Shown in pieces: positions 1 through 64,000 of a stretch of 64,000 nt of DNA (position 1 is the first letter of the stretch; every line of letters starts with the position of its first letter). The notes under the pieces are model-generated. The model had not been told where the DNA came from, did not search any database, and was given only the letters and a program-made list of their open reading frames with translations. The DNA comes from Herbaspirillum sp. Sphag64 (GTDB lineage Bacteria; Pseudomonadota; Gammaproteobacteria; Burkholderiales; Burkholderiaceae_D), in NCBI RefSeq assembly GCF_014192645.1, contig NZ_JACHYE010000001.1:1009170-1073169 (forward strand). Reading direction: 5' to 3'. Made by a program: the position numbers and the translations under genes.

Positions 1-443
1 TCAAGCTCGCCACTAACCGACGCGTGGTGTGTGCGGCACCGGAGTATCTGCATCGCAACGGCATACCGAAGACGCTCGACGATCTGGCACAGCACAACTG
101 CCTCGCCTTTAACTTGCAAGGCGGTCAGCAACGGGGCTGGTATTTTCAGCAGAACGGCAAGCCCGTCATCATCCGTGCGCAAGGCAATCTGGACTGCAAT
201 GACGGTGAACTGTTGCACCGTTGGGCTTGTGAAGGATTGGGACTGGCCTGGCGCTCGACCTGGGAGATCCAGTCCCAGCTGGCATCGGGCGAGCTGATCA
301 CAGTACTCGATGACTATGCGTTGCCGCATTACGACATCATGGCGGTGTATCCACAACAACATCATTTGCCAGCCAAGACACGGTTTTTTATTGACTATTT
401 GAAAGAAGTGTATTCACAGCAAGATTACTGGACCACCTTCTGA
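1..443 (+). CDS. LysR-family transcriptional regulator, C-terminal part (cut by window edge)
   Basis: The reading frame is open from the first complete codon (position 3) to a TGA at 441-443, giving about 147 residues with no in-frame stop. It matches the second half of the LysR effector-binding domain: a VVCAAPEYL segment, an HNCL segment about 25 residues later, and the usual WACEGLGLAW motif near the end. The DNA-binding helix-turn-helix lies outside the window. LysR regulators bind a small effector in this periplasmic-binding-protein-like fold and act as tetramers on nearby promoters. The closest downstream gene is a purine permease on the same strand 336 nt away. Control of that gene is possible but unproven, and the target could equally lie upstream. 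Confidence 0.85.
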   Translation, partial: KLATNRRVVCAAPEYLHRNGIPKTLDDLAQHNCLAFNLQGGQQRGWYFQQNGKPVIIRAQGNLDCNDGELLHRWACEGLGLAWRSTWEIQSQLASGELITVLDDYALPHYDIMAVYPQQHHLPAKTRFFIDYLKEVYSQQDYWTTF

Positions 444-779
444 GAATCTTGTTGGAAGTCGTCGGTGCCGCACTGGCAAAGGCGTAGCGCCGGATTAGGA
501 TGCACACTTATATTGCAGGACGTATAGCTTATATGTGCGAAAAAATGAGATTTCCGGAAAAAATTCACCGACAGTACCTGACGCTGAAGCCAAAGCGCGC
601 AAAAATAGAACGAGCACGAATCATCGAAGTGAGGACTTTGATTGCTAATCGTGCCGCCGATAGTACAGAAATCCGCATTGGTGACAGGCAGACAATAACA
701 GCGCCTTTTTGACGAAAGTGGGATACTTCCACGCTTTTTTCGGCGCACAACGCGCAAGCGATAAACGGAGACAAACTTC
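444..779. other. Intergenic leader before the purine permease
   Basis: This 336-nt gap has no convincing gene. A 70-codon open frame at 500-712 has no ribosome-binding site and no recognisable protein character. The last 70 nt contain a hairpin followed by a T run (listed separately) and an acceptable Shine-Dalgarno (CGGAGA) before the permease ATG. I compared it mentally with the purine riboswitch aptamer core and saw no match. Confidence 0.6.
718..740 (+). terminator. Hairpin plus T6 in the permease leader (terminator or attenuator)
   Basis: GTGGGA and TTCCAC pair across a TAC triloop (718-732) and are followed by TTTTTT at 735-740. This is a short intrinsic-terminator shape only about 40 nt before the permease start codon. 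It could end the upstream LysR transcript or act as a conditional attenuator. The stem is only 6 bp with one G-U pair. Confidence 0.45.
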
Positions 780-2078
780 ATGAAACTGCTGGACAACTTT
801 TTCAAGCTGAGTGAGAACGGGACCACGGTACGAACCGAATTACTGGCCGGTTTGACCACCTTCCTGACGATGGCCTACATCATTTTCGTCAATCCATCGA
901 TCCTTGGCGACGCCGGTATGCCCAAGGATTCCGTGTTTGTGGCGACCTGTCTGGCCGCAGCCATTGGCACGCTGATCATGGGTCTGTACGCCAACTATCC
1001 GATCGGCATGGCACCGGGCATGGGGCTCAACGCCTACTTTGCCTACGCCGTGGTCAAAGGTATGGGCTTTCCATGGCAAGCCGCACTGGGCGCGGTTTTC
1101 ATCTCCGGCTGTCTGTTTGTGCTGGTGAGTCTGTTCCGTATCCGCGAATTGATCATCAACAGTATTCCGCATTCACTGCGTAGTGCGATACCGGCGGGTA
1201 TCGGGCTATTTCTTGCGCTCATCTCCCTCAAAACTGCTGGGATCGTAACCTCCAACCCAGCCACCTTCGTGACCCAGGGAGATCTGCACAAGGCTGCACC
1301 GGTACTGGCGATTATCGGCTTCCTGTCCATCGTGGCAATGGACCAGTTGAAGGTGCGTGGTGCCTTGCTGATCGGCATTTTGCTGGTCACCATCCTGAGC
1401 TTCGTGTTTGGCGGGAATCATTTCTCGGGCATTTTCTCGGCACCACCGTCAATTGCGCCGACCTTGTTGCATCTGGATATCAAGGGTGCCATTTCGATGG
1501 GCCTGATCAATGTGGTACTGGTGTTCTTCCTGGTCGAACTGTTTGACGCAACCGGCACCCTGATGGGCGTGGCGCAACGCGCCGGGCTGATCAAGGATGG
1601 CAAGATGGCGCGCATCAACAAGGCATTGCTGGCTGATAGCGGTGCGATCGTCGCCGGCTCTCTGCTGGGCACATCGAGCACAACCGCCTATATTGAAAGT
1701 GCAGCAGGCGTGCAAGAAGGTGGCCGTACCGGGTTGACCGCTGTGACCGTGGCTGTGCTGTTCCTGCTGGCGCTATTCATTGCGCCATTGGCAGGTGTGG
1801 TACCGGGTTATGCAACCGCACCGGCGCTGTTTTTTGTAGCTTGCCTGATGTTGCGCGAGTTGACTGAAATCAACTGGAAAGACACCACCGAGTGCGTACC
1901 AGCGGCAATTACTGCCCTGATCATGCCCTTCACGTATTCGATCGCCAACGGTCTGGCATTGGGTTTCATCAGCTACGCCGGTCTGAAGTTGCTGACCGGC
2001 CGGGCCCGGGAAGTGTCGAAGGTGATCTGGGTCATCGCGGCAATTTTCCTGTTCAAGCTGGTCTACCTGGGCGCATGA
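780..2078 (+). CDS. AzgA/PbuG-type guanine-hypoxanthine (adenine) permease
   Basis: This 432-residue inner-membrane protein belongs to the AzgA-like branch of the NCS2 nucleobase transporters, which import purine bases by proton symport. It starts with the family's usual N-terminal segment, in which a hydrophobic helix follows RTELLAGLTTF. It carries the conserved GMGLNAYFAY motif at residues 80-89 and the GTSSTTAYIESAAGVQ motif at about 297-312, which form the substrate site in this family. Many hydrophobic helices fit a 14-helix fold, and the length is normal. It lies upstream of xdhA-xdhB-xdhC-guaD on the same strand, so uptake of guanine or hypoxanthine would feed those enzymes. The exact base specificity cannot be read from the sequence. 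Confidence 0.9.
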   Translation: MKLLDNFFKLSENGTTVRTELLAGLTTFLTMAYIIFVNPSILGDAGMPKDSVFVATCLAAAIGTLIMGLYANYPIGMAPGMGLNAYFAYAVVKGMGFPWQAALGAVFISGCLFVLVSLFRIRELIINSIPHSLRSAIPAGIGLFLALISLKTAGIVTSNPATFVTQGDLHKAAPVLAIIGFLSIVAMDQLKVRGALLIGILLVTILSFVFGGNHFSGIFSAPPSIAPTLLHLDIKGAISMGLINVVLVFFLVELFDATGTLMGVAQRAGLIKDGKMARINKALLADSGAIVAGSLLGTSSTTAYIESAAGVQEGGRTGLTAVTVAVLFLLALFIAPLAGVVPGYATAPALFFVACLMLRELTEINWKDTTECVPAAITALIMPFTYSIANGLALGFISYAGLKLLTGRAREVSKVIWVIAAIFLFKLVYLGA

Positions 2079-2281
2079 TGGCAGTCAGGAAATAGCAGTG
2101 ATACGGTCGACAGCAAGCACGTCTGACGCGCGCTGTTGATCGCATCACAAAAATCAACTGCAACAATCGGCCGCAACAATTTTCTGCTGCAAAGTTGCAC
2201 GGTATTTCCGACAACCCGGCACAGATCTTGTATCAACAAAAAGTCATCAACGTTATTTTTACGGCAGAACAAGAAAACACC

Positions 2282-3811
2282 ATGTCCGATCCAATTCGCT
2301 TCTATTTCCGCGGTGCGGTCCAGCAAGTGGAGACCCACGCTGGCGCTACCGGCAAACCCGTCACCCGCACTGTTTTACAGCATCTGCGCGAGGACCTGCA
2401 CTGTACCGGCACCAAGGAAGGCTGTGCCGAAGGCGATTGCGGTGCCTGCACTGTCGTCATCGGTGAACTGCGCGACGATGCGCTAGAACTGAAAACAGTC
2501 AATTCCTGCATTCAGTTCCTGCCCACTCTGGATGGCAAGGCCTTGTTTACCGTAGAAGATCTGAAACAGCCCGACGGCTGCCTGCACCCGACCCAGCAAG
2601 CCATGGTCGAATGCCACGGCTCCCAGTGCGGTTTTTGTACACCGGGCTTTGTGATGTCACTGTGGGGCTTGTACCTCAAGCATGAGCAGGATGGCATTGC
2701 TCCCAGCACCCGCGAAATTGACGATGCGCTGTCGGGCAATCTATGCCGTTGCACCGGCTATCGTCCGATCATTGATGCCGCCCGCCGCATGGGTGAATTA
2801 CCCAAAGTCAATTTTGATCGCGCACCGGTAATCGAAGCGTTGCGCGCTCTGCAACGCGAACAGCCCCTGCGCGTGAGCTACAACGGTCAGACCTTCCATG
2901 CGCCACAAACCCTGGAGCAACTGGCCAGCCTGCGGGATGCCTTGCCGAAGGCACGTATCCTGTCCGGCTCGACCGATGTCGGCTTGTGGGTGACCAAGCA
3001 GATGCGCGATCTGGGTGACATCATTTATCTGGGACAAGTCGGCGCCCTCAAGCACATTCACGCCGCCGATGGCTGGCTGGAAATCGGTGCCGGCGTGACA
3101 CTGGAACAAGCCTACGCAACTGCCAGCGCCTACTATCCGGAGGCACTGTCGGAACTGTGGCAACGCTTTGCCTCGCTGCCGGTGCGTAACGCCGGCACGC
3201 TGGGCGGCAACGTCGCCAATGGCTCGCCGATTGGCGACTCGATGCCCTGGCTGATCGCCTTGGGGAGCGAAATCGTGCTGTATGGCGTCAATGGTCAGCG
3301 CACCATGCCGCTTGAAGATTTCTATATCGCGTATCAAAAGTCGGCATTGCAAGCCAATGAGTTTGTACAGGCCGTGCGCGTTCCCTTACCCGGCGGTGCC
3401 CGCGACAAGGTGGTCTTGCGTACCTACAAATTGTCCAAGCGCTTTGATCAGGATATTTCAGCGGTCTGCGCGGCCTTTGCCTGCACGCTCGATGGCGGCA
3501 AGGTGGTCAATGCGCGACTGGCCTATGGTGGTATGGCCGCAACGCCAAAACGGGCTGCACAAGCTGAGGCAGTCTTGCAAGGTCAGGACTGGAATGAAGC
3601 CAACGTCAAGGCTGCAATGCAGGCATTGGCACAAGACTATGCACCGCTGTCGGATATGCGCGCATCCTCCGGCTACCGCATGAAAACCGCGCAGAATCTG
3701 CTCTATCGATATTGGCTGGAAACCCGTGCGGACGCGCCACTGGCACCAACTTCGTTACGTGCGTTTGCGCACGGCAAGCCGGCCATTCCTCTGGTACAGA
3801 GCGTCGCGTAG
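2282..3811 (+). CDS. xdhA: Xanthine dehydrogenase small subunit (2Fe-2S and FAD domains)
   Basis: This is the small subunit of the molybdenum enzyme that oxidises hypoxanthine and xanthine to urate with NAD as acceptor. The N-terminal ferredoxin domain has cysteines C48, C53, C56 and C76. The second 2Fe-2S domain has C116, C119, C155 and C157 in the usual CGFC...CRC pattern. An FAD-binding domain follows (about 195-370, with [18 protein letters not shown]), then the CO-dehydrogenase-flavoprotein C-terminal domain. I start at the ATG at 2282 because [11 protein letters not shown] is the family's normal N-terminus. The open frame extends 29 codons further upstream, but those residues look unlike the family. 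It is followed 22 nt later by xdhB. Length, 509 residues, is normal for bacterial XdhA. Confidence 0.95.
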
Positions 3812-3833
3812 AGAAACAGGCGAGGACATCACA

Positions 3834-6212
3834 ATGAACAAGCAAACTGAAGAATTCATGGCGAGCAAAAGCACCCATTTGCAAGCCGATTTACGGTCCA
3901 ACTGGCACGAGGTCGGCAAGTCTCACGCGCACGAATCGGCACTGCTGCATGTGGCCGGTGAAGCGACTTACACCGACGATATTGTCGAGCTGCACGGCAC
4001 GCTGCATGCAGCACTCGGTCTGTCACAAAAAGCCCATGCAAAATTACGCTCGATCGATCTGACCAAGGTCAAGGCAGCAGCGGAGGTAGTCGCCGTCTAC
4101 ACCGCGGCAGACATCCCTGGCACCAATGACGTTGGTGCCATCATCCACGATGATCCGGTACTGGCGGACGGGCTTGTACAGTATGTCGGCCAACCCATCT
4201 TTATCGTCGTCGCCCGTAGTCACGATGCCGCACGCCGTGCAGCTAGACTGGCTGTGATTGAATACGAAGAGTTACCTGCCATTCTCACGCCACGGGCTGC
4301 CCACGCAGCGCAATCCTATGTGTTGCCTCCGATGCATCTGGCGCGCGGCAACCCGGCTGCAGCATTGTCGCAGGCTCCGCACAAACTGGTCGGCCAATTC
4401 GATGTCGGTGGTCAGGAGCAGTTTTACCTGGAAGGCCAGATTTCCTATGCCATTCCCAAAGAGGGACGTGGCATGCATGTCTATTGCTCGACCCAGCATC
4501 CCAGCGAAATGCAGCATCACATTGCGCACGTATTGCACGTAGCGTCGCATGATGTGCTGGTGGAATGCCGTCGCATGGGTGGCGGTTTCGGCGGCAAGGA
4601 ATCGCAATCGGCGCTGTGGGCTTGCGCAGCCGCGGTTGCCGCAGTGAAGCTGCAACGCCCGGTCAAACTGCGCGCTGACCGTGATGACGACATGATGGTC
4701 ACCGGCAAGCGTCACTGCTTCGCCTACGATTATGAAGTCGGGTATGACGATAGTGGCCGCATCCTCGGCGCCCGGATTGAGATGGTCTCGCGCGCCGGTT
4801 TTTCTGCCGATCTGTCAGGCCCGGTCGCCACCCGTGCGGTATGCCACTTTGACAATGCCTACTATCTGTCGGATGTCGATATCCGCGCCCTGTGCGGCAA
4901 GACCAATACCCAATCCAATACCGCGTTCCGAGGCTTTGGCGGACCACAAGGTGCGATTGCAATCGAATATATTATCGATGAAATCGCCCGTAATCTGGGC
5001 AAGGATGCGCTGGACGTACGGCGTGCCAATTTCTATGGCGCCAGCGATGCCGAAGGTCCGGATGCCCGCAATGTGACCCACTATGGCCAGAAGGTGGAAG
5101 ACAATGTCATCGCGGCACTGGTTACTGAACTGGAACAAACCAGCGAGTACCAGCAGCGACGTGCTGACATCAATGCCTTCAACGCCGCCAATGTCATCCT
5201 CAAAAAGGGGCTGGCATTGACGCCAGTCAAATTCGGCATTTCGTTCAATGTGCCGCACTTGAATCAGGCCGGTGCGTTAGTGCACGTCTATACCGATGGT
5301 TCGGTGCTGGTCAATCATGGTGGCACCGAAATGGGCCAGGGGCTCAATACCAAGGTGGCGCAGGTGGTTGCCCATGCCCTCGGTCTGTCACTGGAGCGGG
5401 TACGCTGCAGCGCCACCGATACCAGCAAGGTTGCCAATACCTCGGCAACCGCTGCGTCGACCGGTAGTGACCTCAACGGCAAGGCCGCACAGGATGCCGC
5501 CCTGCAGATTCGCCAACGCCTGAGCGCGGTCGCCGCCAAAAAATTTGCCTGCGATGCCAGCGAGGTGCAGTTTGCCGATGGCGTCGTCAGCGCCGGTACG
5601 CAATCGCTGCCGTTTGACGAGCTGGTGATGCAATCGTATCTGCAGCGGGTTCAATTGTGGTCGGATGGCTTCTATTCAACACCGCGCGTGCATTGGGACG
5701 CCAAGACCATGACCGGTCATCCCTTCTTTTACTTTGCCTATGGTGCGGCGGTGGCGGAAGTCGTGGTCGATACGCTCACTGGCGAGTGGCGTCTGCTGCG
5801 CGCCGATGCACTCTACGATGCGGGTAACAGCCTCAATCCGGCAATCGACATCGGTCAGGTAGAGGGCGGCTTCATTCAGGGCATGGGCTGGCTGACTACC
5901 GAGGAATTGTGGTGGAACAAGGATGGCAAGCTGATGACGCATGCGCCTTCGACCTACAAGATTCCAGCGATCTCCGATTGCCCGAGTGACTTCCGGGTAA
6001 GGCTGTTCAAGAACAGCAATGTCTCCGATAGCATCCACCGCTCCAAGGCGGTGGGTGAGCCACCGCTGCTACTGCCATTTTCGGTGTTTCTGGCTTTGCG
6101 TGATGCGGTTTCATCGGTCGGCGAGCATCGCGTCAATCCACCGCTGCGAGCACCCGCTACCAGCGAAGCGATCCTCGATGCGATCGAAGCAGTCCGCGCC
6201 AGCCTGAACTGA
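3834..6212 (+). CDS. xdhB: Xanthine dehydrogenase molybdopterin-binding large subunit
   Basis: This 792-residue subunit carries the molybdenum cofactor and the catalytic site for xanthine hydroxylation. Visible family motifs are GQEQFYLEGQ, the glycine-rich RMGGGFGGKE (glycines from residue 249), FRGFGGPQG, GGTEMGQGLNTK, and the C-terminal GEPPLLLPF, whose glutamate (E742) corresponds to the catalytic base of the family. The start at 3834 has a clear GAGG ribosome-binding site. The frame is open further upstream, but that region overlaps xdhA. It pairs with XdhA in an alpha2beta2 enzyme and needs XdhC for insertion of sulfurated cofactor. Confidence 0.95.
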   Translation: MNKQTEEFMASKSTHLQADLRSNWHEVGKSHAHESALLHVAGEATYTDDIVELHGTLHAALGLSQKAHAKLRSIDLTKVKAAAEVVAVYTAADIPGTNDVGAIIHDDPVLADGLVQYVGQPIFIVVARSHDAARRAARLAVIEYEELPAILTPRAAHAAQSYVLPPMHLARGNPAAALSQAPHKLVGQFDVGGQEQFYLEGQISYAIPKEGRGMHVYCSTQHPSEMQHHIAHVLHVASHDVLVECRRMGGGFGGKESQSALWACAAAVAAVKLQRPVKLRADRDDDMMVTGKRHCFAYDYEVGYDDSGRILGARIEMVSRAGFSADLSGPVATRAVCHFDNAYYLSDVDIRALCGKTNTQSNTAFRGFGGPQGAIAIEYIIDEIARNLGKDALDVRRANFYGASDAEGPDARNVTHYGQKVEDNVIAALVTELEQTSEYQQRRADINAFNAANVILKKGLALTPVKFGISFNVPHLNQAGALVHVYTDGSVLVNHGGTEMGQGLNTKVAQVVAHALGLSLERVRCSATDTSKVANTSATAASTGSDLNGKAAQDAALQIRQRLSAVAAKKFACDASEVQFADGVVSAGTQSLPFDELVMQSYLQRVQLWSDGFYSTPRVHWDAKTMTGHPFFYFAYGAAVAEVVVDTLTGEWRLLRADALYDAGNSLNPAIDIGQVEGGFIQGMGWLTTEELWWNKDGKLMTHAPSTYKIPAISDCPSDFRVRLFKNSNVSDSIHRSKAVGEPPLLLPFSVFLALRDAVSSVGEHRVNPPLRAPATSEAILDAIEAVRASLN

Positions 6213-6223
6213 TCGAGATCAAC

Positions 6224-7306
6224 ATGACGACCTGGCTCAACGCACTCCGAGACCTGCACAGCAACGCCACCGCGGCGGTGCTGGTGACGGTTGCTGCGAT
6301 TCAGGGTTCGACCCCGCGGGAAGCGGGCGCGCGCATGGTCTATACCGGCACCCAGCAATTTGACACTATCGGTGGCGGTCATCTGGAATGGCGCGCAGCG
6401 CAGATTGCGCGCGCCATGCTGGCCGCTGATCCGGCCTTGTTGAGTAGCACACGCAAACTGGAACGGATTGCACTTGGCCCTAGCCTCGGTCAATGCTGTG
6501 GTGGCGTGGTATTTCTGGCTTTTGAGCGGATTGATCCGGTCGCCGATACCAGTGTCGCAGTCATGCTCGACAATCTGGAACAACATCGGCGTAGCGGTCA
6601 TGATGTCTGGCGTGCGATCCCACTAGAGGCCCTGCAGCAGCCGTTGCTGCTGGAACCCGAGGGTGATCACCTGCCTGCCCTGCCGTCCGTGGATGAGCAG
6701 CTACTCCGGCAAGGTACAACCCAGCTGGTGCGCGATAGCAGCGGCAAACAATGGCTGCTCGACCGTTGTCGTGCGCAATTGCCACAGGTCGTCCTGTTCG
6801 GAGCCGGGCATGTCGGTGCGGCGATTGTGCAAGTACTCAATACGCTGCCCTGTCGCCTGATCTGGGTCGATGCGCGGGAAGAGATGTTCCCGCAGAATCT
6901 GCCTGCCCACATTACGGTAGAAGCCACCGACGTCCCCAATGCAGTCGTCGATCAGGCTGATCCGGGTGCCTATTATCTGGTGATGACACATAGCCATGCA
7001 CTGGATCAGCAATTGACCGAACGGATTCTGCTGCGGCCCGATATTGGCTGGTTCGGCCTGATCGGCTCCCGTACCAAGCGGCAGCAGTTTGAACATCGCC
7101 TGCTGGAACGGGGCATCACGCAAGAGCAGCTTAATCGCATGACCTGCCCGATCGGGATTCCTGGCATTTACGGCAAGGAACCTGCCAGCATCGCCATTGC
7201 CGTGGTGGCGCAGCTGGTGCAACTCTGGGAATGTCGGCAGTCACAGCCATACCCCGCCAAGTCTGGAACGAGGCTGACCACACAGGCTCTGGACGGCCGT
7301 CACTAG
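6224..7306 (+). CDS. xdhC: Xanthine dehydrogenase accessory (Mo-cofactor insertion) protein
   Basis: XdhC binds the molybdenum cofactor, protects it during sulfuration and hands it to XdhB. The N-terminal XdhC/CoxI domain is recognisable by GSTPREAGARM and the IGGGHLEW motif, with a GQCCGG cysteine pair near residue 89. The C-terminal Rossmann-like domain begins at about residue 188 with VVLFGAGHVG and continues with IWVDAREE. It starts 11 nt after the xdhB stop, so the three genes are clearly one operon. Its 360 residues are slightly longer than the smallest homologues, with a polar C-terminal tail. Confidence 0.93.
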   Translation: MTTWLNALRDLHSNATAAVLVTVAAIQGSTPREAGARMVYTGTQQFDTIGGGHLEWRAAQIARAMLAADPALLSSTRKLERIALGPSLGQCCGGVVFLAFERIDPVADTSVAVMLDNLEQHRRSGHDVWRAIPLEALQQPLLLEPEGDHLPALPSVDEQLLRQGTTQLVRDSSGKQWLLDRCRAQLPQVVLFGAGHVGAAIVQVLNTLPCRLIWVDAREEMFPQNLPAHITVEATDVPNAVVDQADPGAYYLVMTHSHALDQQLTERILLRPDIGWFGLIGSRTKRQQFEHRLLERGITQEQLNRMTCPIGIPGIYGKEPASIAIAVVAQLVQLWECRQSQPYPAKSGTRLTTQALDGRH

Positions 7307-7398
7307 GACAGTGCCGGACCGTCACCTGTAGGGCATAATCTGTCGGCATGCCACTCAAGATTTCGGCCGACCTCACGTTTCATCAGGACTGCAAACCC

Positions 7399-8697
7399 AT
7401 GACTTCTTCCGTACACGCCTACCGCGCCAGCATTCTCCATTTCCGCAACGATCCGGCGTTTGATGAACATGCCACTGCATGGCATAGCGATGGCTTGCTC
7501 ATCGTCGCCGATGGCAAGATCATTGCAGCAGGCGACCATGATCAACTGATCGGAACGCTGCCTGCTGATACCACCCTGCACGACTACCGTGGCAAGATCA
7601 TTACACCGGGTTTTATCGATACCCATGTGCATTATCCGCAAACCGACATCATTGGTTCACCGGCACCGGGCTTGTTACCTTGGCTCGAAACGTATACTTT
7701 CCCGGCGGAACGACGCTTCGAAGATGGCAGCCATGCGACTGAAGTCGCCGACTTTTTCCTGGCAGAACTGCTGCGCAACGGCACCACCACCGCAGCCGTC
7801 TATTGCACGGTGCACCCGCAATCGGTAGATGCTTTCTTTAGCCGCAGTCACGCACTGAACCTGCGCATGGTGGCCGGCAAATGCCTGATGGATCGCAATG
7901 CACCAGAATTTCTGCGCGATACCGCCGAGCGCGGTGCACGGGAGACCGAAGAACTGATCCAGCGCTGGCATGGTAAAGGCCGTCAGCACTATGCGATTAC
8001 CGTGCGTTTTGCGCCGACCTCGACGCCGGAACAACTGAAACTTGCCGGTGAACTGGCGCGCCAGTACAGCGATACCTATATCCAGACACACGTTGCTGAA
8101 AACAGCGATGAAGTCAAATGGGTCAAGGAACTCTTCCCCGACAGCCGCAGCTATCTGGACGTCTATGACCAATATGGACTGATGCGCACGCGGGCTTTGT
8201 ATGCCCATTGCATCTGGCTCGATGACGCCGACCGCGCGCGTATGGCGGCAACTGGATCGGCGGCGACAGTCTGCCCGACCTCGAATCTGTTCCTGGGCAG
8301 CGGCCTGTTTGACTTTGCCAATGCCGACAAGCTACGCATGCCGTACTCGCTGGCGACCGATGTCGGTGGCGGCAGCAGCTTTTCGATGCTGCAGACCATG
8401 AATGAGCTGTATAAGGTGGGTCGTATGGGTGGTACCCATCTGGCAGCGCAGCGCATGTTCTACCTGGCCACACTGGGCGGTGCGCGTGCGCTGCAACTGG
8501 AAGGGACGATTGGCAATTTCAACTCCGGATGCGATGCCGACTTCGTGGTGCTGGATCCGAAAGCCACGCCGTTGCTGGCTCGTCGCAGCGCCACCACTAA
8601 CAGTCTTGAAGAGCAATTGTTTGCACTGGCGATCCTGGCCGATGATCGCGCGATTGCAGCGACCTATTCGGCTGGTGTCATTGTGCATATGCGCTGA
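7399..8697 (+). CDS. guaD: Guanine deaminase
   Basis: This amidohydrolase converts guanine to xanthine plus ammonia, feeding the xanthine dehydrogenase encoded upstream. It has the zinc-binding HVH pair (H76, H78) inside GFIDTHVHYPQ, then LLRNGTTTA, the RFAPTSTPEQ stretch, the HVAEN and AHCIWL histidine motifs, and TDVGGGSSFSMLQT near the metal-binding aspartate. These agree over the whole length with E. coli GuaD. I chose the start at 7399 (432 residues). An ATG at 7348 would add 17 residues not expected in the family. The gene follows xdhC by 92 nt. The set guaD-xdhABC-permease describes import of purine bases and their conversion to urate. No urate-degrading genes are in view. Confidence 0.93.
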   Translation: MTSSVHAYRASILHFRNDPAFDEHATAWHSDGLLIVADGKIIAAGDHDQLIGTLPADTTLHDYRGKIITPGFIDTHVHYPQTDIIGSPAPGLLPWLETYTFPAERRFEDGSHATEVADFFLAELLRNGTTTAAVYCTVHPQSVDAFFSRSHALNLRMVAGKCLMDRNAPEFLRDTAERGARETEELIQRWHGKGRQHYAITVRFAPTSTPEQLKLAGELARQYSDTYIQTHVAENSDEVKWVKELFPDSRSYLDVYDQYGLMRTRALYAHCIWLDDADRARMAATGSAATVCPTSNLFLGSGLFDFANADKLRMPYSLATDVGGGSSFSMLQTMNELYKVGRMGGTHLAAQRMFYLATLGGARALQLEGTIGNFNSGCDADFVVLDPKATPLLARRSATTNSLEEQLFALAILADDRAIAATYSAGVIVHMR

Positions 8698-8711
8698 AGT
8701 TGCATCACCCA

Positions 8712-8749
8712 GATCAGACGGGCTGCTTTGATAGCTGGCCCATCTGATC
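8712..8749. terminator. Convergent hairpin between guaD and the DUF1275 gene
   Basis: GATCAGA-c-GGGC pairs with GCCC-a-TCTGATC across a 14-nt loop, in the 60-nt space between two converging genes. The placement suggests a terminator serving both strands, but there is no long T tract. Confidence 0.5.
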
Positions 8750-8757
8750 CGCTGTAT

Positions 8758-9459
8758 TCATGATTCAGGTAGACGCAACAGGTCTACTGTAATCACCACC
8801 AGTAACAAGGCTGGAATGACCAACGGTTGTCTGATCCAGCCATCTACCACCGCCCCCACTGCAGCTGCCACGCTGTAAGTTAGCCAGGCCAGACCCGGCA
8901 ACAGGACTTCGGCAAGCTCAGGACGTTTGGCACGCTCGGCTTTTTTTCCAAAATAGCGACCAACAAATGCATCCGCAAACTTCACCATATTGTTGGTCAC
9001 CACCAGCGTCTGCAACGACACAGCACCAAAGCGACTGATGGCTTCGCCTTGCATGGCCAGCGCCAATGCCAATAACGGTAATTCAACCGGCACTCGCAAG
9101 GCGGGATGGGTACGTACCAGACCGGTAAACAGCAGCAACATCGCCATCAAGGACAGCTCCAATGCCGGCCGTCGCAAATGGCGACGAATTACACTGGCGA
9201 TCATGCAGCCGACAAAGAAGGCACCAATTGCGAAAGCCAGCAAGCCGAATCGTGACCAGCTCTGCTGTGCCAACGTCCAGCCTAGCTGCACGGTATTGCC
9301 GGTCATGATGGCAGGATAGATACCGCCGACATCCTTGTAACCGATGACCTCGACAAAACCACACACGGTCGTCAGTGCCACCACCCGACGCAGATTGACA
9401 GCCATGGATGGGACAGCAGGTGCAGCAAGGGAAATCACATCTTGCGAGAGCGTCGTCAT
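8758..9459 (-). CDS. DUF1275 (YoaK) family membrane protein
   Basis: This 233-residue integral membrane protein has five to six hydrophobic helices and the family hallmark GFVEVIGYKDVGG followed by MTGNTVQLG. Its biochemical role is unknown. I start at the ATG at 9459, which has AAAGGA 6 nt upstream; the frame extends 6 codons further. The stop of the CoA-transferase gene lies 23 nt upstream, so it is probably the last gene of the oxalate group. A transport-related role for an oxalate-pathway compound is a guess from position only. No OxlT-type oxalate:formate antiporter is seen in the window. Confidence 0.85.
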   Translation of the reverse strand: MTTLSQDVISLAAPAVPSMAVNLRRVVALTTVCGFVEVIGYKDVGGIYPAIMTGNTVQLGWTLAQQSWSRFGLLAFAIGAFFVGCMIASVIRRHLRRPALELSLMAMLLLFTGLVRTHPALRVPVELPLLALALAMQGEAISRFGAVSLQTLVVTNNMVKFADAFVGRYFGKKAERAKRPELAEVLLPGLAWLTYSVAAAVGAVVDGWIRQPLVIPALLLVVITVDLLRLPES

Positions 9460-9482
9460 ATCAGGTCCTTTCCCCAAGAGAG

Positions 9483-10658
9483 TCAGACAAGCGCATCGGT
9501 ATGAGCAAATTCTTGCCTCAGCTCTGCACCATGCTGGTCCAGTTGCGGAGCGCCGGGACGCATTGTCGGATCGGCATAGGCACTAAGCTTGATCGGATTA
9601 CCAGGCATGCGCAATCCACCGGCCTCAATCAGCATATTGCGCGCCGCCGTCTGCGGCAATTGCGCAGCCTCGGCAATATTGAGCAAGGGACCAACCGGTA
9701 CACCTGCAGCGTGAATCACGTCTAACCAATGCGCTGTATCCTGCTGCTGCAAGACGGCTTCGATTTCCTGTTTGAGCGCGGTTTGATTTTCCATCCGTTC
9801 ATGGTTGACACTGAAGCGTGGGTCGCTGAGCAGTTCCGGACGATTGAGGGCATGACACAGCTTCTGGAACAAGGCGTCATTGCCACAGCACAGCACCAGT
9901 TGCCGATCACGTGCCTGGAAGACGTCGAACGGTGCCATGTAAGGATGACGGTTGCCCATTCGCTCTGGCGCTTGTCCGGTCGCTACATAGGACATGAACC
10001 CATGTTCCATGAACGCCAGCGTGGCATCAAACATGGCGATATCCACATGACAGCCTTTGCCGGTGCGTGTACGGTCATACACAGCACTGGCAATCCCGCT
10101 GAACAGGTAAATACCTCCACACAGATCGGAAAGGGACGTACCGACCCGGGTTGGTGGGCCGTCCGGGAACCCGGTGCCGTTGAGAATCCCACTCATACCC
10201 TGAACAATAGTGTCATAGGCCGGATAGCTTGCCAGTGGGCCTGTCTGACCAAAACCTGATGACGAAGCGTAAATCAAGCGTGGATTGATTTTGGATAATT
10301 CGGCGTAAGAAAAACCAAGCTTCTCCATGGTACCGGGACGATAATTTTCTGCCAGTACGTCAGCCTGACGAACCATATTCAAAAAGACGGTACGGTCAGC
10401 CTCTGCCTTGAGATCCAGCACAATGCTCTCCTTGCCGCGATTGACGAAGCTGAAGTAGAGCGACTGACCGTCGACAAACGGCCCAAGCAGGCGCGTGTCA
10501 TCACCATGCCCGGGTTGTTCCACCTTGATCACGCGCGCGCCCAGATCAGCGAGAATATTGGTGCCGAAAGGCCCATTCAGGACATGCGTTAGATCAACCA
10601 CCAGCAAATCGGAAAACGGACCGGCGGGACGTGCAGTATTACCTGTTGCTTGATTCAT
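9483..10658 (-). CDS. Class III (CaiB/BaiF) CoA-transferase, second copy in the oxalate cluster
   Basis: This 391-residue protein of the CoA-transferase III family moves CoA between carboxylic acids through an aspartyl-CoA thioester. The N-terminal VVDLTHVLNGPFGTNILADLGA and KVEQPGHGDD segments are typical, and D178 in SLSDLCGG sits where the family's catalytic aspartate lies. It is clearly distinct from the true Frc encoded at 12.5-13.8 kb, which it resembles only at family level. The start at 10658 has GGAAGG 6 nt upstream. It follows oxc by 77 nt. It may regenerate oxalyl-CoA from another CoA donor such as succinyl-CoA, as shown for acetyl-CoA:oxalate CoA-transferases elsewhere, but its substrates are not readable here. 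Confidence 0.88.
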   Translation of the reverse strand: MNQATGNTARPAGPFSDLLVVDLTHVLNGPFGTNILADLGARVIKVEQPGHGDDTRLLGPFVDGQSLYFSFVNRGKESIVLDLKAEADRTVFLNMVRQADVLAENYRPGTMEKLGFSYAELSKINPRLIYASSSGFGQTGPLASYPAYDTIVQGMSGILNGTGFPDGPPTRVGTSLSDLCGGIYLFSGIASAVYDRTRTGKGCHVDIAMFDATLAFMEHGFMSYVATGQAPERMGNRHPYMAPFDVFQARDRQLVLCCGNDALFQKLCHALNRPELLSDPRFSVNHERMENQTALKQEIEAVLQQQDTAHWLDVIHAAGVPVGPLLNIAEAAQLPQTAARNMLIEAGGLRMPGNPIKLSAYADPTMRPGAPQLDQHGAELRQEFAHTDALV

Positions 10659-10735
10659 ACTTGCCTTCCAGATTGAAAACCGGGCGGAATGGATTGTGTC
10701 CACCCGGTCGATATCAGCATGCGATGACGACGCTC

Positions 10736-12472
10736 TTATTGTGCTGGCGCCAATGCACTCTTTGGGTTGAGGTTTTTCAGATGTCCGCTTTCAGTACCGG
10801 CATGCGGGTCGATCACACAGTTGATCAGAGCAGGTTTGCCACTACTCTCGGCAGCGGCCAACGCTGTTATCAATGCATCGGACAGTGCTGCAGGGTGCGT
10901 CACGTGATAACCAGTACCACCGAAGGCCTCGATCAGCCGGTCATAACGCGCTGCGGCCGTCAATACCGTCGGACTGGGATCGCTTCCGTTACCGCGATTG
11001 ACATCATCGCCGCGATAAATGCCACCGTTGTTGAATACGACAATCACGACTGGCAATTGATAACGACAAATGGTTTCAAGCTCCATGCCACTGAAGCCAA
11101 ACGCACTATCACCTTCGAGCGCCACTACCGGTGCACCAGTACTGACCGCCGCACCGATCGCATACCCCATACCGATTCCCATCACTCCCCAGGTACCGGC
11201 ATCGAGACGTTTGCGCGGTAACTGCATATCGATGATATTGCGCGCGGAATCGAGAGTATTTGCCCCCTCATTGACCAACACCACGTCCGGCCGGGTAGCC
11301 AACACATCGCGAACTGCACGCAAGGCACTCTGAAAAGTCATGGGGTCAGGATCGGCCTGCAGGTTGAGCGCCATCTTTTCTTCGTTGTGACGGCGACGCT
11401 CGGCGATGGCGGCGCGCCAGTCTGTTGGTGACTTCACTCCAGTGGTATTAAGTCCCGCACGCAAAGCCTGCATGACCGAGACGATATCGCCAGCCAAGGG
11501 GGCGGCGATGGCACGGTTACTATCGAATTCTTCTGGGGCGATATCGATCTGGATCAAACGTACATCAGCGGCCCATTGTGGTGCCTTGCCATGTCCCAGT
11601 AACCAGTTCAGACGCGCCCCAACGAGTACCACCACATCGGCCTGCGCCAGTGCGTAGGAACGCGCCGCGGCTGCCGACTGAGGATGACCATCCGGCAATA
11701 AGCCCTTGGCCATCGACATGGGCAAATAAGGAATACCGGTTTGCTCAAGGAAAGCAAGCACCTCATCTTCAGCCCGGGCGTAGGCCGCGCCCTTGCCTAA
11801 GATCACCAATGGTCGCTTGGCACCAGCCAGCAGGCTCAGCGCTCGAAGAACGGCATCCGGCGCAGGGAGTCTCGCCGGTGCCGGATCGATCACTTTGACC
11901 AGACTGTCGAGGGCACTTGCCTGCGTGGCCGCAGCCAGTGCGGCGGCCGTCATATCCAAGTAAACGCCCCCAGGTCGACCCGATACCGCTACCCGAATCG
12001 CGCGGGCAATACCGATACCAATGTCCTCTGGTCGGTTGATACGAAATGCCGCCTTGGCATAGGGCTTGGCAGCATTGAATTGATCCAGTTCTTCATAGTC
12101 ACCCTGCTGCAAATCAACGATATTGCGATCGCTTGAGCCGCTGATGAGGATCATCGGAAAGCAGTTGGTCGTCGCATTCGCCAGCGCAACCAGTCCATTG
12201 AGAAAACCAGGTGCAGACACCGTCAGACAGACGCCCGGCCATTGATTCAGGTAGCCAGAAATGGCGGCTGCATTACCGGCAGACTGTTCATGTCGGAATC
12301 CTAGATAACGGATACCTTCGGCCTGTGCCAGCCGCGCCAGATCAGTAATCGGAATACCGGCAACACCATAAATTGTCTCGATACCATTGAGTTTGAGGGC
12401 CTGCACGACAAGATGAAAACCATCCGTCATGGCGTCCTGAGGGGAATTGTCTTCCATGTTGTTATGTTCCAT
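10736..12472 (-). CDS. oxc: Oxalyl-CoA decarboxylase
   Basis: This thiamine-diphosphate enzyme converts oxalyl-CoA to formyl-CoA and CO2. It matches Oxalobacter Oxc end to end: the N-terminal GVAGIPITDLARLAQ segment, the FRHEQSAGNAA motif with the catalytic glutamate, SAPGFLNG, SGSSDRNIVDLQQGDYEELDQ, and the C-terminal cofactor motif that begins at G454-D455-S and ends in NNGGIY. Two starts are possible: 12472 (578 residues) or 12457 (573 residues, with GGAA upstream). It uses the product of Frc encoded just upstream; formyl-CoA then passes its CoA to a new oxalate. A terminator-like hairpin separates the two genes. Confidence 0.95.
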   Translation of the reverse strand: MEHNNMEDNSPQDAMTDGFHLVVQALKLNGIETIYGVAGIPITDLARLAQAEGIRYLGFRHEQSAGNAAAISGYLNQWPGVCLTVSAPGFLNGLVALANATTNCFPMILISGSSDRNIVDLQQGDYEELDQFNAAKPYAKAAFRINRPEDIGIGIARAIRVAVSGRPGGVYLDMTAAALAAATQASALDSLVKVIDPAPARLPAPDAVLRALSLLAGAKRPLVILGKGAAYARAEDEVLAFLEQTGIPYLPMSMAKGLLPDGHPQSAAAARSYALAQADVVVLVGARLNWLLGHGKAPQWAADVRLIQIDIAPEEFDSNRAIAAPLAGDIVSVMQALRAGLNTTGVKSPTDWRAAIAERRRHNEEKMALNLQADPDPMTFQSALRAVRDVLATRPDVVLVNEGANTLDSARNIIDMQLPRKRLDAGTWGVMGIGMGYAIGAAVSTGAPVVALEGDSAFGFSGMELETICRYQLPVVIVVFNNGGIYRGDDVNRGNGSDPSPTVLTAAARYDRLIEAFGGTGYHVTHPAALSDALITALAAAESSGKPALINCVIDPHAGTESGHLKNLNPKSALAPAQ

Positions 12473-12492
12473 GAATTGAGACGGGGGAAGCT

Positions 12493-12527
12493 AAAAATGG
12501 CCAGTATCAATATGGTGCTGGCCATTT
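12493..12527 (-). terminator. Intrinsic terminator between frc and oxc
   Basis: On the minus strand AAATGGCCAG pairs with CTGGCCATTT across a 13-nt loop and runs into a T5 stretch. This is a canonical intrinsic terminator placed just after the frc stop and before the oxc start. Confidence 0.75.
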
Positions 12528-12533
12528 CTTGCA

Positions 12534-13784
12534 TCAGATCACCTTGGCTTCACGCAGGTGGGCAATTTGCTGTGCGGAGTAACCAAGTTCGGTGAGAATT
12601 TCCTCATTGTGCTCACCCAATAATGGCGCTCCCTTGATCGCTGGCGTAAAGCCTGAGAATTTAATCGGGCTGCCAACGGTAAGATACTTGCCGCGTTTTT
12701 TCTGCTCCACTTCCACTATCGTACCGCTGGAGCGTAAGGACGCATCGCCAGCAATTTCCTTCATGGTCAACACCGGAGCGCAAGGCACATCAAACTTTCT
12801 CAGATACTCGACAGCTTCAAATTTGCTCTTTTCGGCGAGTGTCTTTTCAATCTCTGCGAAGATATCGAACAAGCGTGATTGTCGTGCCTTGGCCGTGACG
12901 TAATTAGGATCATCCTTCCACTGCGGCTTGCCAATGGCGTCGCAGGTTGCTGCCCAGTTCTGTTCCTGAATAGTGAAATAGATATAGGCATTCTGATCGG
13001 TCTCCCAACCCTTGCATTTGAGAATCCATCCAGGCTGACCACCGCCACCGGCGTTACCTCCACGTGGAACGACGTCGGTGAAGCTGCCATTGGGATATTG
13101 CGGATACTCTTCCAGATAGCCAACCTTTTCCAGGCGCTGCTGGTCACGCAGCTTGACCCGGCAGAGATTGAGCACACTGTCCTGCATGGAGATCGTCACG
13201 CGCTGTCCCCGTCCGGTTTTTTCACGGCCGATCAATGCGGTCAACAATCCAATCAGCAAATGCATACCAGTGTTGCTATCGCCTAGTGCCGCTGCGCTGA
13301 TGGTTGGCGGACCATCCCAGAAGCCCGTCGTTGAGGCTGCACCGCCAGCACATTGCGCAACGTTTTCATAGGCTTTGATATCAGCATACGGCGAGTCATC
13401 ATTAAATCCCTTGACCGAACCAAAGATCAGACGCGGATTAAGTTTCTGCAAATGCTCCCAGGTAAAGCCCATGTGATCCATCGCGCCCGGATGGAAGTTC
13501 TCCACCAGTACATCCGCTTCCCGGATCAACTGTTCCATGATCGCCTTGCCTTCAGGTGTCTTGGTATTGAGCTCCAGTGAGCGCTTGTTACTATTGAGCA
13601 TAGTGAAATAGAGCGCATCCAGTTCAGGAATATCACGCAGTTGATTACGGGTGACGTCACCTACGCCAGGACGCTCGACCTTGATCACTTCGGCGCCATA
13701 CCACGCCATCATCTGCGTGCAGGCAGGACCAGATTGAACGCCGGTAAAATCGATAACCTTGATACCACTGAGAGGGAGATCCAT
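12534..13784 (-). CDS. frc: Formyl-CoA:oxalate CoA-transferase
   Basis: Frc transfers CoA from formyl-CoA to oxalate, giving oxalyl-CoA for Oxc. At 416 residues it has the same length as E. coli and Oxalobacter Frc. The FTGVQSGP segment includes Q17, the [10 protein letters not shown] segment places the catalytic aspartate at D169, and the flexible glycine loop [10 protein letters not shown] is present near residue 260. The ATG at 13784 has AAGGAA 6 nt upstream. An FNR-type site and a -10-like hexamer lie upstream at the spacing of a class II activated promoter. A terminator directly follows the gene, so the downstream oxc genes may depend on read-through or on their own promoter. Confidence 0.96.
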
Positions 13785-13848
13785 GTTCTATTCCTTGGGT
13801 AAATGGGGAGATAGCTAGTACGTGAAAATTGACTAGGCATGAATTCAG

Positions 13849-13854
13849 TCTATA
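13849..13854 (-). promoter_or_regulatory. Predicted -10 element of the frc promoter
   Basis: TATAGA on the minus strand, about 65 nt before the frc ATG, predicts a start site near 13841-13842. No good -35 hexamer is visible at the right distance; that position is occupied by the FNR-type box, as expected for an activator-dependent promoter. Confidence 0.5.
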
Positions 13855-13875
13855 GCCCTAGCGGGGGTCTAAACC

Positions 13876-13889
13876 TTGACGTGGATCAA
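13876..13889 (-). promoter_or_regulatory. FNR/ANR-type binding site upstream of frc
   Basis: TTGAC-N4-ATCAA matches the FNR consensus TTGAT-N4-ATCAA at 9 of 10 positions. Its centre (13882.5) lies 41.5 nt from a start site at 13841, the standard class II spacing. Confidence 0.6.
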
Positions 13890-13898
13890 GCAGTAGCT

Positions 13899-13917
13899 AA
13901 CGTTACAGAAACGTTAC
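13899..13917. repeat. Two AACGTTAC repeats spaced 11 bp, upstream of the FNR box
   Basis: AACGTTAC occurs at 13899-13906 and again at 13910-13917, one helical turn apart. Each contains the palindrome AACGTT. Such phasing is typical of a protein-binding site; no regulator is recognised. Confidence 0.5.
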
Positions 13918-14217
13918 AAATTCAACAGGGATTGGCATTGCAGCCATTAGTGGCTGCCGCATCCAGCCCCGGCGCCGGGATCGAAAAATGGCTCGTCTTT
14001 GAATATCAACGACACCCCTTGCACAACGTAGTGGAGAATTTTTAATCTGCAAACATGCTCATTTTTTACTCGTTTACTGACTGCGCTGTGCAATGACTGC
14101 TGTATTCGAAGGGAGACTGAAGCAAAGCTGATTTACCGGTAGACTAAGTTTGCCGATTCACACCAATTTTCCCCAGTGTGCTATTCATCAGCTTCGCTAC
14201 TTAGGCATCTACCGATC

Positions 14218-14784
14218 ATGACAAAACTCATTGCGAGCATTTTTTGCCAGTTAATGCTGATTAACAGTGCAAATGCCTCAGAGCTATCAGAGCAACTGGC
14301 CAGTCCGAACTATGTCTTAATCATGCGCCATGCGCGTGCGCCCGGTATTGGAGATCCCGATCGATTCTCACTCGATGACTGCGGGACCCAACGCAACCTA
14401 AGCGACGAAGGCCGGGAGCAAGCCAGAAAAGTGGGGCTTTGGCTGCATCAGCAGAATATACAGAGCGCGCTGGTGGTTAGCAGCCCATGGTGCCGTACCA
14501 AAGAGACGGGGACCTTGCTCAACTATGGCACCGCACAGCCTGATAGCGCACTGGCCTCCTTCTTCGATGATCCAGCTAGTGCTGACAGTGCCAATATCCG
14601 GCTAGAGCAATTCATCGTGAACGCGGTCGACCAAAAACATCGACGTGCCCTGATTCTAGTAACCCACGAAATCAATATCGAGCGATGGATTGGTGTCAGC
14701 GTTGCAGCGGCTGAAATGGTATTGGTTCATATCGATGCGCACGGAAAGCCACTCTCACACAAGGTCTATCCTCGACCTGAATAA
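14218..14784 (+). CDS. Periplasmic histidine phosphatase family protein
   Basis: This 188-residue protein has an N-terminal signal sequence (about 21 residues, ending near NANAS or NSANA) and a histidine-phosphatase core. The MRHARAPG motif near residue 38 supplies the phospho-accepting RH. RNLSDEGREQARKVG follows, then VVSSPWCRTKETG, and a second catalytic histidine in LVTHEIN. The family uses a phosphohistidine intermediate; natural substrates of this periplasmic group are unknown. I start at the ATG at 14218 because it gives a compact signal peptide, though the frame extends 14 codons further. It stands alone between frc and mutS. Confidence 0.8.
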   Translation: MTKLIASIFCQLMLINSANASELSEQLASPNYVLIMRHARAPGIGDPDRFSLDDCGTQRNLSDEGREQARKVGLWLHQQNIQSALVVSSPWCRTKETGTLLNYGTAQPDSALASFFDDPASADSANIRLEQFIVNAVDQKHRRALILVTHEINIERWIGVSVAAAEMVLVHIDAHGKPLSHKVYPRPE

Positions 14785-15128
14785 GGAACCTCACGGGCAA
14801 CTCTGTACGTAAGTTCGCTCGTCTCGTCGTCTTACCCTCTGTGTCACCATTGCCAACGCACGCGATCCTTTGCGGAAGAATCCAAGAAAACACCTACCCA
14901 ACCAAACTGGGCTGGGAGAACTTCTGCATGCGCCTTCTGTCGGAAATTTCATCGTGATCAACTATCATTTCCCTTCACCAATCCAGTCTCCAAAAGAGGC
15001 TTGCGGGCAGTGGAAGAGTAAAATTAGGCCTCTCGTAATTTAGCCGTGACTGGACCTTTTCAGGGTCTCCGGCAAATGCATCATGAATTGCGTTTTTCCA
15101 ACAGAGCGAAAAATAGATAAGTCATTGA
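14785..15128. other. Intergenic region before mutS
   Basis: This 344-nt gap has no credible gene or RNA. A 65-codon minus-strand frame at 14696-14893 overlaps the phosphatase gene and looks random. Transcription signals for mutS must lie here, but I cannot pick a convincing -35/-10 pair. Confidence 0.5.
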
Positions 15129-17846
15129 ATGAAAACGGAAAAAGAGAATTTAAGCAGCAAAAAGGCAGCAGCCCAGCAGGAGGACAACAGTGCAGCCAAA
15201 CATACGCCCATGATGCAGCAGTATCTGCGCATCAAGGCTGAGTATCCGACCACGCTCGTGTTTTACCGCATGGGAGATTTCTACGAACTGTTTTTCGATG
15301 ATGCAGAAAAAGCGTCCCGCTTGATGGGTATCACGCTGACCCAGCGCGGCAGTTCCAATGGCACACCAATCAAGATGGCGGGTATCCCGTTTCATTCGGT
15401 CGACCAGTATCTGGTCAAGCTGATCAAACTGGGCGAATCGATTGCCATCTGCGAACAGATTGGTGACCCTGCCACCAGCAAGGGACCGGTCGAGCGCAAG
15501 GTAGTGCGGGTGATTACGCCTGGTACGCTCACCGATGCCGATCTGTTGCCAGAAAAATCTGATCAGGCCTTGCTGGCCATCAACATGGTTATCAGCAAGC
15601 AGCGCAAAACGACAGTCGGTCTGGCCTGGCTCGCTATGGCCAGCGGTGCGCTCAAATTGATGGAGTTCACAGTTGCCGACAACCTGCTGGAGACGCGACT
15701 GAAACAGGAGCTGGAGCGCATTTCTCCGGCCGAGATTCTGATTGGCGACACTCAGGAGCAAAATTGCACGGCTTTACTCGGCTTGAGCAGCAAGTCCACT
15801 ACCGTACCCGACTGGCATTTCGATCAAGCCAGTGGCAACCGTTCTCTGCTGGATCAATTGTCAGTAGCAACGCTGAACGGCTTCGGGGCGGAAGGAATGA
15901 CGGCGGCCATCGGTGCTGGTGGCGCCCTGTTGCGCTATGCCCTGTCGACGCAAGGCAAAGGCTTGCAGCACGTACGCACGCTCACGGTCGAATCGGAAAA
16001 CGAATTCATTGGCTTGGATGCGGCGACGCGGCGCAATCTGGAGCTGACCGAAACCATTCGCGCACAAGATGCCTCAGCGCAGGCACCGACGTTGTTCTCC
16101 TTACTCGATCATTGCCGCACGGCGATGGGCTCACGTCTGTTGCGGCATTGGTTGCACCATGCGCGCCGTGACCAGCACGTTGCTCGCGCCCGCCATGCGG
16201 CAGTCAATGCGCTCATGCGTACGGACGCCTGCGCCGGTCTCTCGAGCACGCTCGCTTCGGTCCCCGACATCGAACGTATCACCACCCGGATTGCATTGCT
16301 TTCAGCGCGCCCGCGTGATCTGGCAGGATTACGCGCTGGCTTGCAACAACTGGGCTCGTTACGTGCCTACGTCGCCATGTGCAGCCGGGATGCCGATGCC
16401 CCCTTGCTGCTGAATCTGCAGGAAGCACTAGCAACGCCGACTGACTGTCTTGATCTGCTGGAGCGGGCCATCATGCTGGAACCAGCGGCAATGGTGCGTG
16501 ATGGTGGTGTGATTGCGCGTGGCTACGATGCCGATCTGGATGAACTCCGTGGTCTTTCAGAAAATGCAGGACAGTTCCTGATCGATCTGGAAACCCGGGA
16601 ACGGGCTCGCACCGGCATTGCCAACCTGCGCGTCGAATACAACAAGGTGCATGGTTTTTATATTGAAGTCACGCATGGTCAGACTGACAAAGTGCCCGAT
16701 GACTATCGTCGCCGGCAAACCCTGAAAAACGCCGAGCGTTACATCACGCCAGAGCTCAAAGCGTTCGAAGACAAGGCCTTGTCGGCGCAGGAGCGCGCGC
16801 TAACCCGCGAAAAATTCCTTTACGATCAGGTATTGCAGGATCTGGCACCACACATCGTCACGTTGCAGGACATCTCGCATGCCCTCGCGCAGCTCGATAC
16901 GCTGGTTGCATTGGCCGACCACGCAGCGCGCCATAACTGGTGCGCGCCGATGCTGGTGGACGAGCCCAGCATTCAGATCGAGCAAGGACGCCACCCGGTG
17001 GTGGAAAACCAGATCGAACGCTTCATTGCCAACGATTGTAGTTTTAGTGCCGAACGCAAACTGTTGCTGATCACGGGTCCCAACATGGGTGGTAAATCGA
17101 CCTTCATGCGTCAGGTCGCACTGATTACGTTGCTGGCCTATGTCGGCAGTTTCGTGCCCGCCAACAGTGCCACAATCGGCCCAATTGATCGTATCTTCAC
17201 CCGGATTGGTGCTGCAGATGATCTGGCCGGCGGCCGTTCTACCTTCATGGTGGAGATGACGGAATCGGCAGCCATCCTCAATAACGCGACGGAAAACTCA
17301 CTGGTGCTGATGGATGAAGTCGGCCGCGGCACCTCGACTTTCGACGGTCTGGCGCTGGCTTGGGCCATTGCCAAACACTTGATTGATATCACGCGCAGCT
17401 TCACCTTGTTTGCCACGCACTATTTCGAGCTGACGCAATTGCCTGAATTGCATCCAAGTGCAGCCAATGTGCATCTGTCAGCGGTGGAGCACAAGGACAG
17501 CATTGTGTTCCTGCATGCGGTGCAAGCTGGCCCGGCGTCACAGAGTTATGGTCTGCAAGTGGCGCAACTGGCGGGTGTACCGACACCGGTCATTCGTGCT
17601 GCGCGCAAGCATCTGGCTGCGCTGGAATCGCAGTCGGTACAGGCAACACCACAGTTTGATCTGTTTAATGCACCATCCGGCACCATCAATGACAGTGATA
17701 TTGAAGAGGTCGCGGCGCTACCTTTGGTACCAGCGAGTGATCGCGCGCTGAGTGAGGCACTGGCCGAGATTGACCCGGATGCTCTAACACCGCGTCAGGC
17801 ACTGGATGCCTTGTATCGTCTGAAGCAGCTGAGTCACGAACAATGA
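15129..17846 (+). CDS. mutS: DNA mismatch repair protein MutS
   Basis: MutS recognises base mismatches and small loops and recruits MutL. The 905-residue protein has the mismatch-binding FYE motif (F51, E53) within [10 protein letters not shown], the connector and lever domains, and a C-terminal ABC-type ATPase with Walker [10 protein letters not shown] at 650-658. The Walker B/signature region [16 protein letters not shown] lies at about 724-739. The C-terminal tail ends in a short helix ([15 protein letters not shown]) typical of the tetramerisation segment. The N-terminus has about 15 extra polar residues relative to E. coli. The ribosome-binding site at the ATG is weak. The stop codon overlaps the start of the next gene. 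Confidence 0.97.
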
Positions 17847-18922
17847 CGACGACACTGACTAGCGTGCAAGGTAAAGCAGGCATTCTGGCTAGTCTCGGCA
17901 GAACGGTTTGCATGACTGCGTTGACCATGACTGCGCTGCTAAACCCAATGGTGAGTATGGCGCAGAGCAGCTTCCAGTTCGGCGTGGTGGGACATTCATT
18001 TGCCAGTAATGCGGATGATGCTGTGTTGCGTCGTGCCCTGGCTGACAGTGATAACGAAAATCTGGCATTTCTGATCGTCAATGGCATCAAGGCCAGTGGC
18101 GAACCGTGCTCTGATTCACTGTACGAAGAGCGCCGCGACCTGCTGCAAACCTCGCAACACGGTGTGGTGGTCGCCGTGGCTGCCAGCGACTGGGTGAGCT
18201 GTCGCAATCAAAGCGGGAACGTAGCTATCGAGCGTCTTAACCGGCTGCGTGAATTACTGTTCACCGATGAATTCTCATTGGGCGCAACCAGAATCCCGCT
18301 GCTGCGGCAGTCGCTGATGCCACAGTTTCGTGCTTATGCCGAAAATGCGCGTTGGGAGTTTGGAGACATCCTGTTCGCCACCATCAATATTCCGGTGACG
18401 AACAATCACTTTGTCCAGGAAGGCGGACGCAATGGAGAATTCGAAGACAGGCTGATTGCCAACAAGGATTGGTTGCAGCGTCTGTTCAAGCTGGCGGCCC
18501 AACGCAGGTTACCAGGCATCGTGCTGTTTTGCGATGCCAATCCACTGGCACAACCAGGTCAGCGACCGTTTTTGCTGCATGGTCAGCGTGACGGTTTTGC
18601 TGAGATGCGCCTGCGCATCAATCAGCTTGCCGCTGGCTACCATGGCAAGGTGTTGCTGGTCCACGGCGAGAGTCTGAAAAGCGAGTCATCAGCGAACGGT
18701 ATCGTCTGGCATCACAATCTGGGAAGTCTCGGTGTTGCCTCTGGCTGGGTCAGGCTGAAGGTGGATAATCACAGTACCGCGTTGTTCGCTTTGGCAGGCA
18801 ATGGCAAAAATGGAAAATCTACCAAAAACCGAAAAAGCACGCCGATAGTGCCCCAATATCCAGCATCGCCACAGTTGCCACAGTCCACCGAGCAACCCGA
18901 ACCAACTGAACAGTCACAATAA
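17843..18922 (+). CDS. Secreted protein of unknown function, translationally coupled to mutS
   Basis: This 359-residue protein starts in an ATGA overlap with the mutS stop. It has a long N-terminal hydrophobic signal sequence, probably cleaved after SMAQ near residue 41. The rest alternates strands and helices in a pattern suggestive of a degenerate calcineurin-like phosphoesterase fold: [10 protein letters not shown] at the start, [11 protein letters not shown] in the middle, VLLVHGESL near the end. The metal-binding residues of that superfamily are not convincingly present. The last 60 residues are a low-complexity, Pro/Lys/Gln-rich tail. I do not recognise a function. Coupling to mutS suggests co-expression but not a repair role, since the protein appears exported. 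Confidence 0.75.
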
Positions 18923-18948
18923 AAAACGCAGCCTGGGCTGCATTTTTT
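18921..18948 (+). terminator. Intrinsic terminator after the mutS operon
   Basis: GCAGC-CTGG-GCTGC followed by ATTTTTT, preceded by A6, starts at the stop codon of the secreted-protein gene. The flanking A and T runs let it serve both strands, including the minus-strand isomerase gene ending at 19002. Confidence 0.8.
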
Positions 18949-19001
18949 GCGTGACGATCGTTGACGTCAACTGCTGAGCAGTACGTCAATCGATTCGTAC
19001 T

Positions 19002-19559
19002 TTAATGGATTGGATGGCTGCGGAAGTGATCACCCTCTTCACCATCACCACCCTCATCATCGCCGTGGTCATGACCATGGTGATGATGACCATGCGGGCC
19101 ATGTACGTGCTGATGTTCAATTTCTTCCTCAGTGGCGGCGCGGACTTCAGCAACGCTCAGCTCGAATACCAGCGCAATGCCAGCCAGCGGATGATTGCCA
19201 TCGAGGACGACGGTATCTTCGGCAATTTCAGTCACAGTGAAAATCACTGCAGACTGCTGCTCGTCATCTGGCGAGCCTTCAAACTGCATACCAACTTCGA
19301 TCGGCGATGGCAGACGGTTCTTGGGCTCGGTCTTGACCAGATCAGCGTCGTATTCACCGAACGCATCGGCTGGCTCAACCTTGATGGTGGTGTTGTAACC
19401 AGTTTCCTTGCCATCGAGTGCTTCTTCGATCTTGGGCAATGTGTTTTCATAGCCGCCATGGAGGTACACCATTGGCTCACGGCTCTCTTCGATCAATACG
19501 CCCTGCGCATCGGAAAGTTTGTAGTTCACGGAAACTACGGTATTTTTGGCAATCTTCAT
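19002..19559 (-). CDS. slyD: FKBP-type peptidyl-prolyl isomerase, SlyD-like
   Basis: This cytoplasmic prolyl isomerase/chaperone of the SlyD type has 185 residues. An FKBP half-domain (1-70, with YLHGGYENTLPKIEEALDG) leads to an inserted flap domain (about 70-125) and returns to FKBP with LDGNHPLAGIALVFEL. The last 37 residues are rich in His, Asp, Glu and Gly, including a GHHHHGHDHGDD stretch, matching the metal-binding tail through which SlyD delivers nickel or zinc. I start at the ATG at 19559, which has GAAGGGG 5 nt upstream; the frame continues 104 codons further, but without family character. It is divergent from roxA. Confidence 0.92.
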   Translation of the reverse strand: MKIAKNTVVSVNYKLSDAQGVLIEESREPMVYLHGGYENTLPKIEEALDGKETGYNTTIKVEPADAFGEYDADLVKTEPKNRLPSPIEVGMQFEGSPDDEQQSAVIFTVTEIAEDTVVLDGNHPLAGIALVFELSVAEVRAATEEEIEHQHVHGPHGHHHHGHDHGDDEGGDGEEGDHFRSHPIH

Positions 19560-19769
19560 GTATGCCCCTTCTCTGGTATCTGGTTCATCAATCATTGCAG
19601 GTCCTTGAAGCACCGGATTGGCCGGTGGCGACCTGCGCTTGTGCTGCTGGACCGAGCGGCAAGGCCAGACAATGTCTGGCGACCTTGCATTCGGCCTCAA
19701 GAAGGCATGACATGGTAAGTGTGCTGCAATCTGCCCGGCAATTATACCTGTTATCGCCATGCAAACCGG

Positions 19770-19799
19770 CTGCCACGAGGGCCAAGGGGATTCTATAAT
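19770..19799 (+). promoter_or_regulatory. Predicted promoter of roxA, 6 nt from the start codon
   Basis: CTGCCA (19770-19775) and a perfect TATAAT (19794-19799) are separated by 18 nt. The ATG of roxA begins 6 nt after TATAAT, so transcription would start at or next to the ATG, giving a leaderless message. Confidence 0.5.
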
Positions 19800-19805
19800 G
19801 GCATC

Positions 19806-20930
19806 ATGAAAAATTCCCTGACACTGTTTGGCGGCATCAGTCCCGCCGTCTTCCTGCGCGACTATTGGCACAAGAAACCTTTGCTGATTCGCCAGGCCAT
19901 CCCCGGCTTTGCTCCCTTGCTGTCGCGACAGGCCCTGTTTGACCTGGCTGCCCGTGATGATGTTGAATCACGTCTGATCCAGCAACGCGATGACAACTGG
20001 AAAATGGATCATGGCCCGCTTGCCAAACTCCCGCCATTGAAACAGTCCCAATGGACCATGCTGGTACAAGGCGTCAATCTGCATGATGACCAGGCCGATG
20101 ACTTGTTGCGGCAGTTCCGCTTCTTGCCGGATGCACGTCTGGATGACCTGATGATCAGCTATGCCACTGATGGCGGCGGCGTTGGTCCGCATTTTGACTC
20201 CTATGACGTGTTCCTGCTGCAGGCACACGGAAAACGTCGTTGGCAGATCAGTTCGCAGAAGGATTTATCACTGGTGGATGGCATGCCACTAAAGATTCTG
20301 AGCAATTTCCAGGCGGAGCAAGAGTTTGTCCTGGAGCCGGGCGATATGCTCTATATACCACCGCATTACGCCCATGATGGCGTCGCCGTCGGTGAATGCA
20401 TGACCTATTCGATCGGCTTCCGCGCTCCGGCATTCCAGGAACTAGGCGAAGCTTTTCTGCAATTCATGGCCGATTCCATTGATTTACCGGGACGTTATGC
20501 TGATCCGGAACTGAGCGTTACCAAACATCCGGCAGAAATCCCAGCACCGTTGCTGACGCGTGTAACCGAAGAAATCAATAAAATGCGCTTCACGCAGGAT
20601 GACATCACCATCTTCCTTGGTGAATATTTATCCGAGCCGAAGGCATCAGTGTTCTTCGATCCAATCGATAAACCGTTGACTCCTGCCCGCTTTGAGCAGG
20701 CTGCAAAAAAACGTGGCATTCGACTTTCACGCAAGACCAGCATGCTTTACCGCGGCAAACATGTGTTCATCAATGGTGAGTCTTTTGCCGTAGGTCGCGC
20801 TGACAAAACACTTCTGAGCACCCTGGCGGACATGCGACATCTGGACAAATTAGGACTCCAACATGCCTCTCAGGATGTTCTGGAGGCCTTCCATGGCTGG
20901 TATCAGGATGGATGGATCGAGCTTGCATAA
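19806..20930 (+). CDS. roxA: Ribosomal protein L16 arginine hydroxylase (cupin/JmjC oxygenase)
   Basis: This 374-residue iron- and 2-oxoglutarate-dependent oxygenase of the RoxA/YcfD family hydroxylates an arginine of ribosomal protein L16 in E. coli. It has the iron-binding HxD pair (H129, D131) in GPHFDSYDVFLLQ. The distal histidine is H187 or H190 in MLYIPPHYAHDG. WHKKPLLIRQA near the N-terminus is the family's opening motif, and the C-terminal winged-helix-like region is complete. The ATG at 19806 has no Shine-Dalgarno at normal distance but sits 6 nt after TATAAT. It is divergent from the SlyD-type gene. Confidence 0.92.
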   Translation: MKNSLTLFGGISPAVFLRDYWHKKPLLIRQAIPGFAPLLSRQALFDLAARDDVESRLIQQRDDNWKMDHGPLAKLPPLKQSQWTMLVQGVNLHDDQADDLLRQFRFLPDARLDDLMISYATDGGGVGPHFDSYDVFLLQAHGKRRWQISSQKDLSLVDGMPLKILSNFQAEQEFVLEPGDMLYIPPHYAHDGVAVGECMTYSIGFRAPAFQELGEAFLQFMADSIDLPGRYADPELSVTKHPAEIPAPLLTRVTEEINKMRFTQDDITIFLGEYLSEPKASVFFDPIDKPLTPARFEQAAKKRGIRLSRKTSMLYRGKHVFINGESFAVGRADKTLLSTLADMRHLDKLGLQHASQDVLEAFHGWYQDGWIELA

Positions 20931-21058
20931 ACGTGTGCAAAAAACGCTGTTTTTCACTACGTAACTCTGGAGTGAAAGCCGCAAACCTGCATGGAGACAG
21001 GCCTGACGCCAAGCTGACAAAGGTCAGCGAAATCTTACAAATGCTTACAGAAACGAAT

Positions 21059-21074
21059 AATTCACATGTGAATT
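21059..21074. promoter_or_regulatory. 16-bp perfect palindrome near the lipoprotein promoter
   Basis: AATTCACATGTGAATT is a perfect palindrome lying 14 nt before TATAAT, so it covers the -35 region. This is the expected position of a repressor or activator site. The regulator is not recognised. Confidence 0.55.
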
Positions 21075-21088
21075 TTCGAAAAGTTGGC

Positions 21089-21094
21089 TATAAT
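21089..21094 (+). promoter_or_regulatory. Consensus -10 (TATAAT) of the lipoprotein gene
   Basis: A perfect TATAAT lies 119 nt before the start codon. The -35 region is poor and is overlaid by the palindrome at 21059-21074. The transcript would have a leader of about 110 nt containing the second palindrome. Confidence 0.55.
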
Positions 21095-21158
21095 GTTGGG
21101 CTGGAAAGCTTTCGTTGTTTGGTGAAAGTACGAAGCGGCGAAAACATCCTGTAGAGCG

Positions 21159-21176
21159 ATAATTACCGGTAATTAT
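21159..21176. repeat. 18-bp perfect palindrome in the lipoprotein leader
   Basis: ATAATTACCGGTAATTAT is perfectly self-complementary and lies 37 nt upstream of the start codon. In RNA it would form a hairpin close to the ribosome-binding site; as DNA it could bind a dimeric protein. Confidence 0.55.
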
Positions 21177-21213
21177 TCATCGCAAAATTTTGATTATTAT
21201 TGAAGGAATATTC

Positions 21214-21456
21214 ATGAAAAAGACTCTGTTGATCGCATCTTTGTTGGCTGTTGCTCTGGCAGCTTGCGGTAAAAAAGAAGAAGCACCTGCACCAGCACCA
21301 GCACCAGCAGCTGAAGCTCCAGCAGCACCAGCAGCAGCTCCAGCAGCTGACGCACCTGCAGCAGCCCCAGCAGCAGCTCCAGCAGCTGACGCAGCAGCTC
21401 CTGCTGCAGCACCAGCAGCTGACGCAGCTAAGCCAGCTGACGCACCAGCAAAATAA
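21214..21456 (+). CDS. Small Ala/Pro-rich lipoprotein
   Basis: This 80-residue precursor has a short lipoprotein signal peptide with lipobox LAAC (lipidated cysteine C18) followed by GKKEE. The mature part is almost entirely Ala, Pro, Asp and Lys, in imperfect repeats of PAAAPAADA. It has no folded-domain character and may be an extended spacer or cell-wall-associated surface peptide. The ATG at 21214 has GAAGGA 6 nt upstream. The gene has a clear promoter and terminator of its own and so appears to be a single-gene unit, probably well expressed. Similar Ala/Pro-rich short lipoproteins are common in this order; none that I know has an assigned function. Confidence 0.85.
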   Translation: MKKTLLIASLLAVALAACGKKEEAPAPAPAPAAEAPAAPAAAPAADAPAAAPAAAPAADAAAPAAAPAADAAKPADAPAK

Positions 21457-21469
21457 TCAACTGATTATT
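21452..21469. repeat. Inverted repeat spanning the lipoprotein stop codon
   Basis: AATAATCA and TGATTATT pair perfectly across AC. The TAA stop codon lies in the left arm. It sits directly before the terminator hairpin. Confidence 0.5.
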
Positions 21470-21470
21470 G

Positions 21471-21499
21471 AAAAAGCCGACCAGTGGTCGGCTTTTTTT
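21471..21499 (+). terminator. Intrinsic terminator of the lipoprotein gene
   Basis: AAAAAGCCGACCA-GTGGTCGGCTTTTTTT forms a near-perfect hairpin with a long T run. It can also serve the minus-strand yycJ gene that ends at 21536. Confidence 0.9.
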
Positions 21500-21535
21500 A
21501 TGCCTGCTCGCCTGATTCGCTTCGCGGAATCAAAT

Positions 21536-22345
21536 TCAAGCAATCACTATCCAGTCGAACCCCTGCTCCTGACAGGCGATCATGACCTCGGCAGAATGCT
21601 GATCAAGTGCAGTCGTGAGCGCAGCGCGTGCCAGATCTGGCGTATTGTTCTTGAGACTCAAATGTGCGCCCACCACCATCTTGAGCCTGTGCTTGTCGAG
21701 TGCAGCCAATATCTCCGCACTGATATCATTGGCCAGGTGACCGTAAGGACCACCAATACGCCGCTTTAACGACGGCGGATACACTGAGTCGGCCAGCATC
21801 TGCCGATCATGGTTACACTCCAGTACCAAAGCATCACAGCCTCCCAGTGCCTGCAACAGATGCCCGGTCGACTGACCTGCATCAGTCAACACACCTAATT
21901 TGCAGTCGCCATCGGTAGCAACGAACTGCACCGGCTCTCTGGCATCGTGCGGCACGGTATAGGGCTGCAGTGTCAGATCACCAATGCGGAATGCCTCACT
22001 GTCACGACAGAAATGCAGATCGACATCCTTGCAGACTGATGCACCGACCGCTTGAAAGGTGCCATAAGTCAGCCATACTGGAATTTCATAACGACGTGCA
22101 AATTTGAATACACCACCAACGTGGTCGGCATGCTCATGGGTGACCACGATACCAGAGATATCCTCGGGCGTTCTACCAAGCCGGCTCAGACGATGTTGGG
22201 TTTCCTTGATGCTGAAACCACAGTCGAGCATGACCGTGGTGCATCGGTGTTGAGTAGATTCACTATCAGAATTACCTCCAGGATCAGAGGTAGAAATGAG
22301 GAGCGAATTGCCTTCGCTGCCACTGCCCAGACTTGCAAATTTCAA
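21536..22345 (-). CDS. Metallo-beta-lactamase-fold hydrolase, YycJ/WalJ type
   Basis: This 269-residue MBL-fold hydrolase has the metal-binding motif THEHADH (H70, H72, D74, H75) after the typical FASLGSGSEGNSLLI opening. Relatives (YycJ/WalJ) are single-domain hydrolases, probably nucleases or phosphodiesterases. The initiation codon appears to be TTG at 22345, with a GGGG stretch 9 nt upstream. No in-frame ATG gives the conserved N-terminus. The region 18-32 carries a short polar insertion (Asp, Gly, Ser-rich). It follows bamC by 61 nt, completing a dapA-bamC-yycJ operon. Confidence 0.88.
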   Translation of the reverse strand: MKFASLGSGSEGNSLLISTSDPGGNSDSESTQHRCTTVMLDCGFSIKETQHRLSRLGRTPEDISGIVVTHEHADHVGGVFKFARRYEIPVWLTYGTFQAVGASVCKDVDLHFCRDSEAFRIGDLTLQPYTVPHDAREPVQFVATDGDCKLGVLTDAGQSTGHLLQALGGCDALVLECNHDRQMLADSVYPPSLKRRIGGPYGHLANDISAEILAALDKHRLKMVVGAHLSLKNNTPDLARAALTTALDQHSAEVMIACQEQGFDWIVIA

Positions 22346-22406
22346 CAGTGGCCCCGCGAAGACAATCTTGACGAACGAATTTCGATAACAACAATGACAA
22401 TAATGA

Positions 22407-23573
22407 TTACTTCAGCTGGTCGTTCAGCAATCCAAGAATGCTGTCAGCTGCTTCTGATACTTCCTGCTTGCCGTCGTTATTTTGAACAATGATCATGCTG
22501 TTGTCGCCGCTAGGCTTGACCAGAATCTGGTAGCGCGCAGCCTGTTTGTCCTTGTCTTTGGTCGTAAAGACACGTGCAAAGAAACCACGGTCATCCTTGG
22601 CCTTGGCATCCGTATTCTGATCAACATAGCGAACAAAATAAATGCCCTTGGTGCGATCACGATCTTCCACGGTAAAGCCGACACGATCCAGCGCCAGACC
22701 AACACGACGCCATGCACGGTCAAAGCTTTCATCCACCTGAACAGTCGACCCATTGGCTGTCTTGAGCAAATGGGAGCGTGCCTGTACTGCAGGTGCGCTC
22801 GCGACAGCTGCCTTCGCCTTTTCCTGCTCGGCACCCAGACGCACCATCAGACGCGACAGGAATTCAGCTTCCAGCCCCGGATCCGAAGGACGTGTAGTCC
22901 AAACCGAAGTTTCCTTGGATTGTCCAGTCAACACCTCTACTGCGCCGCGATGACTGATGAAAATTTCGGTGGTGCCGTTTGCACCGCGCTCAAGGCGCGT
23001 GCGGAATTTGTCACGCTCGCCGGTCGAATACAGCGAGTCAAACACTTTACCCAGGGTATTACGGATAAAGTCCTGGGGGATTTTGGCACGATTTTCTGCC
23101 CAGTCAGTTTCCATCACACCAGTATCAGGAGACTCCACATTGATCAGGAATCCAGAGTCTTGCCAGAAATCCTTGATCTCCGGCCACAATTGTTCTGGCG
23201 ATTTGTTGACGACCAGCCAGCGCTGTGTACCGTCACGCTCAATACGGATATCCCCCTTGGACGCCGGTGCCACGGCAGCCGGTTCATTCGAAGGTGCAGC
23301 CGCCGCCTGCTGCTGATTGAAGCTCGATGCAGTAGCAACACCCTTGGCTGCGTCCGGCAGGGCGTAACGGTTGTCTCGCTGCAACTGGGTCAAGTCAGGT
23401 GGTACCTCCAGGCGCGGTGTCTGCACCTTGTCCGCACTCTTGTAATCGATACGATCACCTTCCAGCATGTTGTTGACAGAGCTACATCCTGCCAGTGTGA
23501 TGAGCGCCAGCGCGATCAAACTACGTTGCGGGAAAAGGTGTGAAACAGAGTGAACGTTCTTGCGAATTGTCAT
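22407..23573 (-). CDS. bamC: Outer-membrane assembly lipoprotein BamC
   Basis: BamC (NlpB) is a lipoprotein of the BAM complex that inserts beta-barrel proteins into the outer membrane. The 388-residue precursor has a signal peptide with lipobox LAGC (C30) and the unstructured N-terminal stretch that contacts BamD (DYKSADKVQTPRLEVPPDLT). Two helix-grip domains follow, at about 105-230 and 265-385. A Gln/Ala-rich linker (85-105) is longer than in E. coli, where the protein has 344 residues. It lies between dapA and yycJ, an arrangement shared with many proteobacteria. Confidence 0.9.
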   Translation of the reverse strand: MTIRKNVHSVSHLFPQRSLIALALITLAGCSSVNNMLEGDRIDYKSADKVQTPRLEVPPDLTQLQRDNRYALPDAAKGVATASSFNQQQAAAAPSNEPAAVAPASKGDIRIERDGTQRWLVVNKSPEQLWPEIKDFWQDSGFLINVESPDTGVMETDWAENRAKIPQDFIRNTLGKVFDSLYSTGERDKFRTRLERGANGTTEIFISHRGAVEVLTGQSKETSVWTTRPSDPGLEAEFLSRLMVRLGAEQEKAKAAVASAPAVQARSHLLKTANGSTVQVDESFDRAWRRVGLALDRVGFTVEDRDRTKGIYFVRYVDQNTDAKAKDDRGFFARVFTTKDKDKQAARYQILVKPSGDNSMIIVQNNDGKQEVSEAADSILGLLNDQLK

Positions 23574-23638
23574 ATCGTTACAATGAAAAGCGGATTCGGG
23601 TTCAAGGGTAAACGACGTTGCCGTTTAGCTCTAATCAA

Positions 23639-24517
23639 TTATTTAAATACAGCGGATTCGCGCAATGCTGCACGCACGGTATCGTGGAAGGATGCATCCA
23701 GCGGTGCCAGCGGCAAACGCAATCCAGATTCTATCAATCCCATTTCCATCATGGCCCATTTGACTGGAACCGGATTGGGCTCGACGAATAACTTGTTATG
23801 CAGTGGCAACAGTTTGTTGTTCAGCGCGATCGTCATCGCCACATCGCCATTCATTGCGGCAACACACAAGTCATGCATATCACGCGGCGCGACATTGGCG
23901 GTTACCGAAATATTGCCCTGGCCACCATACAGCATCAGTGCAAAGGCAGTCGGATCATCGCCTGAATAAACCGCAAAGGATTTAGGCGCCAGACGGATCA
24001 GATCAGTACCACGACCAAGATTGCCGGTCGCATCCTTGACGCCGACAATGCCATCGACCTGTGCCAGGCGCAAAATGGTCTCATTGCTCATATCGGCAAC
24101 AGTGCGTCCTGGGACGTTGTACAGGATCACTGGAAGATCAACCGATTCGGCGATTTTCTTGAAATGCTGATACATCCCCTCCTGGGTTGGACGGTTGTAG
24201 TAAGGCACAACCTGCAACGACGCATCGGCACCGACCTGCTTGGCAAATGCGGTCAGTTCGATCGCTTCAGAGGTGGAATTGCCACCCGTGCCGGCGATGA
24301 TAGGAATGCGTTTAGCCGTGTGCTCGACCGCCACTTTGATGAGTTCGGCATGCTCTTCAACCGAAACCGTTGGCGATTCGCCTGTGGTGCCGACAATCAC
24401 GATGCTGTCGGTACCCTCGGCGATATGCCAGTCAATCAATTTGCGCAGGCCCGGGAAATCGAGACTGCCATCCGGATGCATCGGCGTGACGATGGCGACT
24501 ATGCTGCCCTTGATCAT
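23639..24517 (-). CDS. dapA: 4-Hydroxy-tetrahydrodipicolinate synthase
   Basis: DapA condenses pyruvate with aspartate semialdehyde in lysine and diaminopimelate synthesis. The 292-residue TIM-barrel protein has the substrate-binding GTTGES motif, [20 protein letters not shown] with the catalytic tyrosine-bearing region, and GVKDATGNL with the Schiff-base lysine near residue 163. Length matches E. coli. Its aspartate-semialdehyde substrate is made by Asd, encoded at 46-47 kb in this window. It is the first gene of the dapA-bamC-yycJ group; a TACAAT -10-like hexamer lies about 45 nt upstream. Confidence 0.96.
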
Positions 24518-24606
24518 GATGTTAATGCGTAGAAAGTAATACGTTGAAAGGGAAAAAGTCCGATTGTAGCGGATCGCCGCAACTACCGGTCATTTTGTTC
24601 AAGTTT

Positions 24607-24630
24607 CCCGGGCTCGACCTACAGCCCGGG
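24607..24630 (-). terminator. GC-rich hairpin after trpS
   Basis: CCCGGGCT and AGCCCGGG pair perfectly across an 8-nt loop, 25 nt beyond the trpS stop on the minus strand. No T run follows, so it is a weak intrinsic terminator or a transcript-end stabiliser. Confidence 0.5.
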
Positions 24631-24654
24631 CGATTTACAACCGTGGCAATCAGC

Positions 24655-25854
24655 TCAATAACCGAGACCCATTGCCTCACGTACATCGCGCATGGTGTCT
24701 TGCGCCAGCTTGCGCGCATGATCGCAACCGTCCGCAATAATCGCACGAACCAGCGATGGATCGTCAAGATATTGCTGTGCGCGCTCAAGCATTGGCTGCT
24801 GTTCCTTGAGAATGGCATCGATGACCGGCTGCTTGCATTCGATACAGCCAATACCCGCCGAACGACAGCCCTTGTCAGCCCATTGCCGGGTAGCGTCATC
24901 GGAGTAGACCAGATGGAATTGCCAGACCGGACATTTACCCGGATCGCCCGCATCGGTGCGACGCACACGCTGTGGATCAGTTGGCATGGTCCGAACCTTC
25001 TTGGTCACGGAGTCCTTGTCTTCGCGCAGCGCAATCGCATTACCGTAGCTCTTCGACATTTTCGCGCCATCCAGTCCAGGCAGGCGGGATGCATCCGTCA
25101 GCAATGCCTGTGGTTCAGTCAGGATCAACTTGCGGCTGCCTTCCAGATAGCCAAACAGACGCTCACGATCAATCATAGAGAGATTCTGGGCATCGTCGAG
25201 CATCGCCTTGGCCTGCTCCAGCGCCTCTTCGTTACCTTGCTCCTGAAATTCGGTACGCAGTTCAAAGTATAACTTGGAGCGTTTGCTGCCAAGCTTTTTG
25301 ACCGCTTCGCGCGCCTTTTCCTCGAAGCCTTTTTCCTTGCCGTAAAGATGATTAAAGCGGCGCGAAATTTCCCGCATCATTTCGATATGAGGAATCTGGT
25401 CTTCACCTACCGGTACTTGGCTGGCACGATAAATCAGTACATCGGCAGCCTGCAACAGCGGATACCCTAGAAACCCGTAGGTCGCCAGATCACGGTCGTT
25501 GAGCTTTTCCTGCTGATCCTTGTAGGTCGGCACGCGCTCCAGCCAACCCAGCGGTGTCGCCATCGACAACAACAAATGCAACTCGGCATGCTCAGGTACA
25601 CGCGACTGAATGAACAGCGTCGACTGGGACGGATCGACACCGGCTGCGAGCCAGTCGATCACCATTTCCCATGTGCTGTGCTCGATGACGCTTGGATCAT
25701 CGTAATGAGTCGTCAGGGCGTGCCAGTCAGCCACGAAGAACAGACAGGGCAACTCGGATTGCAGTCTTACCCAGTTTTTCAGAGCGCCGTGATAGTGGCC
25801 CAGATGGAGCGCACCTGTAGGACGCATACCGGAAACAACGCGATCAGGGTACAT
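24655..25854 (-). CDS. trpS: Tryptophanyl-tRNA synthetase
   Basis: This class I aminoacyl-tRNA synthetase charges tRNA-Trp. The HIGH-like motif is GALHLGHYHG (about 14-23) and the KMSKS loop is exactly KMSKS (265-269). It has 399 residues, about 65 more than E. coli TrpS. The extra length is a charged helical insertion (about 170-215) between the two signature motifs, seen in many beta- and gammaproteobacterial TrpS. Its start lies 9 nt after the stop of the M50 protease gene, so the two are co-transcribed. Confidence 0.96.
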   Translation of the reverse strand: MYPDRVVSGMRPTGALHLGHYHGALKNWVRLQSELPCLFFVADWHALTTHYDDPSVIEHSTWEMVIDWLAAGVDPSQSTLFIQSRVPEHAELHLLLSMATPLGWLERVPTYKDQQEKLNDRDLATYGFLGYPLLQAADVLIYRASQVPVGEDQIPHIEMMREISRRFNHLYGKEKGFEEKAREAVKKLGSKRSKLYFELRTEFQEQGNEEALEQAKAMLDDAQNLSMIDRERLFGYLEGSRKLILTEPQALLTDASRLPGLDGAKMSKSYGNAIALREDKDSVTKKVRTMPTDPQRVRRTDAGDPGKCPVWQFHLVYSDDATRQWADKGCRSAGIGCIECKQPVIDAILKEQQPMLERAQQYLDDPSLVRAIIADGCDHARKLAQDTMRDVREAMGLGY

Positions 25855-25863
25855 GATGATTAT

Positions 25864-26547
25864 TTAGAGTGAATTAAACAACAACGAAAACAGAATGGGG
25901 AATGATAACGGGGTTATCAGGCTCAGGAACCAGCAGGCAGCGTAAATCAGCGGAAACATCCACCAGGTGTAAATAACGTTGAAGAACACCAGCGCCATGA
26001 CAATAAAAAATCCATAGGGCTCAATCTGGGCAAACTTATAGGCATAACGATTCGGCAGCAAACTGGTCAACACACGACCACCATCAAGCGGCGGGATCGG
26101 GAACAGGTTGAATGCCATCATGACCAGATTGGTAAAAATACCTGCCCTGGCCATTTTCAGGAAGAAAGGCTCCTGCACACCGACCACTACCATCAGGTAG
26201 ATAGCGTAAGTCCACAGTACTGCCATGATCAGATTGGCAGCGGGACCTGCCAGTGCCACCCAGGCCATATCGCGTTTGGGTTTGCGCAATTTGCCAAAAT
26301 CCAGCGGCACCGGCTTGGCATAACCAAACAGAAATTTACCGCCGGAAACCAGATACAACAGCACAGGAATGACGAGTGTACCGAACGGATCAATGTGCTT
26401 GGCGGGATTGAGGCTCATGCGCCCCATCATGTAGGCGGTGGTATCACCAAAGTATTTAGCCGCATAGGCGTGCGCGGCCTCGTGCAAGGTAATGGCAAAT
26501 AATACGGGGAGCGCATAGACTGCGACAGTCTGGATAAGATCATTCAT
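25864..26547 (-). CDS. Site-2-type (M50) membrane metalloprotease
   Basis: This 227-residue membrane protein of the M50 family has HEAAH (H22, E23, H26) in the first hydrophobic segment and the third zinc ligand in NLFPIPPLDGGR (D155). Five to six hydrophobic helices are visible. The short form without PDZ or CBS domains is widespread in bacteria and usually lies beside trpS in this group. Substrates are unknown; site-2 proteases cut transmembrane segments of regulatory proteins. It is the first gene of the pair with trpS. A TAAAAT hexamer lies 8 nt before its ATG. Confidence 0.9.
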   Translation of the reverse strand: MNDLIQTVAVYALPVLFAITLHEAAHAYAAKYFGDTTAYMMGRMSLNPAKHIDPFGTLVIPVLLYLVSGGKFLFGYAKPVPLDFGKLRKPKRDMAWVALAGPAANLIMAVLWTYAIYLMVVVGVQEPFFLKMARAGIFTNLVMMAFNLFPIPPLDGGRVLTSLLPNRYAYKFAQIEPYGFFIVMALVFFNVIYTWWMFPLIYAACWFLSLITPLSFPILFSLLFNSL

Positions 26548-26759
26548 GGGTGCGAATTTTAGCAGAGGGGCTGCCAGCAGCCGCGCAAAAATCAGCGCGT
26601 GCTATTTACAGAGAAGCATTTCAGCCGAAAATGAGCTTATCTTTTAGCTTATCTATACGCTTGTCGATAGGCTTGCAACGATACCAACATGTATCGCCAT
26701 TGCAATTTCATTTTCACTCGGACACACTACGTACAAGACAGAAACTTTCTTCCTGGAAA

Positions 26760-27386
26760 TTAAAAACCAAATGCTGCAGCATCCCCGCGCCCCTGGCGCA
26801 ATAACAGTGGTTCATCATCATTGCTCAGGTCAATCACTGTCGTCGGCTCAAGGCTACAGGCGCCGCTATCGATCACCAGTTCAATCTGCTTCTCCAGACG
26901 TTCGCGTATATCGTCAGCATTGGTCAAGGGTTCTTTCTGATCCGGCAAAATCAACGTGGTCCCCAGCAAAGGTTGGCGCAATTCTTCCAGCAACGCATGA
27001 GCAATCCGGTTTTCCGGCACTCTTAAACCAATGGTCTTGCGAGAGGGATGACTAAGACGGCGCGGCACTTCCTTGGTGGCTTCCAGAATGAATGTGTAAG
27101 GTCCCGGCGTGGCCGCCTTGAGCAAACGATATTGCCGATTGTCGACCTTGGCATATTGTGCAATTTCACTCAGGTCGCGACACAACAGGGTGAGATGATG
27201 CTTGTCATCCACACCACGAATGCGCCGCACACGTTCCACAGCATCTTTGTTATCAAGTTGACAAACCAGTGCGTAACACGAGTCGGTCGGCAGCGCGACG
27301 ATACCGCCGGCATTGATGATCTGTGCCGCCTGCTTGATCAATCGGAGCTGCGGATTATCAGGGTGAATTTCAAAAAACTGACTCAT
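26760..27386 (-). CDS. yciO: YciO (Sua5/YrdC) family protein
   Basis: This 208-residue protein of the YrdC fold binds ATP and double-stranded RNA. It aligns with E. coli YciO from its first residues (MSQFFEIHPDNP) through PTDSCYAL, CRDLSEIAQYA, KEVPRRLSHPSRKTIGLR and PTTVIDLS. True TsaC/Sua5 make threonylcarbamoyl-AMP for the tRNA t6A modification. YciO is a paralogue with weaker or uncertain activity in that step, so I use the YciO name. I start at 27386 by that alignment; 8 more codons are open upstream. The gene precedes the M50-trpS pair by 213 nt, in which I see no feature. Confidence 0.9.
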   Translation of the reverse strand: MSQFFEIHPDNPQLRLIKQAAQIINAGGIVALPTDSCYALVCQLDNKDAVERVRRIRGVDDKHHLTLLCRDLSEIAQYAKVDNRQYRLLKAATPGPYTFILEATKEVPRRLSHPSRKTIGLRVPENRIAHALLEELRQPLLGTTLILPDQKEPLTNADDIRERLEKQIELVIDSGACSLEPTTVIDLSNDDEPLLLRQGRGDAAAFGF

Positions 27387-27425
27387 GCGTCTTTCTGCAA
27401 ATGAACTCAACAGGCTTATAAAGGC

Positions 27426-27449
27426 AAAACGGCGGCTTAACGCCGCCGT
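27426..27449 (-). terminator. Intrinsic terminator of htpX
   Basis: ACGGCGGC and GCCGCCGT pair across a 5-nt loop just after the htpX stop, followed by a short T4 run on the minus strand. Confidence 0.75.
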
Positions 27450-27467
27450 CTTGTCAGATTACTACTT

Positions 27468-28343
27468 TCAGCGCTGACCGCGCAAGGCGGCGATGCGCTG
27501 CTCCAACGGTGGATGACTGGAAAACAATGCCATAAAGCCAGGCTTGTCGTTAATGCCCATGGCAGCCATTGACTCCGGCAAACCGCTCACAGGAATACCG
27601 CCCAGTCGCGCCAGCGCATTGATCATTGGTTGCGAATTACCAAGCAGACGCGCGGATCCGGCATCAGCACGGAACTCGCGATAGCGAGAAAACCAGGCCA
27701 CGATGATGGAAGCGCCAATACCGAACACGATCTGACACACGATGACCGTCACCATGTAGCCGATACCGGGACCGGAGTCATTGTCGTTGCGACGCAGTGC
27801 AGAATCGACAAAATAACCAATCACGCGCGAGAGAAACACGACGAAGGTATTTACGACACCCTGAATCAGTGTCATGGTGACCATATCGCCGTTGGCAATG
27901 TGCGCCACCTCATGCCCGAGCACAGCCTCGACTTCTTCCTTGGTCATGCCTTGCAACAAACCGGTTGAAACTGCGACGAGTGCGGAATCCTTGAACGCAC
28001 CGGTGGCAAACGCATTGGGCTCGCCATCATAAACGGCCACTTCAGGCATGCCAATGCCCGCGCGTTGGGCCAGCGTCGATACGGTGCTGACCAGCCAGGC
28101 TTCCGTACCATTGGACGGTGTATCGATGACGCGCGCACCAGTGCTCCACTTTGCCATCGGTTTGCTCATGAGTAGCGAGAAAATGGAACCGGTAAAGCCA
28201 ACCACCAGCGAAAAAACCAGCAGCATGGACAGATTGAGACCTGAGCGTGTCATGAATTTGTCTACACCGAGCAGTGACAAAATCACGCTCATGACCACCA
28301 GTACGGCGATATTGGTCGCGAGGAAGAGGAATAGGCGTTTCAT
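27468..28343 (-). CDS. htpX: Membrane-bound zinc metalloprotease HtpX
   Basis: HtpX degrades damaged inner-membrane proteins together with FtsH. The 291-residue protein has two N-terminal transmembrane helices (about 7-26 and 37-58), the zinc motif HEVAH (H144, E145, H148), a second pair of membrane segments at about 158-210, and the third-ligand region [10 protein letters not shown]. The start has an AGGAG ribosome-binding site. It is often a heat-shock gene, but I see no sigma-32 promoter that I would call. Confidence 0.95.
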
Positions 28344-28440
28344 GCTGAAGCTCCTGTCGGCAACGTGCCGCTATAAAAGTGCCTATTAAATAGGATCAGG
28401 AGGGTGAAAATCAAGAGGCGGCGCGCTGCCCGCTCCAGAA

Positions 28441-29277
28441 TCAGAGCAACCAGTCACGCCAGACAGGAATTAAACCTGATGGCAATGGCGGCAAATGTCC
28501 GAGATCAACACGCGACTCACCAGGGCCATGAAAATCCGACCCTATCGATGCCTGAAATCCGTAATATCGGGCGACACGGGCATATTCCTCATATTGGTCC
28601 GGCGTGTGGCTACCGGTTGTGACTTCGATCGCCGCACCACCGAGTTGCTTGAACTCGTCAAACAAGGCGCCGAATTGCACATCGGTGTATTGATAGCGCC
28701 CTGGATGCGCAACCACTGCCACACCACCTGCTCCCAGAATCCAGCCGACTGCCTCACCCAGGCTCGCCCAGCGGTGCGGGACATAACCCGGTTTGCCTTC
28801 GCTCAAGTAATTGCGAAAGACTTCTTTAGTGTCTGCGCAATAACCGCATTCCACCAGATAGCGGGCAAAATGGGTCCGCGACATCAGGTCGGGATTACCT
28901 ACATGCTTGAGCGCGCCTTCAAAGGCATCGGGAATGCCAACTTTTTCCAGCGCTGCGGCAATATCACGGGCACGACGCTCACGACCATTGCGGGTTGCAG
29001 CCAAACCGCGTACCAGAGTGTCATTGGTTTCATCAATACGCAAACCGACAATATGCACCGTCTGAGCGGCCCAGGTCACTGAAATTTCCACTCCTGCCAC
29101 ATGCCTCATGCCGCATGCGTTAGCTGCCTCACGTGCTGCAGCAACGCCAGCGACCTCATCATGATCGGTGAGTGCCCAGACATCCACACCATTGGCCTTT
29201 GCCCGCGCAGCCACCTGCTCTGGCGGTAGCAAGCCGTCAGAAACATTGGAATGGCAGTGTAGATCAACGTTAAGCAT
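28441..29277 (-). CDS. PHP-domain phosphoesterase, YciV/RNase AM type
   Basis: This 278-residue protein has a PHP domain with the opening metal ligands DLHCHSNVSDG (H7, H9), then ALTDHDEVAG, GVEISVTW and a C-terminal GSDFHGPGE. This arrangement is that of E. coli YciV (RNase AM / 3',5'-nucleotide bisphosphatase), which removes 5' nucleotides from short RNAs and hydrolyses 3'-phosphoadenosine 5'-phosphate-like compounds. Length is normal. In enteric bacteria yciV and yciO are also neighbours; here htpX lies between. Confidence 0.88.
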   Translation of the reverse strand: MLNVDLHCHSNVSDGLLPPEQVAARAKANGVDVWALTDHDEVAGVAAAREAANACGMRHVAGVEISVTWAAQTVHIVGLRIDETNDTLVRGLAATRNGRERRARDIAAALEKVGIPDAFEGALKHVGNPDLMSRTHFARYLVECGYCADTKEVFRNYLSEGKPGYVPHRWASLGEAVGWILGAGGVAVVAHPGRYQYTDVQFGALFDEFKQLGGAAIEVTTGSHTPDQYEEYARVARYYGFQASIGSDFHGPGESRVDLGHLPPLPSGLIPVWRDWLL

Positions 29278-29405
29278 GGTCAGATTTCAGAGGATTGGTA
29301 CGATCAATATCAATTCATTGTACGCCGCATCCGCCCGATTTGCTGCACGTGCACAGTCGTGCCCTGCTCAACGCGGCAAACAGGATTTCCTCTACCAGAG
29401 AAAGC

Positions 29406-30284
29406 TCATGCCAGCAAAAAACGCTCAACCGTAGCAGCCAGCAATTCAGGTTGATCGTGATGCAGCATATGACCGGCTTCAGGAATCATTTCCACCCGCA
29501 CGTCACCCAGGTAAGTCATGCGTCGATCGATTTCCTCACGTGCAAGAGCGTTCTCACCAAACCAGCGCCAGATATCGGTGTGCTCAGCCTCGACCCACAG
29601 CACAGGCGCAGTGATTTGCTGCCAGCAGGCAGTCACCTCATCGACATGATAAAGAATGGGATTAACGTTCTTGTGCGCGGGGTCACCAAGAATCTCCCAT
29701 TGTCCCTCATCGTTCTGACGGGACCAATGCGCCGCCAGAAAAGTGGCGCGTTCATTGCTCAAGCGTGGATTGGTTTTTTTTAGTCTGGCGATCACACCTT
29801 CCAACGCAGAATAGGTGCGCAACTCGGGACTGGATTGCAATTCATCGAGCCATTTGGCGTAGCGCCCGGGTGCCTGTTGTGGCTTGGTGGTCGGCAGACC
29901 AAATCCTTCCAGATTAACCAGGCGAGCGATACGATGTGGGCGTACACCGGCATACATGGCAACAATATTGGCCCCCATGCTGTGCCCGAGCAAATTGACC
30001 GCTTCTTCTGGCGCATAGTGTTTCAAGATTGCATCAAGGTCGGCCAGATAATCGGGATGCCAATAGGTATCTGCCTGCGGCCTGTCAGTCAGCCCAAAGC
30101 CGCGCCAATCTGGCGCAATGACATGCCAGTCACGCTGCAGGTGGTCGACCATGAATTGAAACGATGCCGACATATCCATCCAGCCATGCATCATGAATAG
30201 CTTGGGAGCACCAGGCTGCCCCCAGTGACGAACGTGATAGCGCAAGGAACGGATGGTGAGGAATTCGGAACGGGATGGCTTCAT
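29406..30284 (-). CDS. Alpha/beta-hydrolase
   Basis: This 292-residue serine hydrolase has the oxyanion segment MMHGWMDMS, the nucleophile elbow LLGHSMGAN (S102), and the catalytic histidine in PEAGHMLHHDQPE near residue 275. The overall pattern fits small esterases or haloalkane dehalogenase-like hydrolases. The cap region (about 130-200) is Arg/Trp-rich. I cannot assign a substrate. It is 128 nt upstream of the PHP gene on the same strand and may share its transcript. Confidence 0.85.
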   Translation of the reverse strand: MKPSRSEFLTIRSLRYHVRHWGQPGAPKLFMMHGWMDMSASFQFMVDHLQRDWHVIAPDWRGFGLTDRPQADTYWHPDYLADLDAILKHYAPEEAVNLLGHSMGANIVAMYAGVRPHRIARLVNLEGFGLPTTKPQQAPGRYAKWLDELQSSPELRTYSALEGVIARLKKTNPRLSNERATFLAAHWSRQNDEGQWEILGDPAHKNVNPILYHVDEVTACWQQITAPVLWVEAEHTDIWRWFGENALAREEIDRRMTYLGDVRVEMIPEAGHMLHHDQPELLAATVERFLLA

Positions 30285-30366
30285 GGCGAGGATGGACGAC
30301 GAAAAACGCTAGTATAAGTGGACTCGCTGTACAGCGCAGCCAACACACAAGCAGCCATCACGCAGG

Positions 30367-31392
30367 CTATTGCAGATAACGTCCGAGATCAAACGATGAA
30401 CGAATACCGAGTACGTGAAAATGATCGAGCAACCACTGCTCTGCGACGGCACGTCCTTCCGTATGCAACGCGTGAATAAAGGACGTTTTCGTGTTTAGCT
30501 TGCTCATCACATCGAGCTGATTCATCAGGTCGCGGGTTTCTAGCATATGCATGTTGAGGCGCTTGAGACGTCGCTCCAGCGTACCAAAGGCGAACATACT
30601 GCTTTCCGCTTCACGCTTGGCCAGTGCAAGTCCTCCGAGCTCGGTAAAAAAAGCAGAGCTGAAACTGATTTCACTGAGCCGGTGGCCGATATCTACAATC
30701 GTCGTTGGTGTGCCGGTGCGACTACAGGGGTGCAGCAAGACGACCATCAAGTCACGTGCAGAACAAAGATGCAGCAGCGGGAAAATAGGTGGATTGGCGG
30801 TCAGGCCGCCATCCCAATACGCCTCGCCATCAATCTCCACCGGACGATGTATCGACGGCAAACACGCTGAGGCCAGCAAGGCATCCAGCGTCAGGTCAAC
30901 ATTTCTAAATATCTTCAGCGTACCCGTGCTCACCCGCGTGGCAGCGATGAACAACTTGATCACGCCGGTCCGCCGTAGATGTTCGAAATCAATCTGCTCC
31001 TGCAGAATGTCGCGCAGCGGATTGATATCAAATGGATTTAGTTGGCTCGGCGAAAAAAACCGTGTCATCGCCAGAAAGGCTTGCATCGCAGCCGGTGCCG
31101 ACTGATTGAAGAGATTACCAGCGGAGGACTGGAATTCAGGCGCCAGAAAGCTGAACGGCTCCTTGATGGCAATGCGATCCCAGAATGCAGCCAACGCCTC
31201 GCGCGCGCCCTCGCGGCCACCGCGACTGTATCCGTGTGCCAGCACCGCTGCATTCATGGCACCGGCACTGGCACCGCTGATGCCCTCAATCTCAATGCGT
31301 GCATCTTCCAATAGACGGTCCAGTACGCCCCAGGTGAATGCGCCGTGCGATCCGCCCCCCTGCAATGCCAACGTCACAATTTTGTTGTGCAT
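30367..31392 (-). CDS. Patatin-like phospholipase
   Basis: This 341-residue patatin-fold hydrolase uses a Ser-Asp dyad. The oxyanion loop is QGGGSHG (12-17), the nucleophile serine lies in GASAG (S42), and the catalytic aspartate is in DGG (D194). There is no signal peptide, so it is probably cytoplasmic or membrane-associated. I start at the ATG at 31392, which has GAGGAG 5 nt upstream; the frame extends 6 codons further. The neighbouring alpha/beta-hydrolase gene follows by 82 nt. Confidence 0.9.
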   Translation of the reverse strand: MHNKIVTLALQGGGSHGAFTWGVLDRLLEDARIEIEGISGASAGAMNAAVLAHGYSRGGREGAREALAAFWDRIAIKEPFSFLAPEFQSSAGNLFNQSAPAAMQAFLAMTRFFSPSQLNPFDINPLRDILQEQIDFEHLRRTGVIKLFIAATRVSTGTLKIFRNVDLTLDALLASACLPSIHRPVEIDGEAYWDGGLTANPPIFPLLHLCSARDLMVVLLHPCSRTGTPTTIVDIGHRLSEISFSSAFFTELGGLALAKREAESSMFAFGTLERRLKRLNMHMLETRDLMNQLDVMSKLNTKTSFIHALHTEGRAVAEQWLLDHFHVLGIRSSFDLGRYLQ

Positions 31393-31545
31393 GTCGCTCC
31401 TCAGATTCATCGCATCAGGGCCGAATAGCCTGACGCCAACTCATTCGACAATCAATCCACGACGGCCTGAAACAAATGAAAATCGGCAGTGTCGCGGGAC
31501 GTCACAATACGGTCATTTTGAATCGCTATCGTCGCCAGCAATTGA

Positions 31546-31559
31546 CATGTTATAACATG
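31546..31559. promoter_or_regulatory. 14-bp palindrome in the LOG gene promoter region
   Basis: CATGTTATAACATG is a perfect palindrome 30 nt before the LOG-family start codon and overlaps a TTGACA hexamer by two bases. This is a plausible operator. Confidence 0.45.
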
Positions 31560-31589
31560 CCTTGCTACCTCTCTTCGCAGGAAACAACT

Positions 31590-32189
31590 ATGAAATCGAT
31601 CTGTGTCTATTGCGGCTCATCATCCGGAGCCTCTGAAATTTATGCTGAAGGTGCACGGGCACTGGCACAACAACTGGTGAAGGACAACATTGCGCTAGTG
31701 TATGGCGGCGGCAACGTTGGCCTGATGGGCGTGATTGCCAGCGAAGTGATCCGTCTTGGCGGTGAAGCCACTGGCGTGATCCCTAAAGCCTTGCTCGACA
31801 AGGAACTCGGACACCATGGTCTGACCCGCCTACATATCGTCAAGGACATGCATGAACGTAAGGCACTCATGGCTGAATTATCGGACGGTTTTATTGCCAT
31901 GCCAGGTGGCATTGGCACGCTCGAAGAATTATTTGAAGTGCTGACCTGGGCGCAGCTCGGCTTTCACTACAAACCAATTGCCCTACTTAATGTTGCAGGC
32001 TTTTACGACAATCTGATTGCTTTCATCGAGCATTTGGTCTCGCAACGCTTCCTCACTGCCGAGCAAGCACTCCTGATGATGCACGAAAATGATCCGGCAG
32101 CACTACTGAGCCGGTTCAAGAGTTTCAAGCCAAGCTACACCAACAAGTGGTCTGAATCCGGTTCATCAGCGCTGCGCAGCCCGGATTAA
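31590..32189 (+). CDS. LOG-family protein (nucleotide 5'-monophosphate nucleosidase type)
   Basis: This 199-residue Rossmann-fold protein has the LOG motifs VYGGGNVGLMG (about 38-48), the arginine in MHERKALM (R90), and PGGIGTLEELFE (105-116). LOG enzymes release bases from nucleoside monophosphates: cytokinin activation in plants, nucleotide recycling or stress roles in bacteria. I start at the ATG at 31590 because MKSICVYCGS is the family N-terminus and GGAAA lies upstream; the frame runs 38 codons further. It is monocistronic and converges with the next gene. Confidence 0.93.
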   Translation: MKSICVYCGSSSGASEIYAEGARALAQQLVKDNIALVYGGGNVGLMGVIASEVIRLGGEATGVIPKALLDKELGHHGLTRLHIVKDMHERKALMAELSDGFIAMPGGIGTLEELFEVLTWAQLGFHYKPIALLNVAGFYDNLIAFIEHLVSQRFLTAEQALLMMHENDPAALLSRFKSFKPSYTNKWSESGSSALRSPD

Positions 32190-32211
32190 ATCAACCTATC
32201 GTATTGACATG

Positions 32212-32237
32212 CTCGGGCAAGCATTTGTCTGCCCGAG
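32212..32237. terminator. Convergent hairpin after the LOG gene
   Basis: CTCGGGCA and TGCCCGAG pair across a 10-nt loop between two converging genes. There is no T run. Confidence 0.5.
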
Positions 32238-32257
32238 TATGGCATCGAACACGTGGC

Positions 32258-33499
32258 TCAGCTATCGAGCGCCTGACGGAAATCTTCCACCAGATCGACC
32301 GTATCTTCCAAACCGATCGAGACCCGGATCAGGGATTCTGCAATTCCCATACTGGCACGACGCTCTGCACCCATTTCATAAAAAATCGTGTGCGCCACCG
32401 GAATCACCAGCGTACGCGTATCACCCAGATTACTGGCGGGAACTGCCAGTTGCAAACGATTGAGATAGTCGAAGCAATCGATACCGTCTTTTAATTCAAA
32501 GCTGAGCAGACTGCCATAGTGACGGAACAATTGCGCCGCTAGTGCATGTTGTGGATGACTGGGAAGTCCTGGATAGTGCACCGCCGCCACACGTGGGTCA
32601 GCCGCCAGCATCTGCGCTACGGCCAATGCATTGGTACATTCACGCTCTTGTCGCAAGGCGATGGTTTCGGCACCCGCGGCAATGTGATGCGCCGCCTCTG
32701 GCCCCAGCGAAGCGCCAAAATCACGCAAACCCTTGGCACGAATCTGCGCCATGCCCCATTGCGGCTGCGGGTTTTTCTTGTAGTTGTCGGCGATGTGCGG
32801 ATAACGCGACCAGTCGTACAGACCGGTATCAGTGAGCGCACCACCCAATGCGTTGCCATGGCCGGCGATTGACTTGGTCAGCGAATTGACCACCAGCCCA
32901 GCACCGACGGTACGTGGTTGAAACAGGTAAGGCGATGTCATCGTGTTATCGACGATATACAAAATCCCGCGTTCACGGCATAACTCGCCGATACGCTTGA
33001 GGTCGGCAATCTGGGTCCGTGGATTAGCGATAGTTTCCACGAAGACGATGCGTGTTTGCGGTGTCAGTGCTTGCTCGACTTCACGCACATCGGTGGCATC
33101 GACCATCGATACTTTGGCGCCTTGCGCAGCGACCGTGAGCCACATGCTATTGGTATTGCCAAACAGGAAGGCGGAAGACACGATGTGATCGCCCTCACGC
33201 ACCAGACTTTGTACTACCGCACCGATGGCCGCCATGCCGGTGGCGAAACAGATCGTGGACAATCCGCCTTCCATTCTGGTGATCTTGTCTTCCAGTGCGG
33301 ATACGGTCGGATTGCCCTGCCGACCATAGCGATAGCCAGGTTGCTTGCCTTGAAATACTTCAGCAAGTACCCGCGCATCCTTGTAGCCAAAGGCGACAGA
33401 CGTATGAATCGGTTTATGCAGCGAGCCGTGTTCAATCGATTTTTGACGGTCGCTGTGCAAAATGGTGGTGGTAAAGCCGAAATTCTTTTTATCGTTCAT
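32258..33499 (-). CDS. Cystathionine gamma-synthase family PLP enzyme (sulfhydrylase-like)
   Basis: This 413-residue enzyme is of the Cys/Met-metabolism PLP family. The PLP lysine is K209 in NSLTKSIAGHG, with YRYGRQGNPTVSALE and FATGMAAIGA upstream and the VSIGLEDTVDLVEDF ending. In Burkholderiales the gene beside purF is usually metZ (O-succinylhomoserine sulfhydrylase), and the position suggests the same here. The N-terminus (FGFTTTILHSDRQ) differs from the MetZ proteins I know, so substrate choice is open. I start at the ATG at 33499; the frame continues to a TTG three codons earlier. It has its own transcript, since a terminator separates it from purF. Confidence 0.82.
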   Translation of the reverse strand: MNDKKNFGFTTTILHSDRQKSIEHGSLHKPIHTSVAFGYKDARVLAEVFQGKQPGYRYGRQGNPTVSALEDKITRMEGGLSTICFATGMAAIGAVVQSLVREGDHIVSSAFLFGNTNSMWLTVAAQGAKVSMVDATDVREVEQALTPQTRIVFVETIANPRTQIADLKRIGELCRERGILYIVDNTMTSPYLFQPRTVGAGLVVNSLTKSIAGHGNALGGALTDTGLYDWSRYPHIADNYKKNPQPQWGMAQIRAKGLRDFGASLGPEAAHHIAAGAETIALRQERECTNALAVAQMLAADPRVAAVHYPGLPSHPQHALAAQLFRHYGSLLSFELKDGIDCFDYLNRLQLAVPASNLGDTRTLVIPVAHTIFYEMGAERRASMGIAESLIRVSIGLEDTVDLVEDFRQALDS

Positions 33500-33588
33500 G
33501 GTGAGCAAGTGAAATAGCGGACAGACTTACGCAGGAGTATGCAGAATTGATGATGATAAGCCAGTTCAGCGACGCTCGCAGCGGAAAC

Positions 33589-33621
33589 AAAAACGCCGGA
33601 TGGCATTCCAGCGATCCGGCG
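33589..33621 (-). terminator. Intrinsic terminator of purF
   Basis: CGCCGGAT and ATCCGGCG pair across a 12-nt loop and are followed by T5 on the minus strand, 31 nt past the purF stop. Confidence 0.85.
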
Positions 33622-33651
33622 TTTGAGCAGCGTCGTAAGACAGCGGTAACT

Positions 33652-35172
33652 TTACTCCGCGCGTGCGAGGTTCAGATTGAGCTGCGAACGAACCACATCT
33701 TCGAGCGCCGGCTTCGGATTCTTGCGAGCAAACTCCAGACGATCCAGATAATCACGTGAAATATCACCGGTAATGTAATGTCCGTCGAAACAGGAAGCCT
33801 CGAAGTTCTTCAACGCCGGATTGACATCAGAGATGGAACGCTTGAGCGCTTCCACGTCCTGATAGACCAGTGCGTCAGCGGTAATTTCACGGCACACTTC
33901 TTCATCGGTACGACCGTAGGCGATCAATTCGTCACGCGTCGGCATATCGATACCGTAGACGTTGGGATATTTCACCGGTGGCGCTGCCGAGGCAAAAATG
34001 ACGCGCTTGGCACCTGCCTCACGAGCCATTTGTACGATTTCACGGCTGGTTGTGCCACGCACGATGGAATCATCCACCAGTAATACACTCTTGCCCTTGA
34101 ATTCAGAACCAATGGCGTTGAGCTTCTGACGCACCGACTTCTTGCGTAAACCCTGGCCAGGCATGATGAAGGTACGACCGATGTAGCGATTCTTGATGAA
34201 GCCTTCGCGGTAATCCAGATTCAGCTTTAATGCCAGCTCCATTGCCGCTGGACGTGACGAATCCGGAATTGGCATGACCACATCAATATCACCACCGGCA
34301 ATTTCGCGACGGATCTTTTCAGCCAGCAATTCACCCATTTTTAGTCGTGTCGCATAGACAGACGCGCCATCAATAACCGAGTCAGGACGCGCAAGGTAGA
34401 CGAATTCGAATGCACATGGATTGAGTGTCGGATTCTCGGCACATTGCTGGTTATACAGCTTGCCATCGTTGTCGATGAAAATCGCTTCACCCGGCATCAC
34501 ATCGCGCAGGAAGCGGAAACCCAGACCTTCGAGGGCCACTGATTCGCTGGCCAGCATGTATTCCGGACCGCGGTCGGTTTCATTGAAACCGAGGCACATC
34601 GGACGAATACCGTAAGGATCGCGGAAACCCAGCAGACCATAGCCAGCAATCTGGGCCACCACTGCATAAGAACCACGCACACGCTTGTGGACCATGCCGA
34701 CTGCCTTGAACAGGGCTGCCGGATCGAGCGAGTAGCCGGTGGTTGCCTGCTGCAGTTCGTGCGCAAACACGTTGACCAGCACCTCGGTATCGGAATCGGT
34801 ATTGAGGTGGCGACGGTCGTTCTTGAACATCTCTACCTTGAGCTGCTCGGCGTTAGTCAGATTGCCGTTATGCGCCAGGATGATGCCAAATGGCGCATTG
34901 ACGTAGAAGGGCTGTGCCTCTTCTTCACTGGAGGAACTGCCTGCAGTGGGATAACGCACCTGACCGATGCCAGTATTGCCCGGCAATGAGCGCATGTTGC
35001 GTGTGCGAAACACATCACGCACCAGGCCATTGGCCTTGTGCATCGAAAAACCACTCGCGTGATTGGTTGCGATACCGGCAGCATCTTGTCCACGATGCTG
35101 CAAAAGCAATAACGCATCGTAGAGCAACTGATTGACTGGACTTTGGGAAACGACGCCGACTATGCCACACAT
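33652..35172 (-). CDS. purF: Amidophosphoribosyltransferase
   Basis: PurF makes 5-phosphoribosylamine from PRPP and glutamine, the first committed step of purine synthesis. The 506-residue protein has the catalytic cysteine C2 exposed after removal of Met (MCGIVGVV), the N-terminal Ntn glutaminase domain, and a C-terminal phosphoribosyltransferase domain with the PRPP loop VLLVDDSIVRGTTS (D367, D368). A good AGGAG lies before the ATG. It follows cvpA by 25 nt and ends the folC-dedD-cvpA-purF operon, the same order as in E. coli. Confidence 0.97.
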   Translation of the reverse strand: MCGIVGVVSQSPVNQLLYDALLLLQHRGQDAAGIATNHASGFSMHKANGLVRDVFRTRNMRSLPGNTGIGQVRYPTAGSSSSEEEAQPFYVNAPFGIILAHNGNLTNAEQLKVEMFKNDRRHLNTDSDTEVLVNVFAHELQQATTGYSLDPAALFKAVGMVHKRVRGSYAVVAQIAGYGLLGFRDPYGIRPMCLGFNETDRGPEYMLASESVALEGLGFRFLRDVMPGEAIFIDNDGKLYNQQCAENPTLNPCAFEFVYLARPDSVIDGASVYATRLKMGELLAEKIRREIAGGDIDVVMPIPDSSRPAAMELALKLNLDYREGFIKNRYIGRTFIMPGQGLRKKSVRQKLNAIGSEFKGKSVLLVDDSIVRGTTSREIVQMAREAGAKRVIFASAAPPVKYPNVYGIDMPTRDELIAYGRTDEEVCREITADALVYQDVEALKRSISDVNPALKNFEASCFDGHYITGDISRDYLDRLEFARKNPKPALEDVVRSQLNLNLARAE

Positions 35173-35197
35173 GGTGGACTCCTAAACAAGAACAAAA

Positions 35198-35686
35198 TTA
35201 AAAATGGACATGTTGCGTAATCTGGCCCGGTAAATGCGGCTCAACCACTGCGATGGCTTGCTCCGCCCAAGGGCTGAACAAGGCATTCTTCCAGAACGGC
35301 TGCTGCGGTATCTCTGTGGTCCCACACAATAAAACAACCACCAGCACAATCACCACGCCGCGCGCCAGTCCGAATACCGCACCCAGCGCGCGATCAATCA
35401 GCGACAGGCCGCTCGCCTTCACCAGCTCCTCCACCGCCCTGGTCAACAGTGCCATCAGCAGGCGCGTACCAATAAACAAGGCAATGAAAGCCACAATCAA
35501 TCTTGTCGACTCACCCGGAAACACATCGGGCAACATTGGCGTCAATGCTTCACCATAGGCGTTAGCGACAACGAAAGCAATAATCCAGCTTGCCAGAGAC
35601 AACAATTCCCGCACTAATCCGCGCAACATGCTGATGACAATCGAGCATCCGAGCACCAGCAAGACCAGATAATCAAAGATAGTCAC
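35198..35686 (-). CDS. cvpA: Colicin V production protein homologue CvpA
   Basis: This 162-residue inner-membrane protein has four hydrophobic helices and the opening FDYLVLLVLGCSIVISMLRG typical of CvpA. In E. coli it is needed for colicin V export and bile/membrane-stress tolerance; its molecular function is unknown. It lies between the SPOR-domain gene and purF with short gaps (39 and 25 nt), so it is surely in the same operon. Confidence 0.92.
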   Translation of the reverse strand: MTIFDYLVLLVLGCSIVISMLRGLVRELLSLASWIIAFVVANAYGEALTPMLPDVFPGESTRLIVAFIALFIGTRLLMALLTRAVEELVKASGLSLIDRALGAVFGLARGVVIVLVVVLLCGTTEIPQQPFWKNALFSPWAEQAIAVVEPHLPGQITQHVHF

Positions 35687-35725
35687 GACAACCTGTCTGC
35701 AAGATGCGAACCGAGGTCACACATT

Positions 35726-36775
35726 TCAAGGTGCCACGATGGTGGCATTCAAGCCAAGACGATTGATCTTGGCCCGCATTTTATTGGCTTCTTCGTGTGT
35801 CGCAAAAGGACCAACACGAATCCGCGTACGTTCACCATCCTGAGTTGCCACCTTCTGGATGAAAGTTGGAATGCCAGCCTTGCTCAGTTTACCCCTCAAC
35901 TCATCGATCTTTTCCTGGGTGGCCAGTGCCGCGACCTGGATCACGACCTTGCCGCCGTTGGCTACTGGCTTCTTGCTGGAATTGTCCTTGTCAGACTTGA
36001 CTGACTTGTCGGACTTTCCTTCAAGAATCGCCATGGCACGCGCACTATCGTCACTCTTTGACTTATCAACATCTTTGGCAGCATCTTTTTTGGCGACATC
36101 GTTGTCGCCGGACAACTTGACGCTATTCCTGTCGTCGCTCTTGGCATTGCTCTTGTTGCCAGCAACGTCCTTTGTGTCGACTTTCGTATCGGTTTTTGTC
36201 AAGGCGCGGGCGTTGTCAGGCTTGTCTGAAGTGGACTCAGGCGAGTCCGGCAACGCCGCGTTCGTCGCATTCAACGGCAATGCTTGCGCTGCCGAGGCTA
36301 CCGGTGATGTGGATGCGACCTGTGCGTTTCGTCCCGCAGCCGACTGGTCTGCCGCAGCATTCGCCGGATCCACGACCTCTTCCTTGGGAGCCAACCCAGA
36401 ATCGGCTGGCTTGGCGGCATTACCTGCATCTTTGGCACCATCCTTGGACGGAATCTGGATAGCGATATCGTCAGACAGCGGGCGTGGCTTGGAATCGAAA
36501 ATCATCGGTAACACGATCACCATCGCCAGGACCAGCGCAATGGCACCAATCAAGCGCCGCCGGGCACGTTTCTTTTCTGGCAACATCGGATCATTGGCTT
36601 CATCTTTGGCGGACTTGCGGCTACCGCCACGAGCGGCACCGCTTCCGGCACTATTGCGGCTGCCGGTGCTGCGACCACGCGCCGCTGCTGATTCAGTGGC
36701 GGAACGAGAAAGGAAATCGCCCTGACCCGAAGCAGATTCCTGCTTGTTTTTACGAAAAAACGAGAACAAGCCCAT
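35726..36775 (-). CDS. dedD: SPOR-domain membrane protein (DedD-like)
   Basis: This 349-residue cell-division-type protein has a cytoplasmic basic segment (KKRARRR near 67-74), one transmembrane helix (about 74-92), a long Ala/Asp/Lys-rich disordered periplasmic stretch (95-270), and a C-terminal SPOR domain (about 273-349, with VVIQVAALA and RIRVGPF) that binds denuded peptidoglycan at the septum. Place and architecture match DedD of E. coli, though it is longer (220 residues there) because of the linker. It lies between folC and cvpA. Confidence 0.85.
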   Translation of the reverse strand: MGLFSFFRKNKQESASGQGDFLSRSATESAAARGRSTGSRNSAGSGAARGGSRKSAKDEANDPMLPEKKRARRRLIGAIALVLAMVIVLPMIFDSKPRPLSDDIAIQIPSKDGAKDAGNAAKPADSGLAPKEEVVDPANAAADQSAAGRNAQVASTSPVASAAQALPLNATNAALPDSPESTSDKPDNARALTKTDTKVDTKDVAGNKSNAKSDDRNSVKLSGDNDVAKKDAAKDVDKSKSDDSARAMAILEGKSDKSVKSDKDNSSKKPVANGGKVVIQVAALATQEKIDELRGKLSKAGIPTFIQKVATQDGERTRIRVGPFATHEEANKMRAKINRLGLNATIVAP

Positions 36776-36840
36776 GCTGATCTATGTGAGGTAGTCGGAA
36801 AATAGCGGAGAACAGAGCTTCATCCTCCACGCTGCGCAAT

Positions 36841-38154
36841 TCAATGCAACTCCAGTTTACGTGCTGTCATGACGCCCGCAACCGTGAGGAAAGATCCAAA
36901 AACCACAATTCTATCATTCTCACTGGCGCGACTTTGCGCATTCGCAAATGCTGCCGCTGGCGAATCAAAGGTTTCGATGGTGCATTGCGCCTCAGGCTTG
37001 AACTCTGGCTCAATTCCGGCTTCCAGCAGCTTATCCTTGAGCTGTTGCGCAGTTGCTGCACGCGGCAATGGCAAACCGGTGACGCACCAGTGGTCAATCT
37101 TGCCGCGGAGCTGGGCGATGACACCTTCAATGTCCTTGTCCAGCATGGAACCGAACACCGCATAGGTGTAGGGATGAAAACCCATATTATCGAGGTTCTG
37201 TGCCAAGGTAGCCGCCGCGTGAGGGTTATGCGCCACATCGAGAATCACGGTTGGCTGACCAGGCAAGACCTGGAAGCGCCCCGGCAATTCGACCGTCGCC
37301 AGTCCCGTACGCACTTCCTGTGCACCAACCGGCAAGCGGTCGCGCAGAGCTTCCAGCGCCGCCAGTGCGGCCGAGGCGTTAAGTAGCTGGTTAGCGCCGC
37401 GCAAGCTTGGATATGCCAGCGAATTGCGACGCTGGGCACGCCCACCGTAGGCCCACTGCTGCTTGTCGCCCATGTAATTGAAATCACGCCCCATCAGCCA
37501 TAAATCCGCTCCGATGGTCTCAGCATGCTTGATCAGCGATGCCGGCGGCACAGGATCGCCGCAAATAGCAGCTTTGCCAGCACGGAAGATACCGGCTTTT
37601 TCAAACGCGATCTGGTCACGTGTATTCCCCAGATATTCGGTGTGATCGATATCGATGCTGGTGACCACGGCGACATCGGCATCTACCACATTCACAGCAT
37701 CCAGACGACCGCCCAGACCCACTTCCAGAATCACCACATCCAATTTGGCATCGGCCAGCAACTTCATGATGGCCAGTGTGGTGAACTCAAAATAGGTCAG
37801 GGAAATCTCGCCGCGCTGCGCCTCAACCGCTTCAAATGCGGCGATCAGCGCGCCATCGCTGGCAGATTCGCCAACTACACGAGCTCGCTCATTGAAATGC
37901 AGAAAGTGCGGTTTGATGTAAAGGCCAACGCGATAACCGGCGCGCAGCAGAATAGACTCCAGCATAGAACAGGTCGACCCCTTGCCGTTGGTCCCAGCGA
38001 CCATGATTACCGGGCAATCAAAGCGAATGTCGAGCTTTTCCTTGACCGCCCTGACACGATCAAGACCCATGTCGATCGCCTTGCTATGGCGCGTTTCCAG
38101 AAGTGCCAGCCAGTCGGCCAGCGTCGAGGGAGTAGTTGTTGCTTGCGTTTGCAT
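36841..38154 (-). CDS. folC: Bifunctional folylpolyglutamate/dihydrofolate synthase
   Basis: FolC adds glutamate to dihydropteroate and to folates using ATP. The 437-residue Mur-ligase-fold protein has the P-loop GTNGKGSTC, EVGLGGRLDAVNV, TSIDIDHTEYLG, and the C-terminal VFGSMLDKD and DVAHNPHAA segments. I start at the ATG at 38154; the frame extends 31 codons further, but that region holds the accD terminator leader and does not look like FolC. Its own promoter must lie in the 130 nt between the accD terminator and this start. Confidence 0.95.
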   Translation of the reverse strand: MQTQATTTPSTLADWLALLETRHSKAIDMGLDRVRAVKEKLDIRFDCPVIMVAGTNGKGSTCSMLESILLRAGYRVGLYIKPHFLHFNERARVVGESASDGALIAAFEAVEAQRGEISLTYFEFTTLAIMKLLADAKLDVVILEVGLGGRLDAVNVVDADVAVVTSIDIDHTEYLGNTRDQIAFEKAGIFRAGKAAICGDPVPPASLIKHAETIGADLWLMGRDFNYMGDKQQWAYGGRAQRRNSLAYPSLRGANQLLNASAALAALEALRDRLPVGAQEVRTGLATVELPGRFQVLPGQPTVILDVAHNPHAAATLAQNLDNMGFHPYTYAVFGSMLDKDIEGVIAQLRGKIDHWCVTGLPLPRAATAQQLKDKLLEAGIEPEFKPEAQCTIETFDSPAAAFANAQSRASENDRIVVFGSFLTVAGVMTARKLELH

Positions 38155-38214
38155 CACGTGAACTCGGAGGACGCCTTTTTCGTAGTAAAGGCTGTGCAGT
38201 GAATCAAATACGAT

Positions 38215-38256
38215 AAAAACAAAACCCGAACTTGCAGTGCATATCAAGTTCGGGTT
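38215..38256 (-). terminator. Strong intrinsic terminator of accD
   Basis: AACCCGAACTTG pairs with CAAGTTCGGGTT (12 bp perfect) across a 10-nt loop and runs into TTGTTTTT on the minus strand. Confidence 0.92.
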
Positions 38257-38286
38257 GGCAGATCAGCTTGCCGAGGCAATCCGCAA

Positions 38287-39159
38287 TCAGGACACCGTTT
38301 CAGCGGCCTGGTTTTGCAGCAATGCCAGCAGACGGGCGATTTCTTCGCGCATCTTGCGGCGATCGACGATCATGTCGATCGCGCCCTTGGTGACCAGGAA
38401 TTCGGCGCGCTGGAAGCCTTCCGGCAATTTTTCACGAACCGTATTCTCGATCACGCGCGGACCAGCAAAACCGATCAGTGCCTTAGGTTCGGCCATCACG
38501 ATATCGCCCATGAACGCGAACGAGGCAGACACACCACCCATAGTCGGATCGGTCAATACGCTGATGAAAGGCAATTTCTTTTCAGACAGCTTGGTCAGCA
38601 TCGAGGTTGTCTTGGCCATCTGCATCAGCGAGAGCAAACCTTCCTGCATGCGCGCACCACCAGTGGCGGTAATGCAGATAAATGGTACTTTTTGCTCCAG
38701 CGCCATCTGCGCGCCACGGGCAAAACGTTCACCGACGACAGAACCCATGGAACCGCCCATGAATTCGAATTCAAAGCAGGCAACCACGACCGGCAAGGTC
38801 ATGATGGCACCGCCCATAACCACCATGGCATCCGTTTCGCCGGTGGATTCCAGCGCGTCTTTCAGACGGTCCGGATATTTTTTGCTGTCCTTGAACTTGA
38901 GCGTGTCAACCGGCAAGGCTTCCTGGCCGATTTCATAGCGACCACCTTCGTCGAGCAGCGCATCGAGGCGCGCGCGGGCGCGAATACGCATGTGATGGCT
39001 GCACTTAGGGCAGACGTGGAGGTTTGATTCCAGATCGGTACGATACAGCACCGCTTCGCAGGACGGACATTTGACCCACAGACCTTCAGGGACCGATTTC
39101 CGGCTTGTGGAATCACTACGTTGAATTTGAGGCGGAAGTAATTTCTCTAGCCAACTCAT
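38287..39159 (-). CDS. accD: Acetyl-CoA carboxylase carboxyltransferase subunit beta
   Basis: AccD with AccA transfers the carboxyl group from biotin to acetyl-CoA in fatty-acid synthesis. The 290-residue protein has the N-terminal zinc ribbon (C31, C34, C50, C53) and the crotonase-like carboxyltransferase domain with [22 protein letters not shown] and [11 protein letters not shown]. Length is normal. It follows trpA by 116 nt, in the order trpF-trpB-trpA-accD seen in many betaproteobacteria, and is closed by a strong terminator. Confidence 0.96.
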
Positions 39160-39275
39160 AGAAACCTCTTTCTAATTTCAGGTGGCGCATTGTACCAGAG
39201 CGCAAGGCGCGAAAACGCGCACACCTGCTTGTTTGCAGAACGACAATTTCCCTGCGGAAAATGTCGCACCCGACA

Positions 39276-40073
39276 TCAATGATCCATTGCGTACCGGATA
39301 TCACTGACGAAAGCCTGCACTGCTTCCACCGCACGCTCCTGCGGCGTGTTTTCCAATTCCTGAATGATGCGGCTACCGATCACAACCGCATCTGCAACCT
39401 GGCTGACTGCCTTGGCAGTGGCGCCATCGCGAATACCAAAGCCAACGCCGATTGGCAATTTGACATGCTTGCGGATGGCGGCGATACGGGCTGCCACCTC
39501 GGCTGTGTCAATATTGCCAGCACCGGTGACGCCCTTGAGTGACACGTAGTAACTGAAACCACTGCTGACCTTGGCCACCTGTTCAATCCGTTCTTCAGTC
39601 GAGGTCGGTGCCAGCAAGAAAATCGGATCAAGCCCTTGCGCCTGCATTTTCTGCGCAAACTCTTCACATTCTTCCGGCGGATAGTCGACCACGATGGTGC
39701 CATCTACACCCGCATCCTTGGCCGCGGCGATGAAGGCATCGACACCGAAGCGCTCGATCGGATTGGCGTATCCCATCAGCACCACAGGCGTTGTGTTGTT
39801 GGTCTTGCGGAACTCGCGCACGTAATCGAGCACATCTCGGGTGGTAACACCAAACTTCAGCGCCCGTTCGCAGGCACGTTGAATCACCGGCCCTTCCGCC
39901 ATTGGATCGGAAAACGGCACACCAAGTTCGAGAACATCAACACCGCCGGCCACCAGTGCATGCAACAGTGGCACGGTCAGTTGCGGCGCCGGATCTCCCG
40001 CCGTGATGAAAGTGATCAGCGCTTTTTTATTGGCGGCAGTGAGCGCGGCGAAAGTAGATTGAATACGAGACAT
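39276..40073 (-). CDS. trpA: Tryptophan synthase alpha chain
   Basis: TrpA cleaves indole-3-glycerol phosphate and passes indole through a tunnel to TrpB. The 265-residue TIM barrel has the catalytic glutamate E49 in [11 protein letters not shown]. At position 60, where E. coli has the second catalytic residue D60 (LADGP), this protein has glutamate (MAEGP). The change keeps the acid but lengthens the side chain. I start at the ATG at 40073, giving [11 protein letters not shown]; the frame is open 13 codons upstream. It follows trpB by 100 nt. Confidence 0.96.
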
Positions 40074-40173
40074 GTTGTGGATGATGTGATGTTGTTCAGG
40101 TCCACAACCCACCGATTTACATCAGTTGATCATGGACCAGTGACTAAGCCTGGGATCGATTAGGGATCAAGAC

Positions 40174-41433
40174 TCAGACCTGTTGCTGTTGGACGGTATG
40201 CATATCCTTGTCACCACGACCCGACAGATTGACCAGGATAATCTTGTCCTTGGGCAGCGTCGCCGCAAGCTTGGCGGCATAGGCCAGGGCATGGCTGGAT
40301 TCCAGCGCCGGAATGATACCTTCGATACGGCAACAGGTATGAAACGCCGCCAGTGCCTCTTTATCAGTGATACATTCGTAGCTGGCGCGGCCACTATCCT
40401 TGAGCCATGCATGCTCTGGACCGACACCCGGATAATCCAGACCCGCCGATACCGAATGCGTCTCCATGATCTGGCCGCTAGCATCTTGCAACAGATAAGT
40501 GCGATTGCCATGCAGCACGCCAGGCGAACCCAGCGTCAACGAGGCCGAGTGGCGCTGCGTGTCGATACCGTCACCGCCGGCTTCAACGCCGACCAGCTTG
40601 ACTTCGTGATAATTGATGTAGGGATAGAAAATCCCCATCGCATTCGAACCACCGCCCACCGATGCCAGCACGTAATCTGGCTGGCGACTGGCAATCTCAG
40701 GCATTTGCTCCAGGCATTCGTTGCCAATCACGGACTGAAAATCTCGCACCATCATCGGATAAGGATGTGGACCTGCGACGGTACCGATGATGTAGAAGGT
40801 GGTTTCTACGTTAGTCACCCAGTCACGCATGGCTTCGTTCAAGGCATCCTTGAGCGTCTTCGATCCAGACTCGACCGGCACCACCTTGGCACCCAGCAAC
40901 TCCATGCGGTAGACGTTTTGCAATTGACGTTTGACGTCTTCACTACCCATGTAGACAATGCATTCCATGCCAAACCGCGCACAGATAGTGGCAGTCGCCA
41001 CACCATGCTGACCGGCACCGGTTTCAGCGATGATGCGTTTTTTACCCATGCGCTTGGCCAGCAAGGCTTGCCCGATGACGTTGTTGATCTTGTGAGCACC
41101 GGTGTGATTGAGATCTTCGCGCTTGAAATAGATCTGCGCCCCACCGGCTTGTTCGGACCAACGTCTGGCGTGATAAATCGGGCTGGGACGGCCGACAAAG
41201 TGCTTCAGCTCACTGTGAAATTCAGCCAGAAATTGTGGATCGTGTTGATAGTGCGCATAGGCCTCGCGTAACTCCTTGAGCGCATAGGTCAGCGTTTCCG
41301 ACACAAAACTACCGCCGTACTGACCAAAGTGGCCGCGTGCATCGGGCAGATTGTAAGGGGCGACCTGATGCAGGGCTGCAACAGGAACGGGTTCACGCTC
41401 GGCAACATTACCGAGGGCTTGTAATTCTTTCAT
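40174..41433 (-). CDS. trpB: Tryptophan synthase beta chain
   Basis: This PLP enzyme joins indole and serine to make tryptophan. The 419-residue protein has the PLP lysine K115 in [22 protein letters not shown] near the start, [18 protein letters not shown] phosphate loop and the C-terminal LSGRGDKDM. The N-terminus is about 25 residues longer than in E. coli, but the start is well supported by AAGGAG 5 nt before the ATG. It follows trpF by 66 nt. Confidence 0.97.
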
Positions 41434-41499
41434 GGAAACTCCTTTGATGGCAGCAACCCCGTGCTAATGCGCGGGGACCTGCGATACCTGGACATGGTC

Positions 41500-42159
41500 T
41501 CAGGTGCAATCCGCCAGACGAACTGCGTTAATAAAGGCGTTGATCTTGGCGGCATCCTTGATACCTTTCGCGGCTTCGACACCACTACTGATGTCGACGG
41601 CGTGCGGGCGCACGCGCTGGACTGCGTCAGTCGCGTTTTGTACGCTCAAGCCACCACTTAAAACGACCCGAGGCGCGAGTTCTTTTGGAATGAGAGACCA
41701 ATCGAAAACCTTTCCACTACCGCCATATTGCTCAACCAGAGTGTCAAGCAACAGCCCACTGAAGAAGGGGCTGGAAGACCGATATGCTGATTCGTATTCT
41801 AGCAAATTCGCAGCAGTCGTGTCGGCCCCGATACGCGCTGCCCGCAGAAAGGGGCGTTTGACTGCTGCGGCGATCTCGGCACACTGCCGCGGTGTTTCAT
41901 CGCCATGAAATTGCAATAATGACAATGGCGCTTGCGCCAATACCTCACTGACTTCGCTAATACTGGTATTGACGAACAGCCCAACGGTCGCGATGAACGG
42001 CGGCACGCTGGCAACCAGTTGCGCAGCCTGACTGGCCGTCACCGCACGCGGGCTGGCAGCATAGAACACAAAGCCTAGCGCATCAGCACCTGCTGCAGCA
42101 GCGGCGGCAATATCTTCGGTGCGGGTAAGGCCGCAAATCTTGATTCTGGTTCTGGACAT
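41500..42159 (-). CDS. trpF: Phosphoribosylanthranilate isomerase
   Basis: TrpF performs the Amadori rearrangement in tryptophan synthesis. The 219-residue barrel has the opening KICGLTR (catalytic cysteine C9), LQFHGDE, and near the end LSGGL with the catalytic-aspartate region VDISSGVE. I start at the ATG at 42159; the frame continues to a TTG 20 codons earlier with no family character. It follows truA by 50 nt. Confidence 0.95.
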   Translation of the reverse strand: MSRTRIKICGLTRTEDIAAAAAAGADALGFVFYAASPRAVTASQAAQLVASVPPFIATVGLFVNTSISEVSEVLAQAPLSLLQFHGDETPRQCAEIAAAVKRPFLRAARIGADTTAANLLEYESAYRSSSPFFSGLLLDTLVEQYGGSGKVFDWSLIPKELAPRVVLSGGLSVQNATDAVQRVRPHAVDISSGVEAAKGIKDAAKINAFINAVRLADCT

Positions 42160-42209
42160 AGTGAACGGAGATGGAGAAAAAACGGAACACCTGCTGCAAG
42201 GATCTGACT

Positions 42210-43106
42210 TTACCACCAAGGCCAGCTATGAGACTCCTGCGGCAACACCCACTGCGTCGGATAATCAACCCTGGCCAGATACAACCCATCCGGCATAAAG
42301 GTTGGCGCTGCGCGACTGCGATCTTTCTGCGCCAGCACCTGTGCAATCCACTCCGGCGGCTGGTTGCCGTTGCCGACAAAAATCAGCGAACCAACAATGT
42401 TACGCACCATGTGATGTAAGAAGGCATTGGCTTTGAGGGTGAATACGATCATGTCGCCATTTCGTTTTACCTGCAACGACTCCATCTGGCGTATTGGTGA
42501 TTTGGCCTGACATTCAACCGCACGAAAACTGGTGAAATCATGTTCCCCCACCAAAAAATCAGCGCCTTGCTGCATCAATGCGACATCCAACGGACGAAAC
42601 GTCCAACCTGCCTTGCCTGCCAGTAAAGGAGAGCGCACCGGATGGTTGTACAGCAAATAATGATAGGTCCGCGCTGTGGCGCTGAAACGGGAATGAAAGC
42701 CGCCCTCTCGATCTTGTGCAGTCCGCGACCGTGCGGCATCCACCTCCTCGATGGGCAATTCGCAGGCCCAGCGCACAGCAATTGATGCGGGCAGGAAGGC
42801 ATTGACACCACGCACCCAGGAAAACTTGTCGCGCACGATCTCGGTATCGAAGTGCACGACCTGCTCCAGCGCATGCACACCCGAGTCAGTACGCCCGGCA
42901 CAGGTTGTTGCGATCTCCCGCAACGTGAACTGGCGCAAGGCCGACTCCAGCTTGTCCTGCACGGTCAACCCATGCGGCTGGGTCTGCCAGCCCTGCCAAG
43001 ACGCGCCGTCATATTGAACACCTAGCACAATCCGGCGCAGCGTTGAAACTTGCCCCGGCTGCACGGGCGTCGTCACGGATATCGATGAAAAAGAGGCTGT
43101 TGACAC
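42210..43106 (-). CDS. truA: tRNA pseudouridine synthase A
   Basis: TruA makes pseudouridine at positions 38-40 of tRNA anticodon arms. The 298-residue protein has the catalytic aspartate D74 in [25 protein letters not shown] near the N-terminus, and [10 protein letters not shown] in the second half. The first 20 residues are a Ser/Thr-rich extension before the fold; an internal start would remove them but no ATG fits. It lies between fimV and trpF, the order known from Pseudomonas and Burkholderiales. Confidence 0.95.
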
Positions 43107-43162
43107 GATGGCACTACCTGAAGATGTTCTAGATGAACCGGCCAGTCATGACCGGGAAGACG

Positions 43163-43187
43163 ACAAACGGGCGCCGCAGGGCGCCCG
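43163..43187 (-). terminator. Hairpin after fimV
   Basis: CGGGCGCC and GGCGCCCG pair across GCAG, then a short T-containing tract follows on the minus strand, 60 nt past the fimV stop. It probably separates fimV from truA. Confidence 0.7.
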
Positions 43188-43247
43188 CTTTGATTTGCAA
43201 CATTACGCCGTCAATACCGAAGCCGCATTGACAGCGCCAGCGCTGCG

Positions 43248-45917
43248 CTACATGAGTTTGCTCATCATGTCCTTGGCACGTTCAATCTGGCTGTCATTAC
43301 CACCGCGAATGACTTCTTCAAGCAATTCCAGCGCACCTTCCTTGTCACCAATTTCCTGATAAGCCTCGGCCAGATCAAGCTTGGTTGACATCTCTGCGGC
43401 AAAAGCAGACTCATCATCCTCCATGCCAGTTGCCTCGCTCGCCGGGTCAGGCATCTCCAGCTCAATCGGTGCTGGTGCTGGTGCTGGTGCTGGTGCTGGT
43501 GCTGGTGCTGGTGCTGGTGCTGGTGCTGGTGCTGCCACAGGAGCCGCGACTTCAGGCTCTGGAGCAGGCTCTTCGGCAGCCGGTTCATTCGCACCACTGT
43601 CGAGTTCCAGATCAAAGTCAATCTTGCTGCCAATATCCGCTGCCGCGCTCGCTGCTGCAGGAATTTCTGCCCCCTTGAAATCATTCAGATCAAATTCAAG
43701 ACCAGCATCCGCATCGGCCTCAGCGGCTGGCTTGGCTGGTGGTGCCGGTGGTGGCGGTGGTGGTGGCGGTGGCGGTGCAATTTCTTCCACCAACTCTTCC
43801 GGCTCTTCCACAGGCGCACTATAGAGTGGATTTTTCGGATCCAGCACCATTCCCATTGCGGCCGCAGCCTCCCAATCAGCACCTTTACCGCCGGTGGCAT
43901 CATGCAACTGGAACGCAACAGTATTGAACGCTTCCGTATCCTTGCGTTTGTAGAAAATATCCAGCAACTTCGCATGCAACGCCAGACGTTCAGGTTCGTT
44001 TTTCAATGCGGCGCGCAAGATGGCCTCAGCCTGCTCGTCTCGGCCCATTGCAATATATTTATCTGCTTGCTCAATCGGATCACCGGTTACCTCAGGTTCA
44101 GCTGCAAGCGTATCGACTGCTTCGTCACCGCCACCACCTTCCACTTCGTGCCCATCATTTTCGCCTGCGCTAACTTCAGCGGCAGCGGCCTTTCTCTTGT
44201 TGCGAACACGAACAACACCCCATGCAGCCAACAATGCGACCAGCAAACCTGCTGAGGGAATCGCGAAAGGATTGTCCTGAATGCGATCAAAAAAGCCTGG
44301 CTTGCGAATCGGCACTGGGACCGGCGCAGGCTGCAGTTGCACTGGTGGTTTCGCCTCAACCGGTGGCGCAGCAGTGGTTGCTGGTGCGTCAGTTGCCGGC
44401 GCATCAGTTGCAGGCGGGGTTGTCGCATCGCCGGTTTTCTCAGCCATCGGCGCTGCAGACTTCTCGTCAGGCGCAGGCTTGGTATCGGCGTGCTTGGTCT
44501 GCGGAGTCATGTCAGCCAGCGTCTTGTTCTTGATCTCGAGCAGTTTTTGGAGATCGCTGACGTTCTTCTCCAACTCCTTGACCCGCTCATTTGCTTCGGC
44601 AATCGCCTTGTCCGCAGCAATCTTTTCTTCTGCAGCAGCCTTGTCACCACTGCCAACACCAGCCTTGGACAATTGCAGTTTATCCTTGGCGTCGCCGCTT
44701 CCGGACTTTTCTTCCACTCTGGCGGTAATTTTGCCGCCACCACTACGTTTGGCTTCACCGGCATCGCTCGCCGCACCGCTGGCGACCTGGCTTGCCAGCT
44801 TGTTACGATAGCGATTGAAATCCTGGGCCTGAGCGACTACGACAGCGCGTGCATCGGGCTGATTGATCGCTGCTGCTGTGCCGTTATCAGGCAAATTCAG
44901 AACGTGACCGGCACGCAGGCGATTCATGTTGTCGCCAATAAATGCATCCGGATTGGCACGGTACAGCGCTACCAACATCTGGTCCAGCGAGACGGTTGCA
45001 TCCTTGCTGCGCCCGGCGATCTGGCCCAGGGTATCGCCTTCCTTGACGCGATAAGACTTGTCGCCCTGGCTATCTGCCATGCCATCGCTGTCCTTGTGCA
45101 TATCGGCACGGCCCGCTCTGGATCCCTTGCCCGCCTTGCTGCCCTTGCCATCTGCCATCGCAGACTCAGAACCCAAGGTTTTCGCTGCTACCGCTGCAGG
45201 CACAGGGGCATTACTTGCATTGCTGTTGTCGCTGCGGCCATTCCGGATAAGGTCTTCCGCCAAAGCGGATGGCGCCGGTCTGCTGACAATGCGCGAGGTC
45301 GGCTCTTCATCATTGATGCTGGGTGCCGATGCTGGTGCAGCTGCTGGTTTCATTGCACCAGTTGCCATTGGCGCAGCCTCTGGCATAGCCGCCTTGGCCT
45401 CTGCCATTTTGGGCTCTGGCAGCATCGCCGGTGCCGTTTCTGCGGCCATCGGTGCTGCAGCAGGTGGCGAGACCTGTGCCGTCTGTGGCTTGCGCATTTC
45501 TGGCGGATCGAGCAGGAAAGTGTATTCACGTATTTGACGATTACCGCCGCGCAGCTCCAGCAACAAATCGATGAATGGCTCATTGACTGGCTGCGAAGAC
45601 GTAATGCGAATCACCTGCTTGTCGCCTTGCTTTTCAACCGAAAACCGCAGCGATAACAGGACAGGATTCAGCTCAATATTGGCCTTACGAAACGCATCTT
45701 CAGGTGCCAGCCGGGCACCTAACGTGCCCTCTTCACTGGATGTCACCGATGTCAGTTCGATTTCAGCTCTCAGTGGCTGGCCCAGCGACGATAAAACAGT
45801 CAGCTTGCCCAAACCGGCAGCCTGCACGCTGAGCGGCAAGGTGAACACCAGAGTGAGGGCTACACTGAGTTTCTTCAGGCGGGAGAGCGGAAAATTATTA
45901 TCAGTATGTAAAGGCAT
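43248..45917 (-). CDS. fimV: FimV-family pilus/polar assembly protein
   Basis: FimV is an inner-membrane protein that binds peptidoglycan and organises polar structures and type IV pili. The 889-residue protein has a signal peptide (ending near SVQAAG), the FimV N-terminal domain (LGKLTVLSSLGQPLRAEIEL to about residue 140), a LysM domain with YRVKEGDTLGQIA (about 285-345), a coiled coil (about 420-460), and a transmembrane helix (SAGLLVALLAAWGVVRV). An acidic cytoplasmic part with TPR motifs ends in DKEGALELLEEV. Two low-complexity tracts occur: a run of ten prolines followed by Ala-Pro, and an (Ala-Pro)11 run coded by a hexanucleotide repeat. Start: ATG at 45917 with weak ribosome-binding site; the frame extends 16 codons further. 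Confidence 0.9.
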   Translation of the reverse strand: MPLHTDNNFPLSRLKKLSVALTLVFTLPLSVQAAGLGKLTVLSSLGQPLRAEIELTSVTSSEEGTLGARLAPEDAFRKANIELNPVLLSLRFSVEKQGDKQVIRITSSQPVNEPFIDLLLELRGGNRQIREYTFLLDPPEMRKPQTAQVSPPAAAPMAAETAPAMLPEPKMAEAKAAMPEAAPMATGAMKPAAAPASAPSINDEEPTSRIVSRPAPSALAEDLIRNGRSDNSNASNAPVPAAVAAKTLGSESAMADGKGSKAGKGSRAGRADMHKDSDGMADSQGDKSYRVKEGDTLGQIAGRSKDATVSLDQMLVALYRANPDAFIGDNMNRLRAGHVLNLPDNGTAAAINQPDARAVVVAQAQDFNRYRNKLASQVASGAASDAGEAKRSGGGKITARVEEKSGSGDAKDKLQLSKAGVGSGDKAAAEEKIAADKAIAEANERVKELEKNVSDLQKLLEIKNKTLADMTPQTKHADTKPAPDEKSAAPMAEKTGDATTPPATDAPATDAPATTAAPPVEAKPPVQLQPAPVPVPIRKPGFFDRIQDNPFAIPSAGLLVALLAAWGVVRVRNKRKAAAAEVSAGENDGHEVEGGGGDEAVDTLAAEPEVTGDPIEQADKYIAMGRDEQAEAILRAALKNEPERLALHAKLLDIFYKRKDTEAFNTVAFQLHDATGGKGADWEAAAAMGMVLDPKNPLYSAPVEEPEELVEEIAPPPPPPPPPPAPPAKPAAEADADAGLEFDLNDFKGAEIPAAASAAADIGSKIDFDLELDSGANEPAAEEPAPEPEVAAPVAAPAPAPAPAPAPAPAPAPAPAPIELEMPDPASEATGMEDDESAFAAEMSTKLDLAEAYQEIGDKEGALELLEEVIRGGNDSQIERAKDMMSKLM
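43468..43533. repeat. GGTGCT hexanucleotide repeat, 11 copies, inside fimV
   Basis: Eleven uninterrupted copies of GGTGCT (66 nt) encode Ala-Pro repeats on the minus strand. Unit length of six keeps the reading frame, so slippage would change linker length but not destroy the protein. Confidence 0.9.
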
Positions 45918-45969
45918 TTTTATATGGTTAGGTAGACGTTCTGCCAAAGAAGGCCTGAATCCCAAAAAA

Positions 45970-46038
45970 TTATTTCATCAATGACCTAAAACCAAAAAAC
46001 CGGGTGGCACTGCCAATCTACTGACATTGATGAAATAA
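45970..46038. repeat. Perfect 14-bp inverted repeat upstream of fimV
   Basis: TTATTTCATCAATG (45970-45983) and CATTGATGAAATAA (46025-46038) are exact reverse complements separated by 41 bp. Centre-to-centre distance is 55 bp, about five helical turns. The nearer arm lies 53 bp before the fimV ATG. Confidence 0.8.
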
Positions 46039-46105
46039 ATTCTGATTTTTCAACATATCATCAAGAACTTAGCCCTGCAAGTGTAACCAAGTTCTCAAAA
46101 TGGTC

Positions 46106-46145
46106 AAAAACCCGCCAGGGTTCCGGCAAAGGAACACATGGCGGG
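46106..46145 (-). terminator. Intrinsic terminator of asd
   Basis: CCCGCCA pairs with TGGCGGG enclosing a second GTTCC/GGAAC stem, followed by T5 on the minus strand, 80 nt past the asd stop. Confidence 0.9.
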
Positions 46146-46225
46146 TCAATGTTGCAAAATGACAACAAAATCGAAACAGGGATCGATGCTGCATCCCGCT
46201 GTTCCGAGATCGAATCAAGACCGCA

Positions 46226-47332
46226 TTATTTACCAAGAATGATGCGCAACATACGACGCAGCGGCTCTGCAGCACCCCACAGCAACTGGTCACCAATCAC
46301 GAATGCAGAAATATATTCTGGTCCTTGATTGAGTTTGCGCACACGACCGACACCAATTTCCAGACCACCGGTAATCGCTGCAGGCGTCAATTCCTTGACG
46401 GTGATACCACGATCATTTGGCACCCATTTAACCCATTGGTTGCCAGACTTGATGATCGCTTCGATTTCTGACAGGGGCAAATCACGCTTGAGTTTAATGG
46501 TCAGCGCCAGGCTGTGACAACGCATTGCACCGATACGCACACACAAACCATCAACCGGAATGATGTTGGTATTACCCAGGATCTTGTTCACTTCAGCCTG
46601 ACCCTTCCATTCTTCCTTGGATTGGCCATTTTCCAGCTGAGCATCGATCCAGGGGATCAAACCGCCCGCCAGCGGCGCACCAAAGAACTCGGTTGGGACA
46701 TCTTCGCGAATGGTCTTGGCAACCTTGCGATCAATATCCAGAATCGCCGACGATGGTGTCGACAGTTCTTCGGCAACCGATGCATTGATCACACCCATGC
46801 CCTTGAGCAGTTCACGCATGTGATTAGCACCGCCGCCAGAAGCCGCCTGATACGTCATCGAACTGACCCATTCGACCAGGTCTTCCTTGAACAGGCCGCC
46901 AACACCCATGAGCAGAATCGAATTGGTACAGTTGCCGCCGATGTAATTCTTGACACCCTTGGACAAGGCATCGCGAATCACATTGTCGTTGACCGGATCC
47001 AGCACGATTACGGCATCATCCTTCATGCGCAAGGTCGAAGCGGCATCGATCCAGTAACCATCCCAACCGGCTGCGCGCAGCTTGGGGAAGATGTCGGTGG
47101 TGTAGTCGCCGCCTTGCGCGGTAATAATGATGTCGCATTTTTTCAATGCTTCAATGTCGTTGGCATCTTTCAGCGTCGTTGCCGTTTTGGCAAACGACGG
47201 CGCTTTACCGCCCGCATTCGAAGTTGAGAAAAATACCGGTTCGATGTGATCGAAATCACCCTCGTCCTGCATGCGTTGCATCAGGACCGAACCCACCATT
47301 CCACGCCAGCCTACCAAACCAACCAGTTTCAT
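46226..47332 (-). CDS. asd: Aspartate-semialdehyde dehydrogenase
   Basis: Asd reduces aspartyl phosphate to aspartate semialdehyde, the branch point to lysine, threonine and methionine; DapA, encoded at 24 kb, uses the product. The 368-residue protein has the opening [14 protein letters not shown], the catalytic cysteine C135 in GGNCTNS and the ARGININE-rich GAMRCHS region, matching the gram-negative type. Two adjacent ATG codons (47335 and 47332) are possible; GGGAAAG upstream fits the second better. It follows leuB by 77 nt and is closed by a terminator. Confidence 0.96.
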
Positions 47333-47409
47333 CATCTTTCCCTAAGTCTAAGTAATACTTCCATGATTAAACAAACAACGTTAAAAAAACCACCTCAGTG
47401 CAGCTGATT

Positions 47410-48480
47410 TCAGCCCAAAGCCTTGACGACAGCGTCGCCCATTTCCTTGGTGCTGACCTTGGTGGTGCCTGCTTCATAAATATCAGCGGTGCGCAGCCCT
47501 TGTGCAAGCACTTTTTTTACGGCGAGCTCAATCCGGTCTGCCTGCGTTGCCTTGTTGAGCGAAAAACGCAACATCATTGCTGCTGAAAGAATGGTTGCCA
47601 GCGGATTGGCAATGCCCTTGCCTGCGATGTCAGGGGCCGAACCATGTGATGGCTCGTACAGGCCCTTGTTGTTGGCATCCAGCGATGCAGAGGGCAACAT
47701 ACCGATCGAACCAGTCAGCATGGCTGCAGCGTCCGACAGAATGTCGCCAAACATATTACCGGTCACAATCACGTCAAAATTCTTGGGTGCTTTAACCAGT
47801 TGCATGGCGGCGTTGTCGACATACATATGGCTCAGCTCAACGTCCGGATATTCCTTGTGCACGTCAGTCACGATGTCTTTCCAGAACTGGAAAGTTTCCA
47901 GCACATTGGCCTTGTCCACGCTGCACAGGCGCTTGCCGCGCTTAGCCGCTGCCTGGAACGCCACGTGTGCAATGCGACGGATTTCCGGCTCACTGTAGCG
48001 CATGGTATCGAAACCTTCACGGGCGCCCTTGAACGGACCGTCCGGTGCTTCACGCATGCCGCGCGGCTGACCGAAATAAATATCCCCATTGAGTTCGCGC
48101 ACGATCAGGATATCCAGACCAGCGACCAGTTCAGGCTTGAGCGAGGAGGCACCGGTCAGTTCGGGATAGCAGATTGCCGGACGGAAGTTGGCAAACAGCT
48201 GCAGGTGCTTGCGCAAACCGAGAATAGCCTGCTCGGGACGCAAGGGACGATCCAGTGTGTCGTACTTCCAGTCACCGACCGCACCAAACAGGATGGCATC
48301 GGCATCCTTAGCCAGCTGCAGGGTTGAATCCGGCAACGGATGACCATGCGCCTCGTAACCTGCACCGCCGACCGGAGCGGTTTCCATTTCAAATTTTTCG
48401 TCGAGCTGGCCCAATACCTTCACGGCTTCGTCGACGATCTCGGGACCAATGCCATCACCTGGCAAAATTGCAATCTTCAT
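47410..48480 (-). CDS. leuB: 3-Isopropylmalate dehydrogenase
   Basis: LeuB oxidatively decarboxylates 3-isopropylmalate in leucine synthesis. The 356-residue protein has [13 protein letters not shown] at the start, [14 protein letters not shown], the [10 protein letters not shown] segment and [10 protein letters not shown] metal-binding region, and [13 protein letters not shown] start at the ATG at 48480; the frame reaches a TTG five codons earlier. It follows leuD by 108 nt, a gap that carries a GC-rich hairpin. Confidence 0.96.
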
Positions 48481-48512
48481 ATCGTTTCTTTTCAATCCTG
48501 AAAAATAATATT

Positions 48513-48557
48513 GCCGGCGCGATCCTCGACTGTAAAAACATCGAAGACTGCGCCGGC
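48513..48557 (-). other. GC-rich hairpin in the leuD-leuB spacer
   Basis: GCCGGCGC (48513-48520) and GCGCCGGC (48550-48557) are complementary, with an inner TCGA/TCGA pair. It lies in the 108-nt leuD-leuB gap and is followed by an A/T-rich stretch on the minus strand. Partial terminator or RNA-processing site. Confidence 0.55.
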
Positions 48558-48588
48558 CAATCTGAAACTGCTATCCCTGCTTGAAAAA

Positions 48589-49236
48589 TCAGATGGTGTT
48601 AGCCAACCATGGTTGTTCGTACAGGTGACGCTCTTCGAAGGCGCGGATTTTGTCCGCTTGGCGCAAGGTCAGACCGATGTCATCGAGGCCGTTGAGCAGG
48701 CAGTATTTGCGGAATTCACCAATCTCAAACGGGTAAGTCTGACTACCGTTGACGGTAGAAATGATCTGTTTTTCCAGATCAATGATCAGGCGGAAACCGG
48801 GGAATGCTTTGACTTCATTGAACAGCTGGTCGATCTGTTGCTCGGAAAGCACGATCGGCAGCAAGCCATTCTTGTAGCAGTTATTAAAGAAAATATCGGC
48901 GAAGCTAGGCGCAATCACGGCACGGAAGCCAAATTGATCGAGCGCCCAGGGAGCATGTTCGCGCGAAGAACCGCAACCAAAGTTCTTGCGTGCCAGCAAA
49001 ATCGATGCCCCCTGATAGCGCGCCTGATTCAGTACGAAGTCCGGATTGAGGGGGCGCTTGCTGTTATCCATGCCTGGCTCGCCATGATCCAGATAACGCC
49101 ACTCATCGAACAGGTTCGGACCAAAACCACTACGCTTGATCGACTTCAGAAACTGCTTGGGAATGATGGCGTCGGTATCGACATTGGCGCGATCCAATGG
49201 CGCAACCAGACCATCATGGACAATGAATTTATTCAT
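48589..49236 (-). CDS. leuD: 3-Isopropylmalate dehydratase small subunit
   Basis: LeuD is the swivelling small subunit of isopropylmalate isomerase. The 215-residue protein has [21 protein letters not shown] at the start (quoted in part here) and the conserved [13 protein letters not shown], followed by [13 protein letters not shown]. Length is normal. It follows leuC by 14 nt, so the two subunits are made from one message. Confidence 0.95.
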
Positions 49237-49250
49237 GATATTTACCGATC

Positions 49251-50651
49251 TTACAAAGCACGAACGTCAACAAAATGGCCTGCGATACCTGCGGCTGCGG
49301 CCATCGCTGGGCTGACCAGATGGGTACGACCACCAGCACCCTGACGTCCTTCAAAATTACGGTTCGAGGTGGAAGCGCAACGCTCGCCCGGCTCCAAGCG
49401 ATCAGCATTCATGGCCAGACACATGGAGCAACCTGGCTCACGCCATTCAAAACCGGCATCCTTGAAAATCTTGTCCAGACCTTCACGCTCAGCCTGTTCC
49501 TTGACCAGACCAGAGCCAGGTACGACCATGGCCAGCTTGACGTTGGAAGCGCGGAACTTGCCACGCACGACAGCCGCTGCCTCACGCAGATCTTCAATCC
49601 GCGAATTGGTACAGGAACCGATGAATACTTTGTCGATCCGAATATCGGAAATTGGCGTATTGGGCTTGAGCGCCATGTACACTAACGCCTTTTCCATACC
49701 GTCGCGCTTGGTTGCATCCTTTTCTTTGTCAGGATCAGGCACACGACTATCGACCGAAACCACCATTTCAGGCGAGGTACCCCAGGTCACTTGCGGCTTG
49801 ATCTCGGCAGCATTGAGGGTAACAACCATATCGAATTTAGCACCCGGATCAGATTGCAGTGTGCGCCAGTACGAAACAGCGCGCTCCCAATGTGGACCAG
49901 ACGGCGCAAACGGACGTCCCTTCAGATAATTGATCGTGGTGTCATCGACCGCCACCATGCCAGCGCGGGCACCCGCTTCAATAGCCATGTTGCAGACCGT
50001 CATACGGCCTTCCATGGTCAGCGAACGAATGGTCGAACCGGCAAATTCAATCGCATAACCAGTACCGCCGGCGGTACCGATTTTGCCGATCACGGCCAGC
50101 ACGATATCCTTGGCAGTCACACCAACTGGCAACGCACCGTCGACCTGAACCAGCATGGCTTTGGATTTTTTGGCCAGCAAGGTCTGTGTCGCCAGCACAT
50201 GCTCCACTTCGGAGGTGCCAATACCGTGCGCCAGACAGGCAAACGCACCATGGGTGGAGGTATGAGAGTCGCCACAAACAACGGTCATACCAGGCAAGGT
50301 TGCTCCCTGCTCAGGGCCGATCACGTGGACGATGCCCTGACGTTTGTCATTCATGCCGAAATAGGTCAAACCGTAGGTTTTGGCATTCTCATCGAGGGTT
50401 TCGACCTGCAGCCGCGAAATCGGATCAGCGATACCGTTGGCACGATTGGTCGTTGGCACGTTATGGTCAGCAACCACCAGATTGGCAGCATTGCGCCATG
50501 GTTGACGATTGGCTAGCTTGAGTCCTTCAAACGCCTGCGGGCTTGTTACTTCATGCAATAGATGTCGATCGATATACAGGATGGCTGTGCCATCTTGCTC
50601 GGCGTGAACGACGTGGGATTCCCAGAGTTTGTCATAAAGCGTTTTAAGCAT
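49251..50651 (-). CDS. leuC: 3-Isopropylmalate dehydratase large subunit
   Basis: LeuC carries the 4Fe-4S cluster that isomerises 2- to 3-isopropylmalate. The 466-residue aconitase-fold protein has the first cluster cysteine in [13 protein letters not shown] and the other two in [10 protein letters not shown], with [12 protein letters not shown]-like [12 protein letters not shown] earlier. I start at the ATG at 50651 ([10 protein letters not shown]), giving exactly the E. coli length; the frame is open 8 codons further. A 6-bp hairpin (50661-50675) sits in the leader close to the start, and no strong ribosome-binding site is visible. Confidence 0.96.
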
Positions 50652-50727
50652 GATGCAGGCGTGTCGTAGCGACACCAGTCGTTGAAAATGAACGGATGAT
50701 TATGCCATAAACAGGCTCTACCCGAGT

Positions 50728-50733
50728 TGTCAA
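50728..50733 (-). promoter_or_regulatory. Candidate -35 (TTGACA) of the leu operon
   Basis: A perfect TTGACA on the minus strand lies 77 nt before the leuC start. The hexamers at 17-18 nt spacing (TTATGG/TATGGC, 50704-50710) are weak -10 matches; CATAAT lies too far (23 nt). Confidence 0.4.
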
Positions 50734-50796
50734 TATGGTTTTAGCATCTGCTTGCCATCGGGCAGGCAATTGCCTACCCGCACCATCATGACTATT

Positions 50797-51894
50797 TTAT
50801 TGCCCGGGAGGAATTTTTGGCGTCGCAACCCGTACATCGCCGCATTGCGCGCGATGACGCAAGGCATGATCCATGAGTACCAGTGCCAGCATGGCTTCTG
50901 CAATAGGCGTGGCACGAATGCCAACGCAAGGGTCGTGGCGACCGAAAGTTTCCACGGAAGTGGACTGACCGGCCTTGTCGATCGATGGGCGCGGCGAACG
51001 AATGCTGGAGGTTGGCTTGATGGCGATCGATGCAGTAATGTCCTGACCAGTCGAAATGCCGCCCAGAACGCCACCAGCATTATTCCCGACGAAACCCGCT
51101 GGCGTCAGCGCGTCTCCATGTTCGGTGCCCTTTTGCGCAACCGACTTGAAGCCGGCGCCAATTTCTACACCCTTGACCGCGTTAATCCCCATCAAGGCGT
51201 AAGCAATTTCGGCATCGAGCTTGTCATAGATTGGCTCACCGAGGCCGACCGGCACATTCTGCACCACCACATCAATACGCGCACCACAAGAGTCACCATC
51301 CTTGCGCAGGCCGTCCATGTAGTCTTCCAGCTGATTAATGATGCTGGCATTGGCGGCAAAGAACGGGTTCTCGCGCACATGCTCCCAGGATTCAAATGGA
51401 ATCGCGATCTCACCCAATTGACTCATGCAGCCTTTGAAGGTTGTGCCATATTGTTCGAACAACCACTTCTTGGCCACCGCCGCCGCACCCACCACGGGCG
51501 CAGTCAGGCGCGCCGACGAGCGGCCGCCGCCGCGTGGATCGCGGATACCGTATTTGTGCCAGTAGGTATAGTCGGCATGTCCCGGACGGAAAGTATCGAG
51601 CAGATTGCCGTAATCTTTGCTGCGCTGATCCTGATTGCGAATGAGCAAAGCGATTGGCGTACCGGTCGTCTTGCCCTCAAACACACCAGAGAGGATTTCG
51701 ACCGTATCGGGTTCCTGCCGCTGCGTGACGTGACGCGACGTTCCCGGTTTGCGACGGTCCAGCTCGGGCTGAATATCCGCTTCCGACAGCGTCATGCCCG
51801 GGGGACAACCGTCAATCACGCAACCGATGGCCGGGCCATGGGATTCGCCAAAAGTGGTAACCGTAAATAGCGTGCCAAGGGTGTTGCCGGACAT
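50797..51894 (-). CDS. aroC: Chorismate synthase
   Basis: AroC makes chorismate from 5-enolpyruvylshikimate 3-phosphate with reduced FMN; chorismate feeds the tryptophan pathway encoded in this window. The 365-residue protein has the three signature regions: [18 protein letters not shown] near the start, [10 protein letters not shown] in the middle, and [17 protein letters not shown] near the end. Length is normal. It lies between the leu operon and the LplT-PlsC fusion, 107 nt after the latter. Confidence 0.96.
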
Positions 51895-52001
51895 AAAGAA
51901 GCTCTGCTGTGAGTTGGATGGAGAGAAGGCGATTCTACCAGTGCAGCGGCCTCAGCTGCTAGTGAGCACGAAGATCCGTGCTCTCCATCCGCTTGGCAAC
52001 G

Positions 52002-53888
52002 CTACTTCCACGCTCCACGTAATGCCTTGACGCGTTGCTGCAACTGTTCCGGCGTTGCCTCCGCTGGGGCCAGCGGAGCGCCAACGACCAGCTCAAGACG
52101 TGAAAAAGGACCGCGCTTGAAGGAACGCTGGAAGGGATTGCCGCCGCCACGCGTCAACAAACTGCCCCACAGACCTCGTAATGCCATTGGAAACACTGGT
52201 ACCGGTGTGCGCTCGATAATCTTCTTGACGCCGCCTTTGAATTCGCTGATCTCACCATCCCGCGTCAACTTACCTTCAGGAAAGATGCACACCAGATCAC
52301 CTTCATGCAAAGCCTGCGCGATATCGACATAGGCTTTCTCCATGATCCATGGATCTTCCTTGGCCGATGCAATAGGGATTGCACGCGCCGTGCGGAAGAT
52401 CCACGATAACAGCGGAATCTTGAAAATCTGATGATCCATCACGAAGCGGATCGGACGTGGACTGACGGCCATGATCACAATGGCATCAACGTAGCTGACG
52501 TGGTTGCATACCAGCACGGCAGCACCACGCGCTGGAATCAATTCGGCATTGATGGTGCGAACACGATGGATGGTATGAATCAGCAACCATGCCAGGAAGC
52601 GCATCAGGAATTCAGGTACCAGCGAGAAGATATACAGGGCCACCAACGCATTGAGCCCCGCTGTGATCAGAAATATTTCGGGAATCGTCAAACCAGCGCG
52701 CAGCAATACCAGCGCCAGCAATGCGGATACCACCATGAACAGGGAGTTCATGATGTTCATCCCGGCAATGGTGCGCGAGACATGCTGCGGGTCACAACGG
52801 GTCTGAATTACCGCAAACAGTGGCACGATATAGAAACCACCAAAAACACCTATCAGCAGACAATCGAACAAAATCCGCAGACTGCCATGCTGCACCAAGA
52901 ATCCGACGATGTTAACTGCCTCCTGCGCCTGATAGCTCAGGCTGGCGAAATAAAGATCCACCCCAAATACGGAAAGCCCGATGGCACCGAATGGCACCAG
53001 TCCGATTTCCACCTTATGCCCGGACAAGCGCTCACACAACAGTGAACCTGCGCCAATACCGACCGAAAATGTTGCCAGCAACAGCACGAATACGCCGTGA
53101 TCGCCGTGCAGATAATTCCTCGCGTACAAAGGAAATTGCGCCAGCATGATGGCGCCATAAAACCAGAACCAGGAGTTGCCCAGCATGGACAAAAACACCG
53201 GACGATTGGCACGTGAGAAGCGCAAATTGCGCGCCGTCTCGGAAAACGGATTCCAATTGATCTTCAACTGCGGTGCCGGCGCCGGCGACAATGGAATCGC
53301 CAGACTAGTCAGCCAGCCAATGACTGCAAAGGAGATCGTGACGACAGCAATGACTTCGAGTCCGAACGGCTTACTCACGACCAGTACTGCACCAAGAATT
53401 TCTCCCAGCAAGATACCAACGAAGGTTCCCATTTCAATGACACCATTGCCACCGACGAGCTCCTCCGCCTTAAGCTGCTGCGGCAAATAAGCGTATTTGA
53501 CTGGCCCAAACAGCGTGGAATGAATGCCCATACCAACGACCGCCGCTACCAGCAGCCAGAGGTGATGCGTCATCCAGCCATAGGCTGCGATACCCATGAT
53601 GACAATTTCCAGTAACTTCACATAGCGCGCGAGTCGTGATTTTTCCATCTTGTCAGCCAACTGCCCCGCCGTGGCAGAAAACAGGAAAAACGGCAAAATG
53701 AACAAACCTGGAATCAGGTTAGTCAGCAAACTGGTATCAAGCTTGGTCCAGCTCAGCGCGTCATAGGTAATGATCGTCAGCAGTGCCGTCTTGAACACAT
53801 TATCGTTGAGTGCACCCAGAAACTGCGTCCAGAAGAAGGGGGCAAAACGGCGCTGACCAAGCAGGGAAAACTGGTTCGATTTACTCAT
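52002..53888 (-). CDS. LplT-like MFS transporter fused to PlsC-type acyltransferase
   Basis: This 628-residue two-domain membrane protein begins with a major-facilitator domain (about 10-410; FAPFFWTQFLGALNDNVFK is the typical LplT opening) related to lysophospholipid flippases. A PlsC-type acyltransferase domain follows (about 430-628) with the catalytic NHVSYVD and the FPEGKLTRDG motif. In E. coli, lysophospholipid import (LplT) and reacylation (Aas) are separate adjacent genes. Here flippase and acyltransferase are one chain, and the AMP-binding acyl-ACP synthetase part of Aas is absent, so acyl-CoA or acyl-ACP must come from elsewhere. Confidence 0.9.
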   Translation of the reverse strand: MSKSNQFSLLGQRRFAPFFWTQFLGALNDNVFKTALLTIITYDALSWTKLDTSLLTNLIPGLFILPFFLFSATAGQLADKMEKSRLARYVKLLEIVIMGIAAYGWMTHHLWLLVAAVVGMGIHSTLFGPVKYAYLPQQLKAEELVGGNGVIEMGTFVGILLGEILGAVLVVSKPFGLEVIAVVTISFAVIGWLTSLAIPLSPAPAPQLKINWNPFSETARNLRFSRANRPVFLSMLGNSWFWFYGAIMLAQFPLYARNYLHGDHGVFVLLLATFSVGIGAGSLLCERLSGHKVEIGLVPFGAIGLSVFGVDLYFASLSYQAQEAVNIVGFLVQHGSLRILFDCLLIGVFGGFYIVPLFAVIQTRCDPQHVSRTIAGMNIMNSLFMVVSALLALVLLRAGLTIPEIFLITAGLNALVALYIFSLVPEFLMRFLAWLLIHTIHRVRTINAELIPARGAAVLVCNHVSYVDAIVIMAVSPRPIRFVMDHQIFKIPLLSWIFRTARAIPIASAKEDPWIMEKAYVDIAQALHEGDLVCIFPEGKLTRDGEISEFKGGVKKIIERTPVPVFPMALRGLWGSLLTRGGGNPFQRSFKRGPFSRLELVVGAPLAPAEATPEQLQQRVKALRGAWK

Positions 53889-53987
53889 GGAGCATGCGTT
53901 GATGGGGTATTTGAGGGTGGAGAAGCGCCATCATCACCAATAGCGTCAATTCCGAGACTGTGACAAATAGGCAACAATATAGCCAAT

Positions 53988-54017
53988 AAAAAACCGTTCA
54001 TGCAAGCATGAACGGTT
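53988..54017 (-). terminator. Intrinsic terminator of the CBS-domain gene
   Basis: AACCGTTCATGC and GCATGAACGGTT pair perfectly (12 bp) around two bases and are followed by a T6 stretch on the minus strand, 67 nt past the gene's stop. Confidence 0.9.
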
Positions 54018-54084
54018 CCCATCGTCGGTTTTCAATGCCCTTCGCCGTCTGCAATCCTGCACATGCGCTCGGGCGTAGACGATG

Positions 54085-54534
54085 TCAGCTGTTTTCTTCT
54101 TCAGCCGGCCAGTCACGAATGTAGGCCTTGAGCATCTTGTTTTCAAAACCCTGGGCATCCAGAACGGCCTTGGCCACGTCATAAAACGACATCACGCCCA
54201 ACAGTGTCTTGGCATCCATGACAGGGACATAGCGCGCATGTTTTTCGAGCATGATGCGGCGCACTTCGTTAAGATCCGTGTCCGGCGTCACCGTAATCGG
54301 ATGATCGTCCATATGCTTACGGACAGTATTGGGTCCAACCGAGCCCTTGTTTTCCTTCAGGGTATTGAGCACTTCGCGGAAAGTCAACATACCCACCAGT
54401 TCGCCAAACTCCATGACGACCAGCGAGCCGATATCTTTTTCGGCCATCGCCTCAACCGCATCGACAATCGGTGTGTCAGGTGTCACGGTGAAGAGAATAT
54501 TGCCTTTGACTTTTAGAATTTCAGAGACTTTCAT
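54085..54534 (-). CDS. Two-CBS-domain protein
   Basis: This 149-residue protein is made of two CBS motifs in tandem (about 10-65 and 75-135), with the recurring VTPDTPIVDAVEAM and VTPDTDLNEVRRIM openings. CBS pairs bind adenine nucleotides such as AMP, ATP or S-adenosylmethionine, and stand-alone pairs act as regulators of unknown partners. It is monocistronic, with its own terminator. Confidence 0.9.
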   Translation of the reverse strand: MKVSEILKVKGNILFTVTPDTPIVDAVEAMAEKDIGSLVVMEFGELVGMLTFREVLNTLKENKGSVGPNTVRKHMDDHPITVTPDTDLNEVRRIMLEKHARYVPVMDAKTLLGVMSFYDVAKAVLDAQGFENKMLKAYIRDWPAEEENS

Positions 54535-54732
54535 GGTGTCATCCTCAAGTTATTATGGCCTTGAAAGGTTGGGCTAGCCGTGATGACCGCCTATCACTTT
54601 CTGGCGGTTCTATCCGGAATGTAGACCATGCAGATCCAAAAATCTACAAGCACATCCCGGTAAATGTCATGGTACGAGGTTTCTGGGCGCTTCGGCAACT
54701 CAGATTTCGTGTCAGGAATGAAATTTTCCAGT

Positions 54733-56055
54733 TCAGCCCGGATGGGCAACGACGCTTCGTTCCTTTACGCCAGCCACTGGCTGCTGTAGGCAAAAATAGT
54801 CGGTCAGACTCTGATTGAGTGCTACGGCAATAGTCCCGTGGATCCTGTCAAGCAATGGCTGATCCTCAGGTGCATGCATAATCGCATCAAAGACAAACAG
54901 GCGGTAGACTTCATCGAGCTTGAGCAAGTCAGGATTGACGATCAGCGTCCAGCTATCCAGCCCATCAAGCACACGTTTGTTCCACGCAGCCTTTTTCGGT
55001 GCTTCTGCCTTGATCGATCCGACCCAGCCGGCCTCCAGCATCTTTTGCAACAAGTTCTGCAACTCCTCTAACCCCAGATGCGTGCGCGCGCGCAGCAAGC
55101 CCATGTCTACCGTCGAAGTTTCGGCATTGGTGCGCGCGTGGTGGAGAATTCTCAGCACCTGCAAGGCATCCACAAACTCGCTGCCCGGCACTGCTATATG
55201 CCACCAGCGCTCATAACGCACTACCGGCAGCGCCGCAGTCAACAAAGCACCCACCAGTGTAATCATCCATAGCATGTAGATCCACAACAGGAAGATAGGC
55301 AATGCTGCAACTGCACCATAGACCACGGTGTAAGTGGGAAACTTGAGGACATAGGCTGCAAACAGGCGCTTGGCAATTTCCACACCAACGCCTGCCAGCA
55401 AGCCGCCCCAGATAGCATCGCGCCAGTCTACCCATTGATTGGGCACCATGACATAGAGCAGCGTAAAGGCAGCCGTAGTCAACAGTACCGAGATCAGCGT
55501 AAAGAAGCTGGCACCAATTAGCGGCACGCTGGTTACCACGCCATTGGTTGCAGAATACAGGGTGGATGTGACGCTGAAGGAGACACCAATCAATAACGGT
55601 CCCAGCGAAATGATGGCCCAATAAACCAGGATGCGCTGTAACACGGGTCGCGATTTCTTGACGCGCCAGATTTGATTGAACACCCGGTCAATGGTCGCCA
55701 TGGTCAGGACCGATGTCAGAATCAGTGCCACCCCACCCAACGCCGACAAGCGTGCTGATTTTGCAGAAAACTGATTCAGATAGCCCAGAATCGTACTGGC
55801 CACGCCCTTGGGCATCAGATTTTGTACAAAATAGGCTTCCAGCCCATCGCGAAAGGTATTGAACAGCGGGAATGCGGTAAAGATGGCAAGCGCAATCGTA
55901 AATAGCGGTACCAGTGACAGCGTGGTCGTAAAGGTCAGACTACCAGCCACCTGCGGCAGACGATCCTCACCCAGCCTTTGCATGGCAAAGCGCAACAGAT
56001 TACGCAACTGGTTTCGGGTCAGGCCGTGCATGGGCTTAAATAATGTGGACAGCAT
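54733..56055 (-). CDS. YihY/BrkB family membrane protein
   Basis: This 440-residue inner-membrane protein has six hydrophobic helices in the first 290 residues, with AGSLTFTTTLSLVPLFTIAL typical of the YihY/UPF0761 family. A C-terminal cytoplasmic winged-helix-like part follows (about 300-410). The family was once annotated as ribonuclease BN or serum-resistance factor BrkB; its function is unknown. It stands alone, divergent from wrbA. A hairpin (ACCGCC...GGCGGT, 54586-54608) lies downstream but has no T run. Confidence 0.88.
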   Translation of the reverse strand: MLSTLFKPMHGLTRNQLRNLLRFAMQRLGEDRLPQVAGSLTFTTTLSLVPLFTIALAIFTAFPLFNTFRDGLEAYFVQNLMPKGVASTILGYLNQFSAKSARLSALGGVALILTSVLTMATIDRVFNQIWRVKKSRPVLQRILVYWAIISLGPLLIGVSFSVTSTLYSATNGVVTSVPLIGASFFTLISVLLTTAAFTLLYVMVPNQWVDWRDAIWGGLLAGVGVEIAKRLFAAYVLKFPTYTVVYGAVAALPIFLLWIYMLWMITLVGALLTAALPVVRYERWWHIAVPGSEFVDALQVLRILHHARTNAETSTVDMGLLRARTHLGLEELQNLLQKMLEAGWVGSIKAEAPKKAAWNKRVLDGLDSWTLIVNPDLLKLDEVYRLFVFDAIMHAPEDQPLLDRIHGTIAVALNQSLTDYFCLQQPVAGVKERSVVAHPG

Positions 56056-56184
56056 GAAACAATCAAAAAATTAAAAGACTGGGCGGCGCAACACCGCCTC
56101 GGGCGAGCACAACAAGGAGACTGCACAGGTACTAAAAAAGTGCCAGAAAAAACCCAAAAAACGCCCCACAGGAACTGCGTACCG

Positions 56185-56829
<645 letters not shown>

Positions 56830-57225
56830 ATGACCATCTCCCGTATCCGCTTCCTGCATCTTGGCGCTGCCATCAGCCTGGTTGCACTGATCGCCTTGTG
56901 TCTGGCCTGGGAATTGTGGCTGGCACCATTGCGACCGGGCGGATCCTGGCTGGTCCTGAAAGCGGTACCACTGCTATTTCCCTTACGTGGCGTATTCAAG
57001 CGCGATATCTACACCATGCAGTGGTCAGCCATGCTGATTCTGCTCTACATCGCCGAGGGTATCGTGCGCGCCACCAGTGACCGCGCAACAATGAGCATTA
57101 CACTGGGTTGGCTGGAAGTTGGCATCAGCAGCATCTATTTTCTGTGCACCATCCTGTACCTGCATCCTTACAAAAAGGCTGCCCGCGAACTGACCCGTCA
57201 GGCCATTCAGAAAGCGTCGCGCTGA
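56830..57225 (+). CDS. DUF2069 membrane protein
   Basis: This 131-residue membrane protein has three to four hydrophobic helices and the DUF2069 pattern WELWLAPLRPGGSWLVLKAVPLLFPLRG (paraphrased in part), then YIAEGIVRA. Its ATG immediately follows the wrbA stop, a coupling of WrbA and DUF2069 also seen in Pseudomonas and Burkholderiales. Its function is unknown. The C-terminus is basic. Confidence 0.9.
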   Translation: MTISRIRFLHLGAAISLVALIALCLAWELWLAPLRPGGSWLVLKAVPLLFPLRGVFKRDIYTMQWSAMLILLYIAEGIVRATSDRATMSITLGWLEVGISSIYFLCTILYLHPYKKAARELTRQAIQKASR

Positions 57226-57321
57226 ACCGGCGCGCAAGGTCCGCAATAACACTCAGCGATAATTCAGCAACTGGCGCAGCAACTCACCGCGCCGCTCTTG
57301 AAGGCGATGTGCCTGTCATCC

Positions 57322-58737
57322 ATGAACGATTTTCTGCAATGCTGTCGTAACGCCATTGGAGGCGCCAATGTCCTGACTGAAGCTGCCGACACTGCCAGCT
57401 ATCTGACTGACCAGCGCGGACGGTTTACCGGTCGCGCCTTGGCCGTTATCAAACCTGGTAATACCAATGAAGTTGCGGCCATCGTGAAGCTTTGCCAGCA
57501 GTATCAGGTACCGATCGTGCCACAAGGCGGCAACACGGGGCTGGTACTGGGCAGTGTTCCCGATACCAGCGGGCGCGCCATCGTGCTGTCGCTGACGCGC
57601 CTGAACCGCATCCGCACGGTCGACCCGATCAACAACACCATGACGGTGGAAGCCGGCTGCCTCTTGCAGCAGGTGCAACAGGCAGCGGCCGACGCTGGCC
57701 GACTGTTTCCGCTGTCACTGGCCGCCGAGGGCAGCTGTACCATCGGTGGCAATCTCTCTACCAACGCTGGTGGCACTGCCGTGCTGCGCTATGGCAATAC
57801 CCGCGAGCTCTGCCTGGGATTGGAAGTCGTGACGGCGCAAGGCGACATCATGAGCAGCCTGCGCGGCCTGCGCAAGGACAATACCGGTTACGCCCTGCGT
57901 GATCTGTTCATCGGTGCCGAGGGAACGTTGGGCTTGATTACTGCTGCGGTGCTGAAGCTTTTCCCGCAGCCGCGGGCACAGGTCACGGCGCTGGTTGCCC
58001 TGCCCAGCCCCGAACATGCACTGAAACTACTGAATCTGGCACAGGCGCATTGCGGATCATCGCTGACAGGTTTTGAATTGATGTCTGCATTTTGTCTGGA
58101 ACTGGTCATCAGACACTTCCCGCAACAACGCTTGCCATTCGAGCCATCTGCGCAACCCTCGCCGCACTTCGTCCTGCTGGAAATATCCGATAGCGAATCG
58201 GCAGAGCATGCGAACAGCCGTTTCGAAGACTTGATTGAGAATGCGCTGGAGGAAGCGCTCGTCAGCGATGCCGTGATCGCGACGTCAATTAACCAGTCGA
58301 AAGCGCTATGGCAACTGCGAGAAAGTATTTCCATGGCACAGGCGCGTGAAGGCAAAAATATCAAGCACGATATTTCGGTCCCAATTTCGCATATTGCCGA
58401 ATTCATCCGTGTCACCGATGTGCTACTGCAGCAAGCTGCACCCGGTTGCCGCATGGTAACCTTTGGGCACCTGGGGGATGGCAATCTGCATTACAACGTC
58501 TCCCCTCCCATCGGCGTGACAGACACCGACTTCATCGCCCAACAGTCCGCAATCAATCGGGTGGTACACGACAGCGTTGACCGCTTTCACGGCTCGATCT
58601 CAGCCGAACATGGGCTGGGCGCACTCAAGCGCGATGAAATTCTGCGCTACAAGTCACCGGTGGAATTACAGTTGATGCGCTCGATCAAACAGGCACTTGA
58701 CCCAGATAACCTGATGAATCCCGGCAAGGTACTCTAA
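57322..58737 (+). CDS. FAD-linked oxidase, GlcD/D-2-hydroxyglutarate dehydrogenase-like
   Basis: This 471-residue flavoprotein oxidises a 2-hydroxyacid. It has an FAD_binding_4 domain (about 35-175; VPQGGNTGLVLGS) and an FAD-oxidase C-terminal domain with GHLGDGNLHYN and the EHGLGALKRDE motif. Relatives include glycolate oxidase GlcD, D-lactate dehydrogenase and D-2-hydroxyglutarate dehydrogenase; absence of GlcE/GlcF neighbours argues for one of the latter. I start at the ATG at 57322; ATG at 57307 and TTG at 57298 are also in frame. No other genes share its transcript visibly. Confidence 0.88.
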   Translation: MNDFLQCCRNAIGGANVLTEAADTASYLTDQRGRFTGRALAVIKPGNTNEVAAIVKLCQQYQVPIVPQGGNTGLVLGSVPDTSGRAIVLSLTRLNRIRTVDPINNTMTVEAGCLLQQVQQAAADAGRLFPLSLAAEGSCTIGGNLSTNAGGTAVLRYGNTRELCLGLEVVTAQGDIMSSLRGLRKDNTGYALRDLFIGAEGTLGLITAAVLKLFPQPRAQVTALVALPSPEHALKLLNLAQAHCGSSLTGFELMSAFCLELVIRHFPQQRLPFEPSAQPSPHFVLLEISDSESAEHANSRFEDLIENALEEALVSDAVIATSINQSKALWQLRESISMAQAREGKNIKHDISVPISHIAEFIRVTDVLLQQAAPGCRMVTFGHLGDGNLHYNVSPPIGVTDTDFIAQQSAINRVVHDSVDRFHGSISAEHGLGALKRDEILRYKSPVELQLMRSIKQALDPDNLMNPGKVL

Positions 58738-58794
58738 ATTACGCGTCTGCCGGTTCATCTGCAGACCAACCACATCGGACTGACAGTGTTGAAC

Positions 58795-60150
58795 TTAGGC
58801 CACTGGCGTGCGCATCGTGACAAACTCTTCTGCCAGCGTCGGGTGAATGCCGATAGTGGCATCGAACTGTGCCTTGGTGGCGCCACAATTGAGCGCTACC
58901 GCAAACCCCTGAACAATCTCGCCAGCATCCGGCCCCACCATATGTACGCCGAGTACACGATCACTGTTGGCATCCACCACCAGTTTCATGAAGCTGCGTT
59001 CGCCATTACCGCTGAGCGTATGCTTGAGAGCCCTGAATTCTGACTTGAAGATGCGCAGCGTTTTGCCCTGTGCTCTTGCTGACTCTTCGCTCAAACCAAC
59101 CGTGGCGACATTGGGATGACTAAATACGGCCGTAGGAATATTGTCATAAGAAATGGTGCGTTCACCCTGCCCGAACAGACGTGACGCTACAACCATCCCC
59201 TCTGCCAGCGCTACCGGTGTCAACGCCACACGATCAATGACATCGCCGATGGCGTGGATCGAAGGCACACTGGTCGTAAAATGTTCATTCACCCAGACTG
59301 CACCACTTTCTTGTAAGCGGACACCGGCCGATGCCAGCCCCAGACCTTCGGTATTGGCGTGACGCCCGGTGGCAAACAGCACACAATCAGCCATAAGCTG
59401 GTTGCCATCGGTGAATTGAATATCGCGTGCACCGGAGACATGCACGGTGATAGCGGCAATATTGTTTTCAAGCAGTACCGTGATGCCTTTCTTGCGCATC
59501 TCTGCCGTCAGAAAATCACCCAACGCACGGTCCATCCCTCGCAACAGATGTTGGCCGCGATAAACAAGTGTTACTTCGCTGCCGAGACCATTGAGAATCG
59601 ATGCCAGCTCAACGGCAATATAGCCGCCACCGAGCACAACCGTGCGCTGCGGCAACGCCGGCAAATGAAAGAAATCATCTGAGGTAATCCCCAGCTCCTG
59701 TCCGGTAATCCCGGGCAAGCTGGGTCTGCCGCCAGTCGCCAGCAAAACGTGCGCTGCGCTGTATTGCTTGCCATTGATGCTAACAGTATGCGCATCCTCA
59801 AGGCAGGCATATCCCTCCAGTCGATGCACCTTGGCGCCGTCGAGCAAGTTGCGGTAGATGTCGTTGAGACGCAAGATTTCCCGGTCCTTGGCAGCAATCA
59901 GTGCAGACCAGTCAAGTGTTGGCGACACTTCGCTCCAGCCAAAACCACGCGCATCAGCAAAGTCTTCATGGAAGTGTGCGCCGTAGGACATCAGCTTCTT
60001 GGGAATGCAGCCCAGATTGACGCAGGTACCACCCCAGTCGCGTCCCTCGGCGATGGCAACGCGCGCACCATATTGCGCCGCAAATCGTCCGGCCCGGACA
60101 CCGCCGGAACCACCGCCAATGATGAATAAATCGAAATCGTATTGCTGCAT
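58795..60150 (-). CDS. gor: Glutathione-disulfide reductase
   Basis: Gor reduces oxidised glutathione with NADPH. The 451-residue protein has the FAD motif IIGGGSGGVRAGR, the redox disulfide GGTCVNLGCIPKK (C43, C48), an NADPH-binding GGGYIAVELASILNGLG, and the C-terminal GIHPTLAEEF with the active-site histidine. Length matches plant-type and bacterial GR. The start at 60150 has a poor ribosome-binding site. It is 186 nt downstream of the small SOS-box-linked gene on the same strand; no obvious terminator lies between. Confidence 0.95.
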   Translation of the reverse strand: MQQYDFDLFIIGGGSGGVRAGRFAAQYGARVAIAEGRDWGGTCVNLGCIPKKLMSYGAHFHEDFADARGFGWSEVSPTLDWSALIAAKDREILRLNDIYRNLLDGAKVHRLEGYACLEDAHTVSINGKQYSAAHVLLATGGRPSLPGITGQELGITSDDFFHLPALPQRTVVLGGGYIAVELASILNGLGSEVTLVYRGQHLLRGMDRALGDFLTAEMRKKGITVLLENNIAAITVHVSGARDIQFTDGNQLMADCVLFATGRHANTEGLGLASAGVRLQESGAVWVNEHFTTSVPSIHAIGDVIDRVALTPVALAEGMVVASRLFGQGERTISYDNIPTAVFSHPNVATVGLSEESARAQGKTLRIFKSEFRALKHTLSGNGERSFMKLVVDANSDRVLGVHMVGPDAGEIVQGFAVALNCGATKAQFDATIGIHPTLAEEFVTMRTPVA

Positions 60151-60335
60151 GGAGGAACCCTGTCACCGATGAAAAACGAAGGATGTGTCGATACACAGCA
60201 CACCAAGGCAGGCAGAACAAACCTGCCGCCGCACGTTTCAAGCCTAAAACCTCAAGGCTACCAGATCCCTCTGCCCGACGTCTGTTGCACCACAAGGGTA
60301 GACCGAACGCACAGACGCAAGCATAAGCCAGTTAC

Positions 60336-60566
60336 TCAGCGACGTGCCTTGGACAACACCAGCAACCAGCGCCGGAACAGGAGTACCTCCAGATGGCCCG
60401 GCTCAATGCCTGCACTGCATTCAATGACCGGATTGACACGATAACGGCGTACATAGGTGTCTCGGCAAACAAAAATTTCGCGACGGCCGAAGCGCAGACT
60501 GAATGATGAAGGGGTAGAAGATTCCAGACCAAAGCGTGCGCCTGAAGTGAGATCCAAGTGTGTCAT
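60336..60566 (-). CDS. Small cationic protein of unknown function, downstream of an SOS box
   Basis: This 76-residue protein starts at an ATG preceded by AGGA (10 nt before). It has 12 arginines, one lysine and seven acidic residues, giving a net charge of about +6, and two cysteines (C34, C50). A mixed hydrophobic/basic C-terminus (LEVLLFRRWLLVLSKARR) could form an amphipathic helix. I recognise no family. The frame remains open to a TTG at 60659, but that would cover the promoter and SOS box. A near-consensus LexA site 47 nt upstream of the ATG suggests induction by DNA damage. Coding status rests on ribosome-binding site, codon character and promoter context only. Confidence 0.6.
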   Translation of the reverse strand: MTHLDLTSGARFGLESSTPSSFSLRFGRREIFVCRDTYVRRYRVNPVIECSAGIEPGHLEVLLFRRWLLVLSKARR

Positions 60567-60606
60567 GGCAGTGGTTCCTATCTCGAATGATGAGTCACCA
60601 CTGTAG

Positions 60607-60673
60607 CACGAGTACTGTACAAATAAACAGTAGTTTCGCGAAGCGTTGTTTTTGTACAATCCACACGAGTACT
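60607..60673. repeat. CACGAGTACT direct repeats flanking the SOS promoter
   Basis: CACGAGTACT occurs at 60607-60616 and again at 60664-60673, 57 bp apart, bracketing the LexA box and the -35 region. Significance unknown. Confidence 0.5.
60613..60632. promoter_or_regulatory. LexA (SOS) box
   Basis: TACTGT-N8-ACAGTA matches the E. coli consensus TACTGTATATATATACAGTA at all twelve conserved outer positions. On the minus strand it overlaps TACAGT, a candidate -10 with TTCGCG as weak -35 at 17 nt. Confidence 0.7.
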
Positions 60674-60731
60674 TGAGTTTTTTCTATTCTACGACACCGC
60701 GCCGGACAATAACAACTCTCGCAATCCTCTG

Positions 60732-60758
60732 CTGGCGGGAGGATCCCCTTCCCACCAG
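60732..60758 (-). terminator. Candidate terminator of cynS
   Basis: CTGG-c-GGGA pairs with TTCCC-a-CCAG across a short loop just downstream of the cynS stop. It has one mismatch and no T run. Confidence 0.35.
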
Positions 60759-60770
60759 AAGGCTTCAGTA

Positions 60771-61214
60771 TCAGTATGTTTTGTAAGGCAGGAACTTGCC
60801 ACTGAGGACAACATTGACGCGGTCTCCATTGGGATCGGGCTGCCGTTGGATATCCATCTTGAAGTCAATCGCACTCATGATGCCATCACCAAACTCTTCA
60901 TGAATGAGCTCCTTGATGGTACTGCCATAGACACTGACGATTTCGTACCAGCGATAAATCAGTGGATCGGTTGGCACTACAGTGGGCAGAGAGCCTTTAT
61001 AGGGAACGATCTGCAACCACAGCGTTTCTTCATCGCTGAGGTCAAACAATTCCTGCGTCACGGCCGCCTGTTTGGCGGTCAGGGTCATCTGCCCCAGCAT
61101 CGCAGCGGTCGTCCATTCCTTGCTTTGGCCAATGTGCTTGGCAACCTGTGCCCAACTGAGTTGCTTTCTGACCTTCGCACTGATGATTTTCTGTGTAACC
61201 TGATGACGATCCAT
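60771..61214 (-). CDS. cynS: Cyanate hydratase (cyanase)
   Basis: CynS decomposes cyanate and bicarbonate to ammonia and CO2. The 147-residue protein aligns with E. coli CynS (offset of 8) and keeps all three catalytic residues: R88, E91 and S114. The N-terminal helical domain and the C-terminal FGDGIMSAIDFKMDI are intact. An AGGAG lies before the ATG. The gene is 25 nt downstream of a GntR regulator gene; neither the CynR LysR regulator nor the cynT carbonic anhydrase of the E. coli operon is nearby. Confidence 0.96.
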   Translation of the reverse strand: MDRHQVTQKIISAKVRKQLSWAQVAKHIGQSKEWTTAAMLGQMTLTAKQAAVTQELFDLSDEETLWLQIVPYKGSLPTVVPTDPLIYRWYEIVSVYGSTIKELIHEEFGDGIMSAIDFKMDIQRQPDPNGDRVNVVLSGKFLPYKTY

Positions 61215-61239
61215 GCTGTTCTCCTGTGGTGGACGAAGA

Positions 61240-62016
61240 CTACGGGTTGATCAAGCTCTCCCTGCTGCTATCGCTGTCAGACTCGGTTTTGGCAACATCT
61301 CGATAGGTGGCACGGACGCCGCTCAGATGGGTTCGCATGGCGCGTGCTGCCGCTTGCGGATCGCGCGCATTGAGTGCAGCGAGAATCGTACGATGATCCT
61401 GCAGACTGCGCTCGAGCACGGCAGGAATGCGGGAAGTGATGCTACGACTTTTCTTGCCAAGGAAGTACAGACTGCCAGCGATACTTTGCAGAAAGGGATT
61501 ATCGCAAGCATCGATGATGGCTTCATGGAATGCCATATCAGCAGCGGCAAAGGCCACCGGATCGTTGAGCAGTTCGGCTTCGGCTTGAACGCTGTGATTC
61601 AGACTCTGCAGCTCGGCCTCACTGATATTGGTCGCAGCCAGCGCAGCGACACCACTCTCGATGATCAGACGGGCATCAAACAAAGCGTCCAGCGTGCCGG
61701 CGTTGAGATCAATGATCATCTCCAGCGGCTCTAGCAGCTCCCGCGTTTGCAGTGAGCCTACAAACGTCCCTTCGCCCTGCCGGATACGCAGCAAGCCGAG
61801 CAAGGACAAGCCACGAATCGCCTCACGCACTGCAGGACGGCCAACGCCTAGCATGGTCGCCAGCTCACGTTCGGGAGGCAATTGCTGATCCGGCTTGAGC
61901 AGACCGCTGCGGATCATACTCAACAGGCGCTGCGCAACCTGCTCGGCAATGGATTTCTGGACGATAGGATCAAAAGACATGTCAGTCTGGATAGTAGGCT
62001 GCGCAGAAGGAGGCAT
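61240..62016 (-). CDS. GntR-family (FadR-type) transcriptional regulator
   Basis: This 258-residue regulator has a winged helix-turn-helix (about 20-80; LPPERELATMLGVGRPAVREAIRGL in two parts) and a C-terminal FCD effector-binding domain rich in helices, with conserved acidic and histidine residues that usually bind a metal and a carboxylate ligand. FCD regulators often sense organic acids. It precedes cynS by 25 nt and presumably controls it and itself. Starts at 62016 (ATG) or 61980 (ATG, MSFDPIV) are both possible; a GTG at 62025 is less likely. Ligand unknown. Confidence 0.9.
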   Translation of the reverse strand: MPPSAQPTIQTDMSFDPIVQKSIAEQVAQRLLSMIRSGLLKPDQQLPPERELATMLGVGRPAVREAIRGLSLLGLLRIRQGEGTFVGSLQTRELLEPLEMIIDLNAGTLDALFDARLIIESGVAALAATNISEAELQSLNHSVQAEAELLNDPVAFAAADMAFHEAIIDACDNPFLQSIAGSLYFLGKKSRSITSRIPAVLERSLQDHRTILAALNARDPQAAARAMRTHLSGVRATYRDVAKTESDSDSSRESLINP

Positions 62017-62190
62017 TGTCGTCACGAGTCACGATAATGCAGCGAAGGACCGCGAACAAGCCGGTCGCAATGGAGGGTGAGCATAGGCACGCGATGAAGG
62101 CATGTCAAGAACGACATCTGACGGATAGAGGCGCTCAGCTTCAGGCATGCACTTTCACACGCAGACGGGAAAGACGCTTCCAGCACCTGC

Positions 62191-62421
62191 TCAGGCTGTG
62201 GTACTGATGGTGGTACCGATGACTTCGCCGTTGGAGTTACGCGAATATTGACGGGACTGCGCCAGTCGCGCCTGTTCAATACGTTCCTGCTGGATTCTGT
62301 CTTGTGCAGCCTGCTCATCCTGACGTGCCTGTGCACGTCGCGCCGCATCGAGATCGCTGACCTGCTGTGGTCCCGGGCCAGGCACTGCCGCCGGAGAACT
62401 GGGAGTAATTGCGACATCCAT
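62191..62421 (-). CDS. Small helical protein of unknown function
   Basis: This 76-residue protein has a Pro/Ala-rich N-terminus, a highly charged helical middle (Gln/Arg/Glu-rich, about 25-60) and a conserved-looking tail NGEVIGTTISTTA. GAAAGG lies before the ATG at 62421; the frame continues to a GTG three codons earlier. I know of similar short Gln/Arg-rich proteins with an IGTTI-like tail in Burkholderiales, without function. It stands between the GntR gene and the epimerase gene. Confidence 0.6.
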   Translation of the reverse strand: MDVAITPSSPAAVPGPGPQQVSDLDAARRAQARQDEQAAQDRIQQERIEQARLAQSRQYSRNSNGEVIGTTISTTA

Positions 62422-62590
62422 GATGGTCACCTTTCAATACTGCTCATACCGCGCTACGCCTCGACCCAGTCACAACGGGCCAGAAAATATCTTACACCTT
62501 TGACGCAGCCTGCACAGCGGCATCACTGCCTGACGATGAATCTGGATTGGCAGACTGACAAGATTCCGTTGCGCGGCCACAAAAACACTG

Positions 62591-63487
62591 TCAATCGGTT
62601 AACACATTGGTCATTTCTGCCAGCAAACTCTGCACATCAGGATAACGCAACCGAATCCCGAGTTCGTGATACAGGCGCTCATTACGCAAGCGCCTGGACT
62701 CCGACATGAACGACAACATCATCGGCGACACCTCTCGCTCCAGCTCAATACGGGGCAGTCTTGGCGGTACCGGCAACTGCAGCGCCTGCGCCACGGCATC
62801 AAAATAATCCCCCATTTTTAGGTCGGTATCATCGACCGCATGGTAGACACGTAACGGTGATGCACGATAAATCGCCGCACAGGCAATGCGCGCCAGATCG
62901 TCTGCATGCACATGATTGGTATAGACGTCCTCGCTAGCGATCAGCGCCGGTGTACCTTTTTGCAGGCGCTCCAGTGGCAGGCGATCACGCGCATAAATCC
63001 CCGGTACCCGCAGAATCGCCAGCCGACTGCCCGAGCGACGTGCCCAATCGCGCAGCACGCGCTCTGCATCTACCCGCCGACGCGCACGCAGATTGGTCGG
63101 GCTAACCACACGGGTTTCATCAAAGCAGGCGCCACCGCAATCTCCGTAGACACCGGTCGTACTGATATAAACCAAGTTAGCGCGGTCGGGTAAAATGGCG
63201 GCCAAATGTCGCGTACGGCGGTCGGTTTCGCCCATCGATTGCGGTGGAGCAAGATGAACAATCAGTTTCGCCAGACCTGCCAGACGGGCTAGCGAAGCAG
63301 GTTCATCCAGGTTAGCCACGATGGGAGTCGCACCGGCAACACGTAGCTCGGCACAACGCGCCGGGTTGCTGGTGACGGCAAAGACCCGGAATTGACTACG
63401 CAACAAGGGCAGCATACGCATGCCAACATCGCCGCAACCCAGCATCAAGAGACGTGTTTTTCCAATTTTGTTTAATTTTTTGATCAT
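62591..63487 (-). CDS. NAD-dependent epimerase/dehydratase-family (SDR) protein
   Basis: This 298-residue Rossmann protein has the nucleotide motif LLMLGCGDVGMRML near the start, a LVYISTTGVYGDCGG active-site-like segment with Tyr and downstream Arg-rich stretch, and a VYHAVDD region. It resembles YeeZ-type atypical SDR proteins rather than classical epimerases. The substrate is unknown. It is divergent from the ferredoxin-reductase gene beginning at 63499, with only 11 nt between start codons. Confidence 0.85.
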   Translation of the reverse strand: MIKKLNKIGKTRLLMLGCGDVGMRMLPLLRSQFRVFAVTSNPARCAELRVAGATPIVANLDEPASLARLAGLAKLIVHLAPPQSMGETDRRTRHLAAILPDRANLVYISTTGVYGDCGGACFDETRVVSPTNLRARRRVDAERVLRDWARRSGSRLAILRVPGIYARDRLPLERLQKGTPALIASEDVYTNHVHADDLARIACAAIYRASPLRVYHAVDDTDLKMGDYFDAVAQALQLPVPPRLPRIELEREVSPMMLSFMSESRRLRNERLYHELGIRLRYPDVQSLLAEMTNVLTD

Positions 63488-63498
63488 TACAGGATTCT

Positions 63499-64000
63499 AT
63501 GAGTTTTCAGGTTACCGTTCAGCCCAGTGGCCGTCAGTTTAGCTGCGATGAAGGCGAAGCAATTCTTACTGCCGCCATTCGTGCCGGTGTCGGCTTGCCT
63601 TATGGCTGCAAGAATGGGGCTTGCGGCTCGTGCAAAGGGAAACTGCTCAACGGCAGCATCACCCATGGTGCGCATCAGGAACGTGCCTTGTCGGCGGCCG
63701 ATGAAGAACTGGGATTTTCGCTGTTCTGCTGTGCCAAGCCCAATTCGGATGTCACCATCGAGGCCCGCGAAGTCGCGGGTATTGGTGACTTCCCGGTCAA
63801 GAAAATGCCGGTGCGCGTCGCAAAGCTGGACAAAGTCGCCGACGACGTCATCGTGCTCTCGCTGCAACTGCCTGCCAATGACCGCCTGCAATACAAGGCT
63901 GGTCAATACGTGGAATTTCTGTTGCGTGATGGCAAGCGCCGTAGCTACAGCATGGCTAACGCACCGCACAAGGATGAACATCTGACGCTGCATATTCGCC
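63499..64000 (+). CDS. 2Fe-2S ferredoxin-domain NAD(P)H oxidoreductase (cut by window edge)
   Basis: The first 167 residues are present. An N-terminal plant-type ferredoxin domain has cysteines C37, C42, C45 and C77 (CKNGACGSC pattern), followed by an FAD-binding reductase domain with the RRSYSMANAP motif at the window end. This matches CDP-6-deoxy-delta-3,4-glucoseen reductase (AscD)-like and phenol hydroxylase P5-like flavoproteins, which move electrons from NAD(P)H to an acceptor. The gene has no ribosome-binding site of note and begins 11 nt from the divergent SDR start. Its partner cannot be seen. Confidence 0.88.
   Translation, partial: MSFQVTVQPSGRQFSCDEGEAILTAAIRAGVGLPYGCKNGACGSCKGKLLNGSITHGAHQERALSAADEELGFSLFCCAKPNSDVTIEAREVAGIGDFPVKKMPVRVAKLDKVADDVIVLSLQLPANDRLQYKAGQYVEFLLRDGKRRSYSMANAPHKDEHLTLHIR

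Follow-up and report, generated by a model that had tools for sequence, protein, structure and literature searches.

A LexA-type box conserved with a small orphan gene in Herbaspirillum and its family points to an SOS gene

A 76-residue open reading frame (ORF) in a 64-kb stretch of the genome of Herbaspirillum sp. Sphag64, a bacterium of soil type (the whole stretch analysed, hereafter the window), lies behind a LexA-type box that has been kept with it across genera. Comparison of its sequence with those of relatives indicates that it is a real gene under purifying selection, and LexA almost certainly controls it. Very likely the gene belongs to the SOS genes under LexA control and encodes a soluble effector of one sort or another, and this small protein very probably takes part, as an undescribed component, in the DNA-damage response of these bacteria. 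The motif and its regulon are already known; the protein family, as far as our searches reach, is undescribed. The features of the window that concern us are the following.

58795-60150, minus strand: glutathione reductase gene gor, 185 bp after the ORF, identified by a family model
60336..60566, minus strand: 76-aa ORF, a conserved small SOS-type gene, with ATG at 60566 and TGA ending at 60336, supported by homologues and pN/pS
60576..60579, minus strand: ribosome-binding site AGGA, 9 nt 5' of the start codon, read from the sequence
60600..60608, minus strand: extended -10 element TGCTACAGT, 4 nt past the box, read from the sequence
60613..60632, minus strand: LexA-type box TACTGT-N8-ACAGTA, an exact match and a palindrome, read on the minus strand as TACTGTTTATTTGTACAGTA
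60771-61214: cyanase gene, upstream of the small gene, identified by a family model

Conservation of the box with the small gene

The box at 60613-60632 (TACTGTACAAATAAACAGTA) has no mismatch and is the sole exact match in the 64-kb window. The original prediction, which placed TACTGT-N8-ACAGTA here with every consensus position kept, was exact, and the plausible promoter that it proposed at the box is borne out by an extended -10 element beginning 4 nt after it. The ribosome-binding site that it put at 60566 has to be moved: an AGGA is present at 60579-60576, and the start codon begins at 60566. Counts within the window are only suggestive, since the bare core CTGT-N8-ACAG is not significant in 64 kb (one occurrence against 0.88 expected). 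Allowing up to two mismatches gives three boxes where 0.67 would be expected, a count reached by 2 of 100 shuffled versions. The statistics of the window alone are modest, and it is conservation that decides. We also note a one-mismatch box (TACTGTAATCACCACCAGTA) at 8785-8804, within a 239-aa ORF (8758-9477, minus strand), which is probably a chance match.

A wider genome scan gave 172 confirmed places for the gene, and the best 80 of these were analysed. They come from Herbaspirillum, Noviherbaspirillum, Undibacterium, Janthinobacterium, Duganella and Rugamonas, and from bins or strains assigned at family level or higher. Within 200 bp upstream, 78 of these best 80 of 172 loci carry a box with at most two mismatches; the best box has no mismatch in 41, one in 30, two in 7, three in one (L119) and five in one (L105, on a metagenome-assembled contig of which 191 bp precede the gene). 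As background, the 611,307 other positions of the same 80 loci hold 15 boxes with at most two mismatches, and three of the five background boxes with at most one mismatch lie upstream of the same gene, just outside the search range. A second, partly overlapping convenience set consists of 87 loci, 40 of them hand-picked from the single-sequence search described below to cover genera and the spurious L030 left out; 85 of them (65/67 and 20/20) have a box with at most two mismatches within 260 bp, and the two without are L018, on the same contig as L105, and L090, a divergent extra copy. The original prediction had named joint conservation of box and ORF in relatives as a check, and in both sets the two are found together. 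The box is retained with the ORF across genera although the genes neighbouring it vary between genera.

At 69 of the best 80 of 172 loci an extended -10 (TGNTANNNT) lies 3-5 nt past the box (chance 0.0029), and at 61 of them the gap is exactly 4 nt; the 11 loci that lack it are Undibacterium loci, family-level bins and L105. In an alignment of 19 Herbaspirillum-type promoters the ribosome site and the -10 are conspicuous, as are the half-sites of the box. Second boxes are found 19 bp away at many Janthinobacterium and Duganella loci (L141-L177, including Rugamonas) and 41 bp away at many Undibacterium-type loci (L120-L163), and this fixed spacing hints at a lineage-specific tightening of control.

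A homologue search, also proposed with the original prediction, was positive in all 25 Herbaspirillum genomes searched (the strain's own and 24 others) and, as a profile search, in 126 of 195 genomes and 24 of 44 genera of the family Oxalobacteraceae. The 126 include a marginal match in G112 (E 1.7e-4, 34 positions) and a copy with an in-frame stop in G139; a single-sequence search gave 127 of 195 family genomes at E <= 0.01, two of them marginal. Since 69 of the 195 genomes have no match in the profile search, the gene is not indispensable. Across 300 genomes of the order, a profile search returned nine matches, all within the window's family, and protein identity is at least 57% across many genera (best 80 of 172 places). 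The gene was not found on the plasmid and phage records searched, and none of 40 pattern matches in viral_contigs was confirmed. The ORFs behind exact boxes at 16 other loci, two of them in the same family, gave no profile match (best E 0.34). The sole out-of-genus match of a genus-level search (G035, E 0.0027) proved spurious, with two internal stops and repeat-like sequence.

Selection was assessed on 18 gap-free ORFs of the same genus, seven of the 25 being omitted for differences in length or start. In 153 of 153 pairs pN is smaller than pS, with a summed ratio of 0.17, and variable columns number 24, 10 and 64 at codon positions 1, 2 and 3. The alternative that the box arose by chance and the ORF is no gene would sit well with the roughly 0.9 CTGT-N8-ACAG cores expected in the window, but it is contradicted by this uniform excess of pS and by the co-conservation of box and ORF, and we give it practically no weight.

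Company of the box in the genome and the position of gor

The strain's own genome holds eight exact boxes against one for the reversed pattern. Exact boxes precede ruvA, recG, imuA (NF033429, 208 bits, cut-off 150) and a 77-aa ORF without a family match that lies beside a DUF1353 gene; the window gene, its second copy and two further sites account for the rest. One of these two sites lies before a PA0069-family radical-SAM gene (L195:6815-8017, G000:C2); at the other (L038:341-1929, G000:C19) the box is followed by an 89-aa ORF without a family match and a 405-aa IrrE-domain protein, by appearance a toxin-antitoxin-like pair. The lexA gene, which scores over the model cut-off, has AACTGTATAAAAATACAGAC 40 bp before the matched frame, with an exact core and three outer mismatches, and the upstream region of recA carries AACTGTTTTTTTATACAGTG. 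The company of lexA, recA, imuA, ruvA and recG argues that the motif is the LexA site in this genome. The small gene (C1:1069508) and lexA (C1:748016) are not adjacent.

Both the palindrome and its placement at the promoter are like those of the LexA regulon of Proteobacteria, with lexA, recA, imuA and a radical-SAM/splB-like gene as shared genomic company (PMC3323433). The available text of that source gives lexA, recA and imuA-imuB-dnaE2 as the regulon core and places splB under LexA control in Beta-proteobacteria, to which our radical-SAM gene is a possible parallel. That text does not list the small gene among the members of the regulon. It also predicts two LexA-controlled hypothetical genes, hypA and hypB, in other Beta-proteobacteria, and their stated distribution differs from that of the small gene (PMC3323433).

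The second copy of the small gene (L194:6262-6480, G000:C13) has its own exact box. A 243-aa ORF without a Pfam family (L194:6487-7218) starts 9 bp after this copy, and 128 of 195 family genomes hold a relative of this ORF. It was dropped as a partner gene of the system because a box with at most two mismatches is present at just 3 of 19 scanned loci of its relatives, and one of the three, at L201, is the box of that locus's own small-gene copy.

Control of the small gene by LexA is strongly supported by the co-conservation of box and ORF, the fixed -10 spacing, the regulon company and the box of the second copy. The original reading, in which expression of a small protein of no recognised family is driven from a LexA site, gains from co-conservation and also from the family searches given below.

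A further suggestion was that gor has no evident terminator before it and that glutathione recycling could be SOS-linked; the glutathione link is not supported. The gor gene lies on the same strand, 185 bp past the ORF, and a consensus scan found no terminator between the two, but a looser script reports, a short way ahead of gor, a weak hairpin with CTTCGTTTT after it, so that the lack of an evident terminator is about right but less than certain. A tblastn search of 4-kb flanks located gor at 13 of the best 80 of 172 loci; one of these has it about 0.6 kb past the small gene, and in the other 12 it lies about 3 kb downstream. At five of six inspected loci the longest ORF that begins a short distance downstream of the gene runs on the opposite strand, and the sixth (L118) has overlapping ORFs of similar length on both strands, its orientation being ambiguous. 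Downstream of the gene, hairpins that run into long stretches of T are present at five Undibacterium-type loci (L120, L122, L123, L125 and L127); at the remaining loci the terminator script was negative or weak. Given the separation in 12 of 13 relatives, the opposite-strand ORFs and the weak hairpin, we consider it very unlikely that gor and the small ORF are served equally by the box and that glutathione recycling is thereby tied to the SOS response. The arrangement suggests that the small gene is probably not in an operon; read-through into gor is possible in the window, but the box is not conserved for the sake of gor.

The predicted protein

The 76-aa protein (P0001) has a net charge of +6, a pI of 10.7 and two cysteines, in line with the strong positive charge and two cysteines first noted for it, and its homologues are mostly basic (median pI 10.2, minimum 5.8). 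Hydropathy over 19 residues peaks at 0.92 in P0001 and at no more than 1.39 in 67 homologues, where the usual membrane threshold is about 1.6; by this measure none of them has a membrane segment. The view that the protein belongs to no recognised family also holds: P0001 gave no match in Pfam or NCBIfam at E up to 10, or in PHROGs, where it was the only query, and a PDB profile search with the small-protein family found no relative. Single homologues from a 45-row alignment gave isolated weak matches (at best 0.14 in Pfam, 0.013 in NCBIfam and 0.046 in PADLOC), which we take as chance because none is common to two members. No description of the family was found among open-access papers, the only literature covered, which is weak evidence. 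Across the 45 diverse members G27, R29, G53, G57 and W67 are invariant, and M1, R25, E30, D36, R40, Y42, P46, C50, L68 and A74 are nearly so.

The structure predicted for the window protein is poor (pLDDT 58.7) and has a C-terminal helix. A better model, that of the homologue from Herbaspirillum sp. ST 5-3 (L118; pLDDT 66.8, pTM 0.54), consists of strands throughout, two of them at the C-terminus, with a low-confidence loop at 40-50, and the small protein is probably beta-rich. The residue pair preceding W67 varies among homologues (RR, GK, NR, SR and SK), and because such a variable pair resembles a beta turn, we infer a C-terminal hairpin at this position and not an amphipathic helix. The models disagree at this end of the protein and do not establish the amphipathic C-terminus of the original prediction.

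Candidate roles in the SOS response

In the mechanism that we favour, the small gene would be a stand-alone SOS gene. LexA would occupy the 20-bp palindrome, which covers the -35 region of the extended -10 promoter, and block RNA polymerase until RecA-triggered cleavage of LexA, as established SOS biology would have it, frees transcription. The product, about 75 residues long, would be soluble and basic and is probably rich in beta strands. For the effector step our guess is a damage checkpoint, with a cytosolic division inhibitor in the role of SulA.

We put forward such a lineage-specific checkpoint protein tentatively. A little less probable is the reading that the proteins form a new family, to date seen only in one bacterial family, of soluble, basic, beta-rich checkpoint effectors that stop division or remodel the nucleoid during DNA repair and that take the place of SulA, unrelated to it in sequence and lacking a membrane anchor. 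The likeness to SulA (PF03846) lies in this possible role, that of a small LexA-controlled cytosolic protein. SulA is about 170 aa long, against 76 aa for P0001, and the two have no sequence relation: P0001 matches no Pfam family up to E 10, and SulA is not among the Pfam matches of 45 homologues up to E 1. The evidence for a checkpoint is circumstantial. PF03846 is absent from 19 of 19 genus genomes searched (with a positive E. coli control), and, in the available text of PMC6851548, unrelated small SOS division inhibitors are described in other lineages, namely SidA, YneA, ChiZ and SosA. These are likewise small, LexA-controlled and lineage-specific, but have a membrane segment, unlike the small-protein family (PMC6851548). 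Against the checkpoint role stand this lack of a membrane segment and the distance from lexA, in both of which several known inhibitors differ. An argument from complementarity with SulA, suggested by PF03846 matches in 22 of 195 family genomes, 19 of them without a match to the small gene, was dropped. An ORF that we take to be imuB-like adjoins the PF03846 match in five of six inspected loci (the exception is L236), so that these matches look like ImuA, not SulA.

Nearly as likely as the checkpoint, and so itself doubtful, is an accessory protein, induced in the SOS response, that binds DNA or RecA and acts on RecA filaments, lesion bypass or the nucleoid state and not on division, perhaps in the manner of DinI or a small nucleoid-binding protein. 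Small SOS accessory proteins, DinI among them, are of comparable size, SOS-controlled and without a membrane segment. The mostly basic character of the family, its want of a membrane segment, the near-invariant arginines R25, R29 and R40 and the probably beta-rich fold would all suit such a protein. However, P0001 has no Pfam match at E up to 10 and hence falls in no known RecA- or DNA-binding family; DinI is represented by models in Pfam and NCBIfam, and P0001 matches neither database up to E 10. With a family pI reaching down to 5.8, strong charge is not universal either. A membrane-active toxin of the TisB type, the comparison drawn in the original prediction, is far less probable. TisB is a small, cationic, SOS-controlled membrane peptide, and the present protein shares the first three properties and has a hydrophobic C-terminal third, but TisB sits in the membrane whereas neither P0001 nor its 67 homologues reach the membrane threshold in hydropathy. 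The absence from searched plasmid and phage records and the identity of at least 57% across many genera (best 80 of 172) speak against it as well, and toxin-like roles are disfavoured in general.

SOS effectors vary by lineage, and for lineages without SulA it is an open question which gene halts division once DNA is damaged. A LexA-controlled orphan gene present in 24 genera of one family would be a direct candidate for this division stop, and with it a well-studied regulon would gain an undescribed protein family.
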